A DNA stretch of 64,000 nucleotides from an uncultured Clostridia bacterium (GTDB lineage: Bacteria; Bacillota; Clostridia; Christensenellales; Borkfalkiaceae): NCBI GenBank assembly GCA_944368215.1, contig CALVWX010000007.1, positions 26,231-90,230 of the forward strand, given 5' to 3'. Made by a program: the position numbers and the translations under genes. Below are positions 1-64,000 of this stretch, piece by piece. The notes below the pieces were generated by a model that ran no database searches, was not told the origin of the DNA, and saw nothing but the letters and a program-made list of their open reading frames with translations. How positions within the stretch are numbered: position 1 is the first letter of the stretch; the number at the start of each line of letters is the position of its first letter.

Positions 1-749
1 CCATAGGCATAAACGTGCGCTCGACAGTGGCTACCTACGCCAACGTGCACGACGAGCTGCGCAAAGTCTTCGCCCGCACTGCCGAAGCCAAGGCGGGCGG
101 ATACAAGGCGGGAGATTTTTCGTACAACACGGGCGCGCTGCGCTGTCCCGTGTGCGACGGCACCGGCACGATAAGCCTCGACGTGCAGTTTTTGCCCGAC
201 GTTGAAATTCCCTGCCCCGAATGCCGCGGCACGCGCTATTCCAAAGCCGCGCACGGCGTGCATTATAAAACGAAAAAGGGGGAGCAGTATACCCTTCCCG
301 ACCTCATGGCCATGGATGTGCATCAGGCCGTTTCGGCCTGCCGCGATATAAAACTCGTCAGCCAGCGCCTGCAGGTGCTTGAAGACCTGGGGCTGGGCTA
401 TCTCACTCTCGGCGAGCAGACCCCCGGTCTTTCCGGCGGGGAGGCCCAGCGGCTCAAGCTGGCCAGCGAAATGGGCAGGGCGCAGTCGGATACGCTCTTC
501 GTCTTCGACGAACCCACTATAGGTCTGCATCCCCTCGACGTCAGAACGCTCGTCGGCGTGTTCCAGACCCTCATAGACCACGGCGCAACCGTCGTCGTCA
601 TAGAGCACGACCTCGACGTCATCCGTAGCGCCGACTATATCATAGACATGGGCCCCGGCGGAGGGGAGGAAGGCGGCAGAATTGTCGCCTGCGGCACGCC
701 CGAAGAAATTGCGGCGAACCCCGCAAGCGTTACGGGCAGATTTATTTGA
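1..749 (+). CDS. UvrA-family excinuclease ATPase, C-terminal part (5' end outside window)
   Basis: The open frame runs in from before base 1, so this is the C-terminal ~248 residues of a longer protein; the GTG at 15 is not a real start. UvrA proteins are ABC-type ATPases that recognise DNA damage for UvrB/UvrC. Visible are the CPVC...CPEC zinc-finger pair, the ABC signature LSGGEAQRLKLA, the Walker B FVFDEPTIGLH and the switch histidine in VVIEHDLDVI. The zinc finger is shorter and less typical than in E. coli UvrA, and the ending GTPEEIAANPASVTGRFI is compact. It may therefore be a UvrA-like paralogue rather than the housekeeping UvrA. Family assignment is firm; the exact paralogue is not. 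Confidence 0.93.
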   Translation, partial: IGINVRSTVATYANVHDELRKVFARTAEAKAGGYKAGDFSYNTGALRCPVCDGTGTISLDVQFLPDVEIPCPECRGTRYSKAAHGVHYKTKKGEQYTLPDLMAMDVHQAVSACRDIKLVSQRLQVLEDLGLGYLTLGEQTPGLSGGEAQRLKLASEMGRAQSDTLFVFDEPTIGLHPLDVRTLVGVFQTLIDHGATVVVIEHDLDVIRSADYIIDMGPGGGEEGGRIVACGTPEEIAANPASVTGRFI

Positions 750-768
750 TTGTTTTATGTAAAATCAG

Positions 769-803
769 GCGCGCCGCGCGAAGGTTACCTTCGCGCGGCG
801 CGC
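769..803. terminator. Strong GC-rich hairpin after the uvrA-like gene
   Basis: A perfect 16-bp inverted repeat (769-784 with 788-803) has a 3-nt loop at the centre of GGTTACC. There is no good T-run on the plus side, so Rho-independent termination is uncertain. It may be a stabilising hairpin or a repeat. Confidence 0.45.
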
Positions 804-851
804 TGCGTTCTGTCGCTGCCGACCAATATTTTTTTACGGCCTTAAAGTTGT

Positions 852-879
852 TTGACATATCCGCAGTTTATGATAGAAT
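852..879 (+). promoter_or_regulatory. SigA-type promoter for the MFS/permease pair
   Basis: TTGACA at 852-857 and TAGAAT at 874-879 with a 16-bp spacer, about 65 bp upstream of the MFS start. Confidence 0.75.
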
Positions 880-943
880 ATTCAGCGTAAAAAATGTGTG
901 CTCGGTTTGAAACGCGCGCAAAAACGGCAAAAGGAAAAAGATT

Positions 944-2143
944 GTGTTCTCGCTTTTGGTTGCCATTATTTATTTAAGTTTCATAAGCCTCGGTCTGCCC
1001 GATTCCCTTCTCGGCGCGGCGTGGCCCGTAATGAGCGAACAGTTCGGCTCGCCCTTAGGTTACGCCAGCATAATTTCCGTCATAATCGGCGCGGGCACGG
1101 TAACTTCCAGCCTCATGAGCGACAGGCTTACAAAGCGGTTCGGGGCGGGGGCGGTCACCGCCGTCAGTACGGCGCTTACGGCCGCTGCGCTCTTCGCCTT
1201 TTCCTTCAGCACGCAGTTCTGGATGCTCGCACTGTTCGCCGTCCCCTACGGCCTCGGCGCGGGCGGGGTGGACGCCGCCCTCAACAACTACGTGGCCGTC
1301 CATCTGCAGAGCCGCCACATGAGCTGGCTGCACTGCATGTGGGGCGTCGGCGCGTCGGTAAGTCCCTATATAATGAGCTTCGCCCTCTCCGGCGGACTGG
1401 GCTGGAACGGCGGCTACCTTATAGTGGCAATAATCCAGTCGGTCATAACGGCGGCGCTGTTCATAAGTCTCCCGCTCTGGAAGAAGGCTTCCTCGCCCGT
1501 AAAGTCGGAAGAAGGGGAGGGGCAACCTCCTGAGATAAAAGAGCGCGCCAAGGCGCTGTCCTTTGTTCAGGTGTTTAAAATACGCGGCGCGGCAACGTGC
1601 TTCATGTGCTTTTTCTGCTACTGCGCGTTGGAGCAGACTTCCATGCTCTGGGCGAGTAGTTACATGATATCGCACAACGGCTTTACCGAAGAATTCGCCG
1701 CCATGCTCGCCAGCCTGTTCTTTATCGGCATAACCGTCGGGCGCGGACTCAACGGTTTCCTCACTTTTAAATTTTCCGACCGCACGCTGATACGCTGCGG
1801 CAGCGAGCTCATAGCCGTCGGTGTCATTCTCATTGCCATTCCCGTCGACGGGCTTACAATCGCGGGCTTCGTCGCGCTCGGCCTCGGCTGCGCGCCCGTC
1901 TATCCCGGCATAATTCACTCCACGCCGGCGCTCTTCGGTGTGGAAAATTCTCAGGCCGTCGTCGGCATGGAAATGGCCTTCGCCTATATCGGCGGACTGG
2001 CTTCGCCCCTTTTCGGCGTCATCGCCGGCGCCCTTACGCCCGATATTCTCCCCATATATGTGGGCATTTTCCTCGTACTCATGATAGTCATGCACGAAAT
2101 AACGATAAAAAAGACTTCGCGTCCGCCTGCGGAGGTAAAATAA
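944..2143 (+). CDS. Major facilitator superfamily transporter
   Basis: This is a 399-residue polytopic membrane protein with about 12 hydrophobic segments and a central charged loop near residues 185-205. The N-terminus (SLGLPDSLLGAAWPVM) and the first-loop SDRLTKRFG motif match the fucose-permease-like branch of MFS carriers common in Clostridia. The substrate cannot be read from the sequence. The GTG start is preceded by AAGGAAAAAG. The stop codon directly abuts the ATG of the next permease gene, so the two are almost certainly one transcript from the promoter at 852-879 and may serve the same physiology. Confidence 0.85.
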   Translation: MFSLLVAIIYLSFISLGLPDSLLGAAWPVMSEQFGSPLGYASIISVIIGAGTVTSSLMSDRLTKRFGAGAVTAVSTALTAAALFAFSFSTQFWMLALFAVPYGLGAGGVDAALNNYVAVHLQSRHMSWLHCMWGVGASVSPYIMSFALSGGLGWNGGYLIVAIIQSVITAALFISLPLWKKASSPVKSEEGEGQPPEIKERAKALSFVQVFKIRGAATCFMCFFCYCALEQTSMLWASSYMISHNGFTEEFAAMLASLFFIGITVGRGLNGFLTFKFSDRTLIRCGSELIAVGVILIAIPVDGLTIAGFVALGLGCAPVYPGIIHSTPALFGVENSQAVVGMEMAFAYIGGLASPLFGVIAGALTPDILPIYVGIFLVLMIVMHEITIKKTSRPPAEVK

Positions 2144-3325
2144 ATGGTTGAACACACAGTTGGCGGCGGCCGCAAATCGGGCGGAGGGGCGCCTCTCTTC
2201 ATAAAGAAATGCGCGTGCGCCGCGGGGCGCTTTGTAAAAAGGGAGGCGGTGCTGTGCATCGCCGTTCTGCTTGCAATCATATCAATGTTCTTCGTGCCGC
2301 CCTCGGCCGCATACGCAGACTATATCGACTGGGACACCCTCGCGCTGCTCTTTTCGCTCATGGCCGTAATGAAGGGTTTTCAGGGTGCGGGGCTCTTTTC
2401 CTTCCTCGCCGAAAAACTGCTTAAAAAGGCGGATACCACAAAAAAACTGCTCGCGGTGCTCGTCTTTCTGCCCTTTGTGCTCAGCATGGTCGTCACCAAC
2501 GACGTGGCCTTGATAACTTTCGTGCCATTCGCCATAATCGTGCTCAAATCTGCGGGGCAGGAAAAGCTGGTAATACCCGCCGTAATTTTGCAGACGCTCG
2601 CCGCCAACCTCGGCAGCATGTTCACGCCCATAGGCAATCCGCAGAACCTCTATCTTTATAATGCGTCGGGCATGTCCTTCGGCGCGCTCATGCTCACCAT
2701 GCTGCCCTATGTGGCCGTCTCCGCCGCAGGGCTTGCAGTGGCGGTGCTCTGTTTCAAATCTTCGCCCGTACAGGTTGCCGAAGTTGAAACAAGATTAGGA
2801 GGGGCCTTCTCTCTTGCGTGGCCGGCGGTAATTTTCGTAATCTGCATACTCGGCCTGTTCGACGTCATTCCCCCGCTGATAATCGCCGCGCTCGTGCTCG
2901 TCTTTTTGCTGTTTGCCGACAGAAAAGCGCTTTCAAAGGTCGATTATTCCCTGCTCGGCACGTTCGTTGCGCTCTTCATTTTCATAGGCAATATGGGCAA
3001 TATACCTGCCTTCCGCAACTTTCTGTCGTCGGTAATTTCGGGCAACGAAGAGATAGTCGCCGTGCTCGCCAGCCAGATAATAAGCAACGTGCCCGCCGCA
3101 TTGCTCCTTTCGGGCTTTACTTCGGAGTGGAACGCCCTCATCGTCGGTTGCAACCTCGGCGGCCTCGGCACGCTTATAGCCTCCATGGCCAGCCTCATTT
3201 CGTATAAAGCCATCGCACGGGAATACCCTTCGCTGCGCGTAAAGTATCTTATCAGGTTCACGGCGTACAACGTCGTCTTTCTCGCCGTGCTGCTCGGCGC
3301 AAGCTATCTCATAGCGCTCATTTAA
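2144..3325 (+). CDS. SLC13/ArsB-type anion permease
   Basis: This is a 393-residue integral membrane protein of the citrate/anion transporter (SLC13, ArsB/NhaD-like) superfamily. It has about ten hydrophobic segments. The signature regions are VTNDVALITFVPF (re-entrant loop with Thr-Asn-Asp) and FTPIGNPQNLYLY, both typical of this fold. Likely substrates are a dicarboxylate or inorganic anion, with no way to choose. The ATG follows the MFS stop codon immediately and is served by GGAGG at 2131-2135. A strong terminator follows. Confidence 0.85.
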   Translation: MVEHTVGGGRKSGGGAPLFIKKCACAAGRFVKREAVLCIAVLLAIISMFFVPPSAAYADYIDWDTLALLFSLMAVMKGFQGAGLFSFLAEKLLKKADTTKKLLAVLVFLPFVLSMVVTNDVALITFVPFAIIVLKSAGQEKLVIPAVILQTLAANLGSMFTPIGNPQNLYLYNASGMSFGALMLTMLPYVAVSAAGLAVAVLCFKSSPVQVAEVETRLGGAFSLAWPAVIFVICILGLFDVIPPLIIAALVLVFLLFADRKALSKVDYSLLGTFVALFIFIGNMGNIPAFRNFLSSVISGNEEIVAVLASQIISNVPAALLLSGFTSEWNALIVGCNLGGLGTLIASMASLISYKAIAREYPSLRVKYLIRFTAYNVVFLAVLLGASYLIALI

Positions 3326-3345
3326 ACTTCAGTTCAAAACAAAAC

Positions 3346-3381
3346 GCGGGCGGCGCACACAGTGCGCCGCCCGCATTTTTT
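3346..3381. terminator. Bidirectional terminator between permease and feo genes
   Basis: An 11-bp GC stem (3346-3356 with 3364-3374) is followed by ATTTTTT on the plus strand and by GTTTTGTTTTG on the minus strand. It can end both convergent transcripts. Confidence 0.85.
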
Positions 3382-3529
3382 ATGATTTATCTTTTTTGTC
3401 GCAACGTGCGCTGCAGTAGCAGCAACTTCCGCAGCAGCCTTTGCCCTTCTTTTTGCGGCGAATGATGACGATTATCGCCGCGATAGCGCACGCCGCTATT
3501 ACGCAGCTTATTATAATGGTGGCAGTCAT
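3380..3529 (-). CDS. Small FeoB-associated Cys-rich membrane protein
   Basis: This 49-residue protein has one N-terminal membrane segment (TIIISCVIAACAIAAIIVII), then RRKKKGKG, then a cysteine cluster CCGSCCYCSARC. This is the architecture of the 'FeoB-associated Cys-rich membrane protein' family encoded after feoB in many Firmicutes. Its role is presumed to be in ferrous iron uptake, perhaps binding metal at the inner face. It has a perfect ribosome site (AAGGAGGGCGAC before the ATG) overlapping the end of feoB, so it is translated from the feoAB transcript. Confidence 0.85.
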   Translation of the reverse strand: MTATIIISCVIAACAIAAIIVIIRRKKKGKGCCGSCCYCSARCDKKDKS

Positions 3530-3539
3530 GTCGCCCTCC

Positions 3540-5591
3540 TTAAATAAACAGTAAACCTATCTGGTACACTATCAACGTTATAACCCACGCCACAACCAGC
3601 TGGAACAGCGCGGAAAGTATGGTGAACTTCCAGCTCTTGGACTCCTTGTGGATGGTGGCGATTGCGGCCGCGCAGGGCACGTACAGCAGGCAGAACACCA
3701 TAAGGCAGAAGGCGTTCAGCGGGCCGAATCCTATGCCTTCGAGCGCGGCGGTAAATGCCGCCATGCCCTCGGCCGAGCTCGTGTTGGCAACGCCGAAGAG
3801 AATTGCACAGCTCGAAACGACGACTTCCTTTGCCGAAATGCCGGCTATAAGCGCAACGGCTATCTGCCAGAATCCCAGTCCCACGGGTATCAGCACAGGA
3901 GCTATGAATTTGCCCACGTACGCCGCAAAGCTGTAGCCCATGTCGTCGACAAATCCCTGCGGTCCGAAGTGTAACAGAGCCCATATAATCATCGTGGCGA
4001 TGAATATCGTAGTGCCCGCCTTTACAAGGTAATCTTTTACCTTTTCCCACACGTATACGCCTACGGTGCGCGCGTCGGGCATTTTGTATTCGGGCAGTTC
4101 AATCAGCAGGTAGTTTACTTCCTTCTTTTTGCGGTCGATAAGATGCATCACCGCGCACACGGCTATGGCAACCAGTATGCCTAGGAGATACATGGAATAA
4201 GCCGCAACCATGGCGTAGCTTCCGAAGAACATTTCGGCGAAGAGTATGTAAATGGTCAGCCGGGCGTTGCAGCTCATAAAGGGGGTGACCAGCATTACTT
4301 TAAAGCGGTCGCGCTTGCTCTCCAGCGCGCGCGAAGCCATTATAGCGGGCACCGTGCAGCCGAAGCCGAGCAGCATGGGTATAAACGCCCTGCCCGAAAG
4401 ACCCAGTTTGCTCATAACGCCTTCCATTACGTACGCCACGCGCGCCATGTAGCCGCTGTCCTCAAGGAACGCGAGGGCGAGGAAGAGTATGAATATGTTT
4501 GGCAAAAAGGTTATTATCACGCCCACGCCGCCGATTATGCCGTCGATGACGAGCGAAATTACAATCTCGTGCGCGCCTATCGAAGTCAGCCAGCCGCTCA
4601 TCGAGTCCGAAAGCCATCCCAGCCCCAGTTCGAACAGGCTCTTTATCCAGTCGCCCACAAAGAATGTCAGAAAAAATACAACGGCCATTATGCCGAGGAA
4701 GACGGGTATGCCCCATATTCTGTGGGTGAACACCCTGTCCAGCTTTTCGGTGAAGGCGTCGCTGCTGTCCTTGCGCAGCATTACTTCGTGGATGATTTCG
4801 TCTATAAAGTCGTACTTTTCGTTTATTATGCGCGATTCATAATTTTTGTCCAGCACTTCGGGCAGGTCTACGGGGTACTTTTCGCAAATCTCCTTGTCGC
4901 CCTCCAGCAGTTTTATCGCACACCAGCGCTTGTTTGTCGCATCGGGATATTTCTGCCCCAGCGCCGTCATTATCGCGTCTATCTTGTCCTCAATTTCGTC
5001 CGAATAGACCATGGCGAATTCGGCGTGGTGATTGTGTTCGTGCCGGCTCTCTTCCTTGTGGTCGTGTTCGAGCATTTCGGGCGCGGTGCGTCCCTTGTGG
5101 TGAATGGCGGTGTGGATTAAGGTGTCAAGCCCCGTGCGCTTTCTCGCCGAAACGGGAATTACGGGTATGCCCAGCATTTCGGGCAGGCGGTGCAGGTCTA
5201 TCTCCATGCCGCGCTTGCGCACAATGTCCATCATGTTGAGCGCCATTACTACCGGCTTGTTGAGTTCCAGCAGCTGGAGAGTAAGGTAGAGGCTGCGCTC
5301 GAGCGCCGAAGCGTCCACGACGTTTATCACAACGTCCACTTCGTCGCTTAAAATAAACTGGCGCGAAACCGTCTCCTCCATGGTGTATGAGGTCAGACTG
5401 TATGTGCCCGGCAGGTCTACGAGGTGAATTTTTTCGTTGTGGTCTTTAATGGCGCCTTCAACCTTTTCAACGGTAACGCCCGGCCAGTTTGCCACTTTAA
5501 GGTTGGCGCCCGTATACGCGTTGAACAGCGTCGTCTTTCCGCAGTTGGGGTTGCCTATGAACCCGATGGTAATTTCGTTATTGCTGTTCAT
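3540..5591 (-). CDS. feoB: Ferrous iron transporter FeoB
   Basis: This 683-residue protein is the GTP-dependent Fe2+ permease of the cytoplasmic membrane. The N-terminal G domain shows G1 GNPNCGKTT (13-21), G3 DLPG (59-62), G4 NMMD (119-122) and G5 SAR (148-150). Two 'Gate' halves and a FeoB core follow, with repeated membrane spans. A His/Asp-rich stretch at about residues 176-189, with six histidines between the G domain and the helical part, is unusual and could bind metal. The ATG start overlaps the end of feoA by 14 nt, which indicates translational coupling. Confidence 0.96.
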   Translation of the reverse strand: MNSNNEITIGFIGNPNCGKTTLFNAYTGANLKVANWPGVTVEKVEGAIKDHNEKIHLVDLPGTYSLTSYTMEETVSRQFILSDEVDVVINVVDASALERSLYLTLQLLELNKPVVMALNMMDIVRKRGMEIDLHRLPEMLGIPVIPVSARKRTGLDTLIHTAIHHKGRTAPEMLEHDHKEESRHEHNHHAEFAMVYSDEIEDKIDAIMTALGQKYPDATNKRWCAIKLLEGDKEICEKYPVDLPEVLDKNYESRIINEKYDFIDEIIHEVMLRKDSSDAFTEKLDRVFTHRIWGIPVFLGIMAVVFFLTFFVGDWIKSLFELGLGWLSDSMSGWLTSIGAHEIVISLVIDGIIGGVGVIITFLPNIFILFLALAFLEDSGYMARVAYVMEGVMSKLGLSGRAFIPMLLGFGCTVPAIMASRALESKRDRFKVMLVTPFMSCNARLTIYILFAEMFFGSYAMVAAYSMYLLGILVAIAVCAVMHLIDRKKKEVNYLLIELPEYKMPDARTVGVYVWEKVKDYLVKAGTTIFIATMIIWALLHFGPQGFVDDMGYSFAAYVGKFIAPVLIPVGLGFWQIAVALIAGISAKEVVVSSCAILFGVANTSSAEGMAAFTAALEGIGFGPLNAFCLMVFCLLYVPCAAAIATIHKESKSWKFTILSALFQLVVAWVITLIVYQIGLLFI

Positions 5592-5811
5592 CGGCCCCGT
5601 TCACCTCTATGTTTTTGGTTATGTTGTATCCGAGGGCAAAGCGCGTGCCGCGCAACTTTATTATAAGTATGCCCTTTCCCTTGCGGTTGAGCACTGTTAT
5701 GCGGGTTTTGTCCGTCATGCCCAGCGCTTCAAGCCTCCTTTGCATTTCAAAGGGCAGGTCAACGTTTTCCACAACGTATTCGCCGCCCTTTTCCGCGTCG
5801 CATAATTTCAT
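5578..5811 (-). CDS. feoA: Ferrous iron transport protein FeoA
   Basis: This is a 77-residue SH3-like FeoA protein, a small cytoplasmic partner of FeoB. It carries the family pattern RRLEALGMTDKTRITVLNRKGKGILIIKLRGTRFALG, seen here at residues 25-61. Normal length is 75-85 residues. It is the first gene of feoA-feoB-(Cys-rich protein). The transcript probably starts from the minus-strand promoter at 5884-5913. I could not recognise a clear Fur or DtxR box. Confidence 0.93.
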   Translation of the reverse strand: MKLCDAEKGGEYVVENVDLPFEMQRRLEALGMTDKTRITVLNRKGKGILIIKLRGTRFALGYNITKNIEVNGADEQQ

Positions 5812-5883
5812 ATATCAAACACTCCCGCGCCGCTCTAAGTCGGCGCCGCGCGCAAGGTCTACAGCGCGTCTTTTTCTACATGT

Positions 5884-5913
5884 ATTTTAGTATAAGCTGG
5901 GGAGATTAGTCAA
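5884..5913 (-). promoter_or_regulatory. Promoter for feoAB
   Basis: On the minus strand TTGACT (5908-5913) and TAAAAT (5884-5889) are separated by 18 bp, about 75 nt upstream of feoA. Confidence 0.55.
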
Positions 5914-6035
5914 GCGCAAAGTGACAAAAATTTACCTTTGTTCATATTCTAATCGCGCGGGAGGCATAGGTCTCATGCGCAGCGAATTTTTATATCTCGA
6001 TTCGTCAGGTTTCCCCGGCGAAGACTATCAGTTGT

Positions 6036-6083
6036 AATAGCCCCGCGTATATGCCTCAACAAAGGCATATACGCGGGGCTATT
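6036..6083. terminator. Long perfect hairpin, probable terminator
   Basis: A 21-bp perfect inverted repeat (6036-6056 with 6063-6083) has a 6-nt loop and is followed by TTGCG. It sits in the 456-bp gap between feoA and sdaA and could end the sdaA transcript. The gap has no credible gene. Confidence 0.6.
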
Positions 6084-6091
6084 TTGCGTTT

Positions 6092-6116
6092 CGCGCAAAA
6101 GCCGCGGTTTTGCGCG
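6092..6116. repeat. 25-bp CGCGCAAAA palindromic repeat, copy 1
   Basis: CGCGCAAAA and TTTTGCGCG arms flank a 7-nt GC centre. The same arms recur at 52474-52498 and 59286-59310, always between genes. Confidence 0.7.
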
Positions 6117-6126
6117 GGTCGTAATA

Positions 6127-6262
6127 AGGTTGGCCGCAGGATATGTTTGAACAAACAGCAAATGCAAGATTGCGGGGCACAGATGCAACGTTATGTTGCC
6201 GGCCGCAGGATATGTCGGGGTTAATTGTGCCAGCCCGATTGCGGAGCCCGACAGCGGGGTCA
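6127..6262 (+). repeat. GGCCGCA...ATTGCGG interspersed repeat, two tandem copies
   Basis: Two copies of a core (GGCCGCAGGATATGT ... GATTGCGG) lie in tandem at about 6134-6203 and 6202-6262. Each is followed by a different small hairpin tail (GCAAC/GTTGC in the first, GCGGGGTCACCCCGC in the second). Related copies are at 34937-35116, 43664-43735 and 54922-54992. Confidence 0.65.
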
Positions 6263-6267
6263 CCCCG

Positions 6268-7494
6268 CTATTCAAAGTGAAGTTTGTCTACGGGGTAGTA
6301 TTTTGCAAGTCCGCCGGACGAGGTTTCGCGGTAGCTGTTCAAAAGGTCGCGGCCCGTGTTGTACATGGTTTTTACAATCAGGTCAAAGCTTATCTTGCGC
6401 GAATCCGCCAGAAAGTTGGCCAGCGACAGCGCGTTTATCGCCCTCATCGCCGCCACGGCGTTGCGCTCTATGCAGGGAATCTGCACCAGTCCCGCAATGG
6501 GGTCGCACGTAAGCCCCAAGTGGTGTTCCATGGCCACTTCTGCCGCGTATTCAATCTGTCCCAAGCCCATTTCAAAAAGTTCGCCCAAGGCCGCCGCCGC
6601 CATGGAGCAGGCCGAGCCTATCTCCGCCTGACAGCCGCACTCCGCGCCGCTTATCGAAGCGTTTGTCTTTATTATGTTGCCTATAAGTCCGCCCACGGCC
6701 AGCGCTTTAACCACCTGCTCGTCGGTAAACCCGCGCGAATCCTGCATGTATTTTAAAACGCTTGGCACAACGCCGCAGCTTCCGCACGTCGGCGCGGTGA
6801 CTATTATCCCGCCCGAAGCGTTCTGCTCGCTCACGGCAAAGGCGTAGGAACAAACCAGCCTGTTTTCTTTTGTCTGCGCCGATTCGTCAATGTGCCGCTG
6901 GTTGTAAAGGTGCTGTGCGCGCCTCTGGGTGCCGAGGCAACCGGGGAGCACTCCCGATGTCGTCAGCCCTTCGTGAATGGCCGTCTTCATCGTCTCCCAT
7001 ATAACTTCAAGGTAATCGAAAATTCCCTCGCCTTCGCACTCCATAACGTATTGCCACAGCCTTATGTTTTTGGAGCGGCAGTATTCAGAAATGCTGTCGT
7101 ACGTGCTCAGGGGGTAAACGTCGTTGTCTATGCCCGTGTTTGCGTCGGGTTCGCCCTCTATTTTAATGGTGCCGCCGCCCACGCTGTAAAAACGCGTGCG
7201 CGCAATCTCCCTGCCGCCCTGCATGGCTTCGATGTCCAGCGTGTTGGGGTGAACGGGAGTGGGCGTGTCGTAATCAAAAATTACCTCGCAGGGGGTGGGG
7301 GCGAATGTCTTTTTGAGAACAACGTCGGTGTTGTGTCCCTTGCCCGTCGAAGCCAGCGAACCGTACAGCGTAACGATAAATTTATCCGCACTGTGCCAGC
7401 GGCTCTTCATAAGTTCTGCCGCCCTTTCGGGGCCCATGGTGTGCGAGCTCGAAGGCCCGCGCCCTATTTTGTACAGTTCTTTAAGCGATTGCAT
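6268..7494 (-). CDS. sdaA: L-serine dehydratase, iron-sulphur dependent, single chain
   Basis: This enzyme converts L-serine to pyruvate and ammonia using a 4Fe-4S cluster. Its 408 residues contain both halves: the beta-like N-terminal part (IGRGPSSSHTMGPERAAE and YSVGGGTIKIEG) and the alpha-like C-terminal part with cluster cysteines in TAPTCGSCGVVPSV, AECGCQAEIGSACSMAAAAL and LTCDPIAGLVQIPCIERN. It is shorter than the ~455-residue E. coli form. The start ATG at 7494 has GAGGA nine nt upstream. The gene has its own consensus promoter at 7531-7559 and appears monocistronic. Confidence 0.94.
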   Translation of the reverse strand: MQSLKELYKIGRGPSSSHTMGPERAAELMKSRWHSADKFIVTLYGSLASTGKGHNTDVVLKKTFAPTPCEVIFDYDTPTPVHPNTLDIEAMQGGREIARTRFYSVGGGTIKIEGEPDANTGIDNDVYPLSTYDSISEYCRSKNIRLWQYVMECEGEGIFDYLEVIWETMKTAIHEGLTTSGVLPGCLGTQRRAQHLYNQRHIDESAQTKENRLVCSYAFAVSEQNASGGIIVTAPTCGSCGVVPSVLKYMQDSRGFTDEQVVKALAVGGLIGNIIKTNASISGAECGCQAEIGSACSMAAAALGELFEMGLGQIEYAAEVAMEHHLGLTCDPIAGLVQIPCIERNAVAAMRAINALSLANFLADSRKISFDLIVKTMYNTGRDLLNSYRETSSGGLAKYYPVDKLHFE

Positions 7495-7530
7495 AATTTA
7501 TCCTCGGTAACGCACGTTTTTACGCACAAT

Positions 7531-7559
7531 ATTATACTCGCCCGCCGCCATGCTGTCAA
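7531..7559 (-). promoter_or_regulatory. Consensus promoter for sdaA
   Basis: On the minus strand, TTGACA (7554-7559), a 17-bp spacer and TATAAT (7531-7536) lie 36 nt upstream of the start codon. Confidence 0.85.
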
Positions 7560-7617
7560 CGCCTGCGCGCAAAAAGGTATTTCCGAAAGATGTATAAACT
7601 AAAAATTGACACCACAG

Positions 7618-7744
7618 TGTCATACTGAGCGAAGCAGGGTGAAGCCCTGCGTAGTCGAATGTATCCGGTCTGTCTTATTATGGGCAGGATCTTTCGACTG
7701 CGCACGTCGGGCAGGTAGCCCTCCGTACTCTGCTCAAGATGACA
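7618..7744. repeat. TGTCATCTTGAGC interspersed repeat, inverted pair
   Basis: A plus-strand copy starts TGTCATACTGAGC at 7618. A minus-strand copy starts TGTCATCTTGAGC at 7744. They face each other, each holding a variable hairpin followed by (G)AGTCGAA. This fills most of the 315-bp gap between sdaA and the HTH gene; I see no gene in it. Confidence 0.8.
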
Positions 7745-7809
7745 GAGGAGCCCGCCCACCCGCCCTGAATTATCCTTAAAAGGCGCATTAATGGAACTCT
7801 GTTTGCGCA

Positions 7810-8274
7810 TTATTTATAGGGCGTTCTGTCGTCCGTCCTGCCGAGGAGATAATCTATCGAAACGCCGAAAAAGTCGGCCAGAATTACAAGGTCGTCAATC
7901 TGCGGCAAGCTGTTAAGCTTAAACCATTGCCTGATATTGTTGCGGTGAATGTGTAACTTTTGCGAAAGAGCATAAATTGTTTCAATGCCCTTTTCTGCGC
8001 GCAGTTCGTCAAGTCTTTGAGTAAATTTTACAGGTGAAGAGCTTTTTACAAAATATTCATTGTCGGTTTCGCAGACCAGATATTCAACCGATATTTTAAA
8101 ATAATCGGATATCCTTATCAATGAAGCCGTACGCGGGATTATGCCGTAGTTGTAAGCGTTATAAAATGTCGCACTGCTTATACCAATCAGTGCGGCCTTT
8201 TTTGTTTTACCGTCGACCTCAAGAGCGTCAGTCAACTCAATAAACCTTTCCTTAAATTCTTCAGATACCGGCAT
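7810..8274 (-). CDS. XRE-family regulator with two helix-turn-helix domains
   Basis: This is a 154-residue cytoplasmic DNA-binding protein. An N-terminal Cro/C1-like helix-turn-helix region (about 1-75, with KAALIGISSATFYNAYNYG) is followed by a second one (about 85-150: LSQKLHIHRNNIRQWFKLNSLPQIDDLVILADFFGVSIDYLLGR in two pieces). I prefer the ATG at 8274; a TTG at 8292 would add six residues. It is divergent from the SLOG-like gene at 8410, with 135 A+T-rich bases between them. Self-regulation and control of that neighbour are a reasonable guess. It is not phage-linked here. Confidence 0.85.
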   Translation of the reverse strand: MPVSEEFKERFIELTDALEVDGKTKKAALIGISSATFYNAYNYGIIPRTASLIRISDYFKISVEYLVCETDNEYFVKSSSPVKFTQRLDELRAEKGIETIYALSQKLHIHRNNIRQWFKLNSLPQIDDLVILADFFGVSIDYLLGRTDDRTPYK

Positions 8275-8409
8275 ATCTCTACCACCAGACAAATTTAGAC
8301 AATTAATTATTTACATTGTCGTAAATTGATGATATGATAGATTTATAGCCAAAACGATAATAAATTAGATTTATAATCTATATTAATTTTATAATCGGGG
8401 AGGGATTAG
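8275..8409. promoter_or_regulatory. Divergent control region of HTH regulator and SLOG-like gene
   Basis: A plus promoter is proposed: TTACAT (8311-8316), 16 bp, TATGAT (8333-8338). An imperfect inverted repeat (TTTAGACAA near 8294 and TTGTCGTAAA near 8316) lies between the genes and could be an operator. Downstream to 8395 the sequence is A+T-rich with short dyads. Confidence 0.45.
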
Positions 8410-8856
8410 ATGGCGAGTTGCGTGTTTTTCGGACACAGGGATATGAACGTTCAGCCTTATGCTAAGAGGCTCGAAAGCGAGGTGGAGGAACTTATCGAAC
8501 GGCGCGGCGTAAACGTGTTTTACTGCGGATTCCGCGGCGATTTCGATGTGTACTGCGCCTCGCTCGTATGGCGGTTGAAGCGCACATATCCTTCAATCAA
8601 AAGCATTATGGCGCTTTCGTACATGCCCGATAAAAATTTTGTTCTGCCGCGCGTCTTTGACGAAAGTCTTTACATTCCCGAACGCAGCGTGCCGCCAAAA
8701 TTTGCTATTTTTTATACCAACAGGCGGCTGTGCGAACTGGCCGACTATATCGTCGCGGGCGTGATTGTGCCCTTCGGCAGGGCATATTCGGCGTGCAAAT
8801 ATGCCATTAAGCTCAATAAAAAGCCCGTCAACGTGACGGGCGCGGCATTGTGGTGA
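8410..8856 (+). CDS. SLOG-like (DUF1273/YpsA-type) protein
   Basis: This 148-residue protein resembles the small Rossmann-like SLOG/YpsA group. It opens with VFFGHRDM, followed by VEELIERRGVNVFYCGFRGDFDVYC and a late DYIVAGVIVPFGRAYSACKYA strand-helix. SLOG proteins are thought to bind nucleotides or nucleotide derivatives; the molecular role of this one is unknown. The ATG at 8410 has a strong GGGGAGGG ribosome site. It is divergent from a double-HTH regulator, and no other gene is linked to it. Confidence 0.7.
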   Translation: MASCVFFGHRDMNVQPYAKRLESEVEELIERRGVNVFYCGFRGDFDVYCASLVWRLKRTYPSIKSIMALSYMPDKNFVLPRVFDESLYIPERSVPPKFAIFYTNRRLCELADYIVAGVIVPFGRAYSACKYAIKLNKKPVNVTGAALW

Positions 8857-8888
8857 GCGGCTGTTGACAAAGGACTTCATTTTTCCTA

Positions 8889-8962
8889 TGTCATCTTGAG
8901 CGAAGCACAGAGGGTCTTTTTTGCCCGAGGTGCGCAGTCGAAAGATCTTGCCCGATATGGGA
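8889..8962 (+). repeat. TGTCATCTTGAGC interspersed repeat
   Basis: It begins TGTCATCTTGAGC, carries an imperfect hairpin (arms with GAGGG...CCCGAGG), and ends GCAGTCGAAAGATCTTGCCC. It belongs to the same family as 7618-7744. Confidence 0.8.
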
Positions 8963-8980
8963 CTGGCCGGGTAGCTGCTG

Positions 8981-9009
8981 TTGACAAAGGCTTTCGGCGG
9001 TGGTAGAAT
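8981..9009 (+). promoter_or_regulatory. Consensus promoter of the response regulator
   Basis: TTGACA (8981-8986), a 17-bp spacer and TAGAAT (9004-9009). Confidence 0.8.
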
Positions 9010-9019
9010 TTATCCGTAA

Positions 9020-9048
9020 GCGCCGCGGCGGGTTACCCGCCGCGGCGC
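9020..9048 (+). promoter_or_regulatory. GC hairpin in the 5' leader of the response regulator
   Basis: A 13-bp perfect stem (9020-9032 with 9036-9048) lies directly after the likely transcription start and ends 3 nt before AAGGAGAG. It has the same GGTTACC centre as the hairpin at 769-803. It might stabilise the mRNA or influence ribosome access. Confidence 0.5.
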
Positions 9049-9066
9049 AAAAGGAGAGCCGTATTT

Positions 9067-9756
9067 ATGCAGACCAGAATACTCGTTGTCGAGGACGACA
9101 ACGATATCAACGAGCTTTTAAAACGCATTTTAATGGGCGCAGGCTATGCCGTAACTCAGGCATATTCGGGCACGGAAGCTGTATTGCTATTAAAAAATTC
9201 CCTGCCCGACCTCGTGCTTCTCGATTTGATGCTCCCCGGGCTTTCGGGCGGCGAAGTGCTCAAAAACCTGCGCGAAGATTTATCGTCTTCAATTCCCGTC
9301 ATTATCCTTTCGGCAAAGGACGGCCTCTGCGACAAAGTGGCCCTCCTCGATATCGGCGCGGACGACTACATAATCAAGCCCTTCGAGCCCGAAGAAGTGC
9401 TCGCGCGCATCCGCGCAACGCTCCGCCGCAGCCAGTCTGCGCCCGCGGCCGAAGGCCCGCTGACATATAAGAATATAACTTTATATCCCGACCTTCGCAA
9501 GGTTCTTGTCAACGGCGAGGAATCCGCGCTCACGGCCATAGAATACGAGCTGCTTTTAACCTTTATGCGCAGCCCCGAAAAGGTATTCTCGCGCGAAAAA
9601 CTCTACGAAACTGTGTGGAAGGAAGGTTATTACGGCACCGACCATACCATAAACGTCCACGTAAGCAATCTCCGCAAAAAAATAAAGGAACTCGACGGAA
9701 GCGAAGATTACATTCAGTCGGTTTACGGCATAGGCTTCCGTTTAGCCAAATCTTGA
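9067..9756 (+). CDS. OmpR-family response regulator
   Basis: This 229-residue two-component regulator has a receiver domain (1-120) with acidic pocket D10/D11, phosphoacceptor D53 in LVLLDLMLPG, S82 and K104 in IIKPF. A winged-helix DNA-binding domain (about 135-229) follows, with EYELLLTFMRSPEKVFSREKL and the C-terminal IQSVYGIGFRL. The likely partner kinase is at 11828-12754, separated by two ABC transporter genes. The 11-bp-spaced repeats at 9991-10028 are the obvious candidate target. Confidence 0.94.
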   Translation: MQTRILVVEDDNDINELLKRILMGAGYAVTQAYSGTEAVLLLKNSLPDLVLLDLMLPGLSGGEVLKNLREDLSSSIPVIILSAKDGLCDKVALLDIGADDYIIKPFEPEEVLARIRATLRRSQSAPAAEGPLTYKNITLYPDLRKVLVNGEESALTAIEYELLLTFMRSPEKVFSREKLYETVWKEGYYGTDHTINVHVSNLRKKIKELDGSEDYIQSVYGIGFRLAKS

Positions 9757-9814
9757 CGGGTTAACGAAAATCGTTTAATTTTCAGCCTGTCAATCTGTTT
9801 TTATGCTCCCGCAA

Positions 9815-9957
9815 TGTCATCTTGAGCAAAGCACGGAGGGCCTTTTGCCCGACGTGCGCAGTCGAAAGATCCGGCCGGATTATAGCCAAACAAGATACAT
9901 TCGACTGCGTTCGTCGCATACTGCTCCTCACTTCGCTCAGTATGACACGGAAGGCTG
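9815..9957. repeat. TGTCATCTTGAGC interspersed repeat, inverted pair
   Basis: A plus copy begins at 9815 and a minus copy begins at 9957 (TGTCATACTGAGC on the minus strand). They are joined near 9885. They separate the response-regulator gene from the ABC genes. Confidence 0.8.
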
Positions 9958-9990
9958 TTTAATTAAGCGCCTTTGAAAAACGTCTCCAAT

Positions 9991-10046
9991 CTTGATTATT
10001 TCTTGACCCTTTCTTGAGGACTTATTGACCGCCGCGCCCCTATAAT
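9991..10046 (+). promoter_or_regulatory. Four 11-bp-phased CTTGA repeats and -10 box before the ABC genes
   Basis: CTTGA occurs at 9991, 10002 and 10013 and ATTGA at 10024, exactly 11 bp apart. TATAAT follows at 10041-10046. No correctly spaced -35 hexamer is present. This is the layout of a promoter activated by an OmpR-type regulator bound to direct repeats on one DNA face. Confidence 0.7.
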
Positions 10047-10095
10047 GTAATCGTAAACAGCGGCGGTGCCGCAAGTTAAAGGAGGTTTTTTTTAA

Positions 10096-11019
10096 GTGAC
10101 CGATTGCGTTATAAAAACGTGCGGCGTAAGCAAAAATTACGGAAAGCTCAGGGCTTTGGACGGCGTTTCCGTAACCGTGCGCCGCGGCGAAATTTACGGC
10201 CTGATAGGCGATAACGGCGCGGGCAAAACCACGCTTTTAAAAGCCCTTGTCGGGCACATATGGGCCGACGAAGGCGAAATAAGCATACTTTCGAGCGACA
10301 TTCCCGCCCGTCTCAACGCCGCCCGCAGACAGGTTGGCGCCATGATTGAAAAAGTGGGGTATTTCCCCAATCTTTCAGTCGAAAAGAACATGGAGTACTG
10401 CCGCATTTTAAAGGGCATTCCCGATAAGAAAAAGACGGCAGAAGTGCTGGAGCTCGTGGGCCTTTCGGAAAAGGCTAAGTCAAAGTGCAGCCAGCTCTCA
10501 ATGGGCATGAAACAGCGCCTCGGCCTCGCCATAGCCCTTATAGGCGAACCGCAGATACTCATTCTCGACGAGCCCATAAACGGCCTCGACCCCAGCGGAA
10601 TACATGAATTCCGCGAACTTTTTAAAAGGCTCAACGTGCAGAAAAACATAACCATACTGCTGTCCAGCCACATTCTTTCCGAACTCCAGCAGACGGCTAC
10701 GACCTTCGGCTTTCTTTCAAAGGGCAAACTCATTGAGGAGATAAGCCGCGAAAAGCTGTTGGAAAAGTGCGCCGACTATATCGAAATCGAGCTGTCCGAC
10801 GCCGAAGCGTATGCTGCGCTCCTCGACAAGCGCTTCCCCGACGAAAATTACATGATCACCCCCGATAAAAAGGTGCGCCTTTCAAATCCCAAGCGCCTGC
10901 CCGCCGACTACAGCAGCCTTGCCGCCCAAAACGGCATTTTAGTCACGGGGCTCGAACACCATGCCCGCTCCCTCGAAGATTATTACATGAATTTAAAGGA
11001 GGGCAAGGTCAATGCTTAA
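10096..11019 (+). CDS. ABC transporter ATP-binding protein
   Basis: This 307-residue ABC ATPase shows Walker A GDNGAGKTT, signature LSMGMKQRLGLA, Walker B LILDEP and H-loop SSHIL. The ~90-residue C-terminal extension is typical of ATPases paired with ABC-2 permeases that export or resist peptide antibiotics. The GTG start at 10096 follows AAAGGAGGT. It overlaps the permease gene by 8 nt. Together with the flanking response regulator and kinase it forms a probable envelope-stress or antimicrobial-peptide response module; the substrate is unknown. Confidence 0.92.
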   Translation: MTDCVIKTCGVSKNYGKLRALDGVSVTVRRGEIYGLIGDNGAGKTTLLKALVGHIWADEGEISILSSDIPARLNAARRQVGAMIEKVGYFPNLSVEKNMEYCRILKGIPDKKKTAEVLELVGLSEKAKSKCSQLSMGMKQRLGLAIALIGEPQILILDEPINGLDPSGIHEFRELFKRLNVQKNITILLSSHILSELQQTATTFGFLSKGKLIEEISREKLLEKCADYIEIELSDAEAYAALLDKRFPDENYMITPDKKVRLSNPKRLPADYSSLAAQNGILVTGLEHHARSLEDYYMNLKEGKVNA

Positions 11020-11770
11020 CTACATCAAGAGCGAATTTTACAGGCTTTTCCACAGCCTTTCAACATGGATTACTTTGGGCATATTCGCGGGTCTAGCCCT
11101 TTTAATCAACTGCGGTCTGGCAATTTTTGCCGCCGTGCAGCCCGAGTGGGGCTACGGCAACACAACCTTTTCCATGCAGTTTCTGCTGCAGCTGCCCACA
11201 ATTTATATCATCGCCGCGCCCATACTCGTTTATATCCTCTATGAGGGATGCGGCAAGAACGGAGTATACAAAAACGTCGTCGCCTTCGGCGTCTCGCGCG
11301 AAAAAATTCTCTTGGGCCAGCTGGTCGTAAGCCTCGCTTTCTGTCTGGGCGTAATGCTTGTAACGCTCGGCGTGTATTTTGCAAGCGCATACGCGCTTTT
11401 AAGGTACGACTCGGTTATGACCTCTGCCGACGTCGTGCGGCAGGCGCTGTGCGTTCTGCCCTCGGCGGTGGCGTCTCTCGTGCTCGCAATTTTGTGCGTA
11501 AACCTTACAGTCAGGGGAGTAATAGGCATACTCATATGGATGGGCGTGTTCTTGCTCGTGCCCTATGTCTGCCAATGGATAGGGTACGAAGTCGATTTCT
11601 TCGCCCGCCTCGCTTCGTGGATGCCCGTGAACTTTATGGATCTGCAGAACGCTCAGTCGCTGTTTTGGGAAACGGGTGACGGAATTATGAAAAGCCTCGT
11701 TTCCGGCGCTGCGGGCATTGTCATCTTCGGCGTCGTCGGATGGCTGGTTTTAAGAAAAAAGGAAATATAA
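11012..11770 (+). CDS. ABC-2 type permease subunit
   Basis: This 252-residue membrane protein has six predicted hydrophobic segments. It starts MLNYIKSEFYRLFHS, a pattern typical of lantibiotic-immunity-like ABC-2 permeases (short cytoplasmic helix, then membrane segment 1). It overlaps the ATPase gene by 8 nt, which implies coupled translation and a heteromeric transporter in the cytoplasmic membrane. The histidine kinase gene follows after 57 bp. Confidence 0.85.
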   Translation: MLNYIKSEFYRLFHSLSTWITLGIFAGLALLINCGLAIFAAVQPEWGYGNTTFSMQFLLQLPTIYIIAAPILVYILYEGCGKNGVYKNVVAFGVSREKILLGQLVVSLAFCLGVMLVTLGVYFASAYALLRYDSVMTSADVVRQALCVLPSAVASLVLAILCVNLTVRGVIGILIWMGVFLLVPYVCQWIGYEVDFFARLASWMPVNFMDLQNAQSLFWETGDGIMKSLVSGAAGIVIFGVVGWLVLRKKEI

Positions 11771-11827
11771 ATTTTGTGATTGACCGCGCAATATGCCGCG
11801 GTTAATTGCGTTTCCGGAGGTTTTTGC

Positions 11828-12754
11828 ATGGTTTATCTTTCAGTCGCGCTCGCGCTTGTATCGCTCGTCGCAATTTACTTTGCCGCAAGGTTTTTCCTTT
11901 TAAAACGCGCGCTCGTCGAAGCCAACGGCGAACTTAAGGAGATAAACGCCGACATAATTCAGAACCACGTTCTGCGTCTGCCCGTGCCGGATAAAAACCT
12001 CGGCGCGCTTATGTCAACCGTCAATTCAACCCTCGAATGCATACGCAGGGAGCGCGTAAGTTACGCCGCGCGCGAACGCGCGTTCCGCTCCCAGATAGAG
12101 GCGATAAGCCACGATTTGCGCACGCCGCTCACCGTCATAATCGGCTATGTAAGAATTTTGCAGTCCCAGAATGTCTGCGACGAACAAACCCTTTCAATCA
12201 TTCTGCGCAAGGCGCAGTCCATGCAAAAACTCATTTCGGCGTTTTACGAATATTCCCGCGTCATCGCGGGCGACATTGCGCTTGATCCCGGCATAATCGA
12301 CGAAAGCCGCCTGATGCGCGAAACCTTCCTCGATAACTGCGTAATTCTCGAGGACAAGGAGCTCGCCGTTTATACCGATTTTGCCGAATATCCCGTGAAC
12401 ATATTTGCCGACGGCGACGCGTTGGGGCGGATAGAGGTAAATATTCTGCAAAACGCCGCGCGGTATGCGCATTCGTATTTTAAGATAGCTTTAAAACAAG
12501 AGGGCGACAGGGCGGTAGCAATCTTTGAAAACGACGCCGAGGGACTGGACGAGGATAAGGTAGCCCGTCTCTTCGACAAATTTTACACTGCCGACAGTTC
12601 GCGCAGCTCCGGGGGGACTGGGCTTGGCCTGACTATCGCCGCCAACCTCGCCGAGCGCATGGGCGGCAGCCTCACCGCAGAGCTCGCGCAGGGCGAAGGC
12701 GGCGTCCGAGCCGTCAGGTTTACCCTTTCATTCCCCGTTGCGGGAAAGCATTAA
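11828..12754 (+). CDS. Sensor histidine kinase with minimal sensor region
   Basis: This 308-residue kinase has a single N-terminal membrane segment (about 3-25) and no extracellular domain. An H box EAISHDLRTPL with H95 follows, then N box NILQNAARYA and the G boxes GGTGLGLTIA. Kinases this short usually read the state of a partner transporter rather than binding a ligand themselves, which fits the upstream ABC genes. I set the start at the ATG at 11828 because GGAGG lies at 11817-11821; an upstream TTG frame extends further but lacks a ribosome site. Confidence 0.92.
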   Translation: MVYLSVALALVSLVAIYFAARFFLLKRALVEANGELKEINADIIQNHVLRLPVPDKNLGALMSTVNSTLECIRRERVSYAARERAFRSQIEAISHDLRTPLTVIIGYVRILQSQNVCDEQTLSIILRKAQSMQKLISAFYEYSRVIAGDIALDPGIIDESRLMRETFLDNCVILEDKELAVYTDFAEYPVNIFADGDALGRIEVNILQNAARYAHSYFKIALKQEGDRAVAIFENDAEGLDEDKVARLFDKFYTADSSRSSGGTGLGLTIAANLAERMGGSLTAELAQGEGGVRAVRFTLSFPVAGKH

Positions 12755-12759
12755 AAAAG

Positions 12760-12798
12760 CGCGGCGGCTGTTTTTGCAAAACAGCCGCCGCGATTTTT
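12760..12798. terminator. Bidirectional terminator
   Basis: A 15-bp stem (12760-12774 with 12778-12792) has ATTTTTC on the plus side and CTTTTTTAA on the minus side. It serves the kinase operon and the convergent gene at 12837. Confidence 0.9.
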
Positions 12799-12836
12799 CA
12801 ATCAACGGCACTCCCTATGCGGAATAACTCGCGCGC

Positions 12837-13313
12837 TCAGGCGGAAAAAGCTCTCTTCAATTCAATGTTTATCAGGTCTTTGTTCGCAATCTCGCCCAGA
12901 GAAATATCGTTGCTGTCGTCGTCGGTCAGCTCCTCCACAATCATGCGCCCGCTGCATTCAAGGAGAACGGGTGTGTCGAATCCCTCTTCGAGCACGCCTT
13001 CTACCTCTATGGTGTGCACCCACGGCTGCTCTACGTCGTAAATGTAGGTGAAGCTTTTTACGTTCATCAGAAAGAATTCCAGATTGGCTTCGTATTCATA
13101 CCTGAACTTTTCGGGCAGAAGGTCTGTGTCCTCGTTGGCGTCGTCGGCTATAACCGTGCCGCCCGCATCGAATTCGTGGTAAAAATAATCCTCCCAGCCG
13201 AAGGTTATCTGTATAACGTCGTGCAAATCAAAAAAGCCGTAATCTGCCGGAAGCGCCACCGTGCGCGATATGTCGGTATTGTCAAGCTTAATTTTAAGAA
13301 CGTAGTTTTTCAT
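12837..13313 (-). CDS. pRiA4b ORF-3-like family protein
   Basis: This 158-residue acidic protein matches the 'plasmid pRiA4b ORF-3-like' family (PF07929). Visible are LKIKLDNTDISRTVALPADYGFFDLHDVIQ (in two parts), FGWEDYFYHEF and WVHTIEVEGVLE. The family is widespread in bacteria, sometimes next to mobile elements, but its function is unknown. The ATG at 13313 is preferred over an upstream TTG. It is monocistronic and convergent with the histidine kinase. I see no transposase nearby. Confidence 0.78.
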   Translation of the reverse strand: MKNYVLKIKLDNTDISRTVALPADYGFFDLHDVIQITFGWEDYFYHEFDAGGTVIADDANEDTDLLPEKFRYEYEANLEFFLMNVKSFTYIYDVEQPWVHTIEVEGVLEEGFDTPVLLECSGRMIVEELTDDDSNDISLGEIANKDLINIELKRAFSA

Positions 13314-13510
13314 CAAACCGCCCCGCGCGAACCGTTTAAATCGCGCTTAAAATTTTCAAATATAATATTAAATCAACGCGCGGCGTTTGTCAACGCCGCG
13401 CGCCTTAAATTGCCTTAATATATAATACAGATAAATCAGTTAATACAATTAATACACTTATTTTTTAAAACAGTTGATACAGATTTTACTTCAAGTCTGC
13501 CGCGCGGCAG

Positions 13511-13539
13511 TTGAAATGCGCGCGCGTTTATGGTATAAT
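13511..13539 (+). promoter_or_regulatory. Promoter of sbcDC
   Basis: TTGAAA (13511-13516), a 17-bp spacer and TATAAT (13534-13539), 20 nt before the sbcD start. Upstream, three TTRATACA motifs lie near 13440, 13449 and 13475. Confidence 0.85.
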
Positions 13540-13559
13540 GCCGTTTAAAAGGAGTTAAC

Positions 13560-14696
13560 ATGAAATTTCTTCATCTGTCCGATTTGCACCTCGGCAAGAG
13601 GGTAAACGAGTTCTCCATGATAGAGGAGCAGGACTACATATTAAACAGCATTATCTGTATAGCTCGCGACGAAAAGCCGGCGGCCGTAGTAATTGCCGGC
13701 GACGTGTACGACAAGCCCGTTCCCACTGTCGAGGCGGTAAAACTTTTAGACAGTTTTCTTAACCGCCTTACGGCCATGGGCATAAATGTGCTTATTATAA
13801 GCGGCAACCACGATTCTGCCGAAAGGCTTTCCTTCGGAGCTAACCTTCTCGGCGGCAGCGGGGTGTATATTTCGCCCGCATACGACGGAAAGGTTGAGCC
13901 CGTCACTTTTTCAGATGAGTTAGGCGGGGTGAATTTTTACATGCTGCCCTTCATAAAGCCCGCCATTGTCGCGCGCGTTTTTGAGGGTGAGGGAGCGGAA
14001 AGCTACACCGCGGCTCTTCGCGCGGCCGTCTCGCACATGAATATAGACGTAAAACTTCGCAACGTGCTCATAACCCACCAGTTCGTCACGGGCGCGCTGA
14101 GGTCTGATTCCGAGGAAATATCTGTAGGCGGCTCAGACAACGTCGACGCGTCCGTATTCGAGCAATTCGATTACGTCGCCCTCGGCCATATTCACGCGCC
14201 CCAGAAAATCGGCCGCGAAACAATCCGCTACTGCGGCACGCCGCTCAAATATTCCTTTTCTGAAGTCAACCAGCAAAAGAGCGTAACTATAGTCGAAATG
14301 GGCGCAAAGGGCGACGTGCGCGTCCGCACCGCTCCCCTCGTTCCCCGCCGCGATTTAGCGGCTCTCCGCGGCACATATGCCGAAGTCACCGCAAAAAGCT
14401 TTACCGAAAAGTTAAATCGCGACGACTATTATAAGATTACGCTGACGGACGAGGAAGATATACCCGAATGCGTGGCAAAACTGCGCTATTTTTATCCCAA
14501 CCTCATGGCTCTCGAATACGACAACGCCCGCACGCGCGCCGAGCTCGATTTGAGCGACGCGGGCGACGTTCAGAACAAAACGCCCCTTCAGCTCTTTTCC
14601 GAACTCTTCGAAAAGCAAAACGGCAAGCCTATGACGGAAGAAATGCAAAATGCAATTTCGTCGCTCATTCAAAGCATTTGGGAGGAAGACAGATGA
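13560..14696 (+). CDS. sbcD: Exonuclease SbcCD subunit D
   Basis: This 378-residue Mre11-type nuclease works with SbcC to cut hairpins and protein-blocked DNA ends. The phosphodiesterase motifs are all present in order: SDLHLGK (7-13), AGDVYD, SGNHDSAERL, THQF and LGHIHAPQ. The start is supported by AAAAGGAG upstream. The TGA stop overlaps the sbcC ATG (ATGA), so the two are coupled. Confidence 0.96.
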   Translation: MKFLHLSDLHLGKRVNEFSMIEEQDYILNSIICIARDEKPAAVVIAGDVYDKPVPTVEAVKLLDSFLNRLTAMGINVLIISGNHDSAERLSFGANLLGGSGVYISPAYDGKVEPVTFSDELGGVNFYMLPFIKPAIVARVFEGEGAESYTAALRAAVSHMNIDVKLRNVLITHQFVTGALRSDSEEISVGGSDNVDASVFEQFDYVALGHIHAPQKIGRETIRYCGTPLKYSFSEVNQQKSVTIVEMGAKGDVRVRTAPLVPRRDLAALRGTYAEVTAKSFTEKLNRDDYYKITLTDEEDIPECVAKLRYFYPNLMALEYDNARTRAELDLSDAGDVQNKTPLQLFSELFEKQNGKPMTEEMQNAISSLIQSIWEEDR

Positions 14697-17476
14697 GACC
14701 GCTATTCATTAAAATGTCGGCTTTCGGCCCGTATTCGGGCTGTGTGGAAATAGATATGTCCAAGCTCGGCGAAAGCGGGCTTTACTTAATTACGGGCGAC
14801 ACGGGCGCGGGCAAAACTACCATATTCGACGCCATAACTTTCGCGCTCTACGGCGAACCGAGCGGCGATATAAGGGAGGTGGACGGCCTGCGTTCCAAAT
14901 ATGCCGCCGACGACACTCCCACAGAGGTTGAACTGACCTTTTCAAACGGCGATAAAATTTATAAAGTTAGGCGTAACCCCGCATATATGCGCCAGTCAAA
15001 GCGCGGTTCGGGGTATACGGAGCAAAAGGCCGAAGCGCTTTTGACCATGCCCGACGGTTCTCTCATAACCCGCCGCGCCGACGTTGACAAAACGATATGT
15101 TCGGTGCTCGGCATCAACCGCGATCAGTTCATGCAGATAGCCATGATTGCGCAGGGCGATTTTTTGCGCCTTTTAAACGCGGGGACGGAGGAGCGGCAGA
15201 AGATTTTCCGCGATATTTTCAAAACTTCCCTCTTCAGAACGTTGCAGGACGAGCTCCGCTCGGCCGCGTCCGAGGCGCAGCGCAAGTGCGATTTCGCGCG
15301 CGACCGCCTCGCCGAAAGGATATCCGCAGTCGATTGCCCTGCGGACAGGAATTTCGCGCAGAGCGTTGCCGATATTGCGGAGGCCGTGCGTTCGAGCCGC
15401 GGCGAAAGTTCTGTTGCGGAGCAGGCGTCCGCATTGGTTGAGGCCGTAATATGTGCCGACGAACGCCAAAAAGAAGAGCTCGAAAGCACGAGGGGAACGC
15501 TGCTTGAGCAAAAGAGCTTCGCCGAAGCGGCTTTGGCTGCGGCCGAACAGCGGCAAAAACAGACGCTTGAGCTCGCCGCAGCCCAAAAGGCGCGCGCAGA
15601 GGAGGAAAGGGGCGTAAAAGAGGCGCAGGCGAAGAAGGAACAACTTTCGGCGCAGGCGGAGGAATACGAAAATATCGCCCGAAAAGCTGCGCGCTACGAA
15701 GATTTGGTGCCGCAATATACCTCGCTCAACGCCGCGCAGGAGCGCTTTAAAAGCATGAGCGCCGCCGCGCAGTCTCTTTCGCGCGACTACGATAAAAAAC
15801 AGGGCGAACTTAAGGAAGTGACCGACCGCCTTGCACGCCGCAAGGCCATGCACAAGGAGCTGGAGGGAGCTGACGCCCGCCTCGTCAAAGCAAAAAGCGA
15901 TTTTGAAAATTATTCCGCGGAAGCGCAAAAACTCAATGATATATCCGCGCGGATACAGGCGTCAAACAAATTACAGGCTCTCCTGAAGAACGCACAGGCC
16001 GCCTACGCCGCCGCGGACGAAAAAACGCTTTCGGCCCGCGCGCAATATGAGGGCGCATACGACGCGTTTTTAAAAAATCAGGCGGGTATTCTGGCTTCCT
16101 CGCTTAAAGAGGGTTCGCCCTGCCCCGTCTGCGGTTCGCTTTCGCACCCTTCGCCGGCGCATATTGCGGGGTCAACCGTCACGCAGAGCCGACTGAACGA
16201 GCTTAAGGCCGGATATGAAAAACTTTTGAAGGAGCGAGAAAGTTGCAGCTGTCAGGCGGGCGAGATGAACGCAAAATACCTTTCCGCGGGCGAAGAACTC
16301 ATTGCCGCGGCCGCCGCGCTCGGCCTTCCGCAGGGCGAAGGTCTCGAAAGCGCGCTTAAGCACAGGCTTGCCGATATCGGACAGCTGCTCAATAAAACCA
16401 GGCGGCAGATTGACGGGCTTGGCGCCGATTGCGACAGGCGAAAACGGCTTGAAGAGGCCATATCTGCCGACGAAAATACAATAAATGCCATCACGCCCGC
16501 CGTCGGTGAACTTGCAAATTCACTGTCCGCGCGTTCGGCCGAGTTGAAGGGGGCTCAGGAGAATATAACTTCGCTCTCAAAGGGATTGCCGTTCGCAACC
16601 ATGGACGAGTTGAATAAAAACATAGCCCTCTTAAGGGCGCAAAAGGCCGCATACGACAATGCTGTCGCGGCGGCGGATAAGGACTATTCAGCGCGCTCGC
16701 TCAGACTAAGCGGCCTCGACGGCGAAATAAAGCGCCTATTGTCGCAGCTGTCGGAGAGCCCGCAAACCGACGTTGAAGCCCAAAAGCTGGCCAAAGAGAA
16801 TGCCGAGCGCAGCCTTAAGGAGGTCGAAGGCCGCCTTCAGGACGTTATTTCGCGCCTCAGAGTTAATACCCGCGCAAAGCAGGAAATTTCGGCGTGCAGG
16901 GAGGAACTGCAAAACGCCGAAAAAGCGTATTCCCTCGCGCGCGTTCTCAATAACACGGCCAACGGCAATGTGCCCGGCAAGGAAAAAATAATGCTCGAAA
17001 CCTACGTGCAGACCTTTTATTTCGACCGCATAATTGCCAAAGCCAATCTCCGCCTTTTAAAGATGAGCGGCGGCCAGTACGAACTTCTCCGCCGCAAAAA
17101 CGCAGACAACCTGCGCAGCCAGAGCGGTCTGGAGCTCGAAGTGCTCGACCATTACAACGGAAGCGTGCGCAGCGTAAAATCGCTTTCGGGCGGCGAATCT
17201 TTCAAGGCCTCGCTGTCGCTGGCGCTCGGCCTTTCGGATGTTGTTCAGGCCGCCGCGGGCGGAATAAGGCTGGATGCCATGTTCGTCGACGAAGGCTTCG
17301 GCTCGCTGGACGAGCAGTCCCTCAATCAGGCCATCGACTGCCTTTTGTCCCTTGCCGAAGGTCACCGCCTCGTCGGTATAATTTCGCACGTCGCCGAGCT
17401 CAAGGAGCGCATAGACAAGCAGATTATCGTCACCAAAAATAAATCGGGCGGCAGTTCGGTGAGATTGCAGACCTGA
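14693..17476 (+). CDS. sbcC: Exonuclease SbcCD subunit C
   Basis: This 927-residue SMC/Rad50-like ATPase is the partner of SbcD. Walker A is GDTGAGKT (35-42). Long coiled-coil arms flank a zinc hook CPVCG near residue 477. The C-terminal part has LSGGESFKASLSLALGL and Walker B MFVDEGFGSLD. The real start is the ATG at 14693 (GGAGGAAG upstream); the longer open frame before it is in sbcD. It is slightly short for the family (about 1000 residues) but all motifs are intact. Confidence 0.96.
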   Translation: MRPLFIKMSAFGPYSGCVEIDMSKLGESGLYLITGDTGAGKTTIFDAITFALYGEPSGDIREVDGLRSKYAADDTPTEVELTFSNGDKIYKVRRNPAYMRQSKRGSGYTEQKAEALLTMPDGSLITRRADVDKTICSVLGINRDQFMQIAMIAQGDFLRLLNAGTEERQKIFRDIFKTSLFRTLQDELRSAASEAQRKCDFARDRLAERISAVDCPADRNFAQSVADIAEAVRSSRGESSVAEQASALVEAVICADERQKEELESTRGTLLEQKSFAEAALAAAEQRQKQTLELAAAQKARAEEERGVKEAQAKKEQLSAQAEEYENIARKAARYEDLVPQYTSLNAAQERFKSMSAAAQSLSRDYDKKQGELKEVTDRLARRKAMHKELEGADARLVKAKSDFENYSAEAQKLNDISARIQASNKLQALLKNAQAAYAAADEKTLSARAQYEGAYDAFLKNQAGILASSLKEGSPCPVCGSLSHPSPAHIAGSTVTQSRLNELKAGYEKLLKERESCSCQAGEMNAKYLSAGEELIAAAAALGLPQGEGLESALKHRLADIGQLLNKTRRQIDGLGADCDRRKRLEEAISADENTINAITPAVGELANSLSARSAELKGAQENITSLSKGLPFATMDELNKNIALLRAQKAAYDNAVAAADKDYSARSLRLSGLDGEIKRLLSQLSESPQTDVEAQKLAKENAERSLKEVEGRLQDVISRLRVNTRAKQEISACREELQNAEKAYSLARVLNNTANGNVPGKEKIMLETYVQTFYFDRIIAKANLRLLKMSGGQYELLRRKNADNLRSQSGLELEVLDHYNGSVRSVKSLSGGESFKASLSLALGLSDVVQAAAGGIRLDAMFVDEGFGSLDEQSLNQAIDCLLSLAEGHRLVGIISHVAELKERIDKQIIVTKNKSGGSSVRLQT

Positions 17477-17557
17477 ATTTCACTCCATTATATTGATTAA
17501 ATTTAACAAAATATTATATATAATACAGACAATTAATTGTTAAAAAGAAACATTTTT

Positions 17558-17605
17558 TACGGCAGAAAATCGGTGACAACCACCCTTTCTCTGCCGTATT
17601 TTTTT
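17558..17605 (+). terminator. Terminator of sbcDC
   Basis: A 9-bp stem (17558-17566 with 17590-17598) with a 23-nt loop is followed by seven T residues. Confidence 0.8.
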
Positions 17606-17654
17606 GTGTGGGCTGAGTTTGACTATTGATGTCTTTTCTGACTTTAAATGTGGA

Positions 17655-17981
17655 GTTATCAACAAAAAGATATGCACAATGCGCGCTGTTTATAGTATAA
17701 AAAATGCATACTTTAAAAAAAGTTATCAACAATTTATTAACAATAATACATTTTTTGCACAAATTAAAGGCATTTTTATTAAAAATCCAAGTTAAAATGT
17801 ATAAAGTTATCAACATTTGCATAATATAAATTTTTGCACTCCGGCATGTTTTGCGGACGGTTTTGTTTATGTAAACTACCGTTATATATTTATCAATTTA
17901 AATTTTCATTTTACCCCCTTCAAACGCTTTACAAAATAATTTTTATATGTTATGTTTAAACTAATTTTGTTACTTGATAAC
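17655..17981. promoter_or_regulatory. Cluster of GTTATCAACA boxes in an A+T-rich gap
   Basis: TTATCAACA occurs on the plus strand at 17656-17664, 17723-17731 and 17807-17815, and inverted (TTGATAAC) at 17974-17981. The core GTTATCAAC is nearly palindromic. The boxes lie in the 554-bp A+T-rich gap before the pectate-lyase genes, which holds no credible gene. They could be operators for those genes. They differ by one base from the DnaA box TTATCCACA. Confidence 0.55.
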
Positions 17982-18030
17982 ATTTTTTTACCAAATTAAA
18001 CAAAAACAATAAATATGGGGGAGAAAATTG

Positions 18031-20658
18031 ATGAAGAAAAAAATTGCGGCACTGGCAGTTTCCGCGATTATGGCGTTGACATGTTTTGCATCCGCCTGTG
18101 CTACGCCCGGCGATGCAAACGACGGCAGTGATTCGCAGACGGGCGACGTCGTGCAGAACGGCGACGACCTCGTACAGGTAGGCGGGGACGATCAAACGCC
18201 CTCTGACCCCGGGCAGGGCGGCGAGGAGCAGAACCCTTCGGACCCCGGGCAGGGCGGCGAGGAGCAGAACCCCTCCGAACCTGAACAGGGCGGCGAAGAG
18301 CAGAATCCTTCGGAACCTGAACAGGGCGGCGAAGAGCAGAATCCTTCGGAACCCGGGCAGGGCGGCGAAGAGCAGAATCCTTCGGAACCCGGGCAGGGCG
18401 GCGAAGAGCAGAATCCTTCGGAACCTGAACAGGGCGGCGAAGGGCAGAACCCTTCGGAACCCGGGCAGGGTGGCGAGGAGCAGAACCCTTCGGAACCCGG
18501 GCAGGGCGGCGAAGAGCAGAATCCTTCCGAACCCGAGCAGGGCGGCGAAGAGCAGAATCCTTCGGAACCCGGGCAGGGCGGTTCTACCGAGCTCCCCGAT
18601 CAGGGCGGCACGATAGCAAAACCCGTCGAAGGCGGCGTGGAAATTATCAAAGCTTCGGGCAACCTCGAAAGCGCCTACGTAACCTGGGAAATAAACGAGT
18701 CTGCGGCGTGGTACAACGTCTATTGCAAAGCTCAGGGTGCTTCGGACAGCTCGTATGTTCAGCTCGATGCGCCCCTCGTGCGCAAATATACAACTTACTT
18801 CAGGGCGGATGCCGTCGGCCTCGCGGAGGGAGAATATACTTTAAAGGTAGTCCCTGTCGACGAGGACGGCAAGGAGTATGATGAGCTTTCCGCTACGGCA
18901 AGCGATATTTCTGTGCTTGCGCACGACCGCAGCGGTTTCGCCTTTGTAAACGGCACTTCTTCGGGCGCGTATAACGAGGACGGCACGTTGAAGGCCGACG
19001 CCCGCGTCATTTACATAACCGAAAAAACAAAGGACAGCGTCACTTTAGACGTGGTTACAAGTTCAAAGGGTGCAACGACCACATCTGTCGGCCTTCAGAA
19101 CATACTTTACAGCTATAAAAAGGGCTACGAAACCCGCCCCCTTGCAATCCGGCTTGTGGGCAACATCACCGATTTGTCCACTATGGATAAGGGCGATATC
19201 ATAATCGAAACTGACAATAAGTCTATGGGTATCACGTTCGAGGGCATAGGCAGCGACGCGACGGCCAACGGCTGGGGACTGCGCATCAAGAACAGTTCCA
19301 ATGTAGAAGTGCGCAACCTCGGTCTCATGAACTGCGACAGCAGCGAAGGCGACAACATAGGCCTTCAGCAGGGCAACGACCATATCTGGGTGCACAACTG
19401 TGACCTCTTCTACGGCCATGCGGGCAGCGACTCCGATCAGGCCAAGGGCGACGGCGCTCTCGATACAAAAACTTCAACCTACGTCACCCACTCTTACAAT
19501 CATTTCTGGGACAGCGGCAAATGCAATCTTCAGGGAATGAAGAGCGAGGAGACGACAAACTACATAACTTATCATCATAACTGGTACGACCACTCCGATT
19601 CGCGCCATCCCAGAATCCGCACCTGCACCGTGCATGTCTATAACAACTATTTCGACGGCAACTCCAAATACGGCGTGGGCGCCACGATGGGTGCGAGCGT
19701 CTTTGTGGAAAACAACTATTTCCGTTCTACAACCACCATGCGCCCCATGATGTCGTCCAATCAGGGTACCGACGCCGACGGCGAGGGCACGTTCTCGGGA
19801 GAAGACGGCGGCATAATCAAGTCGTTCGGCAATAAATACGTCTCGCCCGATTTAAAGCTCAAAACCTATCAGCAATACGGCGATAATTCCGACTGCTACG
19901 AGGTCTCCTCGCGTGACGAGCAGGTTCCTTCTTCAGTCAAAACCGTGGCCGGCGGCACAACTTACAACAACTTCGATACATCGTCCATGATGTACGATTA
20001 CGAAGTCGATTCCCCCGACGATGCAAAGGCCAAAGTCGAAAGGTATGCCGGCAGAGTGGACGGCGGCGACTTCACATACGAGTTTGACGACGAGGTGGAG
20101 GACGCCAACTACGACGTAATCGACGACCTTAAATCCAAGCTCATGAGCTATAAGTCCGACCTCGTTCAGGTCGGCGGCGGCAGCGTATATGAAGGCGGCC
20201 AGGGCGGTTCCGAAGAGGGCGGTCAGACCGGCGGCGAAACCGGTGGAGAAACGGGCGGCGAGCAGGGCGGTTCCGAACAGCCCGACAACCCTCCCGTGGA
20301 AGGCTCCGTGATAGTAACATTCGACGGCGGCGAGTACGATTATACGAAACAGCCCGCATTCGCTATCAACGGCAACACCAGCGGTTCCAAGGGTCAGGTT
20401 ACCTATAACGGAGTAACTTATTCCGACTGCCTGAAGATGGAAAGCAGCACAAACATACAGTTTACCGTCGATTCTGCCATGACCCTTACGCTTTATTTTG
20501 CTGACGATGCAGCCGGCAAAAATGTAAAGATAGACGGCGAAAAAATTGAGGTGCAGTCCGACGGCACTGTGACCATACAGCTCGCTGCAGGCGCGCACAC
20601 TATAACAAAGGGCGACACTATGAATCTTTTCGTAATAGTGCTTTCGCCTGCGGCCTGA
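18031..20658 (+). CDS. Secreted pectate-lyase-like lipoprotein (PL1 fold) with minisatellite linker
   Basis: This 875-residue protein is exported and lipid-anchored: the signal peptide ends in ALTCFASAC (lipobox Cys at about residue 23). Then come a flexible acidic linker of ten 12-residue units (GGEEQNPSEPGQ type), a fibronectin-like segment (~205-290), and a right-handed beta-helix of polysaccharide lyase family 1 (~290-640) with YHHNWYDHSDSRHPRIR, which holds the catalytic Arg region. A second Gly-rich linker and a C-terminal beta domain (~765-875) follow. It should cleave pectin or related galacturonans at the cell surface. The ATG at 18031 follows GGGGGAG. It is co-transcribed with the next gene. 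Confidence 0.88.
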   Translation: MKKKIAALAVSAIMALTCFASACATPGDANDGSDSQTGDVVQNGDDLVQVGGDDQTPSDPGQGGEEQNPSDPGQGGEEQNPSEPEQGGEEQNPSEPEQGGEEQNPSEPGQGGEEQNPSEPGQGGEEQNPSEPEQGGEGQNPSEPGQGGEEQNPSEPGQGGEEQNPSEPEQGGEEQNPSEPGQGGSTELPDQGGTIAKPVEGGVEIIKASGNLESAYVTWEINESAAWYNVYCKAQGASDSSYVQLDAPLVRKYTTYFRADAVGLAEGEYTLKVVPVDEDGKEYDELSATASDISVLAHDRSGFAFVNGTSSGAYNEDGTLKADARVIYITEKTKDSVTLDVVTSSKGATTTSVGLQNILYSYKKGYETRPLAIRLVGNITDLSTMDKGDIIIETDNKSMGITFEGIGSDATANGWGLRIKNSSNVEVRNLGLMNCDSSEGDNIGLQQGNDHIWVHNCDLFYGHAGSDSDQAKGDGALDTKTSTYVTHSYNHFWDSGKCNLQGMKSEETTNYITYHHNWYDHSDSRHPRIRTCTVHVYNNYFDGNSKYGVGATMGASVFVENNYFRSTTTMRPMMSSNQGTDADGEGTFSGEDGGIIKSFGNKYVSPDLKLKTYQQYGDNSDCYEVSSRDEQVPSSVKTVAGGTTYNNFDTSSMMYDYEVDSPDDAKAKVERYAGRVDGGDFTYEFDDEVEDANYDVIDDLKSKLMSYKSDLVQVGGGSVYEGGQGGSEEGGQTGGETGGETGGEQGGSEQPDNPPVEGSVIVTFDGGEYDYTKQPAFAINGNTSGSKGQVTYNGVTYSDCLKMESSTNIQFTVDSAMTLTLYFADDAAGKNVKIDGEKIEVQSDGTVTIQLAAGAHTITKGDTMNLFVIVLSPAA
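18217..18576 (+). repeat. 36-bp coding minisatellite, ten units
   Basis: Ten in-frame 36-bp units encode GGEEQNPS(E/D)P(G/E)Q. Units differ by a few mostly third-position bases and a G/E alternation. The same unit is used in the neighbouring gene at 20892-21215. Confidence 0.95.
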
Positions 20659-20699
20659 CGGCGTAATTATCCGGAAAAAATATATAAGGGAGAAAAATA

Positions 20700-23600
20700 A
20701 TGAACAAAAAGATTGCGGCGCTGGTAGTCACCGCGCTGATGTCCCTTTCGCTCTGCATGTCGGCATGCGCCACGCCGGGCGAATCGAACAGCGGCGGCAA
20801 TTCCCAGACAGACGGTACCGTTCAGGACGGCGGCAACACAAATCAGGGAGGTCAGACGCCCTCCGCACCCGACGACGGAAACACCCAACAGGGCGGCGAA
20901 GAGCAGAATCCTTCCGAACCCGGACAGGGCGGCGAGGAGCAGAATCCTTCGGAACCCGGACAAGGCGGCGAGGAGCAGAATCCTTCGGAACCCGGACAGG
21001 GCGGCGAAGAGCAGAATCCTTCGGAACCCGGACAGGGCGGTGAAGAGCAGAATCCTTCGGAACCCGAGCAGGGCGGTGAAGAGCAGAATCCTTCGGAACC
21101 CGGACAGGGCGAGGAAGAACAGAACCCTTCCGAACCCGGACAGGGCGAGGAAGAGCAGAATCCTTCGGAACCCGGACAGGGCGGTGAAGAGCAGAATCCC
21201 TCGGATCCCGATCAGGGCGGTCAGACCCAAACCATAACAATTACTTACATGAACGGCGGCAACGTCGTAAGTACAAACACGATAAACAAAGGTGCGTGCG
21301 ACACTGCGCCCGTAATCGTGCAGGACGGCAGTTATTTCGGCGGCTGGTATACGAGCCCGACTTTTGCAGGTTCGGCTTACGATTTCAGTAAGCCCTTCAC
21401 GGCGGATACCACGCTTTATGCAAAGTGGAACAATCTCGATTCCAAAATTACTTACAGCTATGCCGGCAATGAGAGTGCGGCATTTGAATGGGACGAAACC
21501 AATCCTTCTAAGGCCAAAGTTGAATACAAACTCTCTTCGGCAAGCGCGTACAGCACCGCCGACCAGATGCTCATCCGCGCCGTAGACTCCAATACGGCTA
21601 GGGTGGACGTCATCGGTCTCAAAGGCAATGCCAACTATGATTTCAGGATAACCACTTCGGCGGGCACAAAGATAGAAGTCGAAGGTGTCGCAATAAGCGC
21701 TTACGACCGCTCGGGTTATGCTCACTTCAATTATTCCGACGGCGTCGGCGCATACAACGACGACGGCACGTTAAAGGACAATGCCTTAGTCATATACCTC
21801 ACCGAGGATAATAAAAACAACCTCGACGGCTATGCTTTTGCCGACGGCAAACCCGTGGACATCAACGGATATTTCAAGGCGGGCACGTCGCGCAGCATAG
21901 GCTATCTGCTCAACAACAGGCAGTATTCCAATGCCGAAAAGGAAATGTACGGCATACAGGCGCTGTGCTTCGATTACGACGCCGTAGTAGTCCGCGTCAT
22001 AGGCAAGGTAAATGCCGAAGATTCTTCCGACGCGACCAAGAGCCTGATAGAAGGCCTCACCGCATACGATTCAACCGAAAACGGCGGTTCTGAAGGCGAT
22101 AACGGCAGAATGGCGCGCATAGTCAATGCCAAAAATCTGACTATCGAAGGTATAGGTACGGACGCTTGTATTTACGGTTGGGGCATGCATTTCGTCTCCA
22201 ACGACAACCTTCACAAATACGAAGGAGCCGGCACGAGCTTCGAAGTGCGCAACATAACATTTGCAAATTATCCCGAGGATGCAATCGGCATGGAAGGCAC
22301 GCAGGGAACAAAGGTAGACCCTTCTACCGGTTCGATAACTGCGGGCGATTCCGACGTAAAGGCCGACCTGATTTCCTCTGTGGAGCGCTGCTGGATTCAC
22401 AATAACTCTTTCCTCCCCGGTTACTGTGCAAAGCCCGCCGAAAGCGACAAAGCCGAAGGCGACGGCAGCTGCGACTTCAAGCGCGGCCAGTATTATACCC
22501 TTTCGTATAACTACTTTGTCGACTGCCATAAGACCAACCTCATTGGCTCGTCCGATAAGTCGCTGCAATTCAACATATCAATGCACCACAACTGGTGGGA
22601 TAACTGCGGCTCGCGCATACCTCTGATAAGGAACGCAAACGCTCACTTCTACAATAACTATATCTCGGGCGACATGTCCGAATCGCCTAAACCCAGCTTA
22701 AGCTACGTAACTTCAGCCAGGGCTAACAGCTATATGTTTGCCGAGGCCAATTATTACGACGGCTGCAAGACGGTTGCCGAACTCGCTTCCGGCGGCGTTG
22801 TAAAGGCGTACAACAACATGTATTACGCCTGCTTCAACGGCGACGATTCAACTATCGTTTCCGAAAGAACGGCGTCCGTCTCCAACAACTGCCAGTTCAC
22901 TTACCGCGGAATAGATTATTCATCATTCGATACCGACTCCTCGCTCTTCTATTACGACGCGCAGAATAAGGTCAGCGATTGCTACATAACCGACGCCGTC
23001 ACGGCGAGGGCGGAAGCCGTAAAGTACGCGGGCGTACTCAAATATGACTACGATTCCGTAAATACTTCCATGAATAAAACTACGCCGCAGTCGGCAGTTT
23101 CGGCCACAAAAGAAGGCCTTACGATAGATATGAGCTCCGCAAAGGACGGCAGCGTTATAAACGGCGTGGTGTTCACCAACGGGTCGGGCTCGTCCTCCGG
23201 CTTCAAGGGCAAGGGACAGCTCATTACCTTCACCCTCGCAAGGGATACGGTGATAGACGTAACTTCCTCGGCTTCGGGCGAAAACTGTCCTGAACTTGTC
23301 GGCGCGGACGGCAAGGTGTGGGCGGCAAAGTTTACTCAGGTAAGCAACCTCACTCTCCCCGCGGGCACGTATTTCATAGCTACGGGCTTAAAGGAAAAGG
23401 AAGCTACGATAACCTCGCTCAAGTTTACGGACGGCGCCTCGGACGAGGAAAAAATCGCCGCCGTCGAAGAGGCTATAAAAGCTATACCTTCAACCGTCAC
23501 CCTCGAACAGTCGTGCATCGACTTGATTGACGCCGCAAGCGCACAGTACAACAGCCTTCCGGCAGATCTTCAGGCGCGCGTTTCCAACGCCAATGTGCTT

Positions 23601-24536
23601 TCCAACGCCATCACAAAGCTCAACAGCCTGCGCGTGGATAACGTAATCGGCCTCATTGACAGAATAGGCGAAGTTTCCGTCGAAAACGATTACCTTGAGG
23701 AGATAACGGCGGCGCGCAATGCATACGATGCGCTCTCAGCTGAGAACAGACAGGCGGTAACAAACTACCAGAATCTTGTTAATGCCGAACTGGCGTACGC
23801 AAATATTGCGGTAGAAGCTCTTCAGAGCCGCATAGACGGCATAGCCGCGCCCTCGACGGCCGATGGCAGAGAGGGTATTGAGAATCTGCTCGCCGAATAC
23901 AACGCGGTGGCTTCGGCATATGCCAACCTCAACGTTGAGCAGCAAGGTAAGATTGAAGGTTACGACAAGATAACTTCGGGCATTGCAACCCTTGAAGAAA
24001 TGTATAAACCTTACGAACTCGCCGACATGATAGACGCCCTGCCCGACAGCGGCTGGACATCTGCAGATAACTCCGCCATAAGTCAGGCCAAGGAACTCTA
24101 CGGTTCGCTCACAGAGGAGCAGAAAGCCGTGCTTTCTCCCGAGCAGAAGACCAAGTTAGAGAGCGCAATCGCCTACTACGACGAAGAAATGGCAAAGACA
24201 GTTGTCATTCTCTTCCAGAAGAGCAATCCCGACAGCTACTACTCCGAACTCGGCGTAACTGTCGACGGCAACTATAAGAGCGGCGAAACGTATACGTATG
24301 ACGGTCAGACATATAATGATCCTCTCAAGATGGAGAGCAGCACAACGGTCACCATAACCGTCGGCGACGGAAAAATCGTTTACCTTCAGCTCAGCAAAGC
24401 CGGCGAAATCAAGATAGACGGCGTATCTTATGAGTCTGATTCCAACGGCTATGTGACAGTTGAAGGCCTTTCCGGAGGTACGCATACTATAACCAAAGAT
24501 ACAAGCTGCAACCTTTATTATATAGTAATGAAGTAA
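20700..24536 (+). CDS. Giant secreted pectate-lyase-like lipoprotein
   Basis: This 1278-residue paralogue of the previous protein has the lipobox SLCMSACATPG (Cys ~23), nine 12-residue linker units (~65-172), and an InlB B-repeat-like segment (~178-245, GGWYTSPTFAGSAYDFSKPF...TLYAKW). A PL1-like beta-helix (~330-790) has MHHNWWDNCGSRIPLIRN in place of the usual RHPRxR. Helical FIVAR-like repeats (~915-1165) and a C-terminal beta domain like that of its neighbour follow. The ATG is 41 nt after the upstream stop, with AAGGGAG in between. The altered active-site motif leaves open whether it is a lyase or a binding protein. Confidence 0.87.
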   Translation: MNKKIAALVVTALMSLSLCMSACATPGESNSGGNSQTDGTVQDGGNTNQGGQTPSAPDDGNTQQGGEEQNPSEPGQGGEEQNPSEPGQGGEEQNPSEPGQGGEEQNPSEPGQGGEEQNPSEPEQGGEEQNPSEPGQGEEEQNPSEPGQGEEEQNPSEPGQGGEEQNPSDPDQGGQTQTITITYMNGGNVVSTNTINKGACDTAPVIVQDGSYFGGWYTSPTFAGSAYDFSKPFTADTTLYAKWNNLDSKITYSYAGNESAAFEWDETNPSKAKVEYKLSSASAYSTADQMLIRAVDSNTARVDVIGLKGNANYDFRITTSAGTKIEVEGVAISAYDRSGYAHFNYSDGVGAYNDDGTLKDNALVIYLTEDNKNNLDGYAFADGKPVDINGYFKAGTSRSIGYLLNNRQYSNAEKEMYGIQALCFDYDAVVVRVIGKVNAEDSSDATKSLIEGLTAYDSTENGGSEGDNGRMARIVNAKNLTIEGIGTDACIYGWGMHFVSNDNLHKYEGAGTSFEVRNITFANYPEDAIGMEGTQGTKVDPSTGSITAGDSDVKADLISSVERCWIHNNSFLPGYCAKPAESDKAEGDGSCDFKRGQYYTLSYNYFVDCHKTNLIGSSDKSLQFNISMHHNWWDNCGSRIPLIRNANAHFYNNYISGDMSESPKPSLSYVTSARANSYMFAEANYYDGCKTVAELASGGVVKAYNNMYYACFNGDDSTIVSERTASVSNNCQFTYRGIDYSSFDTDSSLFYYDAQNKVSDCYITDAVTARAEAVKYAGVLKYDYDSVNTSMNKTTPQSAVSATKEGLTIDMSSAKDGSVINGVVFTNGSGSSSGFKGKGQLITFTLARDTVIDVTSSASGENCPELVGADGKVWAAKFTQVSNLTLPAGTYFIATGLKEKEATITSLKFTDGASDEEKIAAVEEAIKAIPSTVTLEQSCIDLIDAASAQYNSLPADLQARVSNANVLSNAITKLNSLRVDNVIGLIDRIGEVSVENDYLEEITAARNAYDALSAENRQAVTNYQNLVNAELAYANIAVEALQSRIDGIAAPSTADGREGIENLLAEYNAVASAYANLNVEQQGKIEGYDKITSGIATLEEMYKPYELADMIDALPDSGWTSADNSAISQAKELYGSLTEEQKAVLSPEQKTKLESAIAYYDEEMAKTVVILFQKSNPDSYYSELGVTVDGNYKSGETYTYDGQTYNDPLKMESSTTVTITVGDGKIVYLQLSKAGEIKIDGVSYESDSNGYVTVEGLSGGTHTITKDTSCNLYYIVMK
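20892..21215 (+). repeat. 36-bp coding minisatellite, nine units
   Basis: Nine in-frame 36-bp units of the GGEEQNPSEPGQ type, nearly identical at the DNA level to 18217-18576. Together they form a long direct repeat about 2.7 kb apart. Confidence 0.95.
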
Positions 24537-24550
24537 TGTAAGAAAAGTCG

Positions 24551-24576
24551 TTGGCGCGGGCATATGCCCGCGCCAA
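24551..24576. other. 26-bp perfect palindrome between lyase gene and mutT
   Basis: A perfectly self-complementary GC-rich sequence centred on CATATG. There is no T-run, so it is a weak terminator at best. It lies 20 nt before the mutT start. Confidence 0.55.
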
Positions 24577-24595
24577 TAACAATGAAGGTAAAACA

Positions 24596-24976
24596 ATGAT
24601 TGAAGTGGTTGCGGCGGTCATACGCCGCGGAAATAAAATACTAATCTGCCAAAGACCGCAGGGCAAAAACCTTGCGGGATATTGGGAATTCCCCGGCGGA
24701 AAGGTGGAGGCGGGCGAAAGCAAACAGTCCGCCATCGGCCGCGAGTGTATGGAAGAACTGGGCGTATCACTCTTAGTCGGCGGCGAAATATGCGCCATAT
24801 CCCACGACTATGCAACTTACAGTGTCAACATTACATTCTTCGAATGTACGTTAATGTCGGGTGAACCTGTCGCAAAAGAGCACAGCGGCATACAATGGGT
24901 AAAGGCGGGGGAGATTAAAAATTTCTCCTTCTGTCCCGCCGACGGCGCGCTCATCAAAAAACTTTCCGAAGAGTAA
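24596..24976 (+). CDS. mutT: MutT-type Nudix hydrolase (8-oxo-dGTP diphosphatase)
   Basis: This 126-residue Nudix enzyme is predicted to clean 8-oxo-dGTP or related damaged nucleotides from the pool. The complete Nudix box GX5EX7REX2EELGV is present in GKVEAGESKQSAIGRECMEELGV, split here as GKVEAGE and RECMEELGV. The start ATG at 24596 gives the family-typical MIEVVAAVIRRGNKILICQR. A longer frame begins inside the palindrome at 24551 and is not credible. Confidence 0.9.
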   Translation: MIEVVAAVIRRGNKILICQRPQGKNLAGYWEFPGGKVEAGESKQSAIGRECMEELGVSLLVGGEICAISHDYATYSVNITFFECTLMSGEPVAKEHSGIQWVKAGEIKNFSFCPADGALIKKLSEE

Positions 24977-24987
24977 CTATGCAATTT

Positions 24988-25033
24988 AAAATCCTCCGCG
25001 GCGGCCGTGGCCGCCGCGGAGGATTTCTTTTTT
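24988..25033. terminator. Bidirectional terminator, mutT / CDF gene
   Basis: An 18-bp stem (24988-25005 with 25008-25025) and a 2-nt loop are followed by CTTTTTTTT on the plus strand. Confidence 0.9.
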
Positions 25034-25040
25034 TATCTTT

Positions 25041-26201
25041 TCAGCTTTCAATCAGCGGATGGTCGGCGCGCACAACGGCTTTCACGCCGTTTTCGGCCAT
25101 AAATTTCTGCGCAGCCTGCACGGCTTCTTCGTCGCTCATCTGCAGACCGAAGGGTATTACCATATCGAAGTAAACCTTTCTGCCGTCGGCCGAGCTCTCC
25201 ACCTGCAAATCGTGAATGGTGGCGGAAGGGTCAATGCTCTTCGCCGCCTGTTCTGCAAGGTCGCGCATTTCTCCGCACTTGCAGTCCGAACAAACGGGAT
25301 CCATATGTATAACCGCTTCAATGCCGAACTTTTCATCTATTTCGCGCTCTATGTGGTCAATCATGGAGTGAATGGCCACAAGGTCGCTGTTTGCGGGCAC
25401 CTCGACATGGAAGCTTACAAGCGCCCTGCCGGGACCGTAATCGTGATAGACAAGGTCGTGCACGCCAAGAATATTTTCGTGCTCTAAGGCGAGATTGTCT
25501 ATACTCTGCGCAAGTTCCTTGCTCATCGGCCTGCCAAGGAGGGGAGCCTGCGTGTCCTTCAGCGCGCCTATGCCGCCCTTTAAAATAAACAGCGCAACCA
25601 GCAGTCCCGCAACGCCGTCTATGGGGAAGGAGGTATACTGCGAACATATTGTCGCAATTAGCACGACGGTTGTGGCAACCACGTCGGATATCGAGTCGGT
25701 CGCCGTCGCCGCGATAGAAGGCGAATCTATGCGCTTTGCAATCTTGCGGTTGAAGTAAAACATCCAGAATTTTACTAAAATGGCCGCAATCAGCACGCCT
25801 ATGGCCACCCATGTGAATTCCGTCGCAACGGGTTCAATAATCTTTTCTATCGAAGTGCGCCCCAGCTCTATCGCCATGAATATGATTATTATGGAAATAA
25901 TCAGCCCCGCAATATATTCTATTCTTCCGTGGCCGAAGGGGTGTTCCTTGTCGGGCTTCTTTTCGGCCAGCCTGAATCCCACCAGAGTTATGACCGACGA
26001 AGCCGCGTCCGAAAGGTTGTTCAATGCGTCGCCGACTATCGCTACGGAGCCCGCTATAAGGCCGGCAACAAGCTTGCCCGCAACGAGCAGAATATTGAGT
26101 ATTATGCCGACAATTCCCGAAAGTTTTCCGCACGCGCCGCGCACTTTGGGATCGTCGCCCGAACCTTTGGGCACAAACAGTTTTAAAAGCAACTCGCTCA
26201 T
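25041..26201 (-). CDS. Cation diffusion facilitator transporter
   Basis: This 386-residue metal/proton antiporter has about six membrane segments (residues ~25-210). Metal-site motifs are SVAIVGDALNNLSDAASS and HPFGHGRIEYIAGL in segments 2-3 and TDSISDVVATT in segment 5. A cytoplasmic metallochaperone-like domain follows, plus a C-terminal extension with a CSDCKCGEMRD cysteine motif, which is unusual. It exports Zn2+, Fe2+, Mn2+ or similar. The ATG at 26201 is chosen over a GTG three codons earlier because AAGGTG is well placed for it. Confidence 0.92.
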   Translation of the reverse strand: MSELLLKLFVPKGSGDDPKVRGACGKLSGIVGIILNILLVAGKLVAGLIAGSVAIVGDALNNLSDAASSVITLVGFRLAEKKPDKEHPFGHGRIEYIAGLIISIIIIFMAIELGRTSIEKIIEPVATEFTWVAIGVLIAAILVKFWMFYFNRKIAKRIDSPSIAATATDSISDVVATTVVLIATICSQYTSFPIDGVAGLLVALFILKGGIGALKDTQAPLLGRPMSKELAQSIDNLALEHENILGVHDLVYHDYGPGRALVSFHVEVPANSDLVAIHSMIDHIEREIDEKFGIEAVIHMDPVCSDCKCGEMRDLAEQAAKSIDPSATIHDLQVESSADGRKVYFDMVIPFGLQMSDEEAVQAAQKFMAENGVKAVVRADHPLIES

Positions 26202-26230
26202 AAAAAGCACCTTTTTATGTTATTCAGTAT

Positions 26231-26259
26231 ATTTTATCATGCCTTGCGCGCAATGTAAA
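26231..26259 (-). promoter_or_regulatory. Promoter of the CDF transporter gene
   Basis: On the minus strand, TTTACA (26254-26259), a 17-bp spacer and TAAAAT (26231-26236). Confidence 0.65.
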
Positions 26260-26381
26260 GCATATTTTATATTATGCCCGCGCAGCCGTTTGCCGGCTGC
26301 GCTTTTGCGCGGCAAAATAAATTCGGCGGCGCGCATGGCGCCTGCGCGCCGCTTTGCAATAATATTTTTTGTGCGGCGGTA

Positions 26382-26410
26382 TTGCATAAAAAATATACAT
26401 GTGTTACAAT
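26382..26410 (+). promoter_or_regulatory. Promoter of the ATPase/RloB-like pair
   Basis: TTGCAT (26382-26387), a 17-bp spacer and TACAAT (26405-26410), 24 nt before the start codon. Confidence 0.75.
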
Positions 26411-26434
26411 ATTGGCACAAGGGGGATTTATTTT

Positions 26435-27703
26435 ATGATTTTAAGCATAAAAGTAAACAATTTTCTCGTGTTCGGCGGACAGGCGGAAATGTCCCTCGTC
26501 GCCGACATGCGCATAAAAAAATTTTATTCCAACGTCCATGCCGAAGGCGCCTTCAGCATTTTAAAGAGCGCCTGCATTTACGGCGGAAACAATGTCGGCA
26601 AAACGTGCATGCTCAGGGCAATCGCCGCAATCAAAGCCGTGCTGTCGGATGCCGACTGCGACATCCCCGTAAATATCTTCACCCGCAGCGATATCTGCAC
26701 CCTCGGCGTGTCGTTCACGCACGGGGGCGGGGCCTATTCGTACGAATTTTCCTACGATTGTTCGGAGGAAGGCGGTGCGCCGCGCGGCTTTGTGTACGAG
26801 CGTTTCGCCTCACTCTCCGCAGATAAATACGGCAACATTTCCGAGCGCGAAATTTTCGTGCGCGATGTATCGCGCGAAAAATACTTTTTCGAAGGCGAAA
26901 AGGAGCTTTCCTCCCTTTTGGGGCTGGTATCTTCGAGTAATATTTTAATCTACACCGTCAGCGCGCGCAAGTATCCCGCCGTGGCCGGGTGCCGCGAAAT
27001 TTTAACTTCCTTCGCGCGTTCGGTGGAGGTGGTGGACATGAACAATATCCCCATCGACAAAACCATCTCCGTGCTCAAAAACAACCTCGCCATGCGCGAA
27101 AGAACGGTGGAGCTCATAAAGCTCGCCGACCTCGATATCGACGATTACATTTACTCCGACGCCGTCGCCCGCCCCGCGTCATTCCGCCCGCAGGAAAATG
27201 CGCTTGTGAATTCCGATTGCCCCGAGGATATGTACCGTTTAACTTCTATTCACCGCGGCAAAGCCGTGCGCAGTCTGACCTTCGATTCCACGGGCACGAA
27301 AAAGATGGTCGCCATCGCAAGCTATATAATAGAAGCCCTTACGGACGGCAAAATTCTCGTCGTCGACGAAATAGACTCCAGCCTGCACTTCAAGCTCACG
27401 CGCGCCATTGTGTCGCTCTTCAACAACGAGCTCAACGCCTGCGCGCAGCTCATATTCACCGTGCACGACGTCACCCTTCTGGACTGCCGCAGGCTTTTCA
27501 GAAAGGACCAGATATGGTTCGCCTCAAAGGAGGAGGGCGAGGTAAAGCTTTATTCCCTCGCTTCGTTCACGGCGGGCAGGGACAACGTGCGCAGCGATTC
27601 TGACATAATGGAGCGGTACAAATCGGGAGCGCTCGGCGCTCTGCCCGAACCCGACCTCATCGCTGTTCTGCTCGGGAGGGGAGATGATGAAGAGGAGACC
27701 TAA
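26435..27703 (+). CDS. AAA-type ATPase (RloA/AAA_15-like), candidate defence component
   Basis: This 422-residue ABC/SMC-like AAA ATPase starts MILSIKVNNFLVFGGQ. Walker A GGNNVGKT is at 50-57. The sensor region is SLTFDSTGTKKMVAIASYI, Walker B ILVVDEIDSSLH, and the switch histidine is in IFTVHDVTLLD. This is the RloA/OLD-like group, often paired with a TOPRIM nuclease in anti-phage systems. The ATG at 26435 lies after AAGGGGGA; an upstream ATG frame lacks a ribosome site. The end overlaps the start of the RloB-like gene by about 20 nt, so both act together. Confidence 0.88.
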   Translation: MILSIKVNNFLVFGGQAEMSLVADMRIKKFYSNVHAEGAFSILKSACIYGGNNVGKTCMLRAIAAIKAVLSDADCDIPVNIFTRSDICTLGVSFTHGGGAYSYEFSYDCSEEGGAPRGFVYERFASLSADKYGNISEREIFVRDVSREKYFFEGEKELSSLLGLVSSSNILIYTVSARKYPAVAGCREILTSFARSVEVVDMNNIPIDKTISVLKNNLAMRERTVELIKLADLDIDDYIYSDAVARPASFRPQENALVNSDCPEDMYRLTSIHRGKAVRSLTFDSTGTKKMVAIASYIIEALTDGKILVVDEIDSSLHFKLTRAIVSLFNNELNACAQLIFTVHDVTLLDCRRLFRKDQIWFASKEEGEVKLYSLASFTAGRDNVRSDSDIMERYKSGALGALPEPDLIAVLLGRGDDEEET

Positions 27704-28292
27704 GCGCATAACTATTATCTGCGAGGGGTATGAGGAATTCGACTATTTAATGGCTCTTCTGCACCTCGGACTGTGGGATTCGGCCTACACCGTGCGCATA
27801 AAAAACGCCAAGTCGCTCACCAATATCCCGCCCGTATACCAAAGCGAATTCCAGAACGACAACGCAGACCTTATCGTCGCATTCTGCGACACCGAACTTT
27901 CTCCCTACGAACAGTTCATCTCGGTATGCAACAAAATAGACCGCTTCCACGCCAAAAAAGTGTCAAAGCACATAGTTTTCTTTTCCAACCCCTGCACAAT
28001 GCAGATACAGCTTTCGCACTTCGGCGCCGTAGAGCTCGAAACCAACTCCAAGCACCGCAACGCGCCCGTAATCCGCGCGCTGACGGGCGTGGATAATTAC
28101 CGCGCGCGCGACGAACAGCGCAGGCAGATAAACAAACAGCTAACGCGCGAAAATTACTACCAAATGAAGTCCAATTTAGAGCATTTAAGCCGCGATTTCC
28201 GCGTGCGGCCGTCGACAAATTTCATAACGCTTTTAAACTATCTCGAAAATCCCGACCCCTCGTGGGTGGAACGCATTGCCAGAAGGTTATAA
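27684..28292 (+). CDS. RloB-like TOPRIM protein
   Basis: This 202-residue protein carries the RloB pattern: a first strand and acidic residue in ITIICEGYEEFDYLMALL (TOPRIM glutamate), an acidic cluster VAFCDTE in place of DxD, and the family hallmark SNPCTMQIQLSHFG. RloB proteins are predicted TOPRIM nucleases found beside ABC-type ATPases in restriction or abortive-infection loci. ATG codons at 27684 and 27687 are both possible; the second is better spaced from GGAGG (27675). A strong terminator follows, so this is a closed two-gene operon. Confidence 0.8.
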   Translation: MMKRRPKRITIICEGYEEFDYLMALLHLGLWDSAYTVRIKNAKSLTNIPPVYQSEFQNDNADLIVAFCDTELSPYEQFISVCNKIDRFHAKKVSKHIVFFSNPCTMQIQLSHFGAVELETNSKHRNAPVIRALTGVDNYRARDEQRRQINKQLTRENYYQMKSNLEHLSRDFRVRPSTNFITLLNYLENPDPSWVERIARRL

Positions 28293-28300
28293 CGTCCCTG

Positions 28301-28338
28301 CGGGGCGCGCAAAGTTCTTTGCGCGCCCCGCCTCTTTT
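28301..28338 (+). terminator. Terminator of the ATPase/RloB pair
   Basis: A 14-bp stem (28301-28314 with 28317-28330) and a 2-nt loop are followed by CCTCTTTT. Confidence 0.85.
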
Positions 28339-28433
28339 AATTGCCCCAGCAATATGCCGCATTCAATAAAAAAAGTAATATTCTGACCGCGCGCAAAATA
28401 CAATATCAAAAAAAAGCATCGACGGGGGAGGAC

Positions 28434-31016
28434 ATGTTAAAATATTCCCATATGACCGCGGAGGCGGCATTAAAAGATTTAGGCACGGACGAGCAGGGGC
28501 TCTCCCCCGCGGAGGCGGCCGCGCGCCTTTCCAAATACGGGTCCAACGCCATCGAAAAGACCAAAAAGACAAATGTGTTCACGCTCTTTTTGTCGCAGTT
28601 CGGCGATGTAATGACCCTTCTGCTCGTCGCCGCGGCGGCGATTTCGGGTGCAATCGCCTTTATCTCCCGCGACTTTTCCGACCTCACCGACACGATTATA
28701 ATCATAGCCATCATTGCGCTCAACGCCGTCGTCGGCACAGTTCAGCAGTACCGCGCGGACAAGGCGATAGAAAGCCTTAAAAAAATGTCCACACCGTCGG
28801 CCGTAGCCGTCCGCGGCGGCTCATACATAAAAATTCCCGCTGCCGAACTCACCTGCGGCGACATTATAAAACTCGGGGAGGGCGACCTCGTCCCCGCCGA
28901 CTGCCGCATAATTCATAGCGCCTCCTTAAAGGCGGACGAGTCGGCGCTGACGGGCGAATCGACGGCGGTTGACAAGCGCGACGGCGTCATTGCGGACAAA
29001 AAAACGCCGCTCGGCAGTACGTACAACATGCTGTTCACCTCAACTTTCGTCGTGCGCGGTACGGCTACGGCCGTCGTGGCCGGCGTGGGGCGCAACACGC
29101 AGATAGGCGCCATCGCCGACATGCTCGAGGGCGAAAGCAAGGGTAAAACTCCCCTCGAAAGAAGCCTCGATAAACTCGGAAAAGTAATCTCGGCCTTCGT
29201 GCTCATAGTCGCGGCCGTCATATTTGTATTTTCGGCTTTCGCCCGCGGCGAAATTCTCCGCTCCTTCATGACGTCCGTCGCCATAGCCGTCGCCGCCATA
29301 CCCGAAGGCTTGCCCGCCGTCGTCACCATCATAATGGCCCTCGGCGTCACGCGTATGAGCAAAAAGAACGTGGTCATCCGCAAGCTCAAGGCGGTAGAAA
29401 CTCTGGGCGGCTGTACGTGCATCTGCACGGACAAAACCGGCACGCTCACACGCAACAAAATGGAAGTCAAAAGCGTGTGGCTGTGCGGCGGGGAGGACGC
29501 TTTTTTGTCATGCATGACGGCCTGCAACAACGCTAAGGGCTCGGCGGGCGACCCCACCGAAGTCGCCCTTTTAAATTACGCCCGCTCGCGCGGCTTCGAC
29601 CGCGCATTCGTCCGCACCGCCGAAAATCCCTTCACCTCCGAGCGCAAAATGATGAGCGTCACGGTCTCCGACGGCACAACATACGTAAAGGGCGCGCCCG
29701 ATATTTTAATAAAGGCCTGCACATATATTGCGGCGAACGGCTCCTTCCGCCCCATTACGGACGAGGATAAAAGGGCGGTGCTCGCGCGCAATGCGGCCTT
29801 TTCGGATGGCGCCATGCGCGTTCTCGCTTTCGCTTATAAAAAGGGTACGGGCGAAAACGATCTCATATTCATCGGCCTCGCCGGTATGGCGGACGGGCTC
29901 AAGAGCGGCGTTAAGGAGGCGGTGGAGGAGTGCCGCCGCGCGGGCATAACCACGGTAATGATAACGGGCGACCACGCGCGCACCGCTCTGGCCGTAGCCA
30001 AACAGGCGGGCATATGCAGCGACCCCGACCTCGTCTATTCGGGCGAACAGCTCGATGGCATGGCAAAGCACGACCGTGCGCTCGCCATACGCCGCGGCAG
30101 GGTATTCGCGCGCGTTACGCCCGCGCACAAAAATCTTATAGTAAAAATCAAGAAAAAGGCGGGCGAAGTCGTCGCCATGACGGGCGACGGCGTAAACGAC
30201 GCGCCCTCGCTAAAATCGGCCGATATCGGCGTTGCCATGGGCGTCAGCGGCACGGACGTAACCAAAAGCGTCGCCGACATGGTCATCGCCGACGACAACT
30301 TCACCACCATAGTTTCGGCCGTGCGCGAGGGCAGACGTATTTCGGCAAACATAAAAAAGACGATAAATTTTTACCTCTCCACAAACCTTGCCGAAGTGCT
30401 GGCCATTCTCATCGCCACGCTGGCCTTTTCTGGCAGCGATTTCCTCTTGTCCACCCAGCTTTTGTGGATAAATCTTATAACCGACTCTTTCCCCGTGTTA
30501 GCACTCGGTGTCGAAAAGGGCGACCCGGACGCAATGTCCCGCCCGCCCGAACGCGCGGAAAAAGCAATTCTCAACAAAAGCTCGCTCCTTTCAATATTGT
30601 GTTCGGGGGCATATATATGCGGGGTAACGCTTGGCGTTTACGCCTTTGCGCTGGCAAATTGGGGCAATGCCGTCGCCACGACAATGGCGTTCATGACCAT
30701 ATCTTTTGCCGAACTTTTCCATGCCTTCAATGTGCGGCGCGCCCGCCTTTCGGCTTTCGGCAGGGGAGCACTTTCCAACAAAGTGCTGCTCGTCACCGTC
30801 TTTTGCGGCGTGGCGGCAAATGTAATCCTGTGCTTCACTCCGCTCGCTCCCGCCTTCGGAATAGCGGCGTTGTCCCCCGGCCGGTGGCTGGCCGTGTTCG
30901 CGCTGTCGCTTTCGGTGGTCGCCTTCGGCGAAGTCTACAAACTTGCCGTAAGAATTATAAAGGGAAGGCATGCCCTTTCAAAGCCAGTCAGGCTGAAAAG
31001 GCGCGCCGTCCGCTAA
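28434..31016 (+). CDS. P-type calcium-transporting ATPase (P2 type)
   Basis: This is an 860-residue cation pump of the SERCA/PMR1-like group. Actuator loop: TGES. Phosphorylation site: CTDKTGTLTRN. Nucleotide domain: KGAPDIL. Hinge: MTGDGVNDAPSLKSADIGVAMG. Membrane segment 4 carries the P2-type motif AIPEGLPAVVTI, and M5/M6 carry NLAEV and LWINLITDSFPVLALG, consistent with Ca2+. The start at 28434 (MLKYSHMTAEAAL) has GGGGGAGGAC upstream; the longer frame from 28341 lies in the spacer. It is monocistronic. Confidence 0.93.
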   Translation: MLKYSHMTAEAALKDLGTDEQGLSPAEAAARLSKYGSNAIEKTKKTNVFTLFLSQFGDVMTLLLVAAAAISGAIAFISRDFSDLTDTIIIIAIIALNAVVGTVQQYRADKAIESLKKMSTPSAVAVRGGSYIKIPAAELTCGDIIKLGEGDLVPADCRIIHSASLKADESALTGESTAVDKRDGVIADKKTPLGSTYNMLFTSTFVVRGTATAVVAGVGRNTQIGAIADMLEGESKGKTPLERSLDKLGKVISAFVLIVAAVIFVFSAFARGEILRSFMTSVAIAVAAIPEGLPAVVTIIMALGVTRMSKKNVVIRKLKAVETLGGCTCICTDKTGTLTRNKMEVKSVWLCGGEDAFLSCMTACNNAKGSAGDPTEVALLNYARSRGFDRAFVRTAENPFTSERKMMSVTVSDGTTYVKGAPDILIKACTYIAANGSFRPITDEDKRAVLARNAAFSDGAMRVLAFAYKKGTGENDLIFIGLAGMADGLKSGVKEAVEECRRAGITTVMITGDHARTALAVAKQAGICSDPDLVYSGEQLDGMAKHDRALAIRRGRVFARVTPAHKNLIVKIKKKAGEVVAMTGDGVNDAPSLKSADIGVAMGVSGTDVTKSVADMVIADDNFTTIVSAVREGRRISANIKKTINFYLSTNLAEVLAILIATLAFSGSDFLLSTQLLWINLITDSFPVLALGVEKGDPDAMSRPPERAEKAILNKSSLLSILCSGAYICGVTLGVYAFALANWGNAVATTMAFMTISFAELFHAFNVRRARLSAFGRGALSNKVLLVTVFCGVAANVILCFTPLAPAFGIAALSPGRWLAVFALSLSVVAFGEVYKLAVRIIKGRHALSKPVRLKRRAVR

Positions 31017-31055
31017 AATTATTTTTCTTAAATTGCTCAATATTTGTAAAAAGTT

Positions 31056-31084
31056 TTGACAAAGCCCGTAAATTATGTTATATT
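31056..31084 (+). promoter_or_regulatory. Promoter of tRNA-Ser
   Basis: TTGACA (31056-31061), a 17-bp spacer and TATATT (31079-31084), about 29 nt before the tRNA. Confidence 0.85.
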
Positions 31085-31112
31085 GATTTAGCGTTGAAAA
31101 TTTAACGGGCCT

Positions 31113-31203
31113 GCGGATGTACCCAAGTGGCTCAAGGGGCTCCCCTGCTAAGGGAGTAGTGCGGGAAACCGCAGCGCGAGTTCAAATCTCGCCATCCGCG
31201 CCA
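31113..31203 (+). tRNA. tRNA-Ser (anticodon GCU)
   Basis: This class II tRNA of 91 nt includes an encoded CCA. The acceptor GCGGATG (31113-31119) pairs with CATCCGC (31193-31199), discriminator G, then CCA. The anticodon loop CTGCTAA gives GCU. A long variable arm (GTAGTGCGGGAAACCGCAGC) and a T arm GCGAGTTCAAATCTCGC are present. It decodes AGC/AGU. Confidence 0.95.
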
Positions 31204-31240
31204 AAACAAACGGGAGGATTTTTGTCCTCCCGTTTGTTTT
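31204..31240 (+). terminator. Terminator of tRNA-Ser
   Basis: A 16-bp stem of AAACAAACGGGAGGA type with a short T-rich loop lies immediately after the CCA. Confidence 0.85.
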
Positions 31241-31256
31241 GAATGTAACAGATAAC

Positions 31257-31508
31257 TGGCGAGATTTGAGGGTGGAGGCGCGAGCGCGCCCGAGCGGTGA
31301 CCGAAAGCGGCGATTACCTTGCGCCGCTTGAGAAGGAGGCAGAGGAATTTCATAGGACAGCGGATACCCTCTGTCCGTGCCGAGCAAGATGAGCGAGGGC
31401 AAATCCCCCCGTCACGCAAAGCGTGCCTCCCCTTAAAACAAGTATTAAAGGGGCATAATCACCCGAGCGGTGACCGAAAGCGGCGATTACCTTGCGCTGC
31501 TTGCGAAG
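31257..31508 (+). repeat. Gap with tRNA 3'-end inverted copy and two ~45-bp direct repeats
   Basis: Bases 31257-31270 repeat, inverted, the last 13 bases before the tRNA acceptor end (TCAAATCTCGCCA). A ~45-bp block (CGAGCGGTGACCGAAAGCGG...) at about 31288-31333 recurs at about 31463-31508. This fills the 448-bp gap between tRNA-Ser and the SGNH gene; I see no credible protein. Confidence 0.65.
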
Positions 31509-31593
31509 ATGGCGCGGGCAGTGACGGAAAATATCTATTGACTGTATGTATCGGCGGTATCAAAAATATTAATAATTATTTATGCGCCGCCGC

Positions 31594-31622
31594 TTGCCAA
31601 CCGTGCGGGCGTGTGGTAGAAT
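31594..31622 (+). promoter_or_regulatory. Promoter of the SGNH hydrolase operon
   Basis: TTGCCA (31594-31599), a 17-bp spacer and TAGAAT (31617-31622). Confidence 0.7.
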
Positions 31623-31651
31623 GGTAGTATAAAACAAAGAGGGAATATCAA

Positions 31652-32260
31652 ATGAGAATAGTTTTCTTCGGTGATTCCATAACCGACTGTGACAGGGACA
31701 GAAACGACGAAAATTCGCTCGGCAACGGATATGTAAAAATTCTTGCGGACAAACTCCGCCCCATATATCCCGACATGGATATAGATCTTATCAATAAGGG
31801 CATTTCGGGCAACGAGGTGTGCGACCTTTTAGCACGCGTCCAGCGCGACGTAATCGACTACAAGCCCGACGCCGTCGTAATAATGATAGGAATCAACAAC
31901 GTAATCCACAAATTCAAGTACGGCAAAGAGCTCAATTTAAAGCAGTTCGAGCGCGATTTACGGTCGCTTATCAAAAAGCTCAAGGATGCCGGCATAGTTG
32001 TAATATTTCTCGAACCATTCCTTCTGCCTTCTCCGGATAAAAAGCGCATGCGCCCGCTGTTCAATCAGGAGCTCGAAATTATCCATAACGTATGCGTGGA
32101 AATGTGCGACGAGTTCGTAGCTTACGACGAAATGTTCAACGGCCTGTGCATAAGCACGCCTTATACCGTATATTCCGAGGACGGCGTTCACCCCTCGTTT
32201 GAAGGCTCCGACATAATAGCCAACACGGCTATAAAGGCTATCCGCAAACACCTTATGTAG
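31652..32260 (+). CDS. SGNH/GDSL-family hydrolase
   Basis: This 202-residue cytoplasmic esterase-type protein has block I FFGDSITDCDRDR with the nucleophile serine (residue 8), block III IMIGINN with the Asn, and block V EDGVHPSFEG with the Asp-x-x-His pair. It probably hydrolyses an ester such as an acetylated sugar or lipid; the substrate is unknown. There is no signal peptide. The ATG at 31652 follows AGAGGGAA. A small membrane protein gene starts 10 nt after its stop in the same operon. Confidence 0.9.
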   Translation: MRIVFFGDSITDCDRDRNDENSLGNGYVKILADKLRPIYPDMDIDLINKGISGNEVCDLLARVQRDVIDYKPDAVVIMIGINNVIHKFKYGKELNLKQFERDLRSLIKKLKDAGIVVIFLEPFLLPSPDKKRMRPLFNQELEIIHNVCVEMCDEFVAYDEMFNGLCISTPYTVYSEDGVHPSFEGSDIIANTAIKAIRKHLM

Positions 32261-32270
32261 GGAGGGAGCG

Positions 32271-32477
32271 ATGGATAAAGAATTACTTAAGAAAAGGCTT
32301 ATCCTTTTGCTCGTGCTTTTTATAATTGTTGCGCTTTTCGGCGTGGCAATGATGGGCGCGGGCAAAGATATGGGCATAGTTGCCGTCATTTTCGGCGTAG
32401 TGGGTTGTTTCCCCGTGCTGTGGGAGCTTTCCCGCCTCGGCAAACCTTCCGAAAAACATGACGGCGAAGAGCAGTAA
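32271..32477 (+). CDS. Small two-span membrane protein of unknown function
   Basis: This 68-residue protein has a short basic N-terminus (MDKELLKKR), two hydrophobic helices (about 10-29 and 35-51) and a charged tail KPSEKHDGEEQ. I do not recognise a family. AGGGAGGGAG precedes its ATG. It lies 10 nt after the SGNH hydrolase, so the two are co-expressed. Confidence 0.7.
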   Translation: MDKELLKKRLILLLVLFIIVALFGVAMMGAGKDMGIVAVIFGVVGCFPVLWELSRLGKPSEKHDGEEQ

Positions 32478-32494
32478 ACAGCGATGAAATCAGA

Positions 32495-32570
32495 GCGGCG
32501 CGGAAAACTTAAGTTTTCCGCGCCGCATGTTTTGTTTTATGCAATGCGCGCGCCGTGAGGCGCGCGCATT
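32495..32570. terminator. Two hairpins between convergent operons
   Basis: A 16-bp perfect palindromic stem at 32495-32526 is followed by ATGTTTTGTTTT (plus). A second hairpin at 32543-32570 has a 12-bp stem and GTGA loop and faces the M20 peptidase gene. Confidence 0.8.
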
Positions 32571-32584
32571 TATATACCTTTAAT

Positions 32585-33841
32585 TCAGCCGCACAGTCTT
32601 TTAAGCGCAAGCTTGTAAATTTCGAAGCACTTTTTGATTTTATCGAATGTTATGTACTCGTTGGCCTGATGAATGGTGCTTTCTTCGCCCTCTTCCTCGG
32701 GGCCGAACGCCGCGCCGTATTTGAGAGCGCGCGCATACGTGCCGCCGCCTATGGCTATGGGTTGCGCGTTTTTACCCGTCACCTGGTTATAGACTTCAAG
32801 CAGCGTGCGTACCAGCGGACTGTTTTTGTCGTTGTAAAGGGGGGCCTGCTCGTGCACAATCTCATAGGGCACGCCCTGTTTATCGAGTATGGAAATAATC
32901 TCTTCGCGCGCATATGTTGCGGGGTAGCGCACGTCGCAGGTGACGTAAATTTTGCCGCCGTCCTGTTCTATGAGGTCGGGCGAAAAAGTCAGCGCGCCCG
33001 TCTCGTCTTTAAGGCCCTTAAGCCCCATGCACTGGCCGAACAGTTGTTCTTCGACGTCGTTGAGACCGAGGTATTTAAGTATGGCGGGCATGGCGTTCAC
33101 GCCCTTGTCGGGGGTGGAGCCGTGTGCGCTCTTGCCGCGCGAAATTATCTTTCCGTTCTCGCAGACAAGGTTGAGCGCGGAGAGCTTGTTTTTGTCGGCA
33201 TCGGCTATAACCTCGCAGTAATCGCAAACCATGTTGGGGCGGTTGCCGCCTTCAAGTCCGTTGAAATGCGCGCCCGCGGCGTCAAATGAAAACTTTATGT
33301 GCAAAATACCCTTTTCGGCGTAAATTACGGGGAAGTCGGCGTCGGGCGAAATGCCTTCTTCGGGCATTCTCGCAACCTTGTTATAGTGGTCTATGCACGC
33401 CCAGCCAGTCTCCTCGTTGCAGCCGAGGATGAGTTTTATCGTGCGGCGGGGCTTAAAGCCTTCCTCTTTCAAAGCCTTCATGGCGTAAAGGGCTATCATT
33501 GCGGGACCCTTGTCGTCCATGGTGCCCCTGCCCCAGATTTTGCCTTCGGTTTCGTCAATTTCTCCGCCAAAGGGGTCATGCGTCCAGCCGTTGCCCGCGG
33601 GCACAACGTCAACGTGCGCCAGCACGGCAAAATCCTTGCCTTCGCCCCAGCGCACTTCGCCTGCGTAATTGTCGTAGTTGCGCGTGGAAAAGCCCATAAA
33701 TTCGGCAAGCGAAAGGTAAAAGTCCAGGCACTTTGCCGCGCCCGCGCCGAAGGGCATTCCTTCTTCGGGTGCGGCCTGCGATGAATCGTAAGTCACCGCC
33801 TGGGCAATGTTTTTAACAATGTCGTCAAAATAATTTGTCAT
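32585..33841 (-). CDS. M20-family dipeptidase (Sapep/PepV type)
   Basis: This 418-residue zinc dipeptidase has metal-site motifs LAHVDVVPAGNGWTHDPFGG, GRGTMDDKGPAMIALYA and LGCNEETGW, a dimerisation/lid domain in the middle, and a final histidine motif GGGTYARAL. It cleaves Xaa-dipeptides in the cytoplasm. The start is the ATG at 33841 (AAGGATAAAATT upstream); the longer frame to 33928 overlaps the promoter. Divergent from the RadC-like gene. Confidence 0.9.
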   Translation of the reverse strand: MTNYFDDIVKNIAQAVTYDSSQAAPEEGMPFGAGAAKCLDFYLSLAEFMGFSTRNYDNYAGEVRWGEGKDFAVLAHVDVVPAGNGWTHDPFGGEIDETEGKIWGRGTMDDKGPAMIALYAMKALKEEGFKPRRTIKLILGCNEETGWACIDHYNKVARMPEEGISPDADFPVIYAEKGILHIKFSFDAAGAHFNGLEGGNRPNMVCDYCEVIADADKNKLSALNLVCENGKIISRGKSAHGSTPDKGVNAMPAILKYLGLNDVEEQLFGQCMGLKGLKDETGALTFSPDLIEQDGGKIYVTCDVRYPATYAREEIISILDKQGVPYEIVHEQAPLYNDKNSPLVRTLLEVYNQVTGKNAQPIAIGGGTYARALKYGAAFGPEEEGEESTIHQANEYITFDKIKKCFEIYKLALKRLCG

Positions 33842-33877
33842 AATTTTATCCTTGAAATTATTTTCCGCTCCTAAAAC

Positions 33878-33906
33878 ATTATACACTTTTTTAAAAGTGT
33901 GGTAAA
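33878..33906 (-). promoter_or_regulatory. Promoter of M20 dipeptidase with embedded palindrome
   Basis: On the minus strand, TTTACC (33901-33906), a 17-bp spacer and TATAAT (33878-33883). The spacer contains a perfect 8-bp inverted repeat ACACTTTT/AAAAGTGT (33883-33900), a possible operator shared with the divergent gene. Confidence 0.65.
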
Positions 33907-33951
33907 ATATTTTAAAGCAGTTTTGCAAAATTTGTTTTAAGGGGTTTTTGC

Positions 33952-34656
33952 ATGCACGAAGGACACCGCCAGCGGCTTTTGGAAAAATTAAAGAATGGTG
34001 ACAACCTTTTTGAACACGAAATTCTGGAAATTTTGCTCTTCAACGCCTATCCGCGCAAGAACGTCAACCCCGTGGCGCACGCACTCCTTTCGCGCTTCGC
34101 CGGCATCAACGAAGTTTTAAACGCCGAGGTGGACGAACTCATGCTCGTGGAGGGAGTGGGCGAAAACGTCGCGCTCTATTTAAAGTGCATAGGCGAATGC
34201 ATGCGGCTTAAAAACTCGTGCGAAAGTTTCGCCGTCATAAACAATACGTCCGAGCTCATCTCGTTCGTTACCGCGCGCTTCCGCGGCAAGCCGCACGAAG
34301 TGCTCGAGTTTTATTTCATGGATAAGAGCGGCAGGGTGCGCCGCATATGTTCGTTTACCGATAACGACCCCGACCGCGTAAACGTGCGCCCCGAGGAGAT
34401 AGTAAAACTCATCTCCGTATACCGTCCGCACGGCGTGTATATGGCGCACAACCACATAAACTGCCCGTGCGAACCTTCCGCCGCGGACGACGACATGACC
34501 AAAAAGGTGGAGCTTATATGCAGTCTCAACAACGTGCGGCTTTACGACCATTGCATAATCGGCCCCGACGGAGTTTACAGCTATTTCCTTTCAAACAGGC
34601 TCGATAAAATTTCGTCGGAATATTCTGCCGCAAACTTTTTCAAGGACAAGCTTTAA
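33952..34656 (+). CDS. RadC-like JAB-domain protein
   Basis: This 234-residue protein has N-terminal helix-hairpin-helix sequence (VEGVGENVALYLK) and a C-terminal JAB/JAMM metalloprotease-like domain. The metal motif H-x-H-x7-S-x2-D is intact in HNHINCPCEPSAADD, with the catalytic-like glutamate in the preceding strand. RadC-like proteins are common but their true role, in DNA repair or otherwise, is not settled. The Cys pair in the H-x-H loop is unusual (typical loop HNHPSGDPTPS). The ATG at 33952 follows AAGGGG. Confidence 0.85.
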   Translation: MHEGHRQRLLEKLKNGDNLFEHEILEILLFNAYPRKNVNPVAHALLSRFAGINEVLNAEVDELMLVEGVGENVALYLKCIGECMRLKNSCESFAVINNTSELISFVTARFRGKPHEVLEFYFMDKSGRVRRICSFTDNDPDRVNVRPEEIVKLISVYRPHGVYMAHNHINCPCEPSAADDDMTKKVELICSLNNVRLYDHCIIGPDGVYSYFLSNRLDKISSEYSAANFFKDKL

Positions 34657-34743
34657 TGCTTTTAGAGCGGGGGAAAGTAGTTAAATATTTATAATTATGC
34701 GTTTTTTCGCGCATTTATTACAAAATTTTCACAAAACCCTTGA

Positions 34744-34772
34744 TTGATTTTTACAAATGTGGTGTATATTAT
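34744..34772 (+). promoter_or_regulatory. Promoter of the candidate small RNA
   Basis: TTGATT (34744-34749), a 17-bp spacer and TATTAT (34767-34772). The predicted start is near 34779. Confidence 0.6.
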
Positions 34773-34779
34773 AAATGTA

Positions 34780-34936
34780 AACGGAAGGAAAATTTCGTTT
34801 GCGGCAAGAGCGTGGAATTTAAAGGGGGAACTTTAAAGCTGCGCTCGATAATCTGACCACACACCATATAATGAGTTTTCAATATTTTTCTCTCCATATT
34901 AAAAAGCGTTCGGCTTCGGCCGGGCGCTTTTTAATG
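34780..34936 (+). ncRNA. Candidate structured small RNA, 6S-like layout
   Basis: About 155 nt between a promoter and a strong terminator has no open frame. Pairing seen: terminal hairpin TTTAAAG/CTTTAAA (34818-34824 with 34831-34837) extended by GAGCG/CGCTC (34808-34812 with 34842-34846); a possible closing stem of 34783-34792 with 34886-34895; then a terminator stem 34899-34934 with a TTCG loop. Closing stem, large open bubble and terminal stem resemble 6S RNA. The closing stem is imperfect, so the identity is only a suggestion. Confidence 0.4.
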
Positions 34937-35116
34937 CGGCGTGTCGCCGCTGCCTGATTCCGCAATTTTGCTTTGTCCGTATAAGCAGACATTGTCTTGC
35001 GGCCGGCAGTGTTCCGCGGCATCACTGTTCCGCAAGCGGCGTGTCGCCGCTGACCGGTTCCGCAATTTCGCTCTGTCCGTATAAGCAGGTATTATCTTGT
35101 GGCGGGCGGCGTGTCG
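34937..35116 (-). repeat. GGCCGCA...ATTGCGG interspersed repeats, tandem copies
   Basis: Two minus-strand copies hold the core GCCGCAAGA...AAGCAAAATTGCGGAA, each followed by the hairpin tail GCGGCGACACGCCGC. They fill the space between the small RNA and the pyridoxamine kinase gene. No gene seen in 34937-35228. Confidence 0.75.
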
Positions 35117-35228
35117 CATTTATATTCCTCAAACTGGTTATATCAAATTTTATTAAATTGGGTATTTTATTAATGTCAGCGCGGTGCTATCATATATCGC
35201 GTACTTAAAAATTATAAGGAAGATATTT

Positions 35229-36041
35229 ATGAACGGAAAAAGAATTTTAACGGTTCAGGACCTTTCCTGCGTGGGGCAGTGCTCGCTGACGGTCGCCCTG
35301 CCCGTTTTGTCGCATTACGGGGTGGAGGCGGCCATTCTGCCCACGGCCGTGCTCTCCAACCACACCATGTTCAAAAGCTGGTCTTATCTCGACCTGACCG
35401 GCGAAATACCCGTCATCTACGACAACTGGAAGAAAAACGGCATTAAATTTTCGGCCTTTCTTTTAGGGTATCTCGGCAAGGTCTCCATAATGGATTTGTG
35501 CGAACAGGCCTTCGACGAGTTTTCCGAAGAGGGCGCGCCCGTCATAATCGACCCCGCCTTCGGCGACAACGGCAAACTCTACGGAGGATTCGATATGGAT
35601 TATGTCGCCGCCATGTTAAAGCTTCTGCACCGCGCGGACATAATTCTGCCCAACCTCACCGAATCATGTTTTCTGCTCGGCGAGGAGTACAAAACGCAGT
35701 ACGACAGGGAATATGTCGAAGATATCGCAAAAAAACTGCGCGCGGCCACGGGCGCGGTAGTGGTAATTACGGGCGTCGAGCGCGACGGGCTCATCGGCGA
35801 ACTCATTTACGACGGTAAGCAGTTTGAATATGTGCTTTCGGAAAAAGTGCCCAAATTCTCCCACGGCACGGGCGATATTTTCGCCGCGGCGTTCACCGCG
35901 CGCTATATTAACGGCGCAACTTTGGCCGAGGCGTGCGGCACGGCGGGAAAACTCGTCGCCGATTGCTTAAAGGCAACCGCCGGCTGGCACGATTACGGCG
36001 TTCAGTTCGAAGACGTGCTGTATTCGCAGATACAAAAATAA
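35229..36041 (+). CDS. Pyridoxamine/pyridoxal kinase
   Basis: This 270-residue ribokinase-fold enzyme phosphorylates vitamin B6 vitamers with ATP. It has N-terminal VQDLSCVGQCSLTVALPVLS, the pocket motif LPTAVLSNHT, LPNLTESCFLLGEEY, and the anion-hole/catalytic motif SHGTGDIFAAAF with the general-base Asp. The start ATG at 35229 follows AAGGAAG; a longer frame begins in the promoter region. It is monocistronic, with a bidirectional terminator after it. It could also act as a thiamin-pyrimidine kinase, but the motifs fit PdxY/PdxK better. Confidence 0.88.
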   Translation: MNGKRILTVQDLSCVGQCSLTVALPVLSHYGVEAAILPTAVLSNHTMFKSWSYLDLTGEIPVIYDNWKKNGIKFSAFLLGYLGKVSIMDLCEQAFDEFSEEGAPVIIDPAFGDNGKLYGGFDMDYVAAMLKLLHRADIILPNLTESCFLLGEEYKTQYDREYVEDIAKKLRAATGAVVVITGVERDGLIGELIYDGKQFEYVLSEKVPKFSHGTGDIFAAAFTARYINGATLAEACGTAGKLVADCLKATAGWHDYGVQFEDVLYSQIQK

Positions 36042-36071
36042 CCGTTGCATTTAATTTCGGCGGTAAAAATA

Positions 36072-36122
36072 GAGCGCCGTGGCGCAAACTGCATTGCGGT
36101 TTGCGCCACGGCGCTTTTTTGC
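36072..36122. terminator. Bidirectional terminator
   Basis: A 17-bp stem (36072-36088 with 36098-36114) has TTTTTT on the plus side and CTATTTTTA on the minus side. Confidence 0.9.
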
Positions 36123-36134
36123 ATTGTTCGCATT

Positions 36135-37205
36135 TTATAAATCGAAGGCTATTGCAGTAACGTCGTCGTTGAGGTCGCGGCAGAAATTTTTAAGATTGTA
36201 TTCAAGGTCTTTTATAAATTCTTCGCCCGTGCGCGCATAGGAAAGGGTGCGTATCGCGCCGTCCACGCCGAACATTTCGCCGCGGCTGTTGCGGCACTCG
36301 GTCACGCCGTCGGTTAAAAGCACAAGTATGTCGCCGCTCTTATAGGGGATGGTGTCCTCAAAATATCTCGGGTCGTCGAACCAGTTGGAGACGGGAGGGG
36401 AGTTGAGCATAATTCTCGTAATGCCCCCGCCGGATTTCAAAAGTATGGGCACGTTGTGCCCCGCCATGGAATAGGTAATGCTGTGCTCGTCTATGCGCGC
36501 CGCGGCAACCGTGACGTAATTTTTCTCGTCGAGGTTGAGTTCGCGGAACCGTTCCGAAAGTTTTCCTATCGCCTCCGCGGGCGAGTACGCCGTTTTGTCG
36601 TACGCCGCCTTTACAAAGGCTGTAAGCATGCCCGCCGAAATGCCTTTGCCGGAAACGTCGGCAATGACGCCGCAGGCTGAATCGCCCACGCTGAAAATTT
36701 CGGGCAGGTCGCCGCCTATGTCGCGGCAGGGTATATACATGTAGGAATATCTTTTCCCCGCAATCCATTTGCCGGCGGGCAGCAATTTTTGCTGAATGCT
36801 CCTCGCCGAGCGCAGCTCGCTCGCAATTTCGGTCTCCAGCGCGTCGTCTATAACGCCCATGCACAGCCCGTCGCCTATCGGTTTTACCGTCAACACAAAC
36901 GAAACTTCGCGCTCGCCGTCCTCGCCTGCGGCCGAAAGCTGCACCCTCTGCATGGTGGGGCGGTCGGAATAGAGCGCGTCCTCGAACGCCTGCACGAGCA
37001 TGCATCCTTTGACGCAGCCCGAAGCGCCGCAATTTTTAACGTCGCGCGCGCAGCCCGTCACCCTGCCCAGACTTCCCCGCCTGGACTGCTCGGGGAAGAG
37101 CGCTCTGAACGCGGCGTTGGTATACACGACTTTTAAGTTTTTGTCAGTGACGACGAGCCCCGACGGCACGCCGTCGAGCATTCGTCTGTAATATTTTTCA
37201 ATCAT
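36135..37205 (-). CDS. PAS-SpoIIE (PP2C-type) protein phosphatase with Cys cluster
   Basis: This ~356-residue regulator has an N-terminal PAS domain (~5-110) with cysteines at 52, 59, 64 and 68 (C-x6-C-x4-C-x3-C). A short helical linker (SIQQKLLP) and a SpoIIE/RsbU-type PP2C phosphatase domain (~150-356) with DIGGD, DVSGKG, LTDGVTE and DDVTAIAF metal-site motifs follow. It probably dephosphorylates a partner such as an anti-anti-sigma factor. The Cys-bearing PAS resembles sensors that bind Fe-S or metal. An upstream ATG at 37229 would add eight residues; neither start has a strong ribosome site. Confidence 0.87.
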   Translation of the reverse strand: MIEKYYRRMLDGVPSGLVVTDKNLKVVYTNAAFRALFPEQSRRGSLGRVTGCARDVKNCGASGCVKGCMLVQAFEDALYSDRPTMQRVQLSAAGEDGEREVSFVLTVKPIGDGLCMGVIDDALETEIASELRSARSIQQKLLPAGKWIAGKRYSYMYIPCRDIGGDLPEIFSVGDSACGVIADVSGKGISAGMLTAFVKAAYDKTAYSPAEAIGKLSERFRELNLDEKNYVTVAAARIDEHSITYSMAGHNVPILLKSGGGITRIMLNSPPVSNWFDDPRYFEDTIPYKSGDILVLLTDGVTECRNSRGEMFGVDGAIRTLSYARTGEEFIKDLEYNLKNFCRDLNDDVTAIAFDL

Positions 37206-37250
37206 GTCGCAATAAATTAAACGGCACATATGTGCCGTCGAAAACCATGG

Positions 37251-38150
37251 TCAATCGGCGTGCGGCAGATAAAAACGCAAATTTCCGCTGATAATTTCGG
37301 CCGTCACGCTGTCGCAGTTTTCATAGTCGTAAAGCTCGCCTTCGGCCTGAATGGTAAATTTGTCCGCATGCGGATATATCACCGCTTTTTTGCACCGCAG
37401 CTTGGTGACTTCCCTTATCGTGTCCAGCTTGCCGAAAAACAGCTTTGCAAAGGCCACAAAGGTTTTGAATTTCGAAAGATAATCGACTATAAGAAAATCC
37501 ATATATCCGTCGTCGGCCTTTGCGTCCGGGAAAAGCTTTATTCCGCCGCCTATTTGTTTGCCGTTGCCAAGGCATGCCAAAAGCCCGTTATAGCTTTTGC
37601 GTTCTCCGCCGTCTACTTCAACCGCAAACGTGCGGGCTTTGTATCTTAAAAAGCTGCTGAAAAATCCGTATAAATATTTGCTTTTGCCCTTGCGCTTTGC
37701 GGCGTACGCGCGTTTTAAAACGTCTACGTCCATGCCGCAGCCTACGGCGTTTAACGAGCGCAGACCTGAAGAGAGCTGTATGTAATCTATAAAGGCGGGA
37801 GCGCGAAATGCTATTATCTGTGCGGCGTATTTAACGTTGTGTTCGGGTATGCCCATGGCCGCGGCAAAGTCGTTTCCGCTGCCGATGGGAATGACGCCGA
37901 GTTTGCACTTGGAAGGGTCTTTTACTCCGTTTAAAACTTCGTGCAGAGTGCCGTCGCCGCCCATGGCTATAAGTCTGACTTTTTCGCCGCTTTCCGTCAG
38001 CCGTGCGGCTATGTCCCGTGCATGTCCCGCATACTCGGTAAAGTGCATTTCATATTGTTTGCCCGCCCTGTCCAGCACCGATTTTACAATTTCGGGACTG
38101 TCGGCATTTTTGCCCTTTACCCGCTTTGAGTTGACTATAATGTGGTACAT
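37251..38150 (-). CDS. Diacylglycerol/lipid kinase (YegS-like)
   Basis: This 299-residue soluble lipid kinase of the DagK/YegS group has nucleotide motif MGGDGTLHEVLNG, then GVIPIGSGNDFAAAMGIP, with the C-terminal beta-sandwich containing GKQIGGGIKLFPDAKADDGYMD (split: GKQIGGG, PDAKADDG). It phosphorylates diacylglycerol or a related lipid at the membrane. It is transcribed ahead of the SpoIIE-type gene (45 nt gap) from the minus half of the shared promoter at 38224-38275. Confidence 0.9.
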   Translation of the reverse strand: MYHIIVNSKRVKGKNADSPEIVKSVLDRAGKQYEMHFTEYAGHARDIAARLTESGEKVRLIAMGGDGTLHEVLNGVKDPSKCKLGVIPIGSGNDFAAAMGIPEHNVKYAAQIIAFRAPAFIDYIQLSSGLRSLNAVGCGMDVDVLKRAYAAKRKGKSKYLYGFFSSFLRYKARTFAVEVDGGERKSYNGLLACLGNGKQIGGGIKLFPDAKADDGYMDFLIVDYLSKFKTFVAFAKLFFGKLDTIREVTKLRCKKAVIYPHADKFTIQAEGELYDYENCDSVTAEIISGNLRFYLPHAD

Positions 38151-38223
38151 TTTTCTCTTTCGCCCCTACTGAGCGGCAGCAAACCGCTCCCCGTCCGCGC
38201 CGCCCGTTCATGTGTTTACATTA

Positions 38224-38275
38224 ATTATACAATATAATTGTAATAATTGCAAACAAAATAAAAATATGGTACAAT
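38224..38275. promoter_or_regulatory. Divergent promoters sharing one palindromic -35 box
   Basis: The self-complementary TTGCAA (38247-38252) is 17 bp from TACAAT (38270-38275, plus) and 17 bp from TATAAT (38224-38229, read on minus). One -35 hexamer thus serves the CCA-adding enzyme gene and the lipid kinase gene. Confidence 0.7.
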
Positions 38276-38289
38276 TATTTGCGCATATT

Positions 38290-39516
38290 ATGATACAAAT
38301 TTTACCCCGAAAATTAATAGACCTCGCCCGCGCGTGTCCGTTCAGGCTGTACGCTGTGGGCGGAGCCGTTCGCGATTTTATCGCCGGCCTCGTTCCCGCG
38401 ACCCGCGACTGGGATATCTGCGCCCCGTGCACGGTCGAAGACATGGCCTCCGCCGCGCGCGCTTCGGGCTGGGATATTGCCGCGCGTTTCCCCTCGACGG
38501 GCAGCCTCGTTATAAAGTGCGGAGATGTCGAATGCCAGTTCACGTCCTTCCGCACGGACAGTTATGGACAAAGCGGCCACGCTCCCGAAAGCGTGTGCTT
38601 TACCGACGACATAGCCGTCGACGCGCGCCGCCGCGATTTTACCTGCAACGCCGTTTACTACGACATATGCGGGGAGCAATTTGTCGACCCGCTGGGAGGA
38701 ATCGCTGATATCCGTGCAAAAAAACTCGTGCCGTGCGCCCCGCCGAAAAAGCTTTTTGCTGAGGACGGCGTGCGCATTCTGCGCCTCGCGCGGTTCTGCG
38801 GCGAGCTCGGCTTTTCTCCGCAGGCTGAGGTTCTATGTGGAGCGGCGGAGGCCGCTTACAAGTTCCATGGTATATCTCCGGCTACAATCTGGCGCGAAAT
38901 GAAGGGAATTTTTGCCGCCGACGAAAAGTACTCTCAATCGGGCGGGTGCGCCCGCGCGCTTGAAGTTCTCAATCAGACGGGCGTGCTTACCAAAGTCTTT
39001 CCGCCTTTGACGGCGCTCGGCAAAGATTGCGTTGAACGGGCAATATGTGCCGTCGGACGCTGCCCCGCACGCATCCGCGCGGCCGCGCTTCTGTACCCTC
39101 TCGGGGCGGAGAGCGCTGCGGAATGCCTCGGCCGCTATCCCGCGGGCAAAGCGTTTGTGCACAGAATAAGCCGCGTTATAAGCGGCTCTGAATATGACGG
39201 GTCGGCGGCGGAGATGCGCTCCTTTTTTTGCCGTAACGGCGACATTGTCGGAGATTGCGTCCTGCTTTTGCGCGCTTTCGGCGACGAAAGAGCGGAAGAG
39301 TGGGAACGCCTGCTTGAAAAGATGAGGGAGGAGGGCGTGCCGTTCAGCCTCAGTCAACTGAAGGTGCGCGGCGGCGACATTCTGGCGGCCGGAGTTCCGC
39401 AAAATCACATAAGCGGCGCGCTCGGCTATCTGCTCGAAAGATGCGCGCATGACGGCTCTCTCAACAACAAAAACTCGCTCATAAAGCTCGCCCTCGAATA
39501 CAGCCGCACAAATTGA
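38290..39516 (+). CDS. cca: CCA-adding tRNA nucleotidyltransferase
   Basis: This 408-residue class II nucleotidyltransferase adds or repairs the CCA end of tRNAs, or is a poly(A) polymerase relative. The head domain has LYAVGGAVRDFIAG, the catalytic DWDIC (D-x-D), ARRRDFTCNAVYYD and the template-like motif DPLGGIADI...EDGVRILRLARFCGELGF (split). The promoter's -10 box covers earlier ATGs, so I place the start at 38290, which leaves a leader of only ~8 nt and no clear ribosome site. Confidence 0.9.
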   Translation: MIQILPRKLIDLARACPFRLYAVGGAVRDFIAGLVPATRDWDICAPCTVEDMASAARASGWDIAARFPSTGSLVIKCGDVECQFTSFRTDSYGQSGHAPESVCFTDDIAVDARRRDFTCNAVYYDICGEQFVDPLGGIADIRAKKLVPCAPPKKLFAEDGVRILRLARFCGELGFSPQAEVLCGAAEAAYKFHGISPATIWREMKGIFAADEKYSQSGGCARALEVLNQTGVLTKVFPPLTALGKDCVERAICAVGRCPARIRAAALLYPLGAESAAECLGRYPAGKAFVHRISRVISGSEYDGSAAEMRSFFCRNGDIVGDCVLLLRAFGDERAEEWERLLEKMREEGVPFSLSQLKVRGGDILAAGVPQNHISGALGYLLERCAHDGSLNNKNSLIKLALEYSRTN

Positions 39517-39538
39517 CCGTTTTTTTCGCGCGCGACAG

Positions 39539-39567
39539 TTGATTTTGTCTGCGCAATGAGTTATAAT
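39539..39567 (+). promoter_or_regulatory. Promoter of the 933-residue protein gene
   Basis: TTGATT (39539-39544), a 17-bp spacer and TATAAT (39562-39567). Confidence 0.75.
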
Positions 39568-39642
39568 GTATGTGAGTTATTTTTAATATCTTTATAAAGC
39601 TTACGTAAATACACTATCGCGGCCCTGCCGCACGGAGGTCAT

Positions 39643-42444
39643 ATGGCAAAAGTAAAGGTTAGAAAAAAAGGCGGATTTCTCCGCGCCCTTTTGGCCTTTT
39701 TGCTCGGTTTCATATTTGCTGTCGCCGTAGAGGCGGGCGTGGTGGTCGCCGCGCTAATGATGCCCATCGATACCCTTTTAAACGTGACGGTTGGCGGCAA
39801 CAGCGACGAAAACGGCAACAAATATATCGATACGGACAGCGTAAATACACTGCTCGACCTTATAATGCGCGTTCAGTCCATTGCTTCGCAGGGCGGCAAC
39901 ATGACCGTGGGCGAATTAATCAATCTTTCGCCCGCGCTCGACGCAAGCCTTGCAGAATTATATTCCAGAGCCCAGTCTTACGGCATCTATATTGACGGCG
40001 AAGAGCTCAAAAGCCAGACGGCTTCCAACCTCGGCAGTTATCTTCAGGACGTAATGCGCGACATTCGCCCCTATGAACTTATTTCCGGTTCGGGCATGGG
40101 AGGCGAGGGAACCACTTTCGATGACAACCCCCTCGTAAAAACCCTTCTTCTCGGCGCCGAGGCCAAAACCGTTTCCGACGGCGATAAGACTTACGTCGTA
40201 TACTACGACGAATATGTCCGCACTGCAGAAGGCGAGCTTGTGCGCTTCGACGAAAACGGTCTGACTGAGGATCTGTATCCGGACACTCTGAACGCCGATG
40301 AATGGCTTACGGAGACCAACGGCCTCTACAACGAGGAACTGCCGATTTATAAGCAGTATTTCTATTACGACGAAGAAGCTTCCGCATATACCGTCACGAA
40401 GGCCGGGGAAGACGGCAACTTTGTCTATTACGAAAACACCTCGGCCAACGCTTATCCCGAACAATACGGCAGCACCCCTTTGCGCGAAACGGGCAACTAC
40501 ATAACCGACGAAAACGGTGAACGGCAGTATCTCACATATACCGATTCCGACGGCAACGAAGTCAGCCTTGCCGTAACGCTAGGTTCTCTGATGAACACTT
40601 CCACGGCGTACCGCACTCTGCACTATATCGGCGCGGCCGAAGCGTTAAGCGGCATGATAGGCGGCGACAGCGAAATACTCAGCGCCCTATTCGAAGGCGT
40701 CACTATGGGCGACTTCATGGACGGCAGGGCGTCGTTCGACGGCAGGGTTGAAGAACTAGAACTGCCTATTCTTATTGATATCACCGCCGACGATGAGGTT
40801 AAGGCGTATATGGGCTATCGCCTTACAAATATGCAGCCCGCCGCGGAGGACGCCGAATACGATTATACCGCCAACTACAGATATACCGATGAAAACGGCG
40901 AAACGGTTTTCGGCATAGCTTACGTATACGTTAATGCTGAAACGGGCATTATCGACAGGGCTGTCGACTCGGCTACGGGCAGGGAGATTCCCGCAACCAC
41001 AGTCGGCGAGCTCGACGAAGTTGTCGACAATCTCGAAATAAGCACCGTGCTCGATATCACCGCCGACGACGCCGTCAAAGCTTACGTAGGCTACGGCATA
41101 ACTAACCTTGTCGACACGGGCGACGGTATTCATTACACTGCAACTTACAACTACACTGACGAAGAGGGCAACGCCCGCACTTCGCCCTGCACCGTAACCG
41201 TAAACAACGCCGAAGAAAAGATTATAACTTCGGTCGTGGCCGATGACGGGCAAAATGTTTCTTCGGCAACAATTAACGACCTCGACGGCAGAGTTTCAGG
41301 CATAACTTCCACGCTCACAATCTCCGACCTCGTCCCCATGGGCGAAGACGACAGAATTCTCTCCCTCGTCGGTCATTCCACGGTCGATAACCTTTCGGCC
41401 ACTATCGACGCCCTCGCCGTGCAGGACGTCTACGCAGACGAAATTTATAACGACTATTACTATTACGTCGTTGCAAAAAGTTATGAGGAGGGCGAGCGTT
41501 ATTACACGTATGATGCTGTAAACGGCACATACACTGTCGTTTCCGTCACAGGCAACGCGGAGGAGGGAACTTTCAATCCCATATATGACGAAAGCGGCAT
41601 CCCCATACCAAGGACATATTATACCCGTGTTCATGCGGATATGTTCAAAGCGGTAGGTGCGGACGAACAGCCTTCTGCGGCGCAGATTGCGTTCGACCCC
41701 TCGCTGACGTATTACACATATACCGAAGAGAACGGCGGAACTTATACCTCCGTCGGCACTCTCACGCAGGAAGAGTTTGAACAGGGCGTAGCCGCAGGTA
41801 CGCAATATTATGCGCAAAAGCCCGAATGGTTCCTAGCCGTCGCTCCCGATGCAACCGATGCACTTCCCGCAGGCGCGCAGATTCAGTTCGACCCTTCGTT
41901 CCTCTATTACACTTATGACGCCGAGGCGGACGAATATACCCTCGTCGGCCACACCGATTCCGAAAGCGGAGAAACGGTATACGACGGCCGTCTGACTTAC
42001 CGGCAGTTTACTGCCGGGGTTGAGGCCGGCAATGCGTACTACACCAGAGGCAGGGCGCAGGGGGTATGGTATCTGCTGTTATACACCGCCGAGGGCGATA
42101 ACCCCAAGGCCGAAAGCATTTACACCATCAACGACCTCGGTTCTATGATGACCACGGCAACTTCCGGCATGACCAATTCCACTTTGTGGGATTTCTACGA
42201 AGCGGGAATTATTGACGAGCCTTCAGCAAGGCAGGTGCCTTACGGCGACGCGCTTGATTCTTCCGCGCCTGATTTTGTTTATGACTCCGATACAATGTGG
42301 CGCGCACAGGCTGGTGTGGATGGCAATAACGATCCCGTCTATGTCTATTACAACAAAAAGCCCATCAGGGACTGCACGATAAACGAACTGCTCTCCGCTG
42401 TCGATATTCTCGCAGGATTTATAGACGACGAAAGCGGCAACTGA
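39643..42444 (+). CDS. Large membrane-anchored extracellular protein of unknown function
   Basis: This 933-residue protein starts with a basic stretch (MAKVKVRKKGGF) and one hydrophobic helix (~13-40), with no lipobox or cell-wall sorting signal, so it is probably an N-terminally anchored outside protein. The rest is very acidic and Tyr/Thr-rich. Two internal duplications are visible: a ~95-residue unit containing DITADD-VKAY-GY--TN (near residues 375-480), and a ~90-residue unit containing FDPS-YYTY (near 660-810). T-(I/V)-x-(D/E)-L motifs recur (TVGELIN, TISDLVP, TINDLGS, TINELLS). GGAGGTCAT precedes the ATG. No family recognised. Confidence 0.8.
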   Translation: MAKVKVRKKGGFLRALLAFLLGFIFAVAVEAGVVVAALMMPIDTLLNVTVGGNSDENGNKYIDTDSVNTLLDLIMRVQSIASQGGNMTVGELINLSPALDASLAELYSRAQSYGIYIDGEELKSQTASNLGSYLQDVMRDIRPYELISGSGMGGEGTTFDDNPLVKTLLLGAEAKTVSDGDKTYVVYYDEYVRTAEGELVRFDENGLTEDLYPDTLNADEWLTETNGLYNEELPIYKQYFYYDEEASAYTVTKAGEDGNFVYYENTSANAYPEQYGSTPLRETGNYITDENGERQYLTYTDSDGNEVSLAVTLGSLMNTSTAYRTLHYIGAAEALSGMIGGDSEILSALFEGVTMGDFMDGRASFDGRVEELELPILIDITADDEVKAYMGYRLTNMQPAAEDAEYDYTANYRYTDENGETVFGIAYVYVNAETGIIDRAVDSATGREIPATTVGELDEVVDNLEISTVLDITADDAVKAYVGYGITNLVDTGDGIHYTATYNYTDEEGNARTSPCTVTVNNAEEKIITSVVADDGQNVSSATINDLDGRVSGITSTLTISDLVPMGEDDRILSLVGHSTVDNLSATIDALAVQDVYADEIYNDYYYYVVAKSYEEGERYYTYDAVNGTYTVVSVTGNAEEGTFNPIYDESGIPIPRTYYTRVHADMFKAVGADEQPSAAQIAFDPSLTYYTYTEENGGTYTSVGTLTQEEFEQGVAAGTQYYAQKPEWFLAVAPDATDALPAGAQIQFDPSFLYYTYDAEADEYTLVGHTDSESGETVYDGRLTYRQFTAGVEAGNAYYTRGRAQGVWYLLLYTAEGDNPKAESIYTINDLGSMMTTATSGMTNSTLWDFYEAGIIDEPSARQVPYGDALDSSAPDFVYDSDTMWRAQAGVDGNNDPVYVYYNKKPIRDCTINELLSAVDILAGFIDDESGN

Positions 42445-42463
42445 AAAAGTCCGCTCAAATAAG

Positions 42464-42492
42464 TTGACAATTAAAAAATATTAATGTATTAT
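42464..42492 (+). promoter_or_regulatory. Promoter of rpsF-ssb-rpsR
   Basis: TTGACA (42464-42469), a 17-bp spacer and TATTAT (42487-42492). Confidence 0.85.
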
Positions 42493-42539
42493 AGTTAAGT
42501 ATTTTTGCGGGATTCCGCGAAAATTGTGCGGGCGCAAAG

Positions 42540-42595
42540 CCCGCCGACACCTTGCGTACTGCAAGTCAGTACGCCGAATATGTCCGGGAGGTGAA
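42540..42595 (+). promoter_or_regulatory. Putative S6:S18 autoregulatory leader of rpsF
   Basis: The leader folds as CCGACA (42542-42547) with TGTCCGG (42581-42587), an asymmetric internal loop, then GCGTACT/AGTACGC around GCAAG. This is the layout of the known S6 leader, in which the S6-S18 pair binds a CCG-containing bulge to repress translation. Confidence 0.6.
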
Positions 42596-42599
42596 TTCT

Positions 42600-42884
42600 A
42601 TGAAAACTTACGAGATGCTCTATGTCCTCGACAGCTCGCTCGCAGACGAAGCAAAAGACGCTTTCGAAGCGAGGTTCGCAGCCATCGTCGCAGACTTCAA
42701 CGGTAAGGTCATTTCCACAGATAAGTGGGGCGTCAAAAAGCTCGCGTATCCAATCAGATACAAGAACGACGGCTACTATGTGCTTATGACTTTCGAAGCT
42801 GAAGGCGGCGTCGTCAAGGAACTCGACCGCGTAGCAGGTTTGTCTTCAGAAGTTTTAAGAAGAGTTATTACCGTTAAAGCGTAA
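42600..42884 (+). CDS. rpsF: 30S ribosomal protein S6
   Basis: This 94-residue ribosomal protein S6 starts KTYEMLYVLDSSL and contains KWGVKKLAYPIRYKNDGYYVLMTFEA, seen at about 40-65, typical of the family. It binds 16S rRNA as a pair with S18. The ATG at 42600 follows GGGAGGTG; the longer frame is in the leader. First gene of the conserved rpsF-ssb-rpsR operon. Confidence 0.97.
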   Translation: MKTYEMLYVLDSSLADEAKDAFEARFAAIVADFNGKVISTDKWGVKKLAYPIRYKNDGYYVLMTFEAEGGVVKELDRVAGLSSEVLRRVITVKA

Positions 42885-42901
42885 ACTAAAGGAAAAACAA
42901 A

Positions 42902-43330
42902 ATGAACAAGGTATTTTTAATAGGCAACCTCACCCGCGACCCCGAACTTACCGAAACTTCTTCGGGCGTTGCAATCTGCCGCTTTTCAATCGCCGTAAAC
43001 CGCAATTATACTTCGGGCGGCGAACGCCAGACCGACTTTTTCAACTGCACGGCATGGCGAGGCTTGGGTGAAAACGTTGCCAGGTACGCAAAAAAAGGCA
43101 ATAAAGTCGCGGTAATGGGCTCGGTTGAACTCCGCAATTACGAAGACAGCCAGGGCGTAAGGCGCACCGCGGTCGACATCAACTGCAACGACGTAGAGTT
43201 TTTAACTCCGCGCGGCGCAAGCGGCGACAGCGGCTACGAAAGCGATATCGCACCTGCCCAGCAGAGTGAAAGGCGCAGCAACAAGCCCAGCCTTCAGTCG
43301 TTCGATGACGACGGCGACATTCCGTTCTAA
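42902..43330 (+). CDS. ssb: Single-stranded DNA-binding protein
   Basis: This 142-residue SSB has an N-terminal OB fold (1-105: MNKVFLIGNLTRDPEL, FNCTAWRG), a short disordered linker, and the conserved acidic tip DDDGDIPF at the C-terminus that recruits replication and repair proteins. It lies between rpsF and rpsR as in most Firmicutes. Confidence 0.97.
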   Translation: MNKVFLIGNLTRDPELTETSSGVAICRFSIAVNRNYTSGGERQTDFFNCTAWRGLGENVARYAKKGNKVAVMGSVELRNYEDSQGVRRTAVDINCNDVEFLTPRGASGDSGYESDIAPAQQSERRSNKPSLQSFDDDGDIPF

Positions 43331-43370
43331 AAGCCTTTTATGCGTGTGACATTCTAAAAGGAGAATTAAA

Positions 43371-43616
43371 ATGGAAGAAAAACCCGTTAAAAAGAGCTAT
43401 AAAAAAGTGCCCCGCAGAAAGGTTTGCGTATTCTGCCAGGAAAAGGTTGAAGTTATTGACTATAAGGACGTCAACCGTCTCAAGAAGTTTGTAACCGAAT
43501 CGGGCAAAATTCTGCCCCGTCGCATGAGCGGCACCTGCGCAAAGCATCAAAGGGAACTTTCCAAGGCAATCAAGCGTGCAAGAATCGCAGCTTTACTGCC
43601 TTTCAAAGGTGAATAA
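43371..43616 (+). CDS. rpsR: 30S ribosomal protein S18
   Basis: This 81-residue S18 has the cysteine pattern VCVFC typical of the zinc-binding version, [26 protein letters not shown] (seen at about 28-54) and ends [22 protein letters not shown] lies before the ATG. Confidence 0.97.
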
Positions 43617-43626
43617 TTAAAACTCA

Positions 43627-43660
43627 AAAGCGGACAGCTGTTAAGCTGCCCGCTTTTTTT
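43627..43660 (+). terminator. Terminator of rpsF operon
   Basis: Hairpin arms AAAGCGG(A)CAGC / GCTG(C)CCGCTTT with one mismatch are followed by a T-run. Confidence 0.85.
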
Positions 43661-43663
43661 GCG

Positions 43664-43735
43664 GTGGCGTGTCGCCACTGCCATACCCCGCAAAATTGCT
43701 TTGCTGTTTAACTCCGCCCCTCTTGCGGCCAACCC
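43664..43735 (-). repeat. GGCCGCAAGA...TTTTGCGG interspersed repeat
   Basis: One minus-strand copy ends in the hairpin tail GTGGCGACACGCCAC. Same family as 34937-35116. Confidence 0.75.
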
Positions 43736-43751
43736 TAAAATTAATAAAGTA

Positions 43752-43786
43752 AAGCGCGGCGCGGACTTTGGTCCGCGCCGCGCTTA
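43752..43786. terminator. Hairpin between rpsR and the MFS gene
   Basis: A 14-bp GC stem (AGCGCGGCGCGGAC and its complement) with a TTTG/CAAA loop, followed on the minus strand by TTACTTTATT. Confidence 0.7.
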
Positions 43787-43823
43787 ATTAATCGGCTGAT
43801 TCAATTAATTATTACGCCGTTAA

Positions 43824-45203
43824 TTATTCTGCCGTATCGTCGTCGGTTGCGGCGGCCTCGGCCGAAGCCGAAGGGCTTTCCGCGCCTTCTCCGATATTTC
43901 CCGCGCCGCCGTCTGTCAGAACAGTCTTTCCGTGCGTTTTTTCGTATCTGCGAATTTCTATGTAGCCGATGACGAAGACTACGAGACCCACGCCGATGAG
44001 GCAGGAGATGGGTATAACGCCGTAGTTGGCGTTGCCCGTAGCGGCCGTAACTATGGCCACCAGCATGGTGCCCACAAAGGAAGCGCCCTTGCCGAAGATA
44101 TCCATTATGCCGAAGAATTCCCCGCTCTTGTCGATGGGAATTATTTTAGCGAAGTACGAGCGCGAGAGCGCCTGAACGCCGCCCTGCAACAGTCCCACGC
44201 ATACGGCGAGGAACCAGAACTGCCATGCCTGCGTCAGCCATATCGCAAATATTGCTATGCCGAGGTATCCCGTTATGAATACTATTATAAGTTTGCCGTT
44301 GTCGTATTTCTTTGCTAAAATGCCCGAAATTATAGCACAGGGGAAGGCTATAATCTGCGTTAAAAGCAGCGCCAGCACAAGCTGAATCTGGTCTATGCCG
44401 AGGGCGAGGCCGTAAGTTGTGGCAAGGTCGATTACCGTATATACGCCGTCGATATACAGGAAGAACGCCAGCAAAAATATCAGAATACCCTTTTTGTTGG
44501 GAATGTTTTCCTTAAATACAGAAAACAACCTTTTAAAGGCCGTGCGTACGGCTTTGGGCTGTCTCTTTACAAAGTGTACTTGCTTGAAGCTCTTGGTCAG
44601 CGGAAGCGTGAAGCACAGCCACCATACGGCGTTGAGGATGAAGATTATAATGTATGCCGCTACAGAATTTAAAAGTTCGTAGAGCGACAGCGCGTATAAA
44701 CCTATGCTTATTATAAAAGGTATACAGCTGCCTATGTATCCCCACGCGTAGCCGTGAGAGGAAATTTTATCCACGCGCTCCATGTCCGTGACATCGGTAA
44801 GCATGGAATCGTAGAATACAAGGCTTACGTTATACGACATTCTCGTTATAATGAACACCGCAACAAATCCCGCCAGCGGCAGAGGCATGCCCAACAGCGC
44901 GCATCCAACAACGCCTATCAGGGCGGAGGCGAGGAAGAGGGGCTTTTTCATGCCCTCGCTGTCGGCAAATGTGCCAACGATTGGGCTTATTACCGCCACG
45001 GCGAGGGTTATTACCGAGGTCACTACCGACCAGAACGTCTGGTATTCGGTGTTGGACATGCCCTCGGCTTCGCACAGTGCCTGCACGATTATGGGAATGA
45101 ACACCGAACACAGCAGGGTAAAGGCCGAATTGCCCACGTCGTACATTATCCATTTCTTTTCAATGGGTGTAAACTTACTCTCTTTTTTTACTTTTGTATG
45201 CAT
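43824..45203 (-). CDS. UMF1/Atg22-like MFS transporter
   Basis: This 459-residue polytopic membrane protein has about 12 hydrophobic helices. It opens KWIMYDVGNSAFTLL and contains YDSMLTDVTDMERVDKISSHGYAWGYIGS (split), hallmarks of the UMF1/Atg22-like MFS family. An acidic Ala/Ser-rich tail ends it. The cargo is unknown; fungal Atg22 exports amino acids. The start is set at 45203 because AGGATAAGG lies upstream; an ATG at 45218 is possible. It follows the zinc phospholipase-like gene by 47 nt, probably in one operon. Confidence 0.88.
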   Translation of the reverse strand: MHTKVKKESKFTPIEKKWIMYDVGNSAFTLLCSVFIPIIVQALCEAEGMSNTEYQTFWSVVTSVITLAVAVISPIVGTFADSEGMKKPLFLASALIGVVGCALLGMPLPLAGFVAVFIITRMSYNVSLVFYDSMLTDVTDMERVDKISSHGYAWGYIGSCIPFIISIGLYALSLYELLNSVAAYIIIFILNAVWWLCFTLPLTKSFKQVHFVKRQPKAVRTAFKRLFSVFKENIPNKKGILIFLLAFFLYIDGVYTVIDLATTYGLALGIDQIQLVLALLLTQIIAFPCAIISGILAKKYDNGKLIIVFITGYLGIAIFAIWLTQAWQFWFLAVCVGLLQGGVQALSRSYFAKIIPIDKSGEFFGIMDIFGKGASFVGTMLVAIVTAATGNANYGVIPISCLIGVGLVVFVIGYIEIRRYEKTHGKTVLTDGGAGNIGEGAESPSASAEAAATDDDTAE

Positions 45204-45250
45204 ATACCTTATCCTCATTGCACCGCATTTTTATAAGGCGCGGCGGCAAG

Positions 45251-46024
45251 TTATTCATAGTTGCGGTCAAACCTCTCGTCCAGCCCTTGGCCGTCTATGT
45301 TTGCCATAAAATCCGCTGCAAGGCGTGCGGCAACGGGTTTTGCGCTTTCAAACAGTTCAAGCATGTCCGCATTGCTCCCTTGACAAATTTTGTCGGGCGC
45401 ATATCCCATAATCTGGTCGGGCAAATCCTTGCTGACCATTTTAAGTACGCCCCGCACTATGCCGCGTTTAACGTGTCCCGGGCAAACGAAAAGATTGCAT
45501 ATGCGCTTCATGTCCTTCAATGCGCGCTCTATCTCTTCGGGAGTGAGGGGGAAGAATGGTGCGATAACCTGCGCGCATGCGCTGTCTGAAACTATGTGGT
45601 CGCAAAGTTTGCGCTTTACGGGGTCAAAGCCGTCGGAAACGAGCAGGCTGCGGTCGAATTCAACCTCGAGCTTGGTGTGCGAAATGCCCAGCGCTTTGCG
45701 TTCGCTCTCCACATATCCGTGGCAGGTGCTGTCGAGGGCGAAATGAGTGATAAACCCCATAGTATATGCCAGCGAAGCTTCTCCGCCCGCCTTCGCAAGC
45801 TCCTTTGCTCTCTCAAAAAACGGCAAAGCGCTCTCCTCGTGCATGGCGTAGCCCAGCCTGTTTACGGGATTGCTCTTTACGGCTTTATAGTAAAATAAAA
45901 TATCAGGCCCGTGGCAACCGATAAGGTAAAGCGTAAGGTTGTCCTTTACAGCTTTTTGCGCCTCTTCGGGCAGAAGAGGCAGCACCTCGTTTGCAAATTT
46001 GTAATGCGCGTATGTTGAAGGCAT
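45251..46024 (-). CDS. Zinc-dependent phospholipase C-like protein
   Basis: This 257-residue protein of the zinc-dependent phospholipase C/S1-P1-like family has histidines and aspartates in the expected helices: MPSTYAHYKFANEV, YLIGCHGPDILFYY, GFITHFALDSTCHGYVE. No signal peptide is present, so it is cytoplasmic or unconventional. The substrate is unknown. GGAGG lies 11 nt before the ATG. The promoter is at 46094-46122. Confidence 0.85.
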   Translation of the reverse strand: MPSTYAHYKFANEVLPLLPEEAQKAVKDNLTLYLIGCHGPDILFYYKAVKSNPVNRLGYAMHEESALPFFERAKELAKAGGEASLAYTMGFITHFALDSTCHGYVESERKALGISHTKLEVEFDRSLLVSDGFDPVKRKLCDHIVSDSACAQVIAPFFPLTPEEIERALKDMKRICNLFVCPGHVKRGIVRGVLKMVSKDLPDQIMGYAPDKICQGSNADMLELFESAKPVAARLAADFMANIDGQGLDERFDRNYE

Positions 46025-46093
46025 TGTCCTGCAGACCTCCTTATATAATTATACATGCTAAGTGTAATAAAATGCGCACTAACATTTAATAAT

Positions 46094-46122
46094 ATTGTAA
46101 AATAATTTGGTTGATTAGTCAA
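46094..46122 (-). promoter_or_regulatory. Promoter of the phospholipase-like/UMF1 operon
   Basis: On the minus strand, TTGACT (46117-46122), a 17-bp spacer and TACAAT (46094-46099). The promoter begins 11 bp after the end of the structured element. Confidence 0.8.
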
Positions 46123-46132
46123 GGGAAAAACG

Positions 46133-46349
46133 TTCACAAAAGTTTTCGGCTGGTGACGCCTTAACTTTTCGTGATTTTAAGGGCCGGCCCTCTTGCCGCG
46201 ACGCTGAGGGCTCTCAATCTGATAGTCGCGGCAATTCATCCTGCTGAGGCGCAGGTATGCGCAAATTGAGGCTGCGGCCCGAAAGCGTGGTTTCGGGCCG
46301 CAACGTAAATTTTATATTTCACAAAAGTTTTCGTCCGGTGAGGCCTTAA
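46133..46349 (-). ncRNA. Duplicated structured intergenic element, copy A
   Basis: About 217 nt, read on the minus strand. It is bounded by 32-bp near-identical direct repeats (46318-46349 and 46133-46164) that end ACTTTTGTGAA. Inside are an 11-bp hairpin GCGGCCCGAAA/TTTCGGGCCGC, the conserved block CGCCTCAGC, a long-range stem TTGCCGCGAC/GTCGCGGCAA, then ATCACGAAAAGT. Copy B at 59384-59598 aligns along its whole length. It has no conserved open frame and no known family. Confidence 0.6.
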
Positions 46350-46361
46350 TGAATATGCAAT

Positions 46362-46401
46362 AAAAAGCGGGCGTGGCGGAACTTAAAGTTCCGCCACGCC
46401 C
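46362..46401 (-). terminator. Terminator of the ilv-leu operon
   Basis: A 16-bp stem with a TAA-centred loop (46368-46383 with 46387-46402) is followed on the minus strand by CTTTTTA. Confidence 0.85.
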
Positions 46402-46425
46402 GAATATATCGCGCTGTAAAAATTA

Positions 46426-47097
46426 TTAATGATTATAGTTTCTCGGCCCGAATATCGCCGTGCCTATGCGCACCATGTTGCTGCCGCACTCTATGCACAG
46501 CTTCCAGTCGCCGCTCATGCCCATCGATAGATGCTCAAACTGAGGGAAAATTGCCTTCAGTCCGTCATATTTGTCCCGCATGAGTGTAGCCAGCCTGCGG
46601 AGTTCGGCATGGTCGTCGATGAAGGGCAGCATTGCCATCAGCCCTTTTATTTCAATGCCGGGCATGGCCGAAATGTTTTTGCAGGCCTCTTCGGCCTCGT
46701 CTAACTCAAATCCGCCCTTTGTCTCCTCGTTGCCTATGTTTATCTGCACCAGCACGGCGCTTACAATTCCCGCGGCCGCGCTGCGCTTGGAAATTTCTTC
46801 GGCAAGATTATATCTGTCCACCGAGTGGTACAGGTCGACCTTTCCTATAAGATATTTAACCTTGTTGGTCTGCAAATGCCCTATAAAGTGTCTTTCGGGA
46901 TTGCCGCGGATAAGGTCGTATTTGTCTTTAAATTCCTGAACGTGATTGTCGCCTATCGCGCTTATGCCCGCACATATGGCGCGGTTAATGTCTTCGGGCG
47001 TCTGCATTTTAATGGCCGCAACAAGCGTCACCTTTTCGCCCTGCGGGTTTGTTGCGGGTATTTCCGCCAAAAGATTTTTAACGTTTTCTTCTATCAT
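46426..47097 (-). CDS. YggS-family PLP homeostasis protein
   Basis: This 223-residue protein has the alanine-racemase-like TIM barrel that binds pyridoxal phosphate and balances vitamin B6 and amino-acid pools. The PLP lysine is in LVAAIKMQTPEDINRAI; other motifs are IGDNHVQEFKDKY, HFIGHLQTNKVKYL and LSMGMSGDWKLCIECGSNMVRIGTAIFG (split). The start is the ATG at 47097, one nt after the leuB stop; the TTG at 47115 is less likely. Last gene of the ilv-leu operon, which makes sense because BCAA transamination needs PLP. Confidence 0.9.
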   Translation of the reverse strand: MIEENVKNLLAEIPATNPQGEKVTLVAAIKMQTPEDINRAICAGISAIGDNHVQEFKDKYDLIRGNPERHFIGHLQTNKVKYLIGKVDLYHSVDRYNLAEEISKRSAAAGIVSAVLVQINIGNEETKGGFELDEAEEACKNISAMPGIEIKGLMAMLPFIDDHAELRRLATLMRDKYDGLKAIFPQFEHLSMGMSGDWKLCIECGSNMVRIGTAIFGPRNYNH

Positions 47098-47098
47098 A

Positions 47099-48172
47099 TC
47101 AGATGTGTTCGGCAATCAGCTTTGCCATTTCGCGGCAACCTACTTTAATTTTGCCGTCCTCCATAATGTCTGCCGTGCGGTAGCCTTCGTCCAGAACCTT
47201 CTGCACGGCAATTTCTATGGCGGCGTACTCTTCCGTCAGGTCAAAACTGTCCCTCAGCATCATTGCCGCGGCTAAAATCGTGGCAATGGGGTTGGCGATG
47301 TCCTGCCCCGCTATGTCGGGCGCCGAGCCGTGAATAGGCTCGTACAAGCCCCTTTTTGTGTCGCCGAGGGAGGAGGAAGCCAGCATGCCTATCGAGCCCG
47401 TCACCTGCGCCGCCTCGTCGGAGAGTATGTCTCCGAAAATATTGCTCGTGACAACCACGTCGAACTGCGCGGGGTTTTTTACAATCTGCATGGCCATGTT
47501 GTCGACGAGTACGTCCCTGACTTCTATCTGCGGGTAATTTTTGGCGCAGTATTCGTGCACCGTCTTGCGCCACAATCTGCTCGATTCGAGCACGTTTGCC
47601 TTGTCCACCGAAACGAGTTTTTTGCCGCGTTTTACGGCCAGTTCGCAGGCTATGCGGGTTATGCGCTCAATCTCTTTTACCGAATATTTTTCGGTGTCCC
47701 ACGCATATTCGCCGTCTTCGCCCACGCCCGTGCCGCGCTCGCCGAAGTATATTCCGCCCGTAAGTTCGCGCACTATTATAATTTCCACGCCGTCTTTTAC
47801 GAGCTCGTACTTGAGCGGCGAAGCTTTTGCCAGTGACTTCCACAGCTTTGCAGGGCGTATGTTGGAATACAGCCCCATGGCCTGCCTTATGCGCAGCAGC
47901 CCTTTTTCGGGGCGCTTGTCGACGGGCATGGAATCCCATTTGTATCCGCCCACCGCGCCTAAAAGTACGCTGTCGGATGAAAGACACCCGTCTATCGTCT
48001 CCTGCGGCAACGGGTCGCCGCAGTTATCTATCGCGCAGCCGCCTATAAGATAGTGCGAAAAATCAAATTTGTGTCCGGATTTTTTTCCTATTTTATTTAA
48101 AACTTCAACGGCGCCCGCGCATATTTCGGGTCCGATTCCGTCGCCGTCTAAAACGGCTATATTGTATTTCAT
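47099..48172 (-). CDS. leuB: 3-isopropylmalate dehydrogenase
   Basis: This 357-residue NAD-dependent enzyme of leucine synthesis oxidatively decarboxylates 3-isopropylmalate. Motifs: [10 protein letters not shown] at the N-terminus, [24 protein letters not shown], and [29 protein letters not shown] (split). Its ATG overlaps the leuD stop (ATGA), so they are coupled. Confidence 0.96.
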
Positions 48173-48663
48173 TTTGCGCTCCTCTTGGCAAGGTTTTTAA
48201 GTAACCCGCCGCCGGATATAATTTCCTGAATGAAGGGGGGGAAGGGCTGGGCCTTGAACGTCTTTCCAGTCGTAAGGTTTTTTATCGTCCCTTCCGAAAG
48301 GTCGGCTTCAACTTCGTCGCCCGCCGAAATGCCTTCAACTGCCTCCGGGCATTCGAGTATGGGCAGACCTATGTTTATGGAATTGCGGTAGAATATGCGC
48401 GCAAAGCTGTTGGCGATAACCAGCCCGACGCCGCTCGCCTTTATGGCTATGGGCGCATGCTCGCGCGAAGAGCCGCATCCGAAGTTGTCGCCCGCAACTA
48501 TTATGTCGCCCGGCTGAACATTCTTTACGAATTCGGGGTCTATATCCTCCATGCAGTGGCCAGCAAGCTCGTTTTCGGACGTCGTGTTCAGGTACCTCGC
48601 TGGGATAATTACGTCGGTGTCTACGTCGTTGCCGTATTTAAAAACTTTACCTTTAACTTTCAT
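48169..48663 (-). CDS. leuD: 3-isopropylmalate dehydratase small subunit
   Basis: This 164-residue swivel domain of isopropylmalate isomerase has [19 protein letters not shown], the hallmark [21 protein letters not shown] and [15 protein letters not shown]. The length fits the short (archaeal-type) LeuD that pairs with the short LeuC encoded one nt upstream. Confidence 0.96.
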
Positions 48664-48664
48664 T

Positions 48665-49924
48665 TCAAAGCTCCTCGGGCGAAGTCAGTCTGCCCGTCAC
48701 GGCCGAAGCCGCCGCAACATAGGGGGAGGCCAGATAAACTTCGCTGGTTACGTGTCCCATTCTGCCTACAAAGTTGCGGTTGGTCGTAGAAACCGCCCTC
48801 TCGTTTTCGGCGAGTATACCCATGTATCCGCCCAGACAGGGCCCGCAGGTGGGGGTGGAAACTATCGCGCCCGCGTTGATGAATATATCCACAAGGCCTT
48901 CATGCACGGCCAGAAGATAAATTTCGTTGGTGGCGGGTATTATTATCGCGCGCACGTTTTTGGCGACCTTTCTGCCCTTTAAAATTTCTGCGGCTATGCG
49001 CATGTCGGAAATGTGCCCGTTTGTGCACGAGCCTATTACCACCTGGTCAATTTTTATATCGCCCCACTCGTCGGGCGTCTTCGTGTTTTCGGGGAGGTGG
49101 GGGAATGCCACCGTCGGCCTGAGCGCGGAGAGGTCGATTTCAATGACCCTTTCGTACTCGGCGTCGGGGTCGGCTTCGAAAATTTTAGGCTGTCTTTTAA
49201 AGCGTCCCTTCATGTAGTCGAGGGCGACGTCGTCTACGGGGAAAATGCCGTTCTTTGCGCCCGCCTCTATGGCCATGTTGCATATGGTGAAGCGGTCGTC
49301 TATCGAAAGGTATTTTATGCCGTCGCCCGTAAATTCCATCGATTTATACAGCGCGCCGTCTACGCCTATCATGCCGATTATGTGCAGAATAATGTCCTTG
49401 CCGCATATGTATTTTGCAGGCTTGCCCTTCAGCACGAATTTTATTGCGGAGGGCACTTTGAACCAGCACGTCTGGCTCATCATTCCCGCCGCCATGTCGG
49501 TCGAGCCCACGCCCGTCGAAAAAGCGCCCAATGCGCCGTATGTGCAGGTGTGGCTGTCCGCGCCTATTACAAGGTCGCCCGCGCCCACAAGGCCCTGCTC
49601 GGGCAGAAGGGCGTGCTCTATGCCCATCGCGCCCACGTCGAAATAATTTTCAATGCCCTGCTCGGCGGCGAACTCGCGGCAGATTTTGCACTGCTGCGCG
49701 CTCTTTATGTCCTTATTGGGCGCAAAATGGTCCATAACGAGGGCTATTTTGTCCTTTTCCTTTACGCTGCCCGCGCCCGCTTTTTTAAATTCCTTTATAG
49801 CGACGGGACCGGTTATGTCGTTGGCGAGCACTAAATCGAGCTTTGCCGAAATAAGCTGTCCCGGCTCTACGCTGTCCAGCCCCGCATGGTAGGCCAGAAT
49901 TTTCTGGCTCATGGTCATTGCCAT
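48665..49924 (-). CDS. leuC: 3-isopropylmalate dehydratase large subunit
   Basis: This 419-residue aconitase-family protein carries the 4Fe-4S cluster cysteines in [14 protein letters not shown] and [13 protein letters not shown]. The substrate-site motif is [23 protein letters not shown] (split). It is the ~420-residue type used with ~165-residue LeuD. GAGGAGAATT precedes the ATG at 49924. The upstream neighbour is the DUF4097-like gene. Confidence 0.96.
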
Positions 49925-49926
49925 TT

Positions 49927-50655
49927 TTAATTCTCCTCGTCGGATACAAAATCCACAAAAATATTGCCTTTAACTACATACGCTTTGAAGGACGCGTCGT
50001 TGTTTTCAATGTTCAGGCTCTCCCTGTTGCAGGTGCCTTCCTTGGCGTTGACAATCACGTCGAAGGTGCTCTCGTCGCCCAGTACGTTGGCCGTTATGTT
50101 GCCTTCGCCCGCCTCGAATATGGTATCCTTGCAGTTGAGCTTTACCGCGCCTATATTTCCGCGCTTTGTGCGCCCGGCTATGTGCGTTGCAAATGTGTTT
50201 TCAAAGGACAAATCGCCCTCTTCAACATTTGTGACGACCGTGCCCTTTACCATGCAGCCTGCAAACGATATGTTGCAACCCTGCGCGTTTACGGTGCAGC
50301 TCTCCATAGCGGCGCCGTCGGCCTTTATGCCGCCGTGCCCGGCCGAAAATTCAACGTTTGCGTATATACCGCCGTCCACCGCGCAGTCAACCTTGCCGCC
50401 TTTTATGCAAAGGGAAGGCACTATGTGCCCGGGAACGTACACGGTTATCTGACTTTCGCCGCCGAAAATGCGGGATAAAAGTCCCTTTTTCTGTTTGATT
50501 ACAAGCTTTGCCGCGCCCTTTTCAACGTATACGTTTACGCCGCGGTTGTATTCCACTCTGGCGTAAGCGTCGTCCGTGTGTTCTATGCGCAGACTGCATT
50601 CTTCGGCGGTGCACTCAATGGCGCCTACGTCGCTTTTAAGTCTCGATGATGTCAT
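49927..50655 (-). CDS. DUF4097-like beta-helix protein inside the ilv-leu operon
   Basis: This 242-residue protein is built almost entirely of short beta-strand repeats with alternating hydrophobic residues and many Gly/Asn (for example [16 protein letters not shown] and [28 protein letters not shown] in two parts). It matches the DUF4097 'putative adhesin' fold. No signal peptide or membrane segment is visible, so it appears cytoplasmic. It starts 11 nt after the ilvD stop and ends 2 nt before leuC, so it is translated with the pathway. Its role is unknown. Confidence 0.75.
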
Positions 50656-50666
50656 ATTTTTTTGTC

Positions 50667-52331
50667 TTATCTTTTAAAGACCGCGCCCTCCGAGGCCGAA
50701 GTAACGCTGTCGCGGTACCTCTTCAGATAGCCCGAAACGGGTTTCTGCAGCGCTTTAAAAGATTTTTTACGCTCCTTTATTTGTTCATCCGTCAGCCTCA
50801 CGTTAAGCGAGCATGCGGGTATATCTATATCTATTATATCTCCGTCGCGCACAATGCCTATCGTGCCGCCCTCGGCCGCCTCGGGGCACACGTGCCCTAT
50901 GGCCGCGCCGCGCGTCGCGCCCGAAAATCTTCCGTCGGTTATAAGCGCAACGGTGTCGCCCAGCCCCGCGCCGACTATGGCGGAGGTGGGGGTAAGCATC
51001 TCCCTCATCCCGGGGCCGCCCTTGGGGCCTTCATAGCGGATTACCACTACGTCGCCCGCCTTGATTTTGCCCGAAGATATGGCGTGCATGGCCTCTTCTT
51101 CGCTGTCGAAACAGCGCGCGGGGCCGCTGTGTCTGAGCATTTTGGGGTCTACCGCGCTCTTTTTTACCACGCTGCCGTTTTCGGCAAGGTTGCCCTTTAA
51201 AATTGTCAGGCCGCCCTGCGCGGAGTAGGGGGAGGATACCGGCCTCAAAACTTCCTCGTCGCGGTTTACCGCGTCCTTTACGACTTCGGCCAGGCTCACG
51301 CCCGAAGCAGTCATAACGCTTCCGTCCAAAAGGCCGGCGTCTAAAAGTTCCTTCATCACGGCGGAAATGCCGCCCGCCTCGTTGAGCTCTTCAATGTAAT
51401 GCTCGCCCGCGGGCGCAAGGCGGCAAAGATTGGGCGTGCGCTCCGAAATTTCGTTGAGTGAATCTATCGAAATCTGCTCGCCCGTCAGTCCCGCTTCGCG
51501 CGCAATGGCTAAAAGGTGCAGAACGGTGTTGGTGGAAGCGCCTATGGCCATATCCACCGTCTCGGCATTTTTAAATGCCGCCGGGGTCATTATGTCGGAA
51601 GGTTTTATGTTCTTTTGCAAAAGGTTCATAACGGCCGCGCCCGCGCACTTTGCCAGTGCAAGTCTGGCCGAGTATACCATGGGTATGGTGCCGTTGCCGG
51701 GAAGAGCCATGCCCAGCGCCTCGCACAGGCAGTTTAAGCTGTTGGCCGTAAACATGCCCGAACACGATCCGCACGTAGGGCAGGCGTTGCATTCGTAATT
51801 TTTAAGCTCGGCGTCGTCAATCTTGCCCGCGTTGAAGGCGCCCACCTGCTCGAACATGGTCGAAAGCGACGTCTTTCTGCCGCGCACGCGCCCCGCGAGC
51901 ATGGGCCCGCCGGAAACGAATACCGAGGGGATATTCACCCTCGCCGCCGCCATGAGCATGCCGGGGATAATCTTGTCGCAGTTGCCCACAAAAATCGCCG
52001 CCTGCATGCCGTGCGCGCGCAGCAGAATTTCTGCGCTGTCGGCGATAATTTCGCGCGAGGGGAGGGAGTACCTCATTCCCGCATGCCCCATGGCTATGCC
52101 GTCGCAAACGCCGATAGAGGGCATTATCACGGGCTTGCCGCCCGCCGCTATAACGCCTTCGGCAGCGGCTTTGGCAATGTCGTCAAGGTGCATGTGCCCG
52201 GGTATAATTTCGCTCTGCGCGCATATTATGCCCACGAGCGGTTTTTGCATCTCTTCGTCCGTCCAGCCCAGCGCCCTAAGAAGCGACCTCTGCGGACTCA
52301 TGTCCTTGCTGTCAGAAAATATATTGTTCAT
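50667..52331 (-). CDS. ilvD: Dihydroxy-acid dehydratase
   Basis: This 554-residue iron-sulphur enzyme makes the 2-keto acids for valine, isoleucine and leucine. Cluster cysteines are in VGNCDKIIPGMLMAAAR and ACPTCGSCSGMFTANSMN-like TCGSCSGMFTANSLNCL; also GPKGGPGMREMLTPTSA and DGRFSGATRGAAIGHVCPEA. GAGGTTTT lies before the ATG. The 173-bp gap from ilvN may hold an internal signal. Confidence 0.96.
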   Translation of the reverse strand: MNNIFSDSKDMSPQRSLLRALGWTDEEMQKPLVGIICAQSEIIPGHMHLDDIAKAAAEGVIAAGGKPVIMPSIGVCDGIAMGHAGMRYSLPSREIIADSAEILLRAHGMQAAIFVGNCDKIIPGMLMAAARVNIPSVFVSGGPMLAGRVRGRKTSLSTMFEQVGAFNAGKIDDAELKNYECNACPTCGSCSGMFTANSLNCLCEALGMALPGNGTIPMVYSARLALAKCAGAAVMNLLQKNIKPSDIMTPAAFKNAETVDMAIGASTNTVLHLLAIAREAGLTGEQISIDSLNEISERTPNLCRLAPAGEHYIEELNEAGGISAVMKELLDAGLLDGSVMTASGVSLAEVVKDAVNRDEEVLRPVSSPYSAQGGLTILKGNLAENGSVVKKSAVDPKMLRHSGPARCFDSEEEAMHAISSGKIKAGDVVVIRYEGPKGGPGMREMLTPTSAIVGAGLGDTVALITDGRFSGATRGAAIGHVCPEAAEGGTIGIVRDGDIIDIDIPACSLNVRLTDEQIKERKKSFKALQKPVSGYLKRYRDSVTSASEGAVFKR

Positions 52332-52473
52332 AATTAAAACCTCAGTTTTTTAGGAGGATAGAATGATATTAGTGAATAATGAATAGCTGTGGCAAATTTT
52401 AAGCTGATTAATACCGAGGCGGCGTAGGCGGAATTGATTTCTGCCGTAAAGCGCCGCCCGACAATAACATCCT

Positions 52474-52498
52474 CGCGCAAAACCGTGGCTTTTGCGCG
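52474..52498. repeat. 25-bp CGCGCAAAA palindromic repeat, copy 2
   Basis: Arms CGCGCAAAA and TTTTGCGCG flank CCGTGGC. It lies between ilvN and ilvD and could fold in the mRNA. The remaining gap (52332-52473) shows nothing else distinctive. Confidence 0.7.
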
Positions 52499-52504
52499 GA
52501 AAAG

Positions 52505-53035
52505 TTAGTTTATATGGTCTCCGTAGCAATCCCTGTCCTTAAGCGTGTGCTGTCCGCGCGCAAGCACGGTTACGCCCGTGCGCTGCATTTCAAGTATGCC
52601 GTAGGGCTCTATAACTTTTATAAAAGCGTCCAGCTTTTCGGGGTCGCCCGTAAGCTCCAAAATCATGGTGTCTATCGAAAGGTCGACAACCTTTGCTTTG
52701 TAAATTTCCTTTATCTGCACAATCTGGTTGCGCGCTTCGGCGTCGGCCTTTACCTTAACAAGCAAAAGTTCGCGGTAAACGCAGTCCAGCTCGTTCGCGC
52801 AGCCTATCTTTTTAACGTCCTCCAGCTTATCCATCTGCCGGATCATCTGGTACAGCATGTATTCGTCGCCCTTAAGTATTATGGTCATGCGCGAAACTTC
52901 GGGGTCCTCCGTCGCGCAAACCGTCAGGCTTTCGATGTTGTAACCCCTGCGCGCGAAAAGTCCCGAAATTCTCGTCAGAACGCCGCTCTTGTTGGAAACG
53001 AGCGCGCCGATGGTATATTTTTTTACTTCATCCAT
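52505..53035 (-). CDS. ilvN: Acetolactate synthase small (regulatory) subunit
   Basis: This 176-residue regulator of IlvB gives valine feedback. The N-terminal ACT domain is VSNKSGVLTRISGLFARRGYNIESLTV (two parts); the C-terminal ACT-like half is LSIDTMILELTGDPEKLDAFIKVIEPYGILEMQRTG (parts). The start is the ATG at 53035, with GGAGG inside the end of ilvB; the longer frame runs inside ilvB. Confidence 0.95.
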   Translation of the reverse strand: MDEVKKYTIGALVSNKSGVLTRISGLFARRGYNIESLTVCATEDPEVSRMTIILKGDEYMLYQMIRQMDKLEDVKKIGCANELDCVYRELLLVKVKADAEARNQIVQIKEIYKAKVVDLSIDTMILELTGDPEKLDAFIKVIEPYGILEMQRTGVTVLARGQHTLKDRDCYGDHIN

Positions 53036-53036
53036 C

Positions 53037-54704
53037 TCAGTTTTCCTCCATGGTCTCAAGCTGCGTGTCGTAAGTCTGCCCCGGCTTAATCATGGGCAAA
53101 ACGTTTTCGTCGCAGGATATATGGCAGTCTACCAGCACGGGCGCGCACTTTTCGGCGGCGTAGGAGTAAGCCTCTTTAAGCACGCTTTCAATCTCGCTCT
53201 CGCCGCAAATTTTAAGTCCCTTCGCGCCGAAGCTTTCTGCAAACTTAACGTAATCGGTCTTTTTGTCGAGCGTCGTTTGCGAAAATCTGCGCGAATAGAA
53301 AATTTTCTGCCACTGGCGCACCATGCCGAGAACAGAGTTGTTCATGAGCAGTATTACGAGCGGCACGCCCTGCGTCACGGCGGTGGAAAGTTCGTTCATG
53401 TTCATGTTGAAGCATCCGTCGCCCACAACTACCGTGCACAGCTTGCCCGTGCCGAAACTCGCGCCGATGGCCGCGCCCATGCTGTAACCCATGGTGCCCA
53501 GCCCGCCCGAGGTTAAAAACTGCCTCGGCCTTTCGGCGGCGAAGTACTGCGCCGCCCACATCTGGTGCTGGCCGACGTCGGCTATGACGGGGTTGCCCTT
53601 GGGCGCAAGCGCGCTCGCCTTTTTTAGTATTTTATACGCCATTATGGAGGTGTCCACCTTAAGCTTTTCGCCCTGCTCAAAGGTTTCAACTTCGTCCATC
53701 CATTCGCGGCCGCGGCCCGAAAGCAGCGGAAGAACGGCCTTTAAATAGGCGTCCACGCTCGCCAGAACGCGCACGGTCGTTTTTACGTTTTTATCGAATT
53801 CGGCGTTGTCTATGTCAATGTGAATTACTTTTTTTCCGTTGGCGAAAAGCTCGCGGTTGAGCGCCACGCGGTCGGAAAATCTCGTACCCAGCGCAATTAT
53901 AACGTCGCTCGCAATGAGCGCTTTGGCCGCCGAAAAAGTGCCGTGCATGCCCAGCATGCCTATGCATAAGGGGTCGCCGTCTGGAATGGCGCCCTTGCCC
54001 ATAAGCGTGTACGTCACGGGCGCGTTGAGCTTTTTAGCGAGCTCTTTAAGGTATGGCGACGCTTCGCACGATATTACGCCGCCGCCCGCAATGATGAGCG
54101 GCTTTTTTGCGGCGTTTATTATGTCGGCCGTCTCCCTTATCTTGTCGCCGTCTATGCCGAACTCCTTCAAAGGATAGGGCTTTTGCGGTTCGTATTCGCA
54201 CTCGGCCACCTGCACGTTCTTTAAGATATCGATGAGCACGGGGCCTTTGCGCCCTGAATTTGCAATATAAAAGGCCTTCCTTATCGTTTCGGCGAGTTCG
54301 CTTACGTCTTTTACTATATAGTTGTGCTTGGTTATGGGCATTGTTATGCCGGCAATGTCAACTTCCTGAAAGGAATCGCGCCCCAGCATGTTCAGACCTA
54401 CGTTGCCGGTCACGGCCACGAGGGGAACCGAATCCATAAATGCCGTGGCGATGCCCGTTACCAGATTGGTAGCGCCTGGCCCCGAGGTTGCAAAGCAAAC
54501 GCCCACTTTGCCCGTGGCGCGCGCATAGCCGTCCGCGGCGTGCGCCGCGCCCTGTTCGTGCGCGGTTAAAATGTGGTTTATCTTCCCGTTGCGGTAAAGC
54601 GCGTCGTAAATGTCAAGCACCGCGCCGCCGGGATAGCCGAATATAGTGTCTACGCCCTGCTCCAGCAAGCAGTTTATCAGTATGTCTGCCCCCTTAAGTT
54701 TCAT
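53037..54704 (-). CDS. ilvB: Acetolactate synthase large (catalytic) subunit
   Basis: This 555-residue thiamine-diphosphate/FAD enzyme takes the first committed step of branched-chain amino-acid synthesis. The catalytic Glu is in HEQGAAHAADGYARATG; other motifs are FATSGPGATNLVTGIATA and the ThDP-Mg motif VGDGCFNMNMNEL...NNSVLG. GGAGAGCC precedes the ATG. First gene of the operon, driven by the promoter/operator at 54765-54810. ilvC and leuA are not in the window. Confidence 0.96.
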   Translation of the reverse strand: MKLKGADILINCLLEQGVDTIFGYPGGAVLDIYDALYRNGKINHILTAHEQGAAHAADGYARATGKVGVCFATSGPGATNLVTGIATAFMDSVPLVAVTGNVGLNMLGRDSFQEVDIAGITMPITKHNYIVKDVSELAETIRKAFYIANSGRKGPVLIDILKNVQVAECEYEPQKPYPLKEFGIDGDKIRETADIINAAKKPLIIAGGGVISCEASPYLKELAKKLNAPVTYTLMGKGAIPDGDPLCIGMLGMHGTFSAAKALIASDVIIALGTRFSDRVALNRELFANGKKVIHIDIDNAEFDKNVKTTVRVLASVDAYLKAVLPLLSGRGREWMDEVETFEQGEKLKVDTSIMAYKILKKASALAPKGNPVIADVGQHQMWAAQYFAAERPRQFLTSGGLGTMGYSMGAAIGASFGTGKLCTVVVGDGCFNMNMNELSTAVTQGVPLVILLMNNSVLGMVRQWQKIFYSRRFSQTTLDKKTDYVKFAESFGAKGLKICGESEIESVLKEAYSYAAEKCAPVLVDCHISCDENVLPMIKPGQTYDTQLETMEEN

Positions 54705-54764
54705 ATGGCTCTCCTTTGATAGTTTTGTTCTCGCTGACGCGAATATTCATTTATGCATAAATAT

Positions 54765-54810
54765 ACAATATATTTCACTATATTGTACTACATATAATGT
54801 CAGCTGTCAA
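54765..54810 (-). promoter_or_regulatory. Promoter and operator of the ilv-leu operon
   Basis: On the minus strand, TTGACA (54805-54810), a 17-bp spacer and TACAAT (54782-54787). A perfect 8-bp inverted repeat ACAATATA-6-TATATTGT (54765-54786) overlaps the -10 box and start site. There is no T-box or leucine leader peptide in the ~70-nt leader. Confidence 0.75.
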
Positions 54811-54874
54811 GAATAAATTTATAATTTAGTGCGCTAAAGTGCTTATTGCTTGTTCCGCGGTGTTATACTTGGGA

Positions 54875-54992
54875 AGCGGCGCGGGCAATGCCCGCGCCGC
54901 GCAGTCGAACGTATCTTGTTGGCCGCAAGAGGAGCAGGTCATATGTACCCAAGCAAGATTGCGGAGTATAGATGCAACGGTACGTTGCCTGT
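54875..54992 (+). repeat. Joined partial copies of two interspersed repeats
   Basis: A GC hairpin and GCAGTCGAACGTATCTTG (54875-54920) form the 3' part of the TGTCATCTTGAGC family. They run into a GGCCGCAAGA...AAGCAAGATTGCGG copy with tail GCAACGGTACGTTGC (54921-54986). They lie in the 445-bp gap between ilvB and the surface-protein genes. Confidence 0.75.
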
Positions 54993-55021
54993 GTTATTTT
55001 TTTACATTTTATATATAAATG

Positions 55022-55050
55022 TTGACAAATAACAGCCGTTGTTCTATAAT
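55022..55050 (+). promoter_or_regulatory. Consensus promoter of the surface-protein pair
   Basis: TTGACA (55022-55027), a 17-bp spacer and TATAAT (55045-55050), about 100 nt before the first start codon. Confidence 0.9.
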
Positions 55051-55149
55051 AAATAATGCAATAATGTAATATTATGCCTGCGGCGGCTAAAACACATGTT
55101 TTTAACACGCGCGGCCGCGTTTTTTGCATAAATTCTCTGTACACCCGCC

Positions 55150-55902
55150 ATGAAAATCACCCGTAAACTTGTAACATCCATAGTTTGCTTAGCGTTAAGC
55201 CTTGCGTTCTGCGTATGGGCGGTTTTTGCGTGGTTTTCGGCCAACTCCCGCGCCGACGCCAACGGCATGCAGGTTTCTGTTGATAAGCCTAATCTCACAT
55301 TAGCGGTGAATACTTATTCGCTCACGGCTTCATCAACCGGTGACGGAACTATAACCTATACTAAAGGTTCCGCTATAAACCAAATGCCGCAATACGGCCT
55401 TTCGGACACTTCTGCCGTTTTGCTCGAAATTACTGTAACAAATTCATCAACGGAAAAGGATTACACTTCAGAGGCCTTGTATTTAACTGTACTTTGCAAT
55501 ACTACTGTTTTTAGGTTTGAATCTGTAGAAACTGACGGCGTTGTTACATCGTTTAATAGTGATTTGTCAAACGGCATTTCGTTGCATTATGCTGACGATG
55601 CGGGCGCTGATACATTTACAAAGCGTGGAGAGGGGACATTCCTCAAAATAGAAGGCGACACAACAACAAAATTTAACATGTCTTTGCCGCGCGTAGCAAT
55701 AGGCGCGGCTGATCCAGAGCAAAATGTGGCTTCCGTAACATGCTACTACATAATGGACTATAGCCAGTCGTTGCTTTCATATCTTTATGAAGAGGCGGCT
55801 TCTTATGCGGGCTCGGTCTCTGCAAGCATAAACTTCAGTTCGGATATGACATTTGTTCTTCGGGAAACGGATGACTATCAAGATACAACCACGATTTCCT
55901 GA
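55150..55902 (+). CDS. Exported surface protein with AWF-type signal peptide (1)
   Basis: This 250-residue protein begins with a signal peptide (about 1-33) ending WAVFAWFSANSRADANGMQV, the 'TYAWF/FAWF' pattern common in SipW-processed, TasA-like exported proteins of Clostridia. The rest is beta-rich, Ser/Thr-rich and acidic, without a lipobox, sorting motif or C-terminal anchor. No recognised domain. No ribosome site is visible before the ATG, which is odd after such a strong promoter. It probably forms a pair with the next gene, 28 nt downstream. Confidence 0.78.
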   Translation: MKITRKLVTSIVCLALSLAFCVWAVFAWFSANSRADANGMQVSVDKPNLTLAVNTYSLTASSTGDGTITYTKGSAINQMPQYGLSDTSAVLLEITVTNSSTEKDYTSEALYLTVLCNTTVFRFESVETDGVVTSFNSDLSNGISLHYADDAGADTFTKRGEGTFLKIEGDTTTKFNMSLPRVAIGAADPEQNVASVTCYYIMDYSQSLLSYLYEEAASYAGSVSASINFSSDMTFVLRETDDYQDTTTIS

Positions 55903-55930
55903 TTAATAAAAGGCGTAAAGCGAAAAAGCC

Positions 55931-58261
55931 ATGAAAGATAAGGCATTAAAAATTGTCAACTTAATACTCGCTTTATTTTTAGCTATTTTTTCGATTAGCT
56001 ATGTTTTTGCATGGTTTGCGGACGGCACAAAGGTGCCTTTAAATCTTAACGGTCAAGCCAGCGCCTATTTTGCGAGCGGAGTCGGGTCAGAGGAAGACCC
56101 GTTTATTATTAATAACGCACAGCATATATATAATCTTGCATGGCTTAACAATACTGGCAAGTTCGGTACAACAAAATATTATTTTAAAGTGGCAGGAACC
56201 AATGATGAACCGATAACAATCGATATGAGCGGTCTTGTTTTGCCGCCAATAGGCACATATCAGTATCCGTTCCTCAGCGATTTCAATGGTAACGGGTCGC
56301 AGATTGTAAATCTTCAGGTATCTACAGACCATGATCATATCACCAATGCCTCGGCATATAATTCAGAGGATACCGCATTTTCCACGGCTGTCGGAATGTT
56401 CGGGCAAACAGCTTCTACGGCTACAACAATTATAAGCTCAGGAACAACAACTATCCCGGTTTCTGGTGAAAATGCTGAAAGCAATGTTCATGACTTCATT
56501 CTTATTGATCCAAAAGTGGAAGTGTCGGGAAATTCCGCAGATTATAACGGCGACTCAAATTTATACTGTGCTGGCCTAGCTGTTGGCTATGCCGACGGCG
56601 ATGTGTCAAATATCAGCATTTATGATAGCAGCACTACGATTAACGAGTCAAAAACCATGCTTAAGGTTACAAGCATAGGAGACAATCATTTTGTTACGAT
56701 AAACAGCATTATCGGCGGCGTCGGTCCAAACGTCAATGATGATGATTTGGTAGGTGAGGATACTAGCGGATCTAATATAAGCATTTTTTTGCCGCCTGAA
56801 GATGATGGGGACAGAATATTAGAATATGCTACTATTATAACCTCGCTAAATGGTTATGAGCCATCTCAAAACCGTTGGACTACAGATATAAATAATGCTG
56901 ATACGCTTGCTTCAAACGGAGATGACGGGCTTGGCTTTGGAAACTTTTTCTTAACTGTTCAGATATTGCAAACATCAGGCTCAAGTGATGGCATGCAATT
57001 TAGAAGTCAGGGTTTATCATCATTTGATTTAACATACTTTGGTACTGATAATACTAATGAATGGCGTATTATAGATGCGGGATTTAATGCTTCGGTTGAA
57101 AATTCCTATGGTGAACTAATTAGGGATAAGAAAAATAAAGTTTATAGTTCCGAACTTTCTAATTCGCTTCGATACAGATCGCCTGCGGTAAAATTATCCG
57201 AGTCTTCTTCTGCTGATTTATATCTGGATGATGAATCTAAAATAAAAAACGCAGTAAATGCAAGTACCGGAACTACACAGATAAGCAATACAACAGCTTA
57301 TAATAATCTATATTTAAATGCTTTTTTGGTAAATATAACGGAAGACAACGGTTCAATTTTTATTGCGGGTAGCGCAAGTGAAGGGACATTAACGTTGAAA
57401 AAATTGCTTACCGCAGATGAAGTAAAGGCTGCACTCAGACTTAAAGCAGTGCAAAGTTTATATAGTTCTGATACGGAAAAATATGCGGAGTTTGCTGATT
57501 ATCAGACAACAACAAACATATTTAACAGTGATGGCAGCCTAAATCAAACTTTATATGACGCGCTTATTAATACTAATATAGATACTCTTGAAGTGATTGA
57601 TTCAAAATACTTCTTTGCGAAAAATGACTATGATATACTTGAAAATGTGGATTTTGATAACGGAACAACTATACTTGAAAATTTTGAATTAGGCCGCAGA
57701 TCTTCTAAAAATGGACAAGGCATTTATTTCAGCTTAAATAAGGAAACATCGTATTTAACTTATTTAGATGGCGCTACTGAAAAATCGGTTGAAATTGCGG
57801 GGAATAGCAACGCAGGACCGGGCTTATATGTTTTATATGCAAACGAAGGTACAAGCAATCTGGATATAAACTATTTTAAAGCAACAGGTGTTTCGAACGG
57901 CGACGCAGGCAATCAAGGATCTTCAGGAAATCTTACACGAATTGTAAGAAGAGTGGATTTTATCTATGACGTGGCTTTACCTATAATTTATGGCGCGGAT
58001 ACGGGGTACGTGCATACAAACGCCATTGTTACATTTACTACATCGACCAGTAATTCAACAATTATTCTAGGATTTAACCGCTATAGAGAGAATAATGATG
58101 GTGCAAGAATATTGAATGTTTATTATAATTATGATGAAAGTGCCGGTGCTTATACCGTAACAATCACGTCGATACCTGGTACGTCTTCAGCAAATTTCAA
58201 TGATACTGCTACGTACAATCCTGACATATCGTTCCCGGATTTGTCCCAAATTGCTAGTTAA
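55931..58261 (+). CDS. Large exported surface protein with AWF-type signal peptide (2)
   Basis: This 776-residue protein has a signal peptide ending SISYVFAWFADGTK, like its neighbour. After it, EEDPFIINNAQHIYNLAWLNN resembles the start of GLUG-type adhesin repeats. The long remainder is Asn/Ser/Thr/Asp-rich beta structure without a visible anchor. Codons are clearly A/T-biased compared with the flanking genes, which suggests transfer. A terminator follows, so 55150-58261 is a closed two-gene unit. Function unknown; a role in surface adhesion or a matrix is a guess. Confidence 0.78.
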   Translation: MKDKALKIVNLILALFLAIFSISYVFAWFADGTKVPLNLNGQASAYFASGVGSEEDPFIINNAQHIYNLAWLNNTGKFGTTKYYFKVAGTNDEPITIDMSGLVLPPIGTYQYPFLSDFNGNGSQIVNLQVSTDHDHITNASAYNSEDTAFSTAVGMFGQTASTATTIISSGTTTIPVSGENAESNVHDFILIDPKVEVSGNSADYNGDSNLYCAGLAVGYADGDVSNISIYDSSTTINESKTMLKVTSIGDNHFVTINSIIGGVGPNVNDDDLVGEDTSGSNISIFLPPEDDGDRILEYATIITSLNGYEPSQNRWTTDINNADTLASNGDDGLGFGNFFLTVQILQTSGSSDGMQFRSQGLSSFDLTYFGTDNTNEWRIIDAGFNASVENSYGELIRDKKNKVYSSELSNSLRYRSPAVKLSESSSADLYLDDESKIKNAVNASTGTTQISNTTAYNNLYLNAFLVNITEDNGSIFIAGSASEGTLTLKKLLTADEVKAALRLKAVQSLYSSDTEKYAEFADYQTTTNIFNSDGSLNQTLYDALINTNIDTLEVIDSKYFFAKNDYDILENVDFDNGTTILENFELGRRSSKNGQGIYFSLNKETSYLTYLDGATEKSVEIAGNSNAGPGLYVLYANEGTSNLDINYFKATGVSNGDAGNQGSSGNLTRIVRRVDFIYDVALPIIYGADTGYVHTNAIVTFTTSTSNSTIILGFNRYRENNDGARILNVYYNYDESAGAYTVTITSIPGTSSANFNDTATYNPDISFPDLSQIAS

Positions 58262-58282
58262 AATTAATATTATAGCAAAAAA

Positions 58283-58318
58283 GGCGGCGCGCAAATTTAT
58301 TTGCGCGCCGCCTGTTTT
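58283..58318 (+). terminator. Terminator of the surface-protein pair
   Basis: A 12-bp stem GGCGGCGCGCAA/TTGCGCGCCGCC is followed by TGTTTTG. Confidence 0.8.
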
Positions 58319-58329
58319 GCTATTGTTAT

Positions 58330-58475
58330 GCCGCCCGCACATTCGTGCGGGCGGCATAATATTTTCTCCCCTCGTGTCATCTTGAGCGGAGTACCCGTAG
58401 GATACGCAGTCGAAAGATCTTGCCGTGCGCTGTTCGCGCTCGGTATCAAGCGCACATTCGTGCGGGCGGCATCAT
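58330..58475 (+). repeat. Repeats in the gap before the GlmU-like gene
   Basis: A hairpin with arms GCCGCCCGCAC and GTGCGGGCGGC (58330-58356) has its right half repeated at 58452-58475 (CGCACATTCGTGCGGGCGGCAT). Between them a TGTCATCTTGAGC repeat runs 58375-58424. Confidence 0.75.
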
Positions 58476-58488
58476 ATTATATAAAGTA

Positions 58489-59106
58489 ATGCTTTTTAAA
58501 AAAACTCAATATTACACGCTGCGTCAGTTAAAGCGCATGGGCGTAAAGGTGGTGGGGCGCGAGGTGTTCGTCTCGCGCGATTGCACCCTTTCGCGCGGCG
58601 TCATTATTCATTCGCCCTGCCATATTGCCGGGTCAACTGAGGTGGGGGAAGACTGTATGCTCCTTGCAGGCTGCAATATTTACGGCTCTCAGATTTCCCC
58701 GAAATGTACTTTGGGGCCATTTTGCAACGTGCGGGAGGGCTGTAAAATAGGCCCGTCGTGCCGCATAGGCGATTTTGTAGAGCTTAAAAACGCCATTTTG
58801 GGTCAGGGGTGCAAGGCCGCGCACCTTTCATACATAGGAGATGTCGAACTGGGCGAGCATGTGAACGTCGGTTGCGGCGTAGTCTTTGCTAACTACGACG
58901 GAAAAGTGAAGGCCCGCACATATGTGGGAAACAACGCCTTTATCGGCTGTAACTCAATCATAATCGCGCCCGCGCATATCGGCGACGGCGCATATGTGGC
59001 GGCGGGCACGTGTCTTTCGGGCGACGTGCCTGAAAAAAGCCTCGCGCTCTCCCGTCCGCCCTTAAAAATCAAACCCGACGGCGCCCGTGGAAGGTATCTC
59101 AACTGA
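58489..59106 (+). CDS. Stand-alone GlmU-type acetyltransferase domain (left-handed beta-helix)
   Basis: This 205-residue hexapeptide-repeat protein equals the C-terminal half of GlmU, which acetylates glucosamine-1-phosphate. The active-site region is AAHLSYIGDVELGEHVNVG (catalytic His), followed by FANYDGKVKARTYVGNNAFIG and IAPAHIGDGAYVAAGTCLSGDVP. No pyrophosphorylase domain precedes it. It sits just upstream of glmM and glmS, which supports a role in UDP-GlcNAc synthesis; a role on another amino sugar is possible. The ATG at 58489 has no clear ribosome site. Confidence 0.85.
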   Translation: MLFKKTQYYTLRQLKRMGVKVVGREVFVSRDCTLSRGVIIHSPCHIAGSTEVGEDCMLLAGCNIYGSQISPKCTLGPFCNVREGCKIGPSCRIGDFVELKNAILGQGCKAAHLSYIGDVELGEHVNVGCGVVFANYDGKVKARTYVGNNAFIGCNSIIIAPAHIGDGAYVAAGTCLSGDVPEKSLALSRPPLKIKPDGARGRYLN

Positions 59107-59176
59107 TAGAGTTAAGGTGTATTATTCATTGTTTCCACCCTGTCAGGGGCGTTTACCCGCCAAGCCCTCCCCACTT

Positions 59177-59271
59177 TGTCATCTTGAGAGAAGCGGCGCG
59201 GATAAAATCCGCGCCGCGCCGTCGAAAGATCTTGCCGTGCGCGAAACCGAACAAGATCCTTCGGCTTCGCC
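59177..59271 (+). repeat. TGTCATCTTGAGC interspersed repeat
   Basis: A TGTCATCTTGAGA start, a 10-bp GC hairpin (GCGGCGCGGAT/ATCCGCGCCGC), then GTCGAAAGATCTTGCC. A partial inverted arm (GATCCTTCGGCTTCGC) follows. Confidence 0.8.
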
Positions 59272-59285
59272 CTATATTTTATTAT

Positions 59286-59310
59286 CGCGCAAAACTGTAG
59301 TATTTGCGCG
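59286..59310. repeat. 25-bp CGCGCAAAA palindromic repeat, copy 3
   Basis: Arms CGCGCAAAA and TTTGCGCG flank CTGTAGTA. Same family as 6092-6116 and 52474-52498. Confidence 0.65.
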
Positions 59311-59383
59311 AAGAGGAGGGGCAACGCAGCAAAGTTGCAAGGCGTGTGTTCACGGCTTGCATAGAGCAAAGTTTGCCCCGACG

Positions 59384-59598
59384 AGGAGGCACTTTTGTGA
59401 ACATTCATAATAATTTATGTTTTGACCCGAAACCGCGCTTTCGGGTCAAAGGCCCCGATTTGCGAACCCTTTCGCCTCAGCGGTGGGAATTGCCGCGATT
59501 ATATAATTGCGGGCCCTTAAATTATCGCGGCAAGGGAGGCGGGGCCGCCAGAAATCACGAAAAGTGTCCTCATTCGGCCAAGGAGGCACTTTTGTGAA
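59384..59598 (+). ncRNA. Duplicated structured intergenic element, copy B (glmM leader)
   Basis: About 215 nt bounded by two copies of AGGAGGCACTTTTGTGAA (59384-59401 and 59581-59598). Inside are a 12-bp hairpin TTTGACCCGAAA/TTTCGGGTCAAA, the block CGCCTCAGC, a stem AATTGCCGCGAT/ATCGCGGCAA, ATCACGAAAAGTG and a final hairpin AAAGTGTCCTC/GAGGCACTTT. It aligns with copy A at 46133-46349. Stem bases differ between copies in ways that keep pairing. The final repeat carries the glmM ribosome site and GTG. Confidence 0.65.
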
Positions 59599-60946
59599 TA
59601 GTTTTTTTGGCACAGACGGCTTCCGCGGCAAAGCGGGCCGGACGCTTACGGCCGAACATGCCTTTGAAGTGGGGCGTTTCCTCGGCTGGTATTACGGCGC
59701 CGCGCAGTCCAAAAAATGCCGCGCGGTTATCGGCAAGGACACCCGCCGTTCGTCCTATATGCTCGAATACGCCCTCGCTGCGGGTCTGACGGCCTCGGGC
59801 GCGGATGCTTACATAATGCACGTCACAACCACGCCGTCGGTTGCCTACGCGGCGCGCGCCTTTAACTTCGACTGCGGAATAGTTATTTCCGCCAGCCACA
59901 ATCCATTCAGCGACAACGGTATAAAAATTTTAAACGGCTCGGGCGAAAAACTCGTGGGAGGCGCAATCCGCCTCATCGAGGACTATCTGCGCGGTGCTCT
60001 GCGTTCGGGCGGCAATCCCTTCGCCGTGCCCGATGCAACGGGTGAAAACGTCGGCTCGGTCGTCGACTTCGTGGCGGGCAGAAACAATTATACGGCGCAG
60101 CTCATTTCGCTCGCGCCCCGTTCCCTCTCGGGCTATAAGGTGGGGCTGGACTGCGCCAACGGCGCGGCGTACAACATTGCGCGGCGGGTGTTCAGTGCGC
60201 TCGGAGCAAAAGTTTACGCTATAGGTTGCAGGCCGGACGGAACCAACATCAACCTCAACTGCGGCTCTACCCGTCCCGCGCGGCTTATATCTCTCGTAAA
60301 AGAGCGCGGGCTGGATATAGGGTTCGCCTTCGACGGCGACGGAGACCGCTGCATATGCGTCGACGAACGCGGCGAAGTGGTGGACGGCGACGGCATTATG
60401 TATATACTCGCGGGCTATCTGCGCCGCGGCGGAAGCCTCGTCGGCGACAGGCTGGTCGCAACGGTCATGAGCAACTCTGGGCTGATTTCATCATTAAAAG
60501 AGCTCGGCATAGATACGGAAATATGCGGCGTGGGCGACAGCGCGGTGTACGAAAAAATGTGCTTCTGCGGCGCGGCGCTCGGCGGCGAACAGTCGGGGCA
60601 CGTGATAATCGGCAAGGTCGAAAACACGGGCGACGGCATAGTTACGGCGCTGTACCTCATGCAGGCGCTCGCGGCGGGCGGGGGTACGTTCTCCTCGCTG
60701 CTGCGCGGATTAAAACTGTGGCCGCAGACGTGCGCGTCCGTCCCCGTGGAGGATAAGGCGCGCGCGGTTTCGCCCGCTGTTGCGAGCGAAACCGCGCGCG
60801 CAGAGGAGCAATTCAAGGGCGAAGGCCGCGTCCTCGTAAGGCCTTCGGGCACCGAAAACGTGGTGCGCGTAATGGTTGAATGCTCCGACGAAAATTTATG
60901 CAAAGAGGTGTGCGCGCGCATAGCGCGCGCCGTAAAAGGTGACTGA
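59594..60946 (+). CDS. glmM: Phosphoglucosamine mutase
   Basis: This 450-residue enzyme converts glucosamine-6-phosphate to glucosamine-1-phosphate. Family start NSFFGTDGFRGKAGRTL; phosphoserine loop ISASHNPFSDNGIK; metal loop FAFDGDGDRCICVD; sugar loop GGEQSGHVI; C-terminal phosphate loop RPSGTENVVRVMVE. The start is GTG at 59594, seven nt after AGGAGG; both lie in the terminal repeat of the structured element. The glmS gene begins two nt after its stop. Confidence 0.95.
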   Translation: MNSFFGTDGFRGKAGRTLTAEHAFEVGRFLGWYYGAAQSKKCRAVIGKDTRRSSYMLEYALAAGLTASGADAYIMHVTTTPSVAYAARAFNFDCGIVISASHNPFSDNGIKILNGSGEKLVGGAIRLIEDYLRGALRSGGNPFAVPDATGENVGSVVDFVAGRNNYTAQLISLAPRSLSGYKVGLDCANGAAYNIARRVFSALGAKVYAIGCRPDGTNINLNCGSTRPARLISLVKERGLDIGFAFDGDGDRCICVDERGEVVDGDGIMYILAGYLRRGGSLVGDRLVATVMSNSGLISSLKELGIDTEICGVGDSAVYEKMCFCGAALGGEQSGHVIIGKVENTGDGIVTALYLMQALAAGGGTFSSLLRGLKLWPQTCASVPVEDKARAVSPAVASETARAEEQFKGEGRVLVRPSGTENVVRVMVECSDENLCKEVCARIARAVKGD

Positions 60947-60948
60947 CT

Positions 60949-62715
60949 ATGTGCGGAATAGTGGGGTATGCAGGCCGCGAACGCGCGGCCGAAGAACTTT
61001 TCGAAGGTCTCAAAAAACTTGAATACCGCGGCTATGATTCGGCGGGCATTTCCACCTGCGACCGCGGCGAAATTTTTACCGCCAAGCGCGGCGGCAGGGT
61101 GGAGGAGCTGTTGCCTTATCTCAAGGCCTTAAGCGGCACCGTGGGAATAGGTCATACCCGCTGGGCCACCCACGGCGAGGCCAACGACGTCAACGCACAT
61201 CCCCACGCCTGCGGAAAGTTTTCTGTAGTGCACAACGGCATTATAGAAAATTATGCCGAACTCAGGGCCGAACTCGCCGCCTCGGGACACCAATTCATTT
61301 CACAGACGGACAGCGAGGTAGTGGCGCATCTGCTCGACTTTTATTACGACGGCGACCTCGCCGACGCCGTCCGCCTTGCCTGCGCGCGGCTTAAGGGCTG
61401 TTGGGCTCTTGCCGTGCTGTGCGCCGATTTCGACGGTTTTGCCGTAACCCGCCGCTCGTCCTCGGCCATTCTGGGAGAAGGCGACGGATACTTTGCTGCC
61501 AGCGACATTTACGCCCTGTGCGGAAGGGCGCATTCCTACTGCGTAATGGAGGATGGCGACATCGCTATCGTTACGCCGCGCGGCATTACGATTTACGATT
61601 GCAACCTCATCCCTGTAAAACGCGCTTTCGAACAGCTGAACGAAGAGGGCGAAGAGGTCGGCACGGGCGATTGCCCCCACTATATGCTCAAGGAAATACG
61701 CCAGAACGCGCGCACGATACGCGCCACCTGCAATAAATTTTCGTATATCCCCAACCTTCCCGCCCTGAAAAAAAGACTTGAAGACTCCGATAAAATCGTG
61801 CTCGTCGGATGCGGCACGGCATACAACGCCGCCCTCGCCGCCGTCCGTCTTCTGGGCGGTGCGTACGATTGCCCCGTGTCCGCACATATCGCCAGCGAAG
61901 CGCGCTACGACCCGCCGCGCGTGACTGAAAAATCGGTGTGCATAGCCGTCAGTCAGAGCGGCGAGACGGCCGACACTTTAAGGGCGGCAGAAATTGCGCG
62001 GGAGGCGGGCGCATACCTCATAGCGGTTACCAACGTCGGATATTCGGCCATAACGCGCATCGCCGATAAAGTACTGCCCGTCTGCGCCGGGGCGGAAGTG
62101 TGCGTGGCCGCAACAAAAAGTTATATCGGTCAGCTCGCCTGTTTCCATCTGATGGCCTCTCTGAATAATATCGGCGTGCGCATGAGCGAGCTTTTGAAAG
62201 TGGCCGGAGGAGTGGAAGATATTGCATCGGGCGGCGCATATGCCCGGGTTATTGCAAAATTATGCGTCCAAAGCCGCGCGGTGTTTTTCCTCGGCCGCGG
62301 CGTCGATGTGGACGTGGCGGTGGAGGGCAGCCTTAAATTAAAGGAGGTTTCCTATATCTTTTCGGACGGTTATCCCGCGGGCGAACTCAAGCACGGCACT
62401 TTGGCTCTGGTAGACGAAACAGTCCTCTCCGTCGTGCTCATCTGCGACGAGGCTCTGGCCGAAAAGAGCAAAAACGCCGTAGAGCAGATTTTGTCCCGCC
62501 GGGGCAAGGTTGCCATCGTCACTACGCTTCCGCACGTGTATGAAGAATTCAAGGGCCGCGTAAACGCATCGTGGCTTCTGCCGCCGGCACCCGCCCACCT
62601 TTCGCACTTTTTGTCGTCCACCGCGCTGCAGTTAATCGCCTACCGCGCCGCCGTTCTGGCCGGGCGCGACCCCGACAAGCCGCGCAATCTCGCAAAGAGC
62701 GTAACCGTGGAATAA
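60949..62715 (+). CDS. glmS: Glutamine-fructose-6-phosphate aminotransferase
   Basis: This 588-residue enzyme is the first step of amino-sugar synthesis, making glucosamine-6-phosphate from fructose-6-phosphate and glutamine. The N-terminal glutaminase has the catalytic Cys after Met (MCGIVGYAGRERA), GHTRWATHGEAN and HNGIIENY. Two SIS sugar-isomerase domains (VLVGCGTAYNAALAAVRL, SQSGETADTL) follow, and the C-terminal PRNLAKSVTVE is typical. No glmS ribozyme can sit in the 2-nt gap from glmM. Confidence 0.96.
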   Translation: MCGIVGYAGRERAAEELFEGLKKLEYRGYDSAGISTCDRGEIFTAKRGGRVEELLPYLKALSGTVGIGHTRWATHGEANDVNAHPHACGKFSVVHNGIIENYAELRAELAASGHQFISQTDSEVVAHLLDFYYDGDLADAVRLACARLKGCWALAVLCADFDGFAVTRRSSSAILGEGDGYFAASDIYALCGRAHSYCVMEDGDIAIVTPRGITIYDCNLIPVKRAFEQLNEEGEEVGTGDCPHYMLKEIRQNARTIRATCNKFSYIPNLPALKKRLEDSDKIVLVGCGTAYNAALAAVRLLGGAYDCPVSAHIASEARYDPPRVTEKSVCIAVSQSGETADTLRAAEIAREAGAYLIAVTNVGYSAITRIADKVLPVCAGAEVCVAATKSYIGQLACFHLMASLNNIGVRMSELLKVAGGVEDIASGGAYARVIAKLCVQSRAVFFLGRGVDVDVAVEGSLKLKEVSYIFSDGYPAGELKHGTLALVDETVLSVVLICDEALAEKSKNAVEQILSRRGKVAIVTTLPHVYEEFKGRVNASWLLPPAPAHLSHFLSSTALQLIAYRAAVLAGRDPDKPRNLAKSVTVE

Positions 62716-62718
62716 TTA

Positions 62719-62747
62719 TTGACATTTGTCCCGCGCCGTTATATAAT
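62719..62747 (+). promoter_or_regulatory. Consensus promoter of galE
   Basis: TTGACA (62719-62724), a 17-bp spacer and TATAAT (62742-62747). Confidence 0.9.
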
Positions 62748-62793
62748 TCCGTTGGATAAATAACATTCAATGAAATTATGCGGGAGGCAGCGT

Positions 62794-63813
62794 ATGCAGA
62801 CAATTCTTGTTACGGGCGGCGCGGGCTTTATAGGCAGCCACACCGTCGTCGAGCTTTTAAACAGCGGTTACGGCGTCATCGTAGTTGACAACCTTTCAAA
62901 CTCCAGCGAGGAAAGCCTGAGGCGCGTAGAAAAAATAACGGGTAAAAAGGTCACCTTTTACAAGGGCGATGTGTGCGATAAGGCGCTGCTCGATTCCGTC
63001 TTTACCCTTCATAAAATTGACTGGGTAATTCATTTCGCGGGGCTCAAAGCTGTCGGAGAATCGTGCAGAAAACCCGTCGAATATTACTCCAACAACCTCA
63101 ACGGCACGCTCGTTCTCGTCGATTGCATGCGCCGCCACGGTTGCAAAAAGATCGTCTTTTCGTCGTCGGCAACGGTGTACGGCACTCCCGAAAGACTGCC
63201 CCTCGACGAAACCTGCCGCGTGGGCGGAACTACCAACCCCTACGGCACAAGCAAGTACTTTCAGGAAATCATGCTCACCGATATCTGGAAGGCCGATAAC
63301 GAATGGAGCGTAGTGCTTCTCCGTTACTTCAACCCCGTCGGTGCGCACGAAAGCGGCCTGATAGGCGAAGACCCCAAGGGAATTCCCAACAATTTAATGC
63401 CTTATGTGGCGCAGGTCGCAACAGGCAAGCTCAAGTGTATACACGTGTTCGGCGACGACTACCCCACTCCCGACGGCACGGGCGTAAGGGACTATATCCA
63501 CGTCGTAGACCTCGCCCTCGGCCACATAGCCGCCATAAAGGGCTGCGAAAAACCGGGCGTTCATATCTATAACCTCGGCACAGGCATAGGCTACAGCGTG
63601 CTCGACATGATTCACGCCTTCGAAAAAGCCTGCGGCAAAACTCTGCCCTATCAGATAGACGGCCGCCGCGACGGCGATATCGCCGCCTGCTACGCCTCGT
63701 CCGCAAAGGCAGAAAAAGAGCTCGGCTGGAAGGCTAAATACAACCTCGAGGACATGTGTGTTTCGCAGTGGAAGTGGCAGTCCATGAATCCGAACGGGTA
63801 CAACAAGGACTGA
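62794..63813 (+). CDS. galE: UDP-glucose 4-epimerase
   Basis: This 339-residue SDR enzyme interconverts UDP-glucose and UDP-galactose, possibly also the N-acetyl forms. NAD motif [11 protein letters not shown] (8-18); catalytic SSSATVYG and [11 protein letters not shown] (Y-x3-K); substrate loop [12 protein letters not shown]. The start at 62794 is backed by GGGAGG; the frame from 62770 lacks one. It follows glmS but has its own promoter. Confidence 0.95.
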
Positions 63814-63838
63814 TATTTTTTGCAAAAACAAATAAACG

Positions 63839-63875
63839 GGCGCGCAGGGCCATGCCCTGCGCGCCTTGTCTTTTT
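63839..63875 (+). terminator. Terminator of galE
   Basis: A 12-bp stem (63839-63850 with 63854-63865), 3-nt loop, then TTGTCTTTTT. Confidence 0.85.
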
Positions 63876-63887
63876 CAAAAAATAAAA

Positions 63888-63920
63888 GCCGCGGGCGCGC
63901 ACATTCGGCGCGCCCGCGGC
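63888..63920. terminator. Second GC hairpin at the window end
   Basis: A 13-bp stem (63888-63900 with 63908-63920) with a 7-nt loop. Flanking AATAAAAG/CTTAATT could act as a terminator for a gene arriving from the right. Confidence 0.6.
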
Positions 63921-63936
63921 TTAATTGGTTTACGAA

Positions 63937-63995
63937 AACCACCCGCTAAGCGGGTGGTTCCAAAGAGGCTACGCCGTTGAACAAAGAAAAACTCC
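63937..63995. mobile_element. Possible end of an IS200/IS605-type element
   Basis: A hairpin AACCACCCGC-TAA-GCGGGTGGTT (63937-63959) is followed by CCAAAGAGGCTACGCCGTTGAAC. Short perfect hairpins like this, with a TAA-type loop, mark the ends of IS200/IS605 insertion sequences in Clostridia. No transposase is visible before the window ends. Confidence 0.35.
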
Positions 63996-64000
63996 GTGTT

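Follow-up and report, generated by a model that had tools for sequence, protein, structure and literature searches.

E1, a high-copy structured repeat of a Clostridia lineage that resembles BOX and bcr elements and appears to be mobile

The window analyzed here, a stretch of 64,000 nt from an uncultured Clostridia bacterium (contig CALVWX010000007.1), carries two diverged copies of an element on opposite strands, and the hairpins of the two copies differ by base changes that preserve pairing. A sequence-only reading of this DNA had taken the pair to be an element present twice, of novel layout and under selection for its RNA (or single-stranded DNA) structure, which raises the question of whether such copies mark an RNA selected for its structure or a repeat of another kind. 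The reading as a novel RNA is partly supported, and the element, designated E1, is a high-copy, mobile-looking repeat rather than a two-copy RNA. E1 is about 190 nt long and is composed of a leader, the stems S1 to S4 and a terminal stem S5, whose last bases (GTTAA, GTGAA and similar) form a fixed 3′ end (Table 1).

Table 1. Positions of the two E1 copies and their parts in the 64,000-nt window
Feature	Position	Strand	Remark
E1 copy 1	59407..59599	+	model R1 match, 176.4 bits
E1 copy 2	46132..46316	-	model R1 match, 159.2 bits
Direct repeat of the S5 3′ arm of copy 1 (AGGAGGCACTTTTGTGAA), upstream of copy 1	59384..59401	+	
Direct repeat of the S5 3′ arm of copy 2 (CACCGGACGAAAACTTTTGTGAA), upstream of copy 2	46318..46340	-	
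AT-rich leader, copy 1	59407..59420	+	present in most aligned copies
Stem S1, copy 1	59421..59450	+	arms 59421-59432 and 59439-59450
Stem S2 (GCGAA/TTCGC), copy 1, then conserved CTCAGC	59462..59475	+	
Stem S3 (TTGCCGCGAT/ATCGCGGCAA), copy 1	59490..59533	+	
Stem S4, copy 1	59535..59549	+	limits approximate in copy 1
Terminal stem S5, copy 1	59555..59597	+	arms 59555-59571 and 59582-59597

Alignment confirms that the two window copies are similar from end to end, and all of the arms quoted in the sequence-only reading are found. The pairs of the first hairpin are altered on both arms as described (TTTGACCCGAAA/TTTCGGGTCAAA in copy 1 and GCGGCCCGAAA/TTTCGGGCCGC in copy 2), and the exchange between C-G and T-A reported for the second stem is seen as a T-A to C-G change in S3. 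The blocks regarded as unpaired proved to be largely stem sequence, as ATCACGAAAAGT and ACTTTTGTGAA sit in the two arms of S5 and the CGC of CGCCTCAGC forms an arm of S2. The span 59384-59598 holds as an element but not in its start, since E1 begins near 59407 and the S5-arm repeat at 59384-59401 lies upstream of it; both this span and the recurrence of ACTTTTGTGAA arise because a repeat of its own 3′ arm precedes each copy. With up to one mismatch ACTTTTGTGAA occurs five times in the window (mean of 0.99 in shuffles, none of 100 as high), and ATCACGAAAAGT occurs twice, a count reached by five of 100 shuffles. The 3′ side of S5 in copy 1 includes a Shine-Dalgarno-like AAGGAGG (59580-59586) and the GTG start (59594) of a gene whose identity as phosphoglucosamine-mutase-like comes from its Pfam domains.

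A blastn search of the 1.67-Mb own genome with copy 1 yields 50 matches at E≤10, 38 of which fall below 1e-6, with reverse-strand stem matches among the remainder. From this genome 43 places were extracted and 37 copies trimmed, and the model R1 was built from a hand-made five-stem structure over 22 well-aligned copies chosen from these. R1 has 81 matches in the own genome at E≤0.1, including 52 at 87 bits or more and, among the weaker ones, fragments, which replaces the earlier count of two. Related genomes also proved to contain E1 when searched with R1, as 36 of 39 genomes of the genus are positive with one to at least 66 matches each (66 candidates scored per genome), and matches are absent from G008, G012 and G272. 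The order-level search of 248 genomes gives 14 positives, consisting of seven of the eight listed genomes of genus g1 and seven of the nine listed for genus g19, or two of 115 genera, with a diverged form of E1 in the sister genus; no third genus matched among these genomes with 10 candidates per genome scored and strict filters. By blastn, 22 of 25 genus genomes (the own genome included) and none of 16 genomes from other families are positive. A search of GTDB genomes with the core pattern returned at least 106 stretches, and the titles among the matches listed are those of Clostridia or Clostridiales MAGs, several of them Candidatus Coproplasma. An E1 copy was also found in one viral contig, and a plasmid search with one 3.2-kb locus (L011) gave no match. 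In an inovirus-like contig with a G2P-type replication protein (PF23343), a copy (L295:1378-1671) lies in frame inside a small ORF, an arrangement reminiscent of the Rickettsia palindromic elements.

The expectation that E1 belongs to no known family is upheld at the Rfam gathering score, at which a known RNA family is ruled out. Rfam release 15 identifies only a tRNA in the window and has no match at either E1 copy, and in nine other loci searched at E≤1 or E≤5 nothing reaches the gathering score at E1 copies. A single sub-threshold match overlaps a copy (L011:1635-1714, tfoR, 19.7 bits against a threshold of 70), and no ribozyme match is present in four array loci. One of the loci contains an M-box riboswitch above the gathering score (L022:2901-3063). 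No paper describing the repeat was among the literature matches listed.

The proposed fold is supported by the pairing of its stems across copies. In the own-genome set of 22 copies (MAFFT alignment A2), 27 of 45 pairs show change on both sides and 89.2% of cells pair, compared to 76.4% after shuffling and with none of 500 shuffles as high, and the count of further pair types is equalled by 50 of 500 shuffles. A larger set of 78 copies was drawn from the own genome (G000), G284 and G303 (E≤1e-15, 92 sources, with L016, L020 and L098 left out), and some of these copies lie at shared sites and so are not independent. Here 40 of the 45 pairs show both-sided change, 90.1% of cells pair compared to 71.1% after shuffling, and 617 cells are changed on both sides compared to 169.7, where cells are sequences and not events; slid structures pair in 34-54%. 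The alignment of the 78 copies was fitted to the model and hence leans towards it, and A2 gives a similar picture. The covariation therefore persists across many copies from three genomes, its disappearance on such an alignment having been named beforehand as an observation that would count against a conserved structure. The score of S1 is lowered because this stem has two types. Folded singly, the sequences are more stable than their shuffles (z of -3.1 and -5.5), the best single fold of copy 1 seems to pair the 5′ arm of S3 locally, and RNAalifold on 37 copies recovers only S3, S5 and part of S1. Outside the stems, the bases CAATTTG and CTCAGC are conserved. A conserved reading frame was considered and is not supported. 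Some frame stays open in 32 of 78 copies, more than in any of 50 shuffles (mean of 21.9 and maximum of 31), yet the open frame varies among copies and none is constant. Structure rather than protein is conserved in E1, as had been proposed.

The placement of E1 was examined in 71 of the 78 copies for which both neighbors were found (seven were skipped), using ORFs from a simple script with rough starts and exact stops. In 52 of these 71 copies the closer gene lies on the 3′ side of E1 rather than on its 5′ side (p=1e-4). Among 33 stops facing the 3′ end, 24 lie at positions -5 to +6 (10 at exactly -5) and one at -22, and the median distance to a facing stop is 3 nt on the 3′ side versus 150 on the 5′ side; the 27 stops within 15 nt comprise 21 TAA, 4 TGA and 2 TAG. 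For the 38 starts facing the 3′ end the median is 46 nt and 15 lie within 15 nt (four of them at -36, reflecting rough start calls), while 3 of 38 lie this close on the 5′ side. The orientations of the neighbors are mixed and unbiased (23 --, 15 -+, 12 +- and 22 ++). At the L009 and L019 sites the stop is native, because orthologues end at the same residue as the gene beside E1, and at one site in G303 (L151:8356) E1 seems to supply the stop codon. By eye, a gene end with the C-terminus YINGRFG, presumably that of a PstB-like gene, is followed by E1 in G000, G303 and the sister genus (L039, L257, L049), and this end seems to be a hot spot or an ancient insertion. Placement at gene edges could in part result from selection in a compact genome.

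Several features suggest that E1 is mobile, including tandem arrays, element-free sites and flank duplications. Head-to-tail arrays have periods of 167, 187 and 191 and in some cases lie at contig ends, and adjacent R1 matches also occur in genus and order genomes. Tandem Repeats Finder gives no row in L298 or L301, yet R1 places adjacent units in the stretch of L301 (G282:C40). By eye, across ten loci, E1 stands in front of the phosphoglucosamine-mutase-like gene in G000 and G284 and is missing there in G275 and G303 (L100 and L101 compared with L099 and L102), and G277 has E1 before this gene with another S5. Because the arm sequence at the start of this gene resembles an element subtype found at other places, G275 may have lost a copy by excision and kept a scar, instead of never having had E1 there. 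In G284 the element is missing from the L023 and L036 sites, with flanks that overlap by 18 bp at L023, while at L030 both G000 and G284 have E1 plus a duplicated gene end, and the insertion is therefore old. Inspection by eye shows lone S5-like arms in G284 at two places where G000 has E1, and no S5 scar at the L009, L010 and L153 sites that lack the element. In the broad sense of small non-autonomous structured repeats (MITE-, BOX- or bcr-like), E1 is high in copy number, short, interspersed and non-coding, and is present or absent at orthologous sites.

The flanking repeats are of two kinds that fit no one simple scheme, a direct repeat of the copy's own S5 arm and a long duplication after S5. 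The former precedes 12 of 78 copies, and strict duplication of the S5 arm was rejected as a general rule, 66 of 78 copies being without it by the test used. The latter is clear in 5 of 37 copies (L011, L023, L024, L030, L036) and spans 16-80 nt as aligned and more by eye, with an upstream copy that stops 13-51 nt short of the element and a downstream copy that begins 1-4 nt past the trimmed 3′ end. Short target duplications of fixed length, as in a classical MITE, were not found, since lengths vary and 32 of 37 copies show none by this test. Judged by eye, the 5′ ATTAACG agrees with the 3′ CGTTAAT in certain G000 copies but the ends do not match in those of G217 or G270.

E1 is accompanied by related repeats. 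By eye, E3 has the leader and S1 module in common with E1 and a different core and terminal hairpin of its own (L013, L016, L040, L298-L300), and L300 contains E1, E3 and E1 in succession. Upstream of copy 1 in the window, the hairpin TCGCGCAAAACTGTAGTATTTGCGCGA (59285-59311) is apparently the terminal hairpin of an E3 in reverse orientation. Also by eye, the structured repeat E2 (GGGACGARCAACGC...GAGATGAGY...GAGAAG) replaces the S4-S5 part of E1 in L017 (near 1640) and L020 (near 1690) and stands alone in L105, from another species. Short intergenic palindromic repeats of the type TCATCTTGAGCGAAGTCGAAAGATCT, REPIN-like in appearance, are frequent in L009, L010, L162 and other loci.

We favor, at a probability of roughly 0.6, the reading of E1 as a non-autonomous mobile repeat in which S5 is the joining end and the mobilizing enzyme is supplied in trans. 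From the observed copy number, fold, covariation, arrays, anchoring of the 3′ end at stops, site polymorphism and S5-arm repeats, we infer a mode of movement and a trans-acting enzyme as follows. E1 would move as a DNA copy, possibly as a circle or a single strand, and would insert beside genes where its S5 end meets a short match, for example TTA in a stop codon or TTAAGGAG in a Shine-Dalgarno site. Joining to the S5 of a copy already in place would build arrays, and recombination between flanking repeats may remove the element and leave a lone S5 arm. Retention of the stems would reflect that E1 works as a folded single strand, whether for its movement or to spare the transcript of the host. 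A guide-like role of the S5 5′ arm, suggested by the site at the phosphoglucosamine-mutase-like gene, is weakened by the reappearance of S5 subtypes at sites that are unrelated. No mobilizer was found in the draft genomes among the three enzyme families tried (Y1 transposase, reverse transcriptase and integron integrase). Derivation from IS200/IS605 was considered and is not supported, as the Y1 transposase PF01797 has three matches in G000 and none in G002, G006, G014 and G016, drafts that may miss genes and that contain 30 to at least 66 E1 matches.

The covariation itself might arise mainly from template switching during replication (quasi-palindrome correction), which rewrites one arm from the other and involves no selection on the fold; such switching has been described for RNA hairpins and can alter both arms at once (excerpts of PMC8794818). 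We regard this as a serious contender, short of even odds. Among 11 copy pairs with matching flanks, some of which may be different insertions, 65 of 376 comparisons differ on both sides and 11 on one side, compared to 36 and 160 expected for independent change. The six pairs likely to be true shared sites give 18 both-sided and 6 one-sided changes in 209 comparisons, or 12 versus 5 without one confounded pair in which S5 was replaced by E2. In the 35 reliable pairs (seven outer pairs of S1 and three further, doubtful ones being excluded from the 45), 46 of 2670 cells are G-T or A-C, alongside 2570 Watson-Crick and 54 other cells. The rarity of one-sided changes, which also fits template switching, leaves the selection on RNA structure proposed in the sequence-only reading not secured. 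However, G-T exceeds A-C in the reliable pairs (35 versus 11, p=5e-4, with cells not independent, a count chosen after that over all 45 pairs, 99 versus 73, was not significant at p=0.056), and such an excess favors one of the two strands being the form under selection. Among the 40 copy pairs that are most alike there are 127 both-sided and 54 one-sided changes, 24 of the latter G-T, and intermediates therefore exist. Template switching also leaves the conserved non-stem bases unexplained, and the both-sided shared-site changes are scattered rather than in blocks, the S5 swap aside.

Other explanations concern what E1 does or how it spreads. Its transcribed hairpins could act in cis on adjacent genes as a 3′-end stabilizer, a terminator or a control of translation initiation, in keeping with a 3′ end that meets stop codons and frequently comes close to starts, an S5 that encloses the start region of the phosphoglucosamine-mutase-like gene in G000 and G284, copies at the same gene end across species (by eye at the YINGRFG end in both genera) and the wobble asymmetry of the reliable pairs. 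A cis-acting RNA is nevertheless rather unlikely, as orientation to the neighbors is unbiased, sites vary among relatives with zero to at least 66 matches per genus genome, tandem arrays occur and no constant T-run follows S5 by eye. A retro-element that is made from an RNA template and integrates through target-primed reverse transcription would account for the fixed 3′ end, the variable 5′ start, the long variable duplications and a first unit in the L083 array that looks truncated at its 5′ side by eye. This route appears improbable, with no RVT_1 (PF00078) match in the own genome (a draft of 91.8% completeness) or in G002, G006 and G016, drafts that have 30 to at least 66 E1 matches and may miss a reverse transcriptase; G014, with 61 E1 matches, has two RVT_1 matches. 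Least credible of all is an integron-type cassette array with S5 as an attC-like site, to which the imperfect terminal hairpin, the TAAC/GTTA ends of many own-genome copies, the direct repeats and the arrays would correspond. The ends of S5 co-change to TCAC/GTGA, TCGT/ACGA and TCGC/GCGA, so that GTT is not fixed, and the integrase TIGR02249 is over its cut-off in none of 31 genomes; weaker matches, such as other tyrosine recombinases would be expected to give, occur in 13 of 31 genomes and in 13 of the 14 controls.

If E1 is indeed a trans-mobilized repeat, a bolder and quite unlikely extension is that E1, the sister-genus form and E3 belong to a single superfamily of minimal mobile elements, which travel as small circles or as single strands in folded form and whose self-complementary terminal hairpin picks stop-codon and Shine-Dalgarno sites and thereby spares genes; we know of no such transposition route for bacterial repeats. 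Whatever its route, E1 provides a large natural set of paralogous structured copies, some at the same site in related species, with which one can test directly whether hairpins acquire compensatory changes stepwise under selection or in one template-switch event. Its placement at stop codons raises the question of how a repeat with no known enzyme finds gene edges, and its history cautions that covariation between two copies within one genome may mark a mobile repeat and not a functional RNA gene.

We place E1 with the small structured repeats as a new family similar to BOX and bcr, and it has partial counterparts in several other systems. REP and REPIN sequences are hairpin repeats in intergenic DNA that are moved by RAYT, with REPs of 20-40 bp; E1 is similarly intergenic and possibly moved in trans, but has 190 nt and five stems, and PF01797 is without a match in several high-copy genomes. 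The mycobacterial MIRU have edges that overlap stop and start codons and form tandem copies, as E1 does, whereas E1 occurs in both orientations and also at convergent stops. Integron attC sites have a terminal imperfect hairpin, arrays and a GTT core, and E1 shares the hairpin and the arrays but has no fixed GTT core and no integron integrase over the cut-off. The BOX, RUP and SPRITE repeats of Streptococcus pneumoniae are, like E1, small, high-copy, non-autonomous and predicted to fold, although sequence and fold differ and E1 ends in a hairpin; according to excerpts of PMC3049150, BOX is modular (boxA-boxB-boxC), these repeats, like E1, are often clustered with others, and BOX and RUP have terminal inverted repeats resembling the ends of resident IS. 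The bcr1-bcr18 repeats of the Bacillus cereus group are likewise lineage-limited and intergenic with up to dozens of copies. In the portions of PMC6542083 and PMC3446304 drawn on here, bcr1 averages 39 copies, bcr10 and bcr18 have conserved secondary structure, about half of the copies lie within transcripts and mobility is tied to TTTAT repeats, whereas E1 is found at stop codons and shows either long duplications or repeats of the S5 arm.
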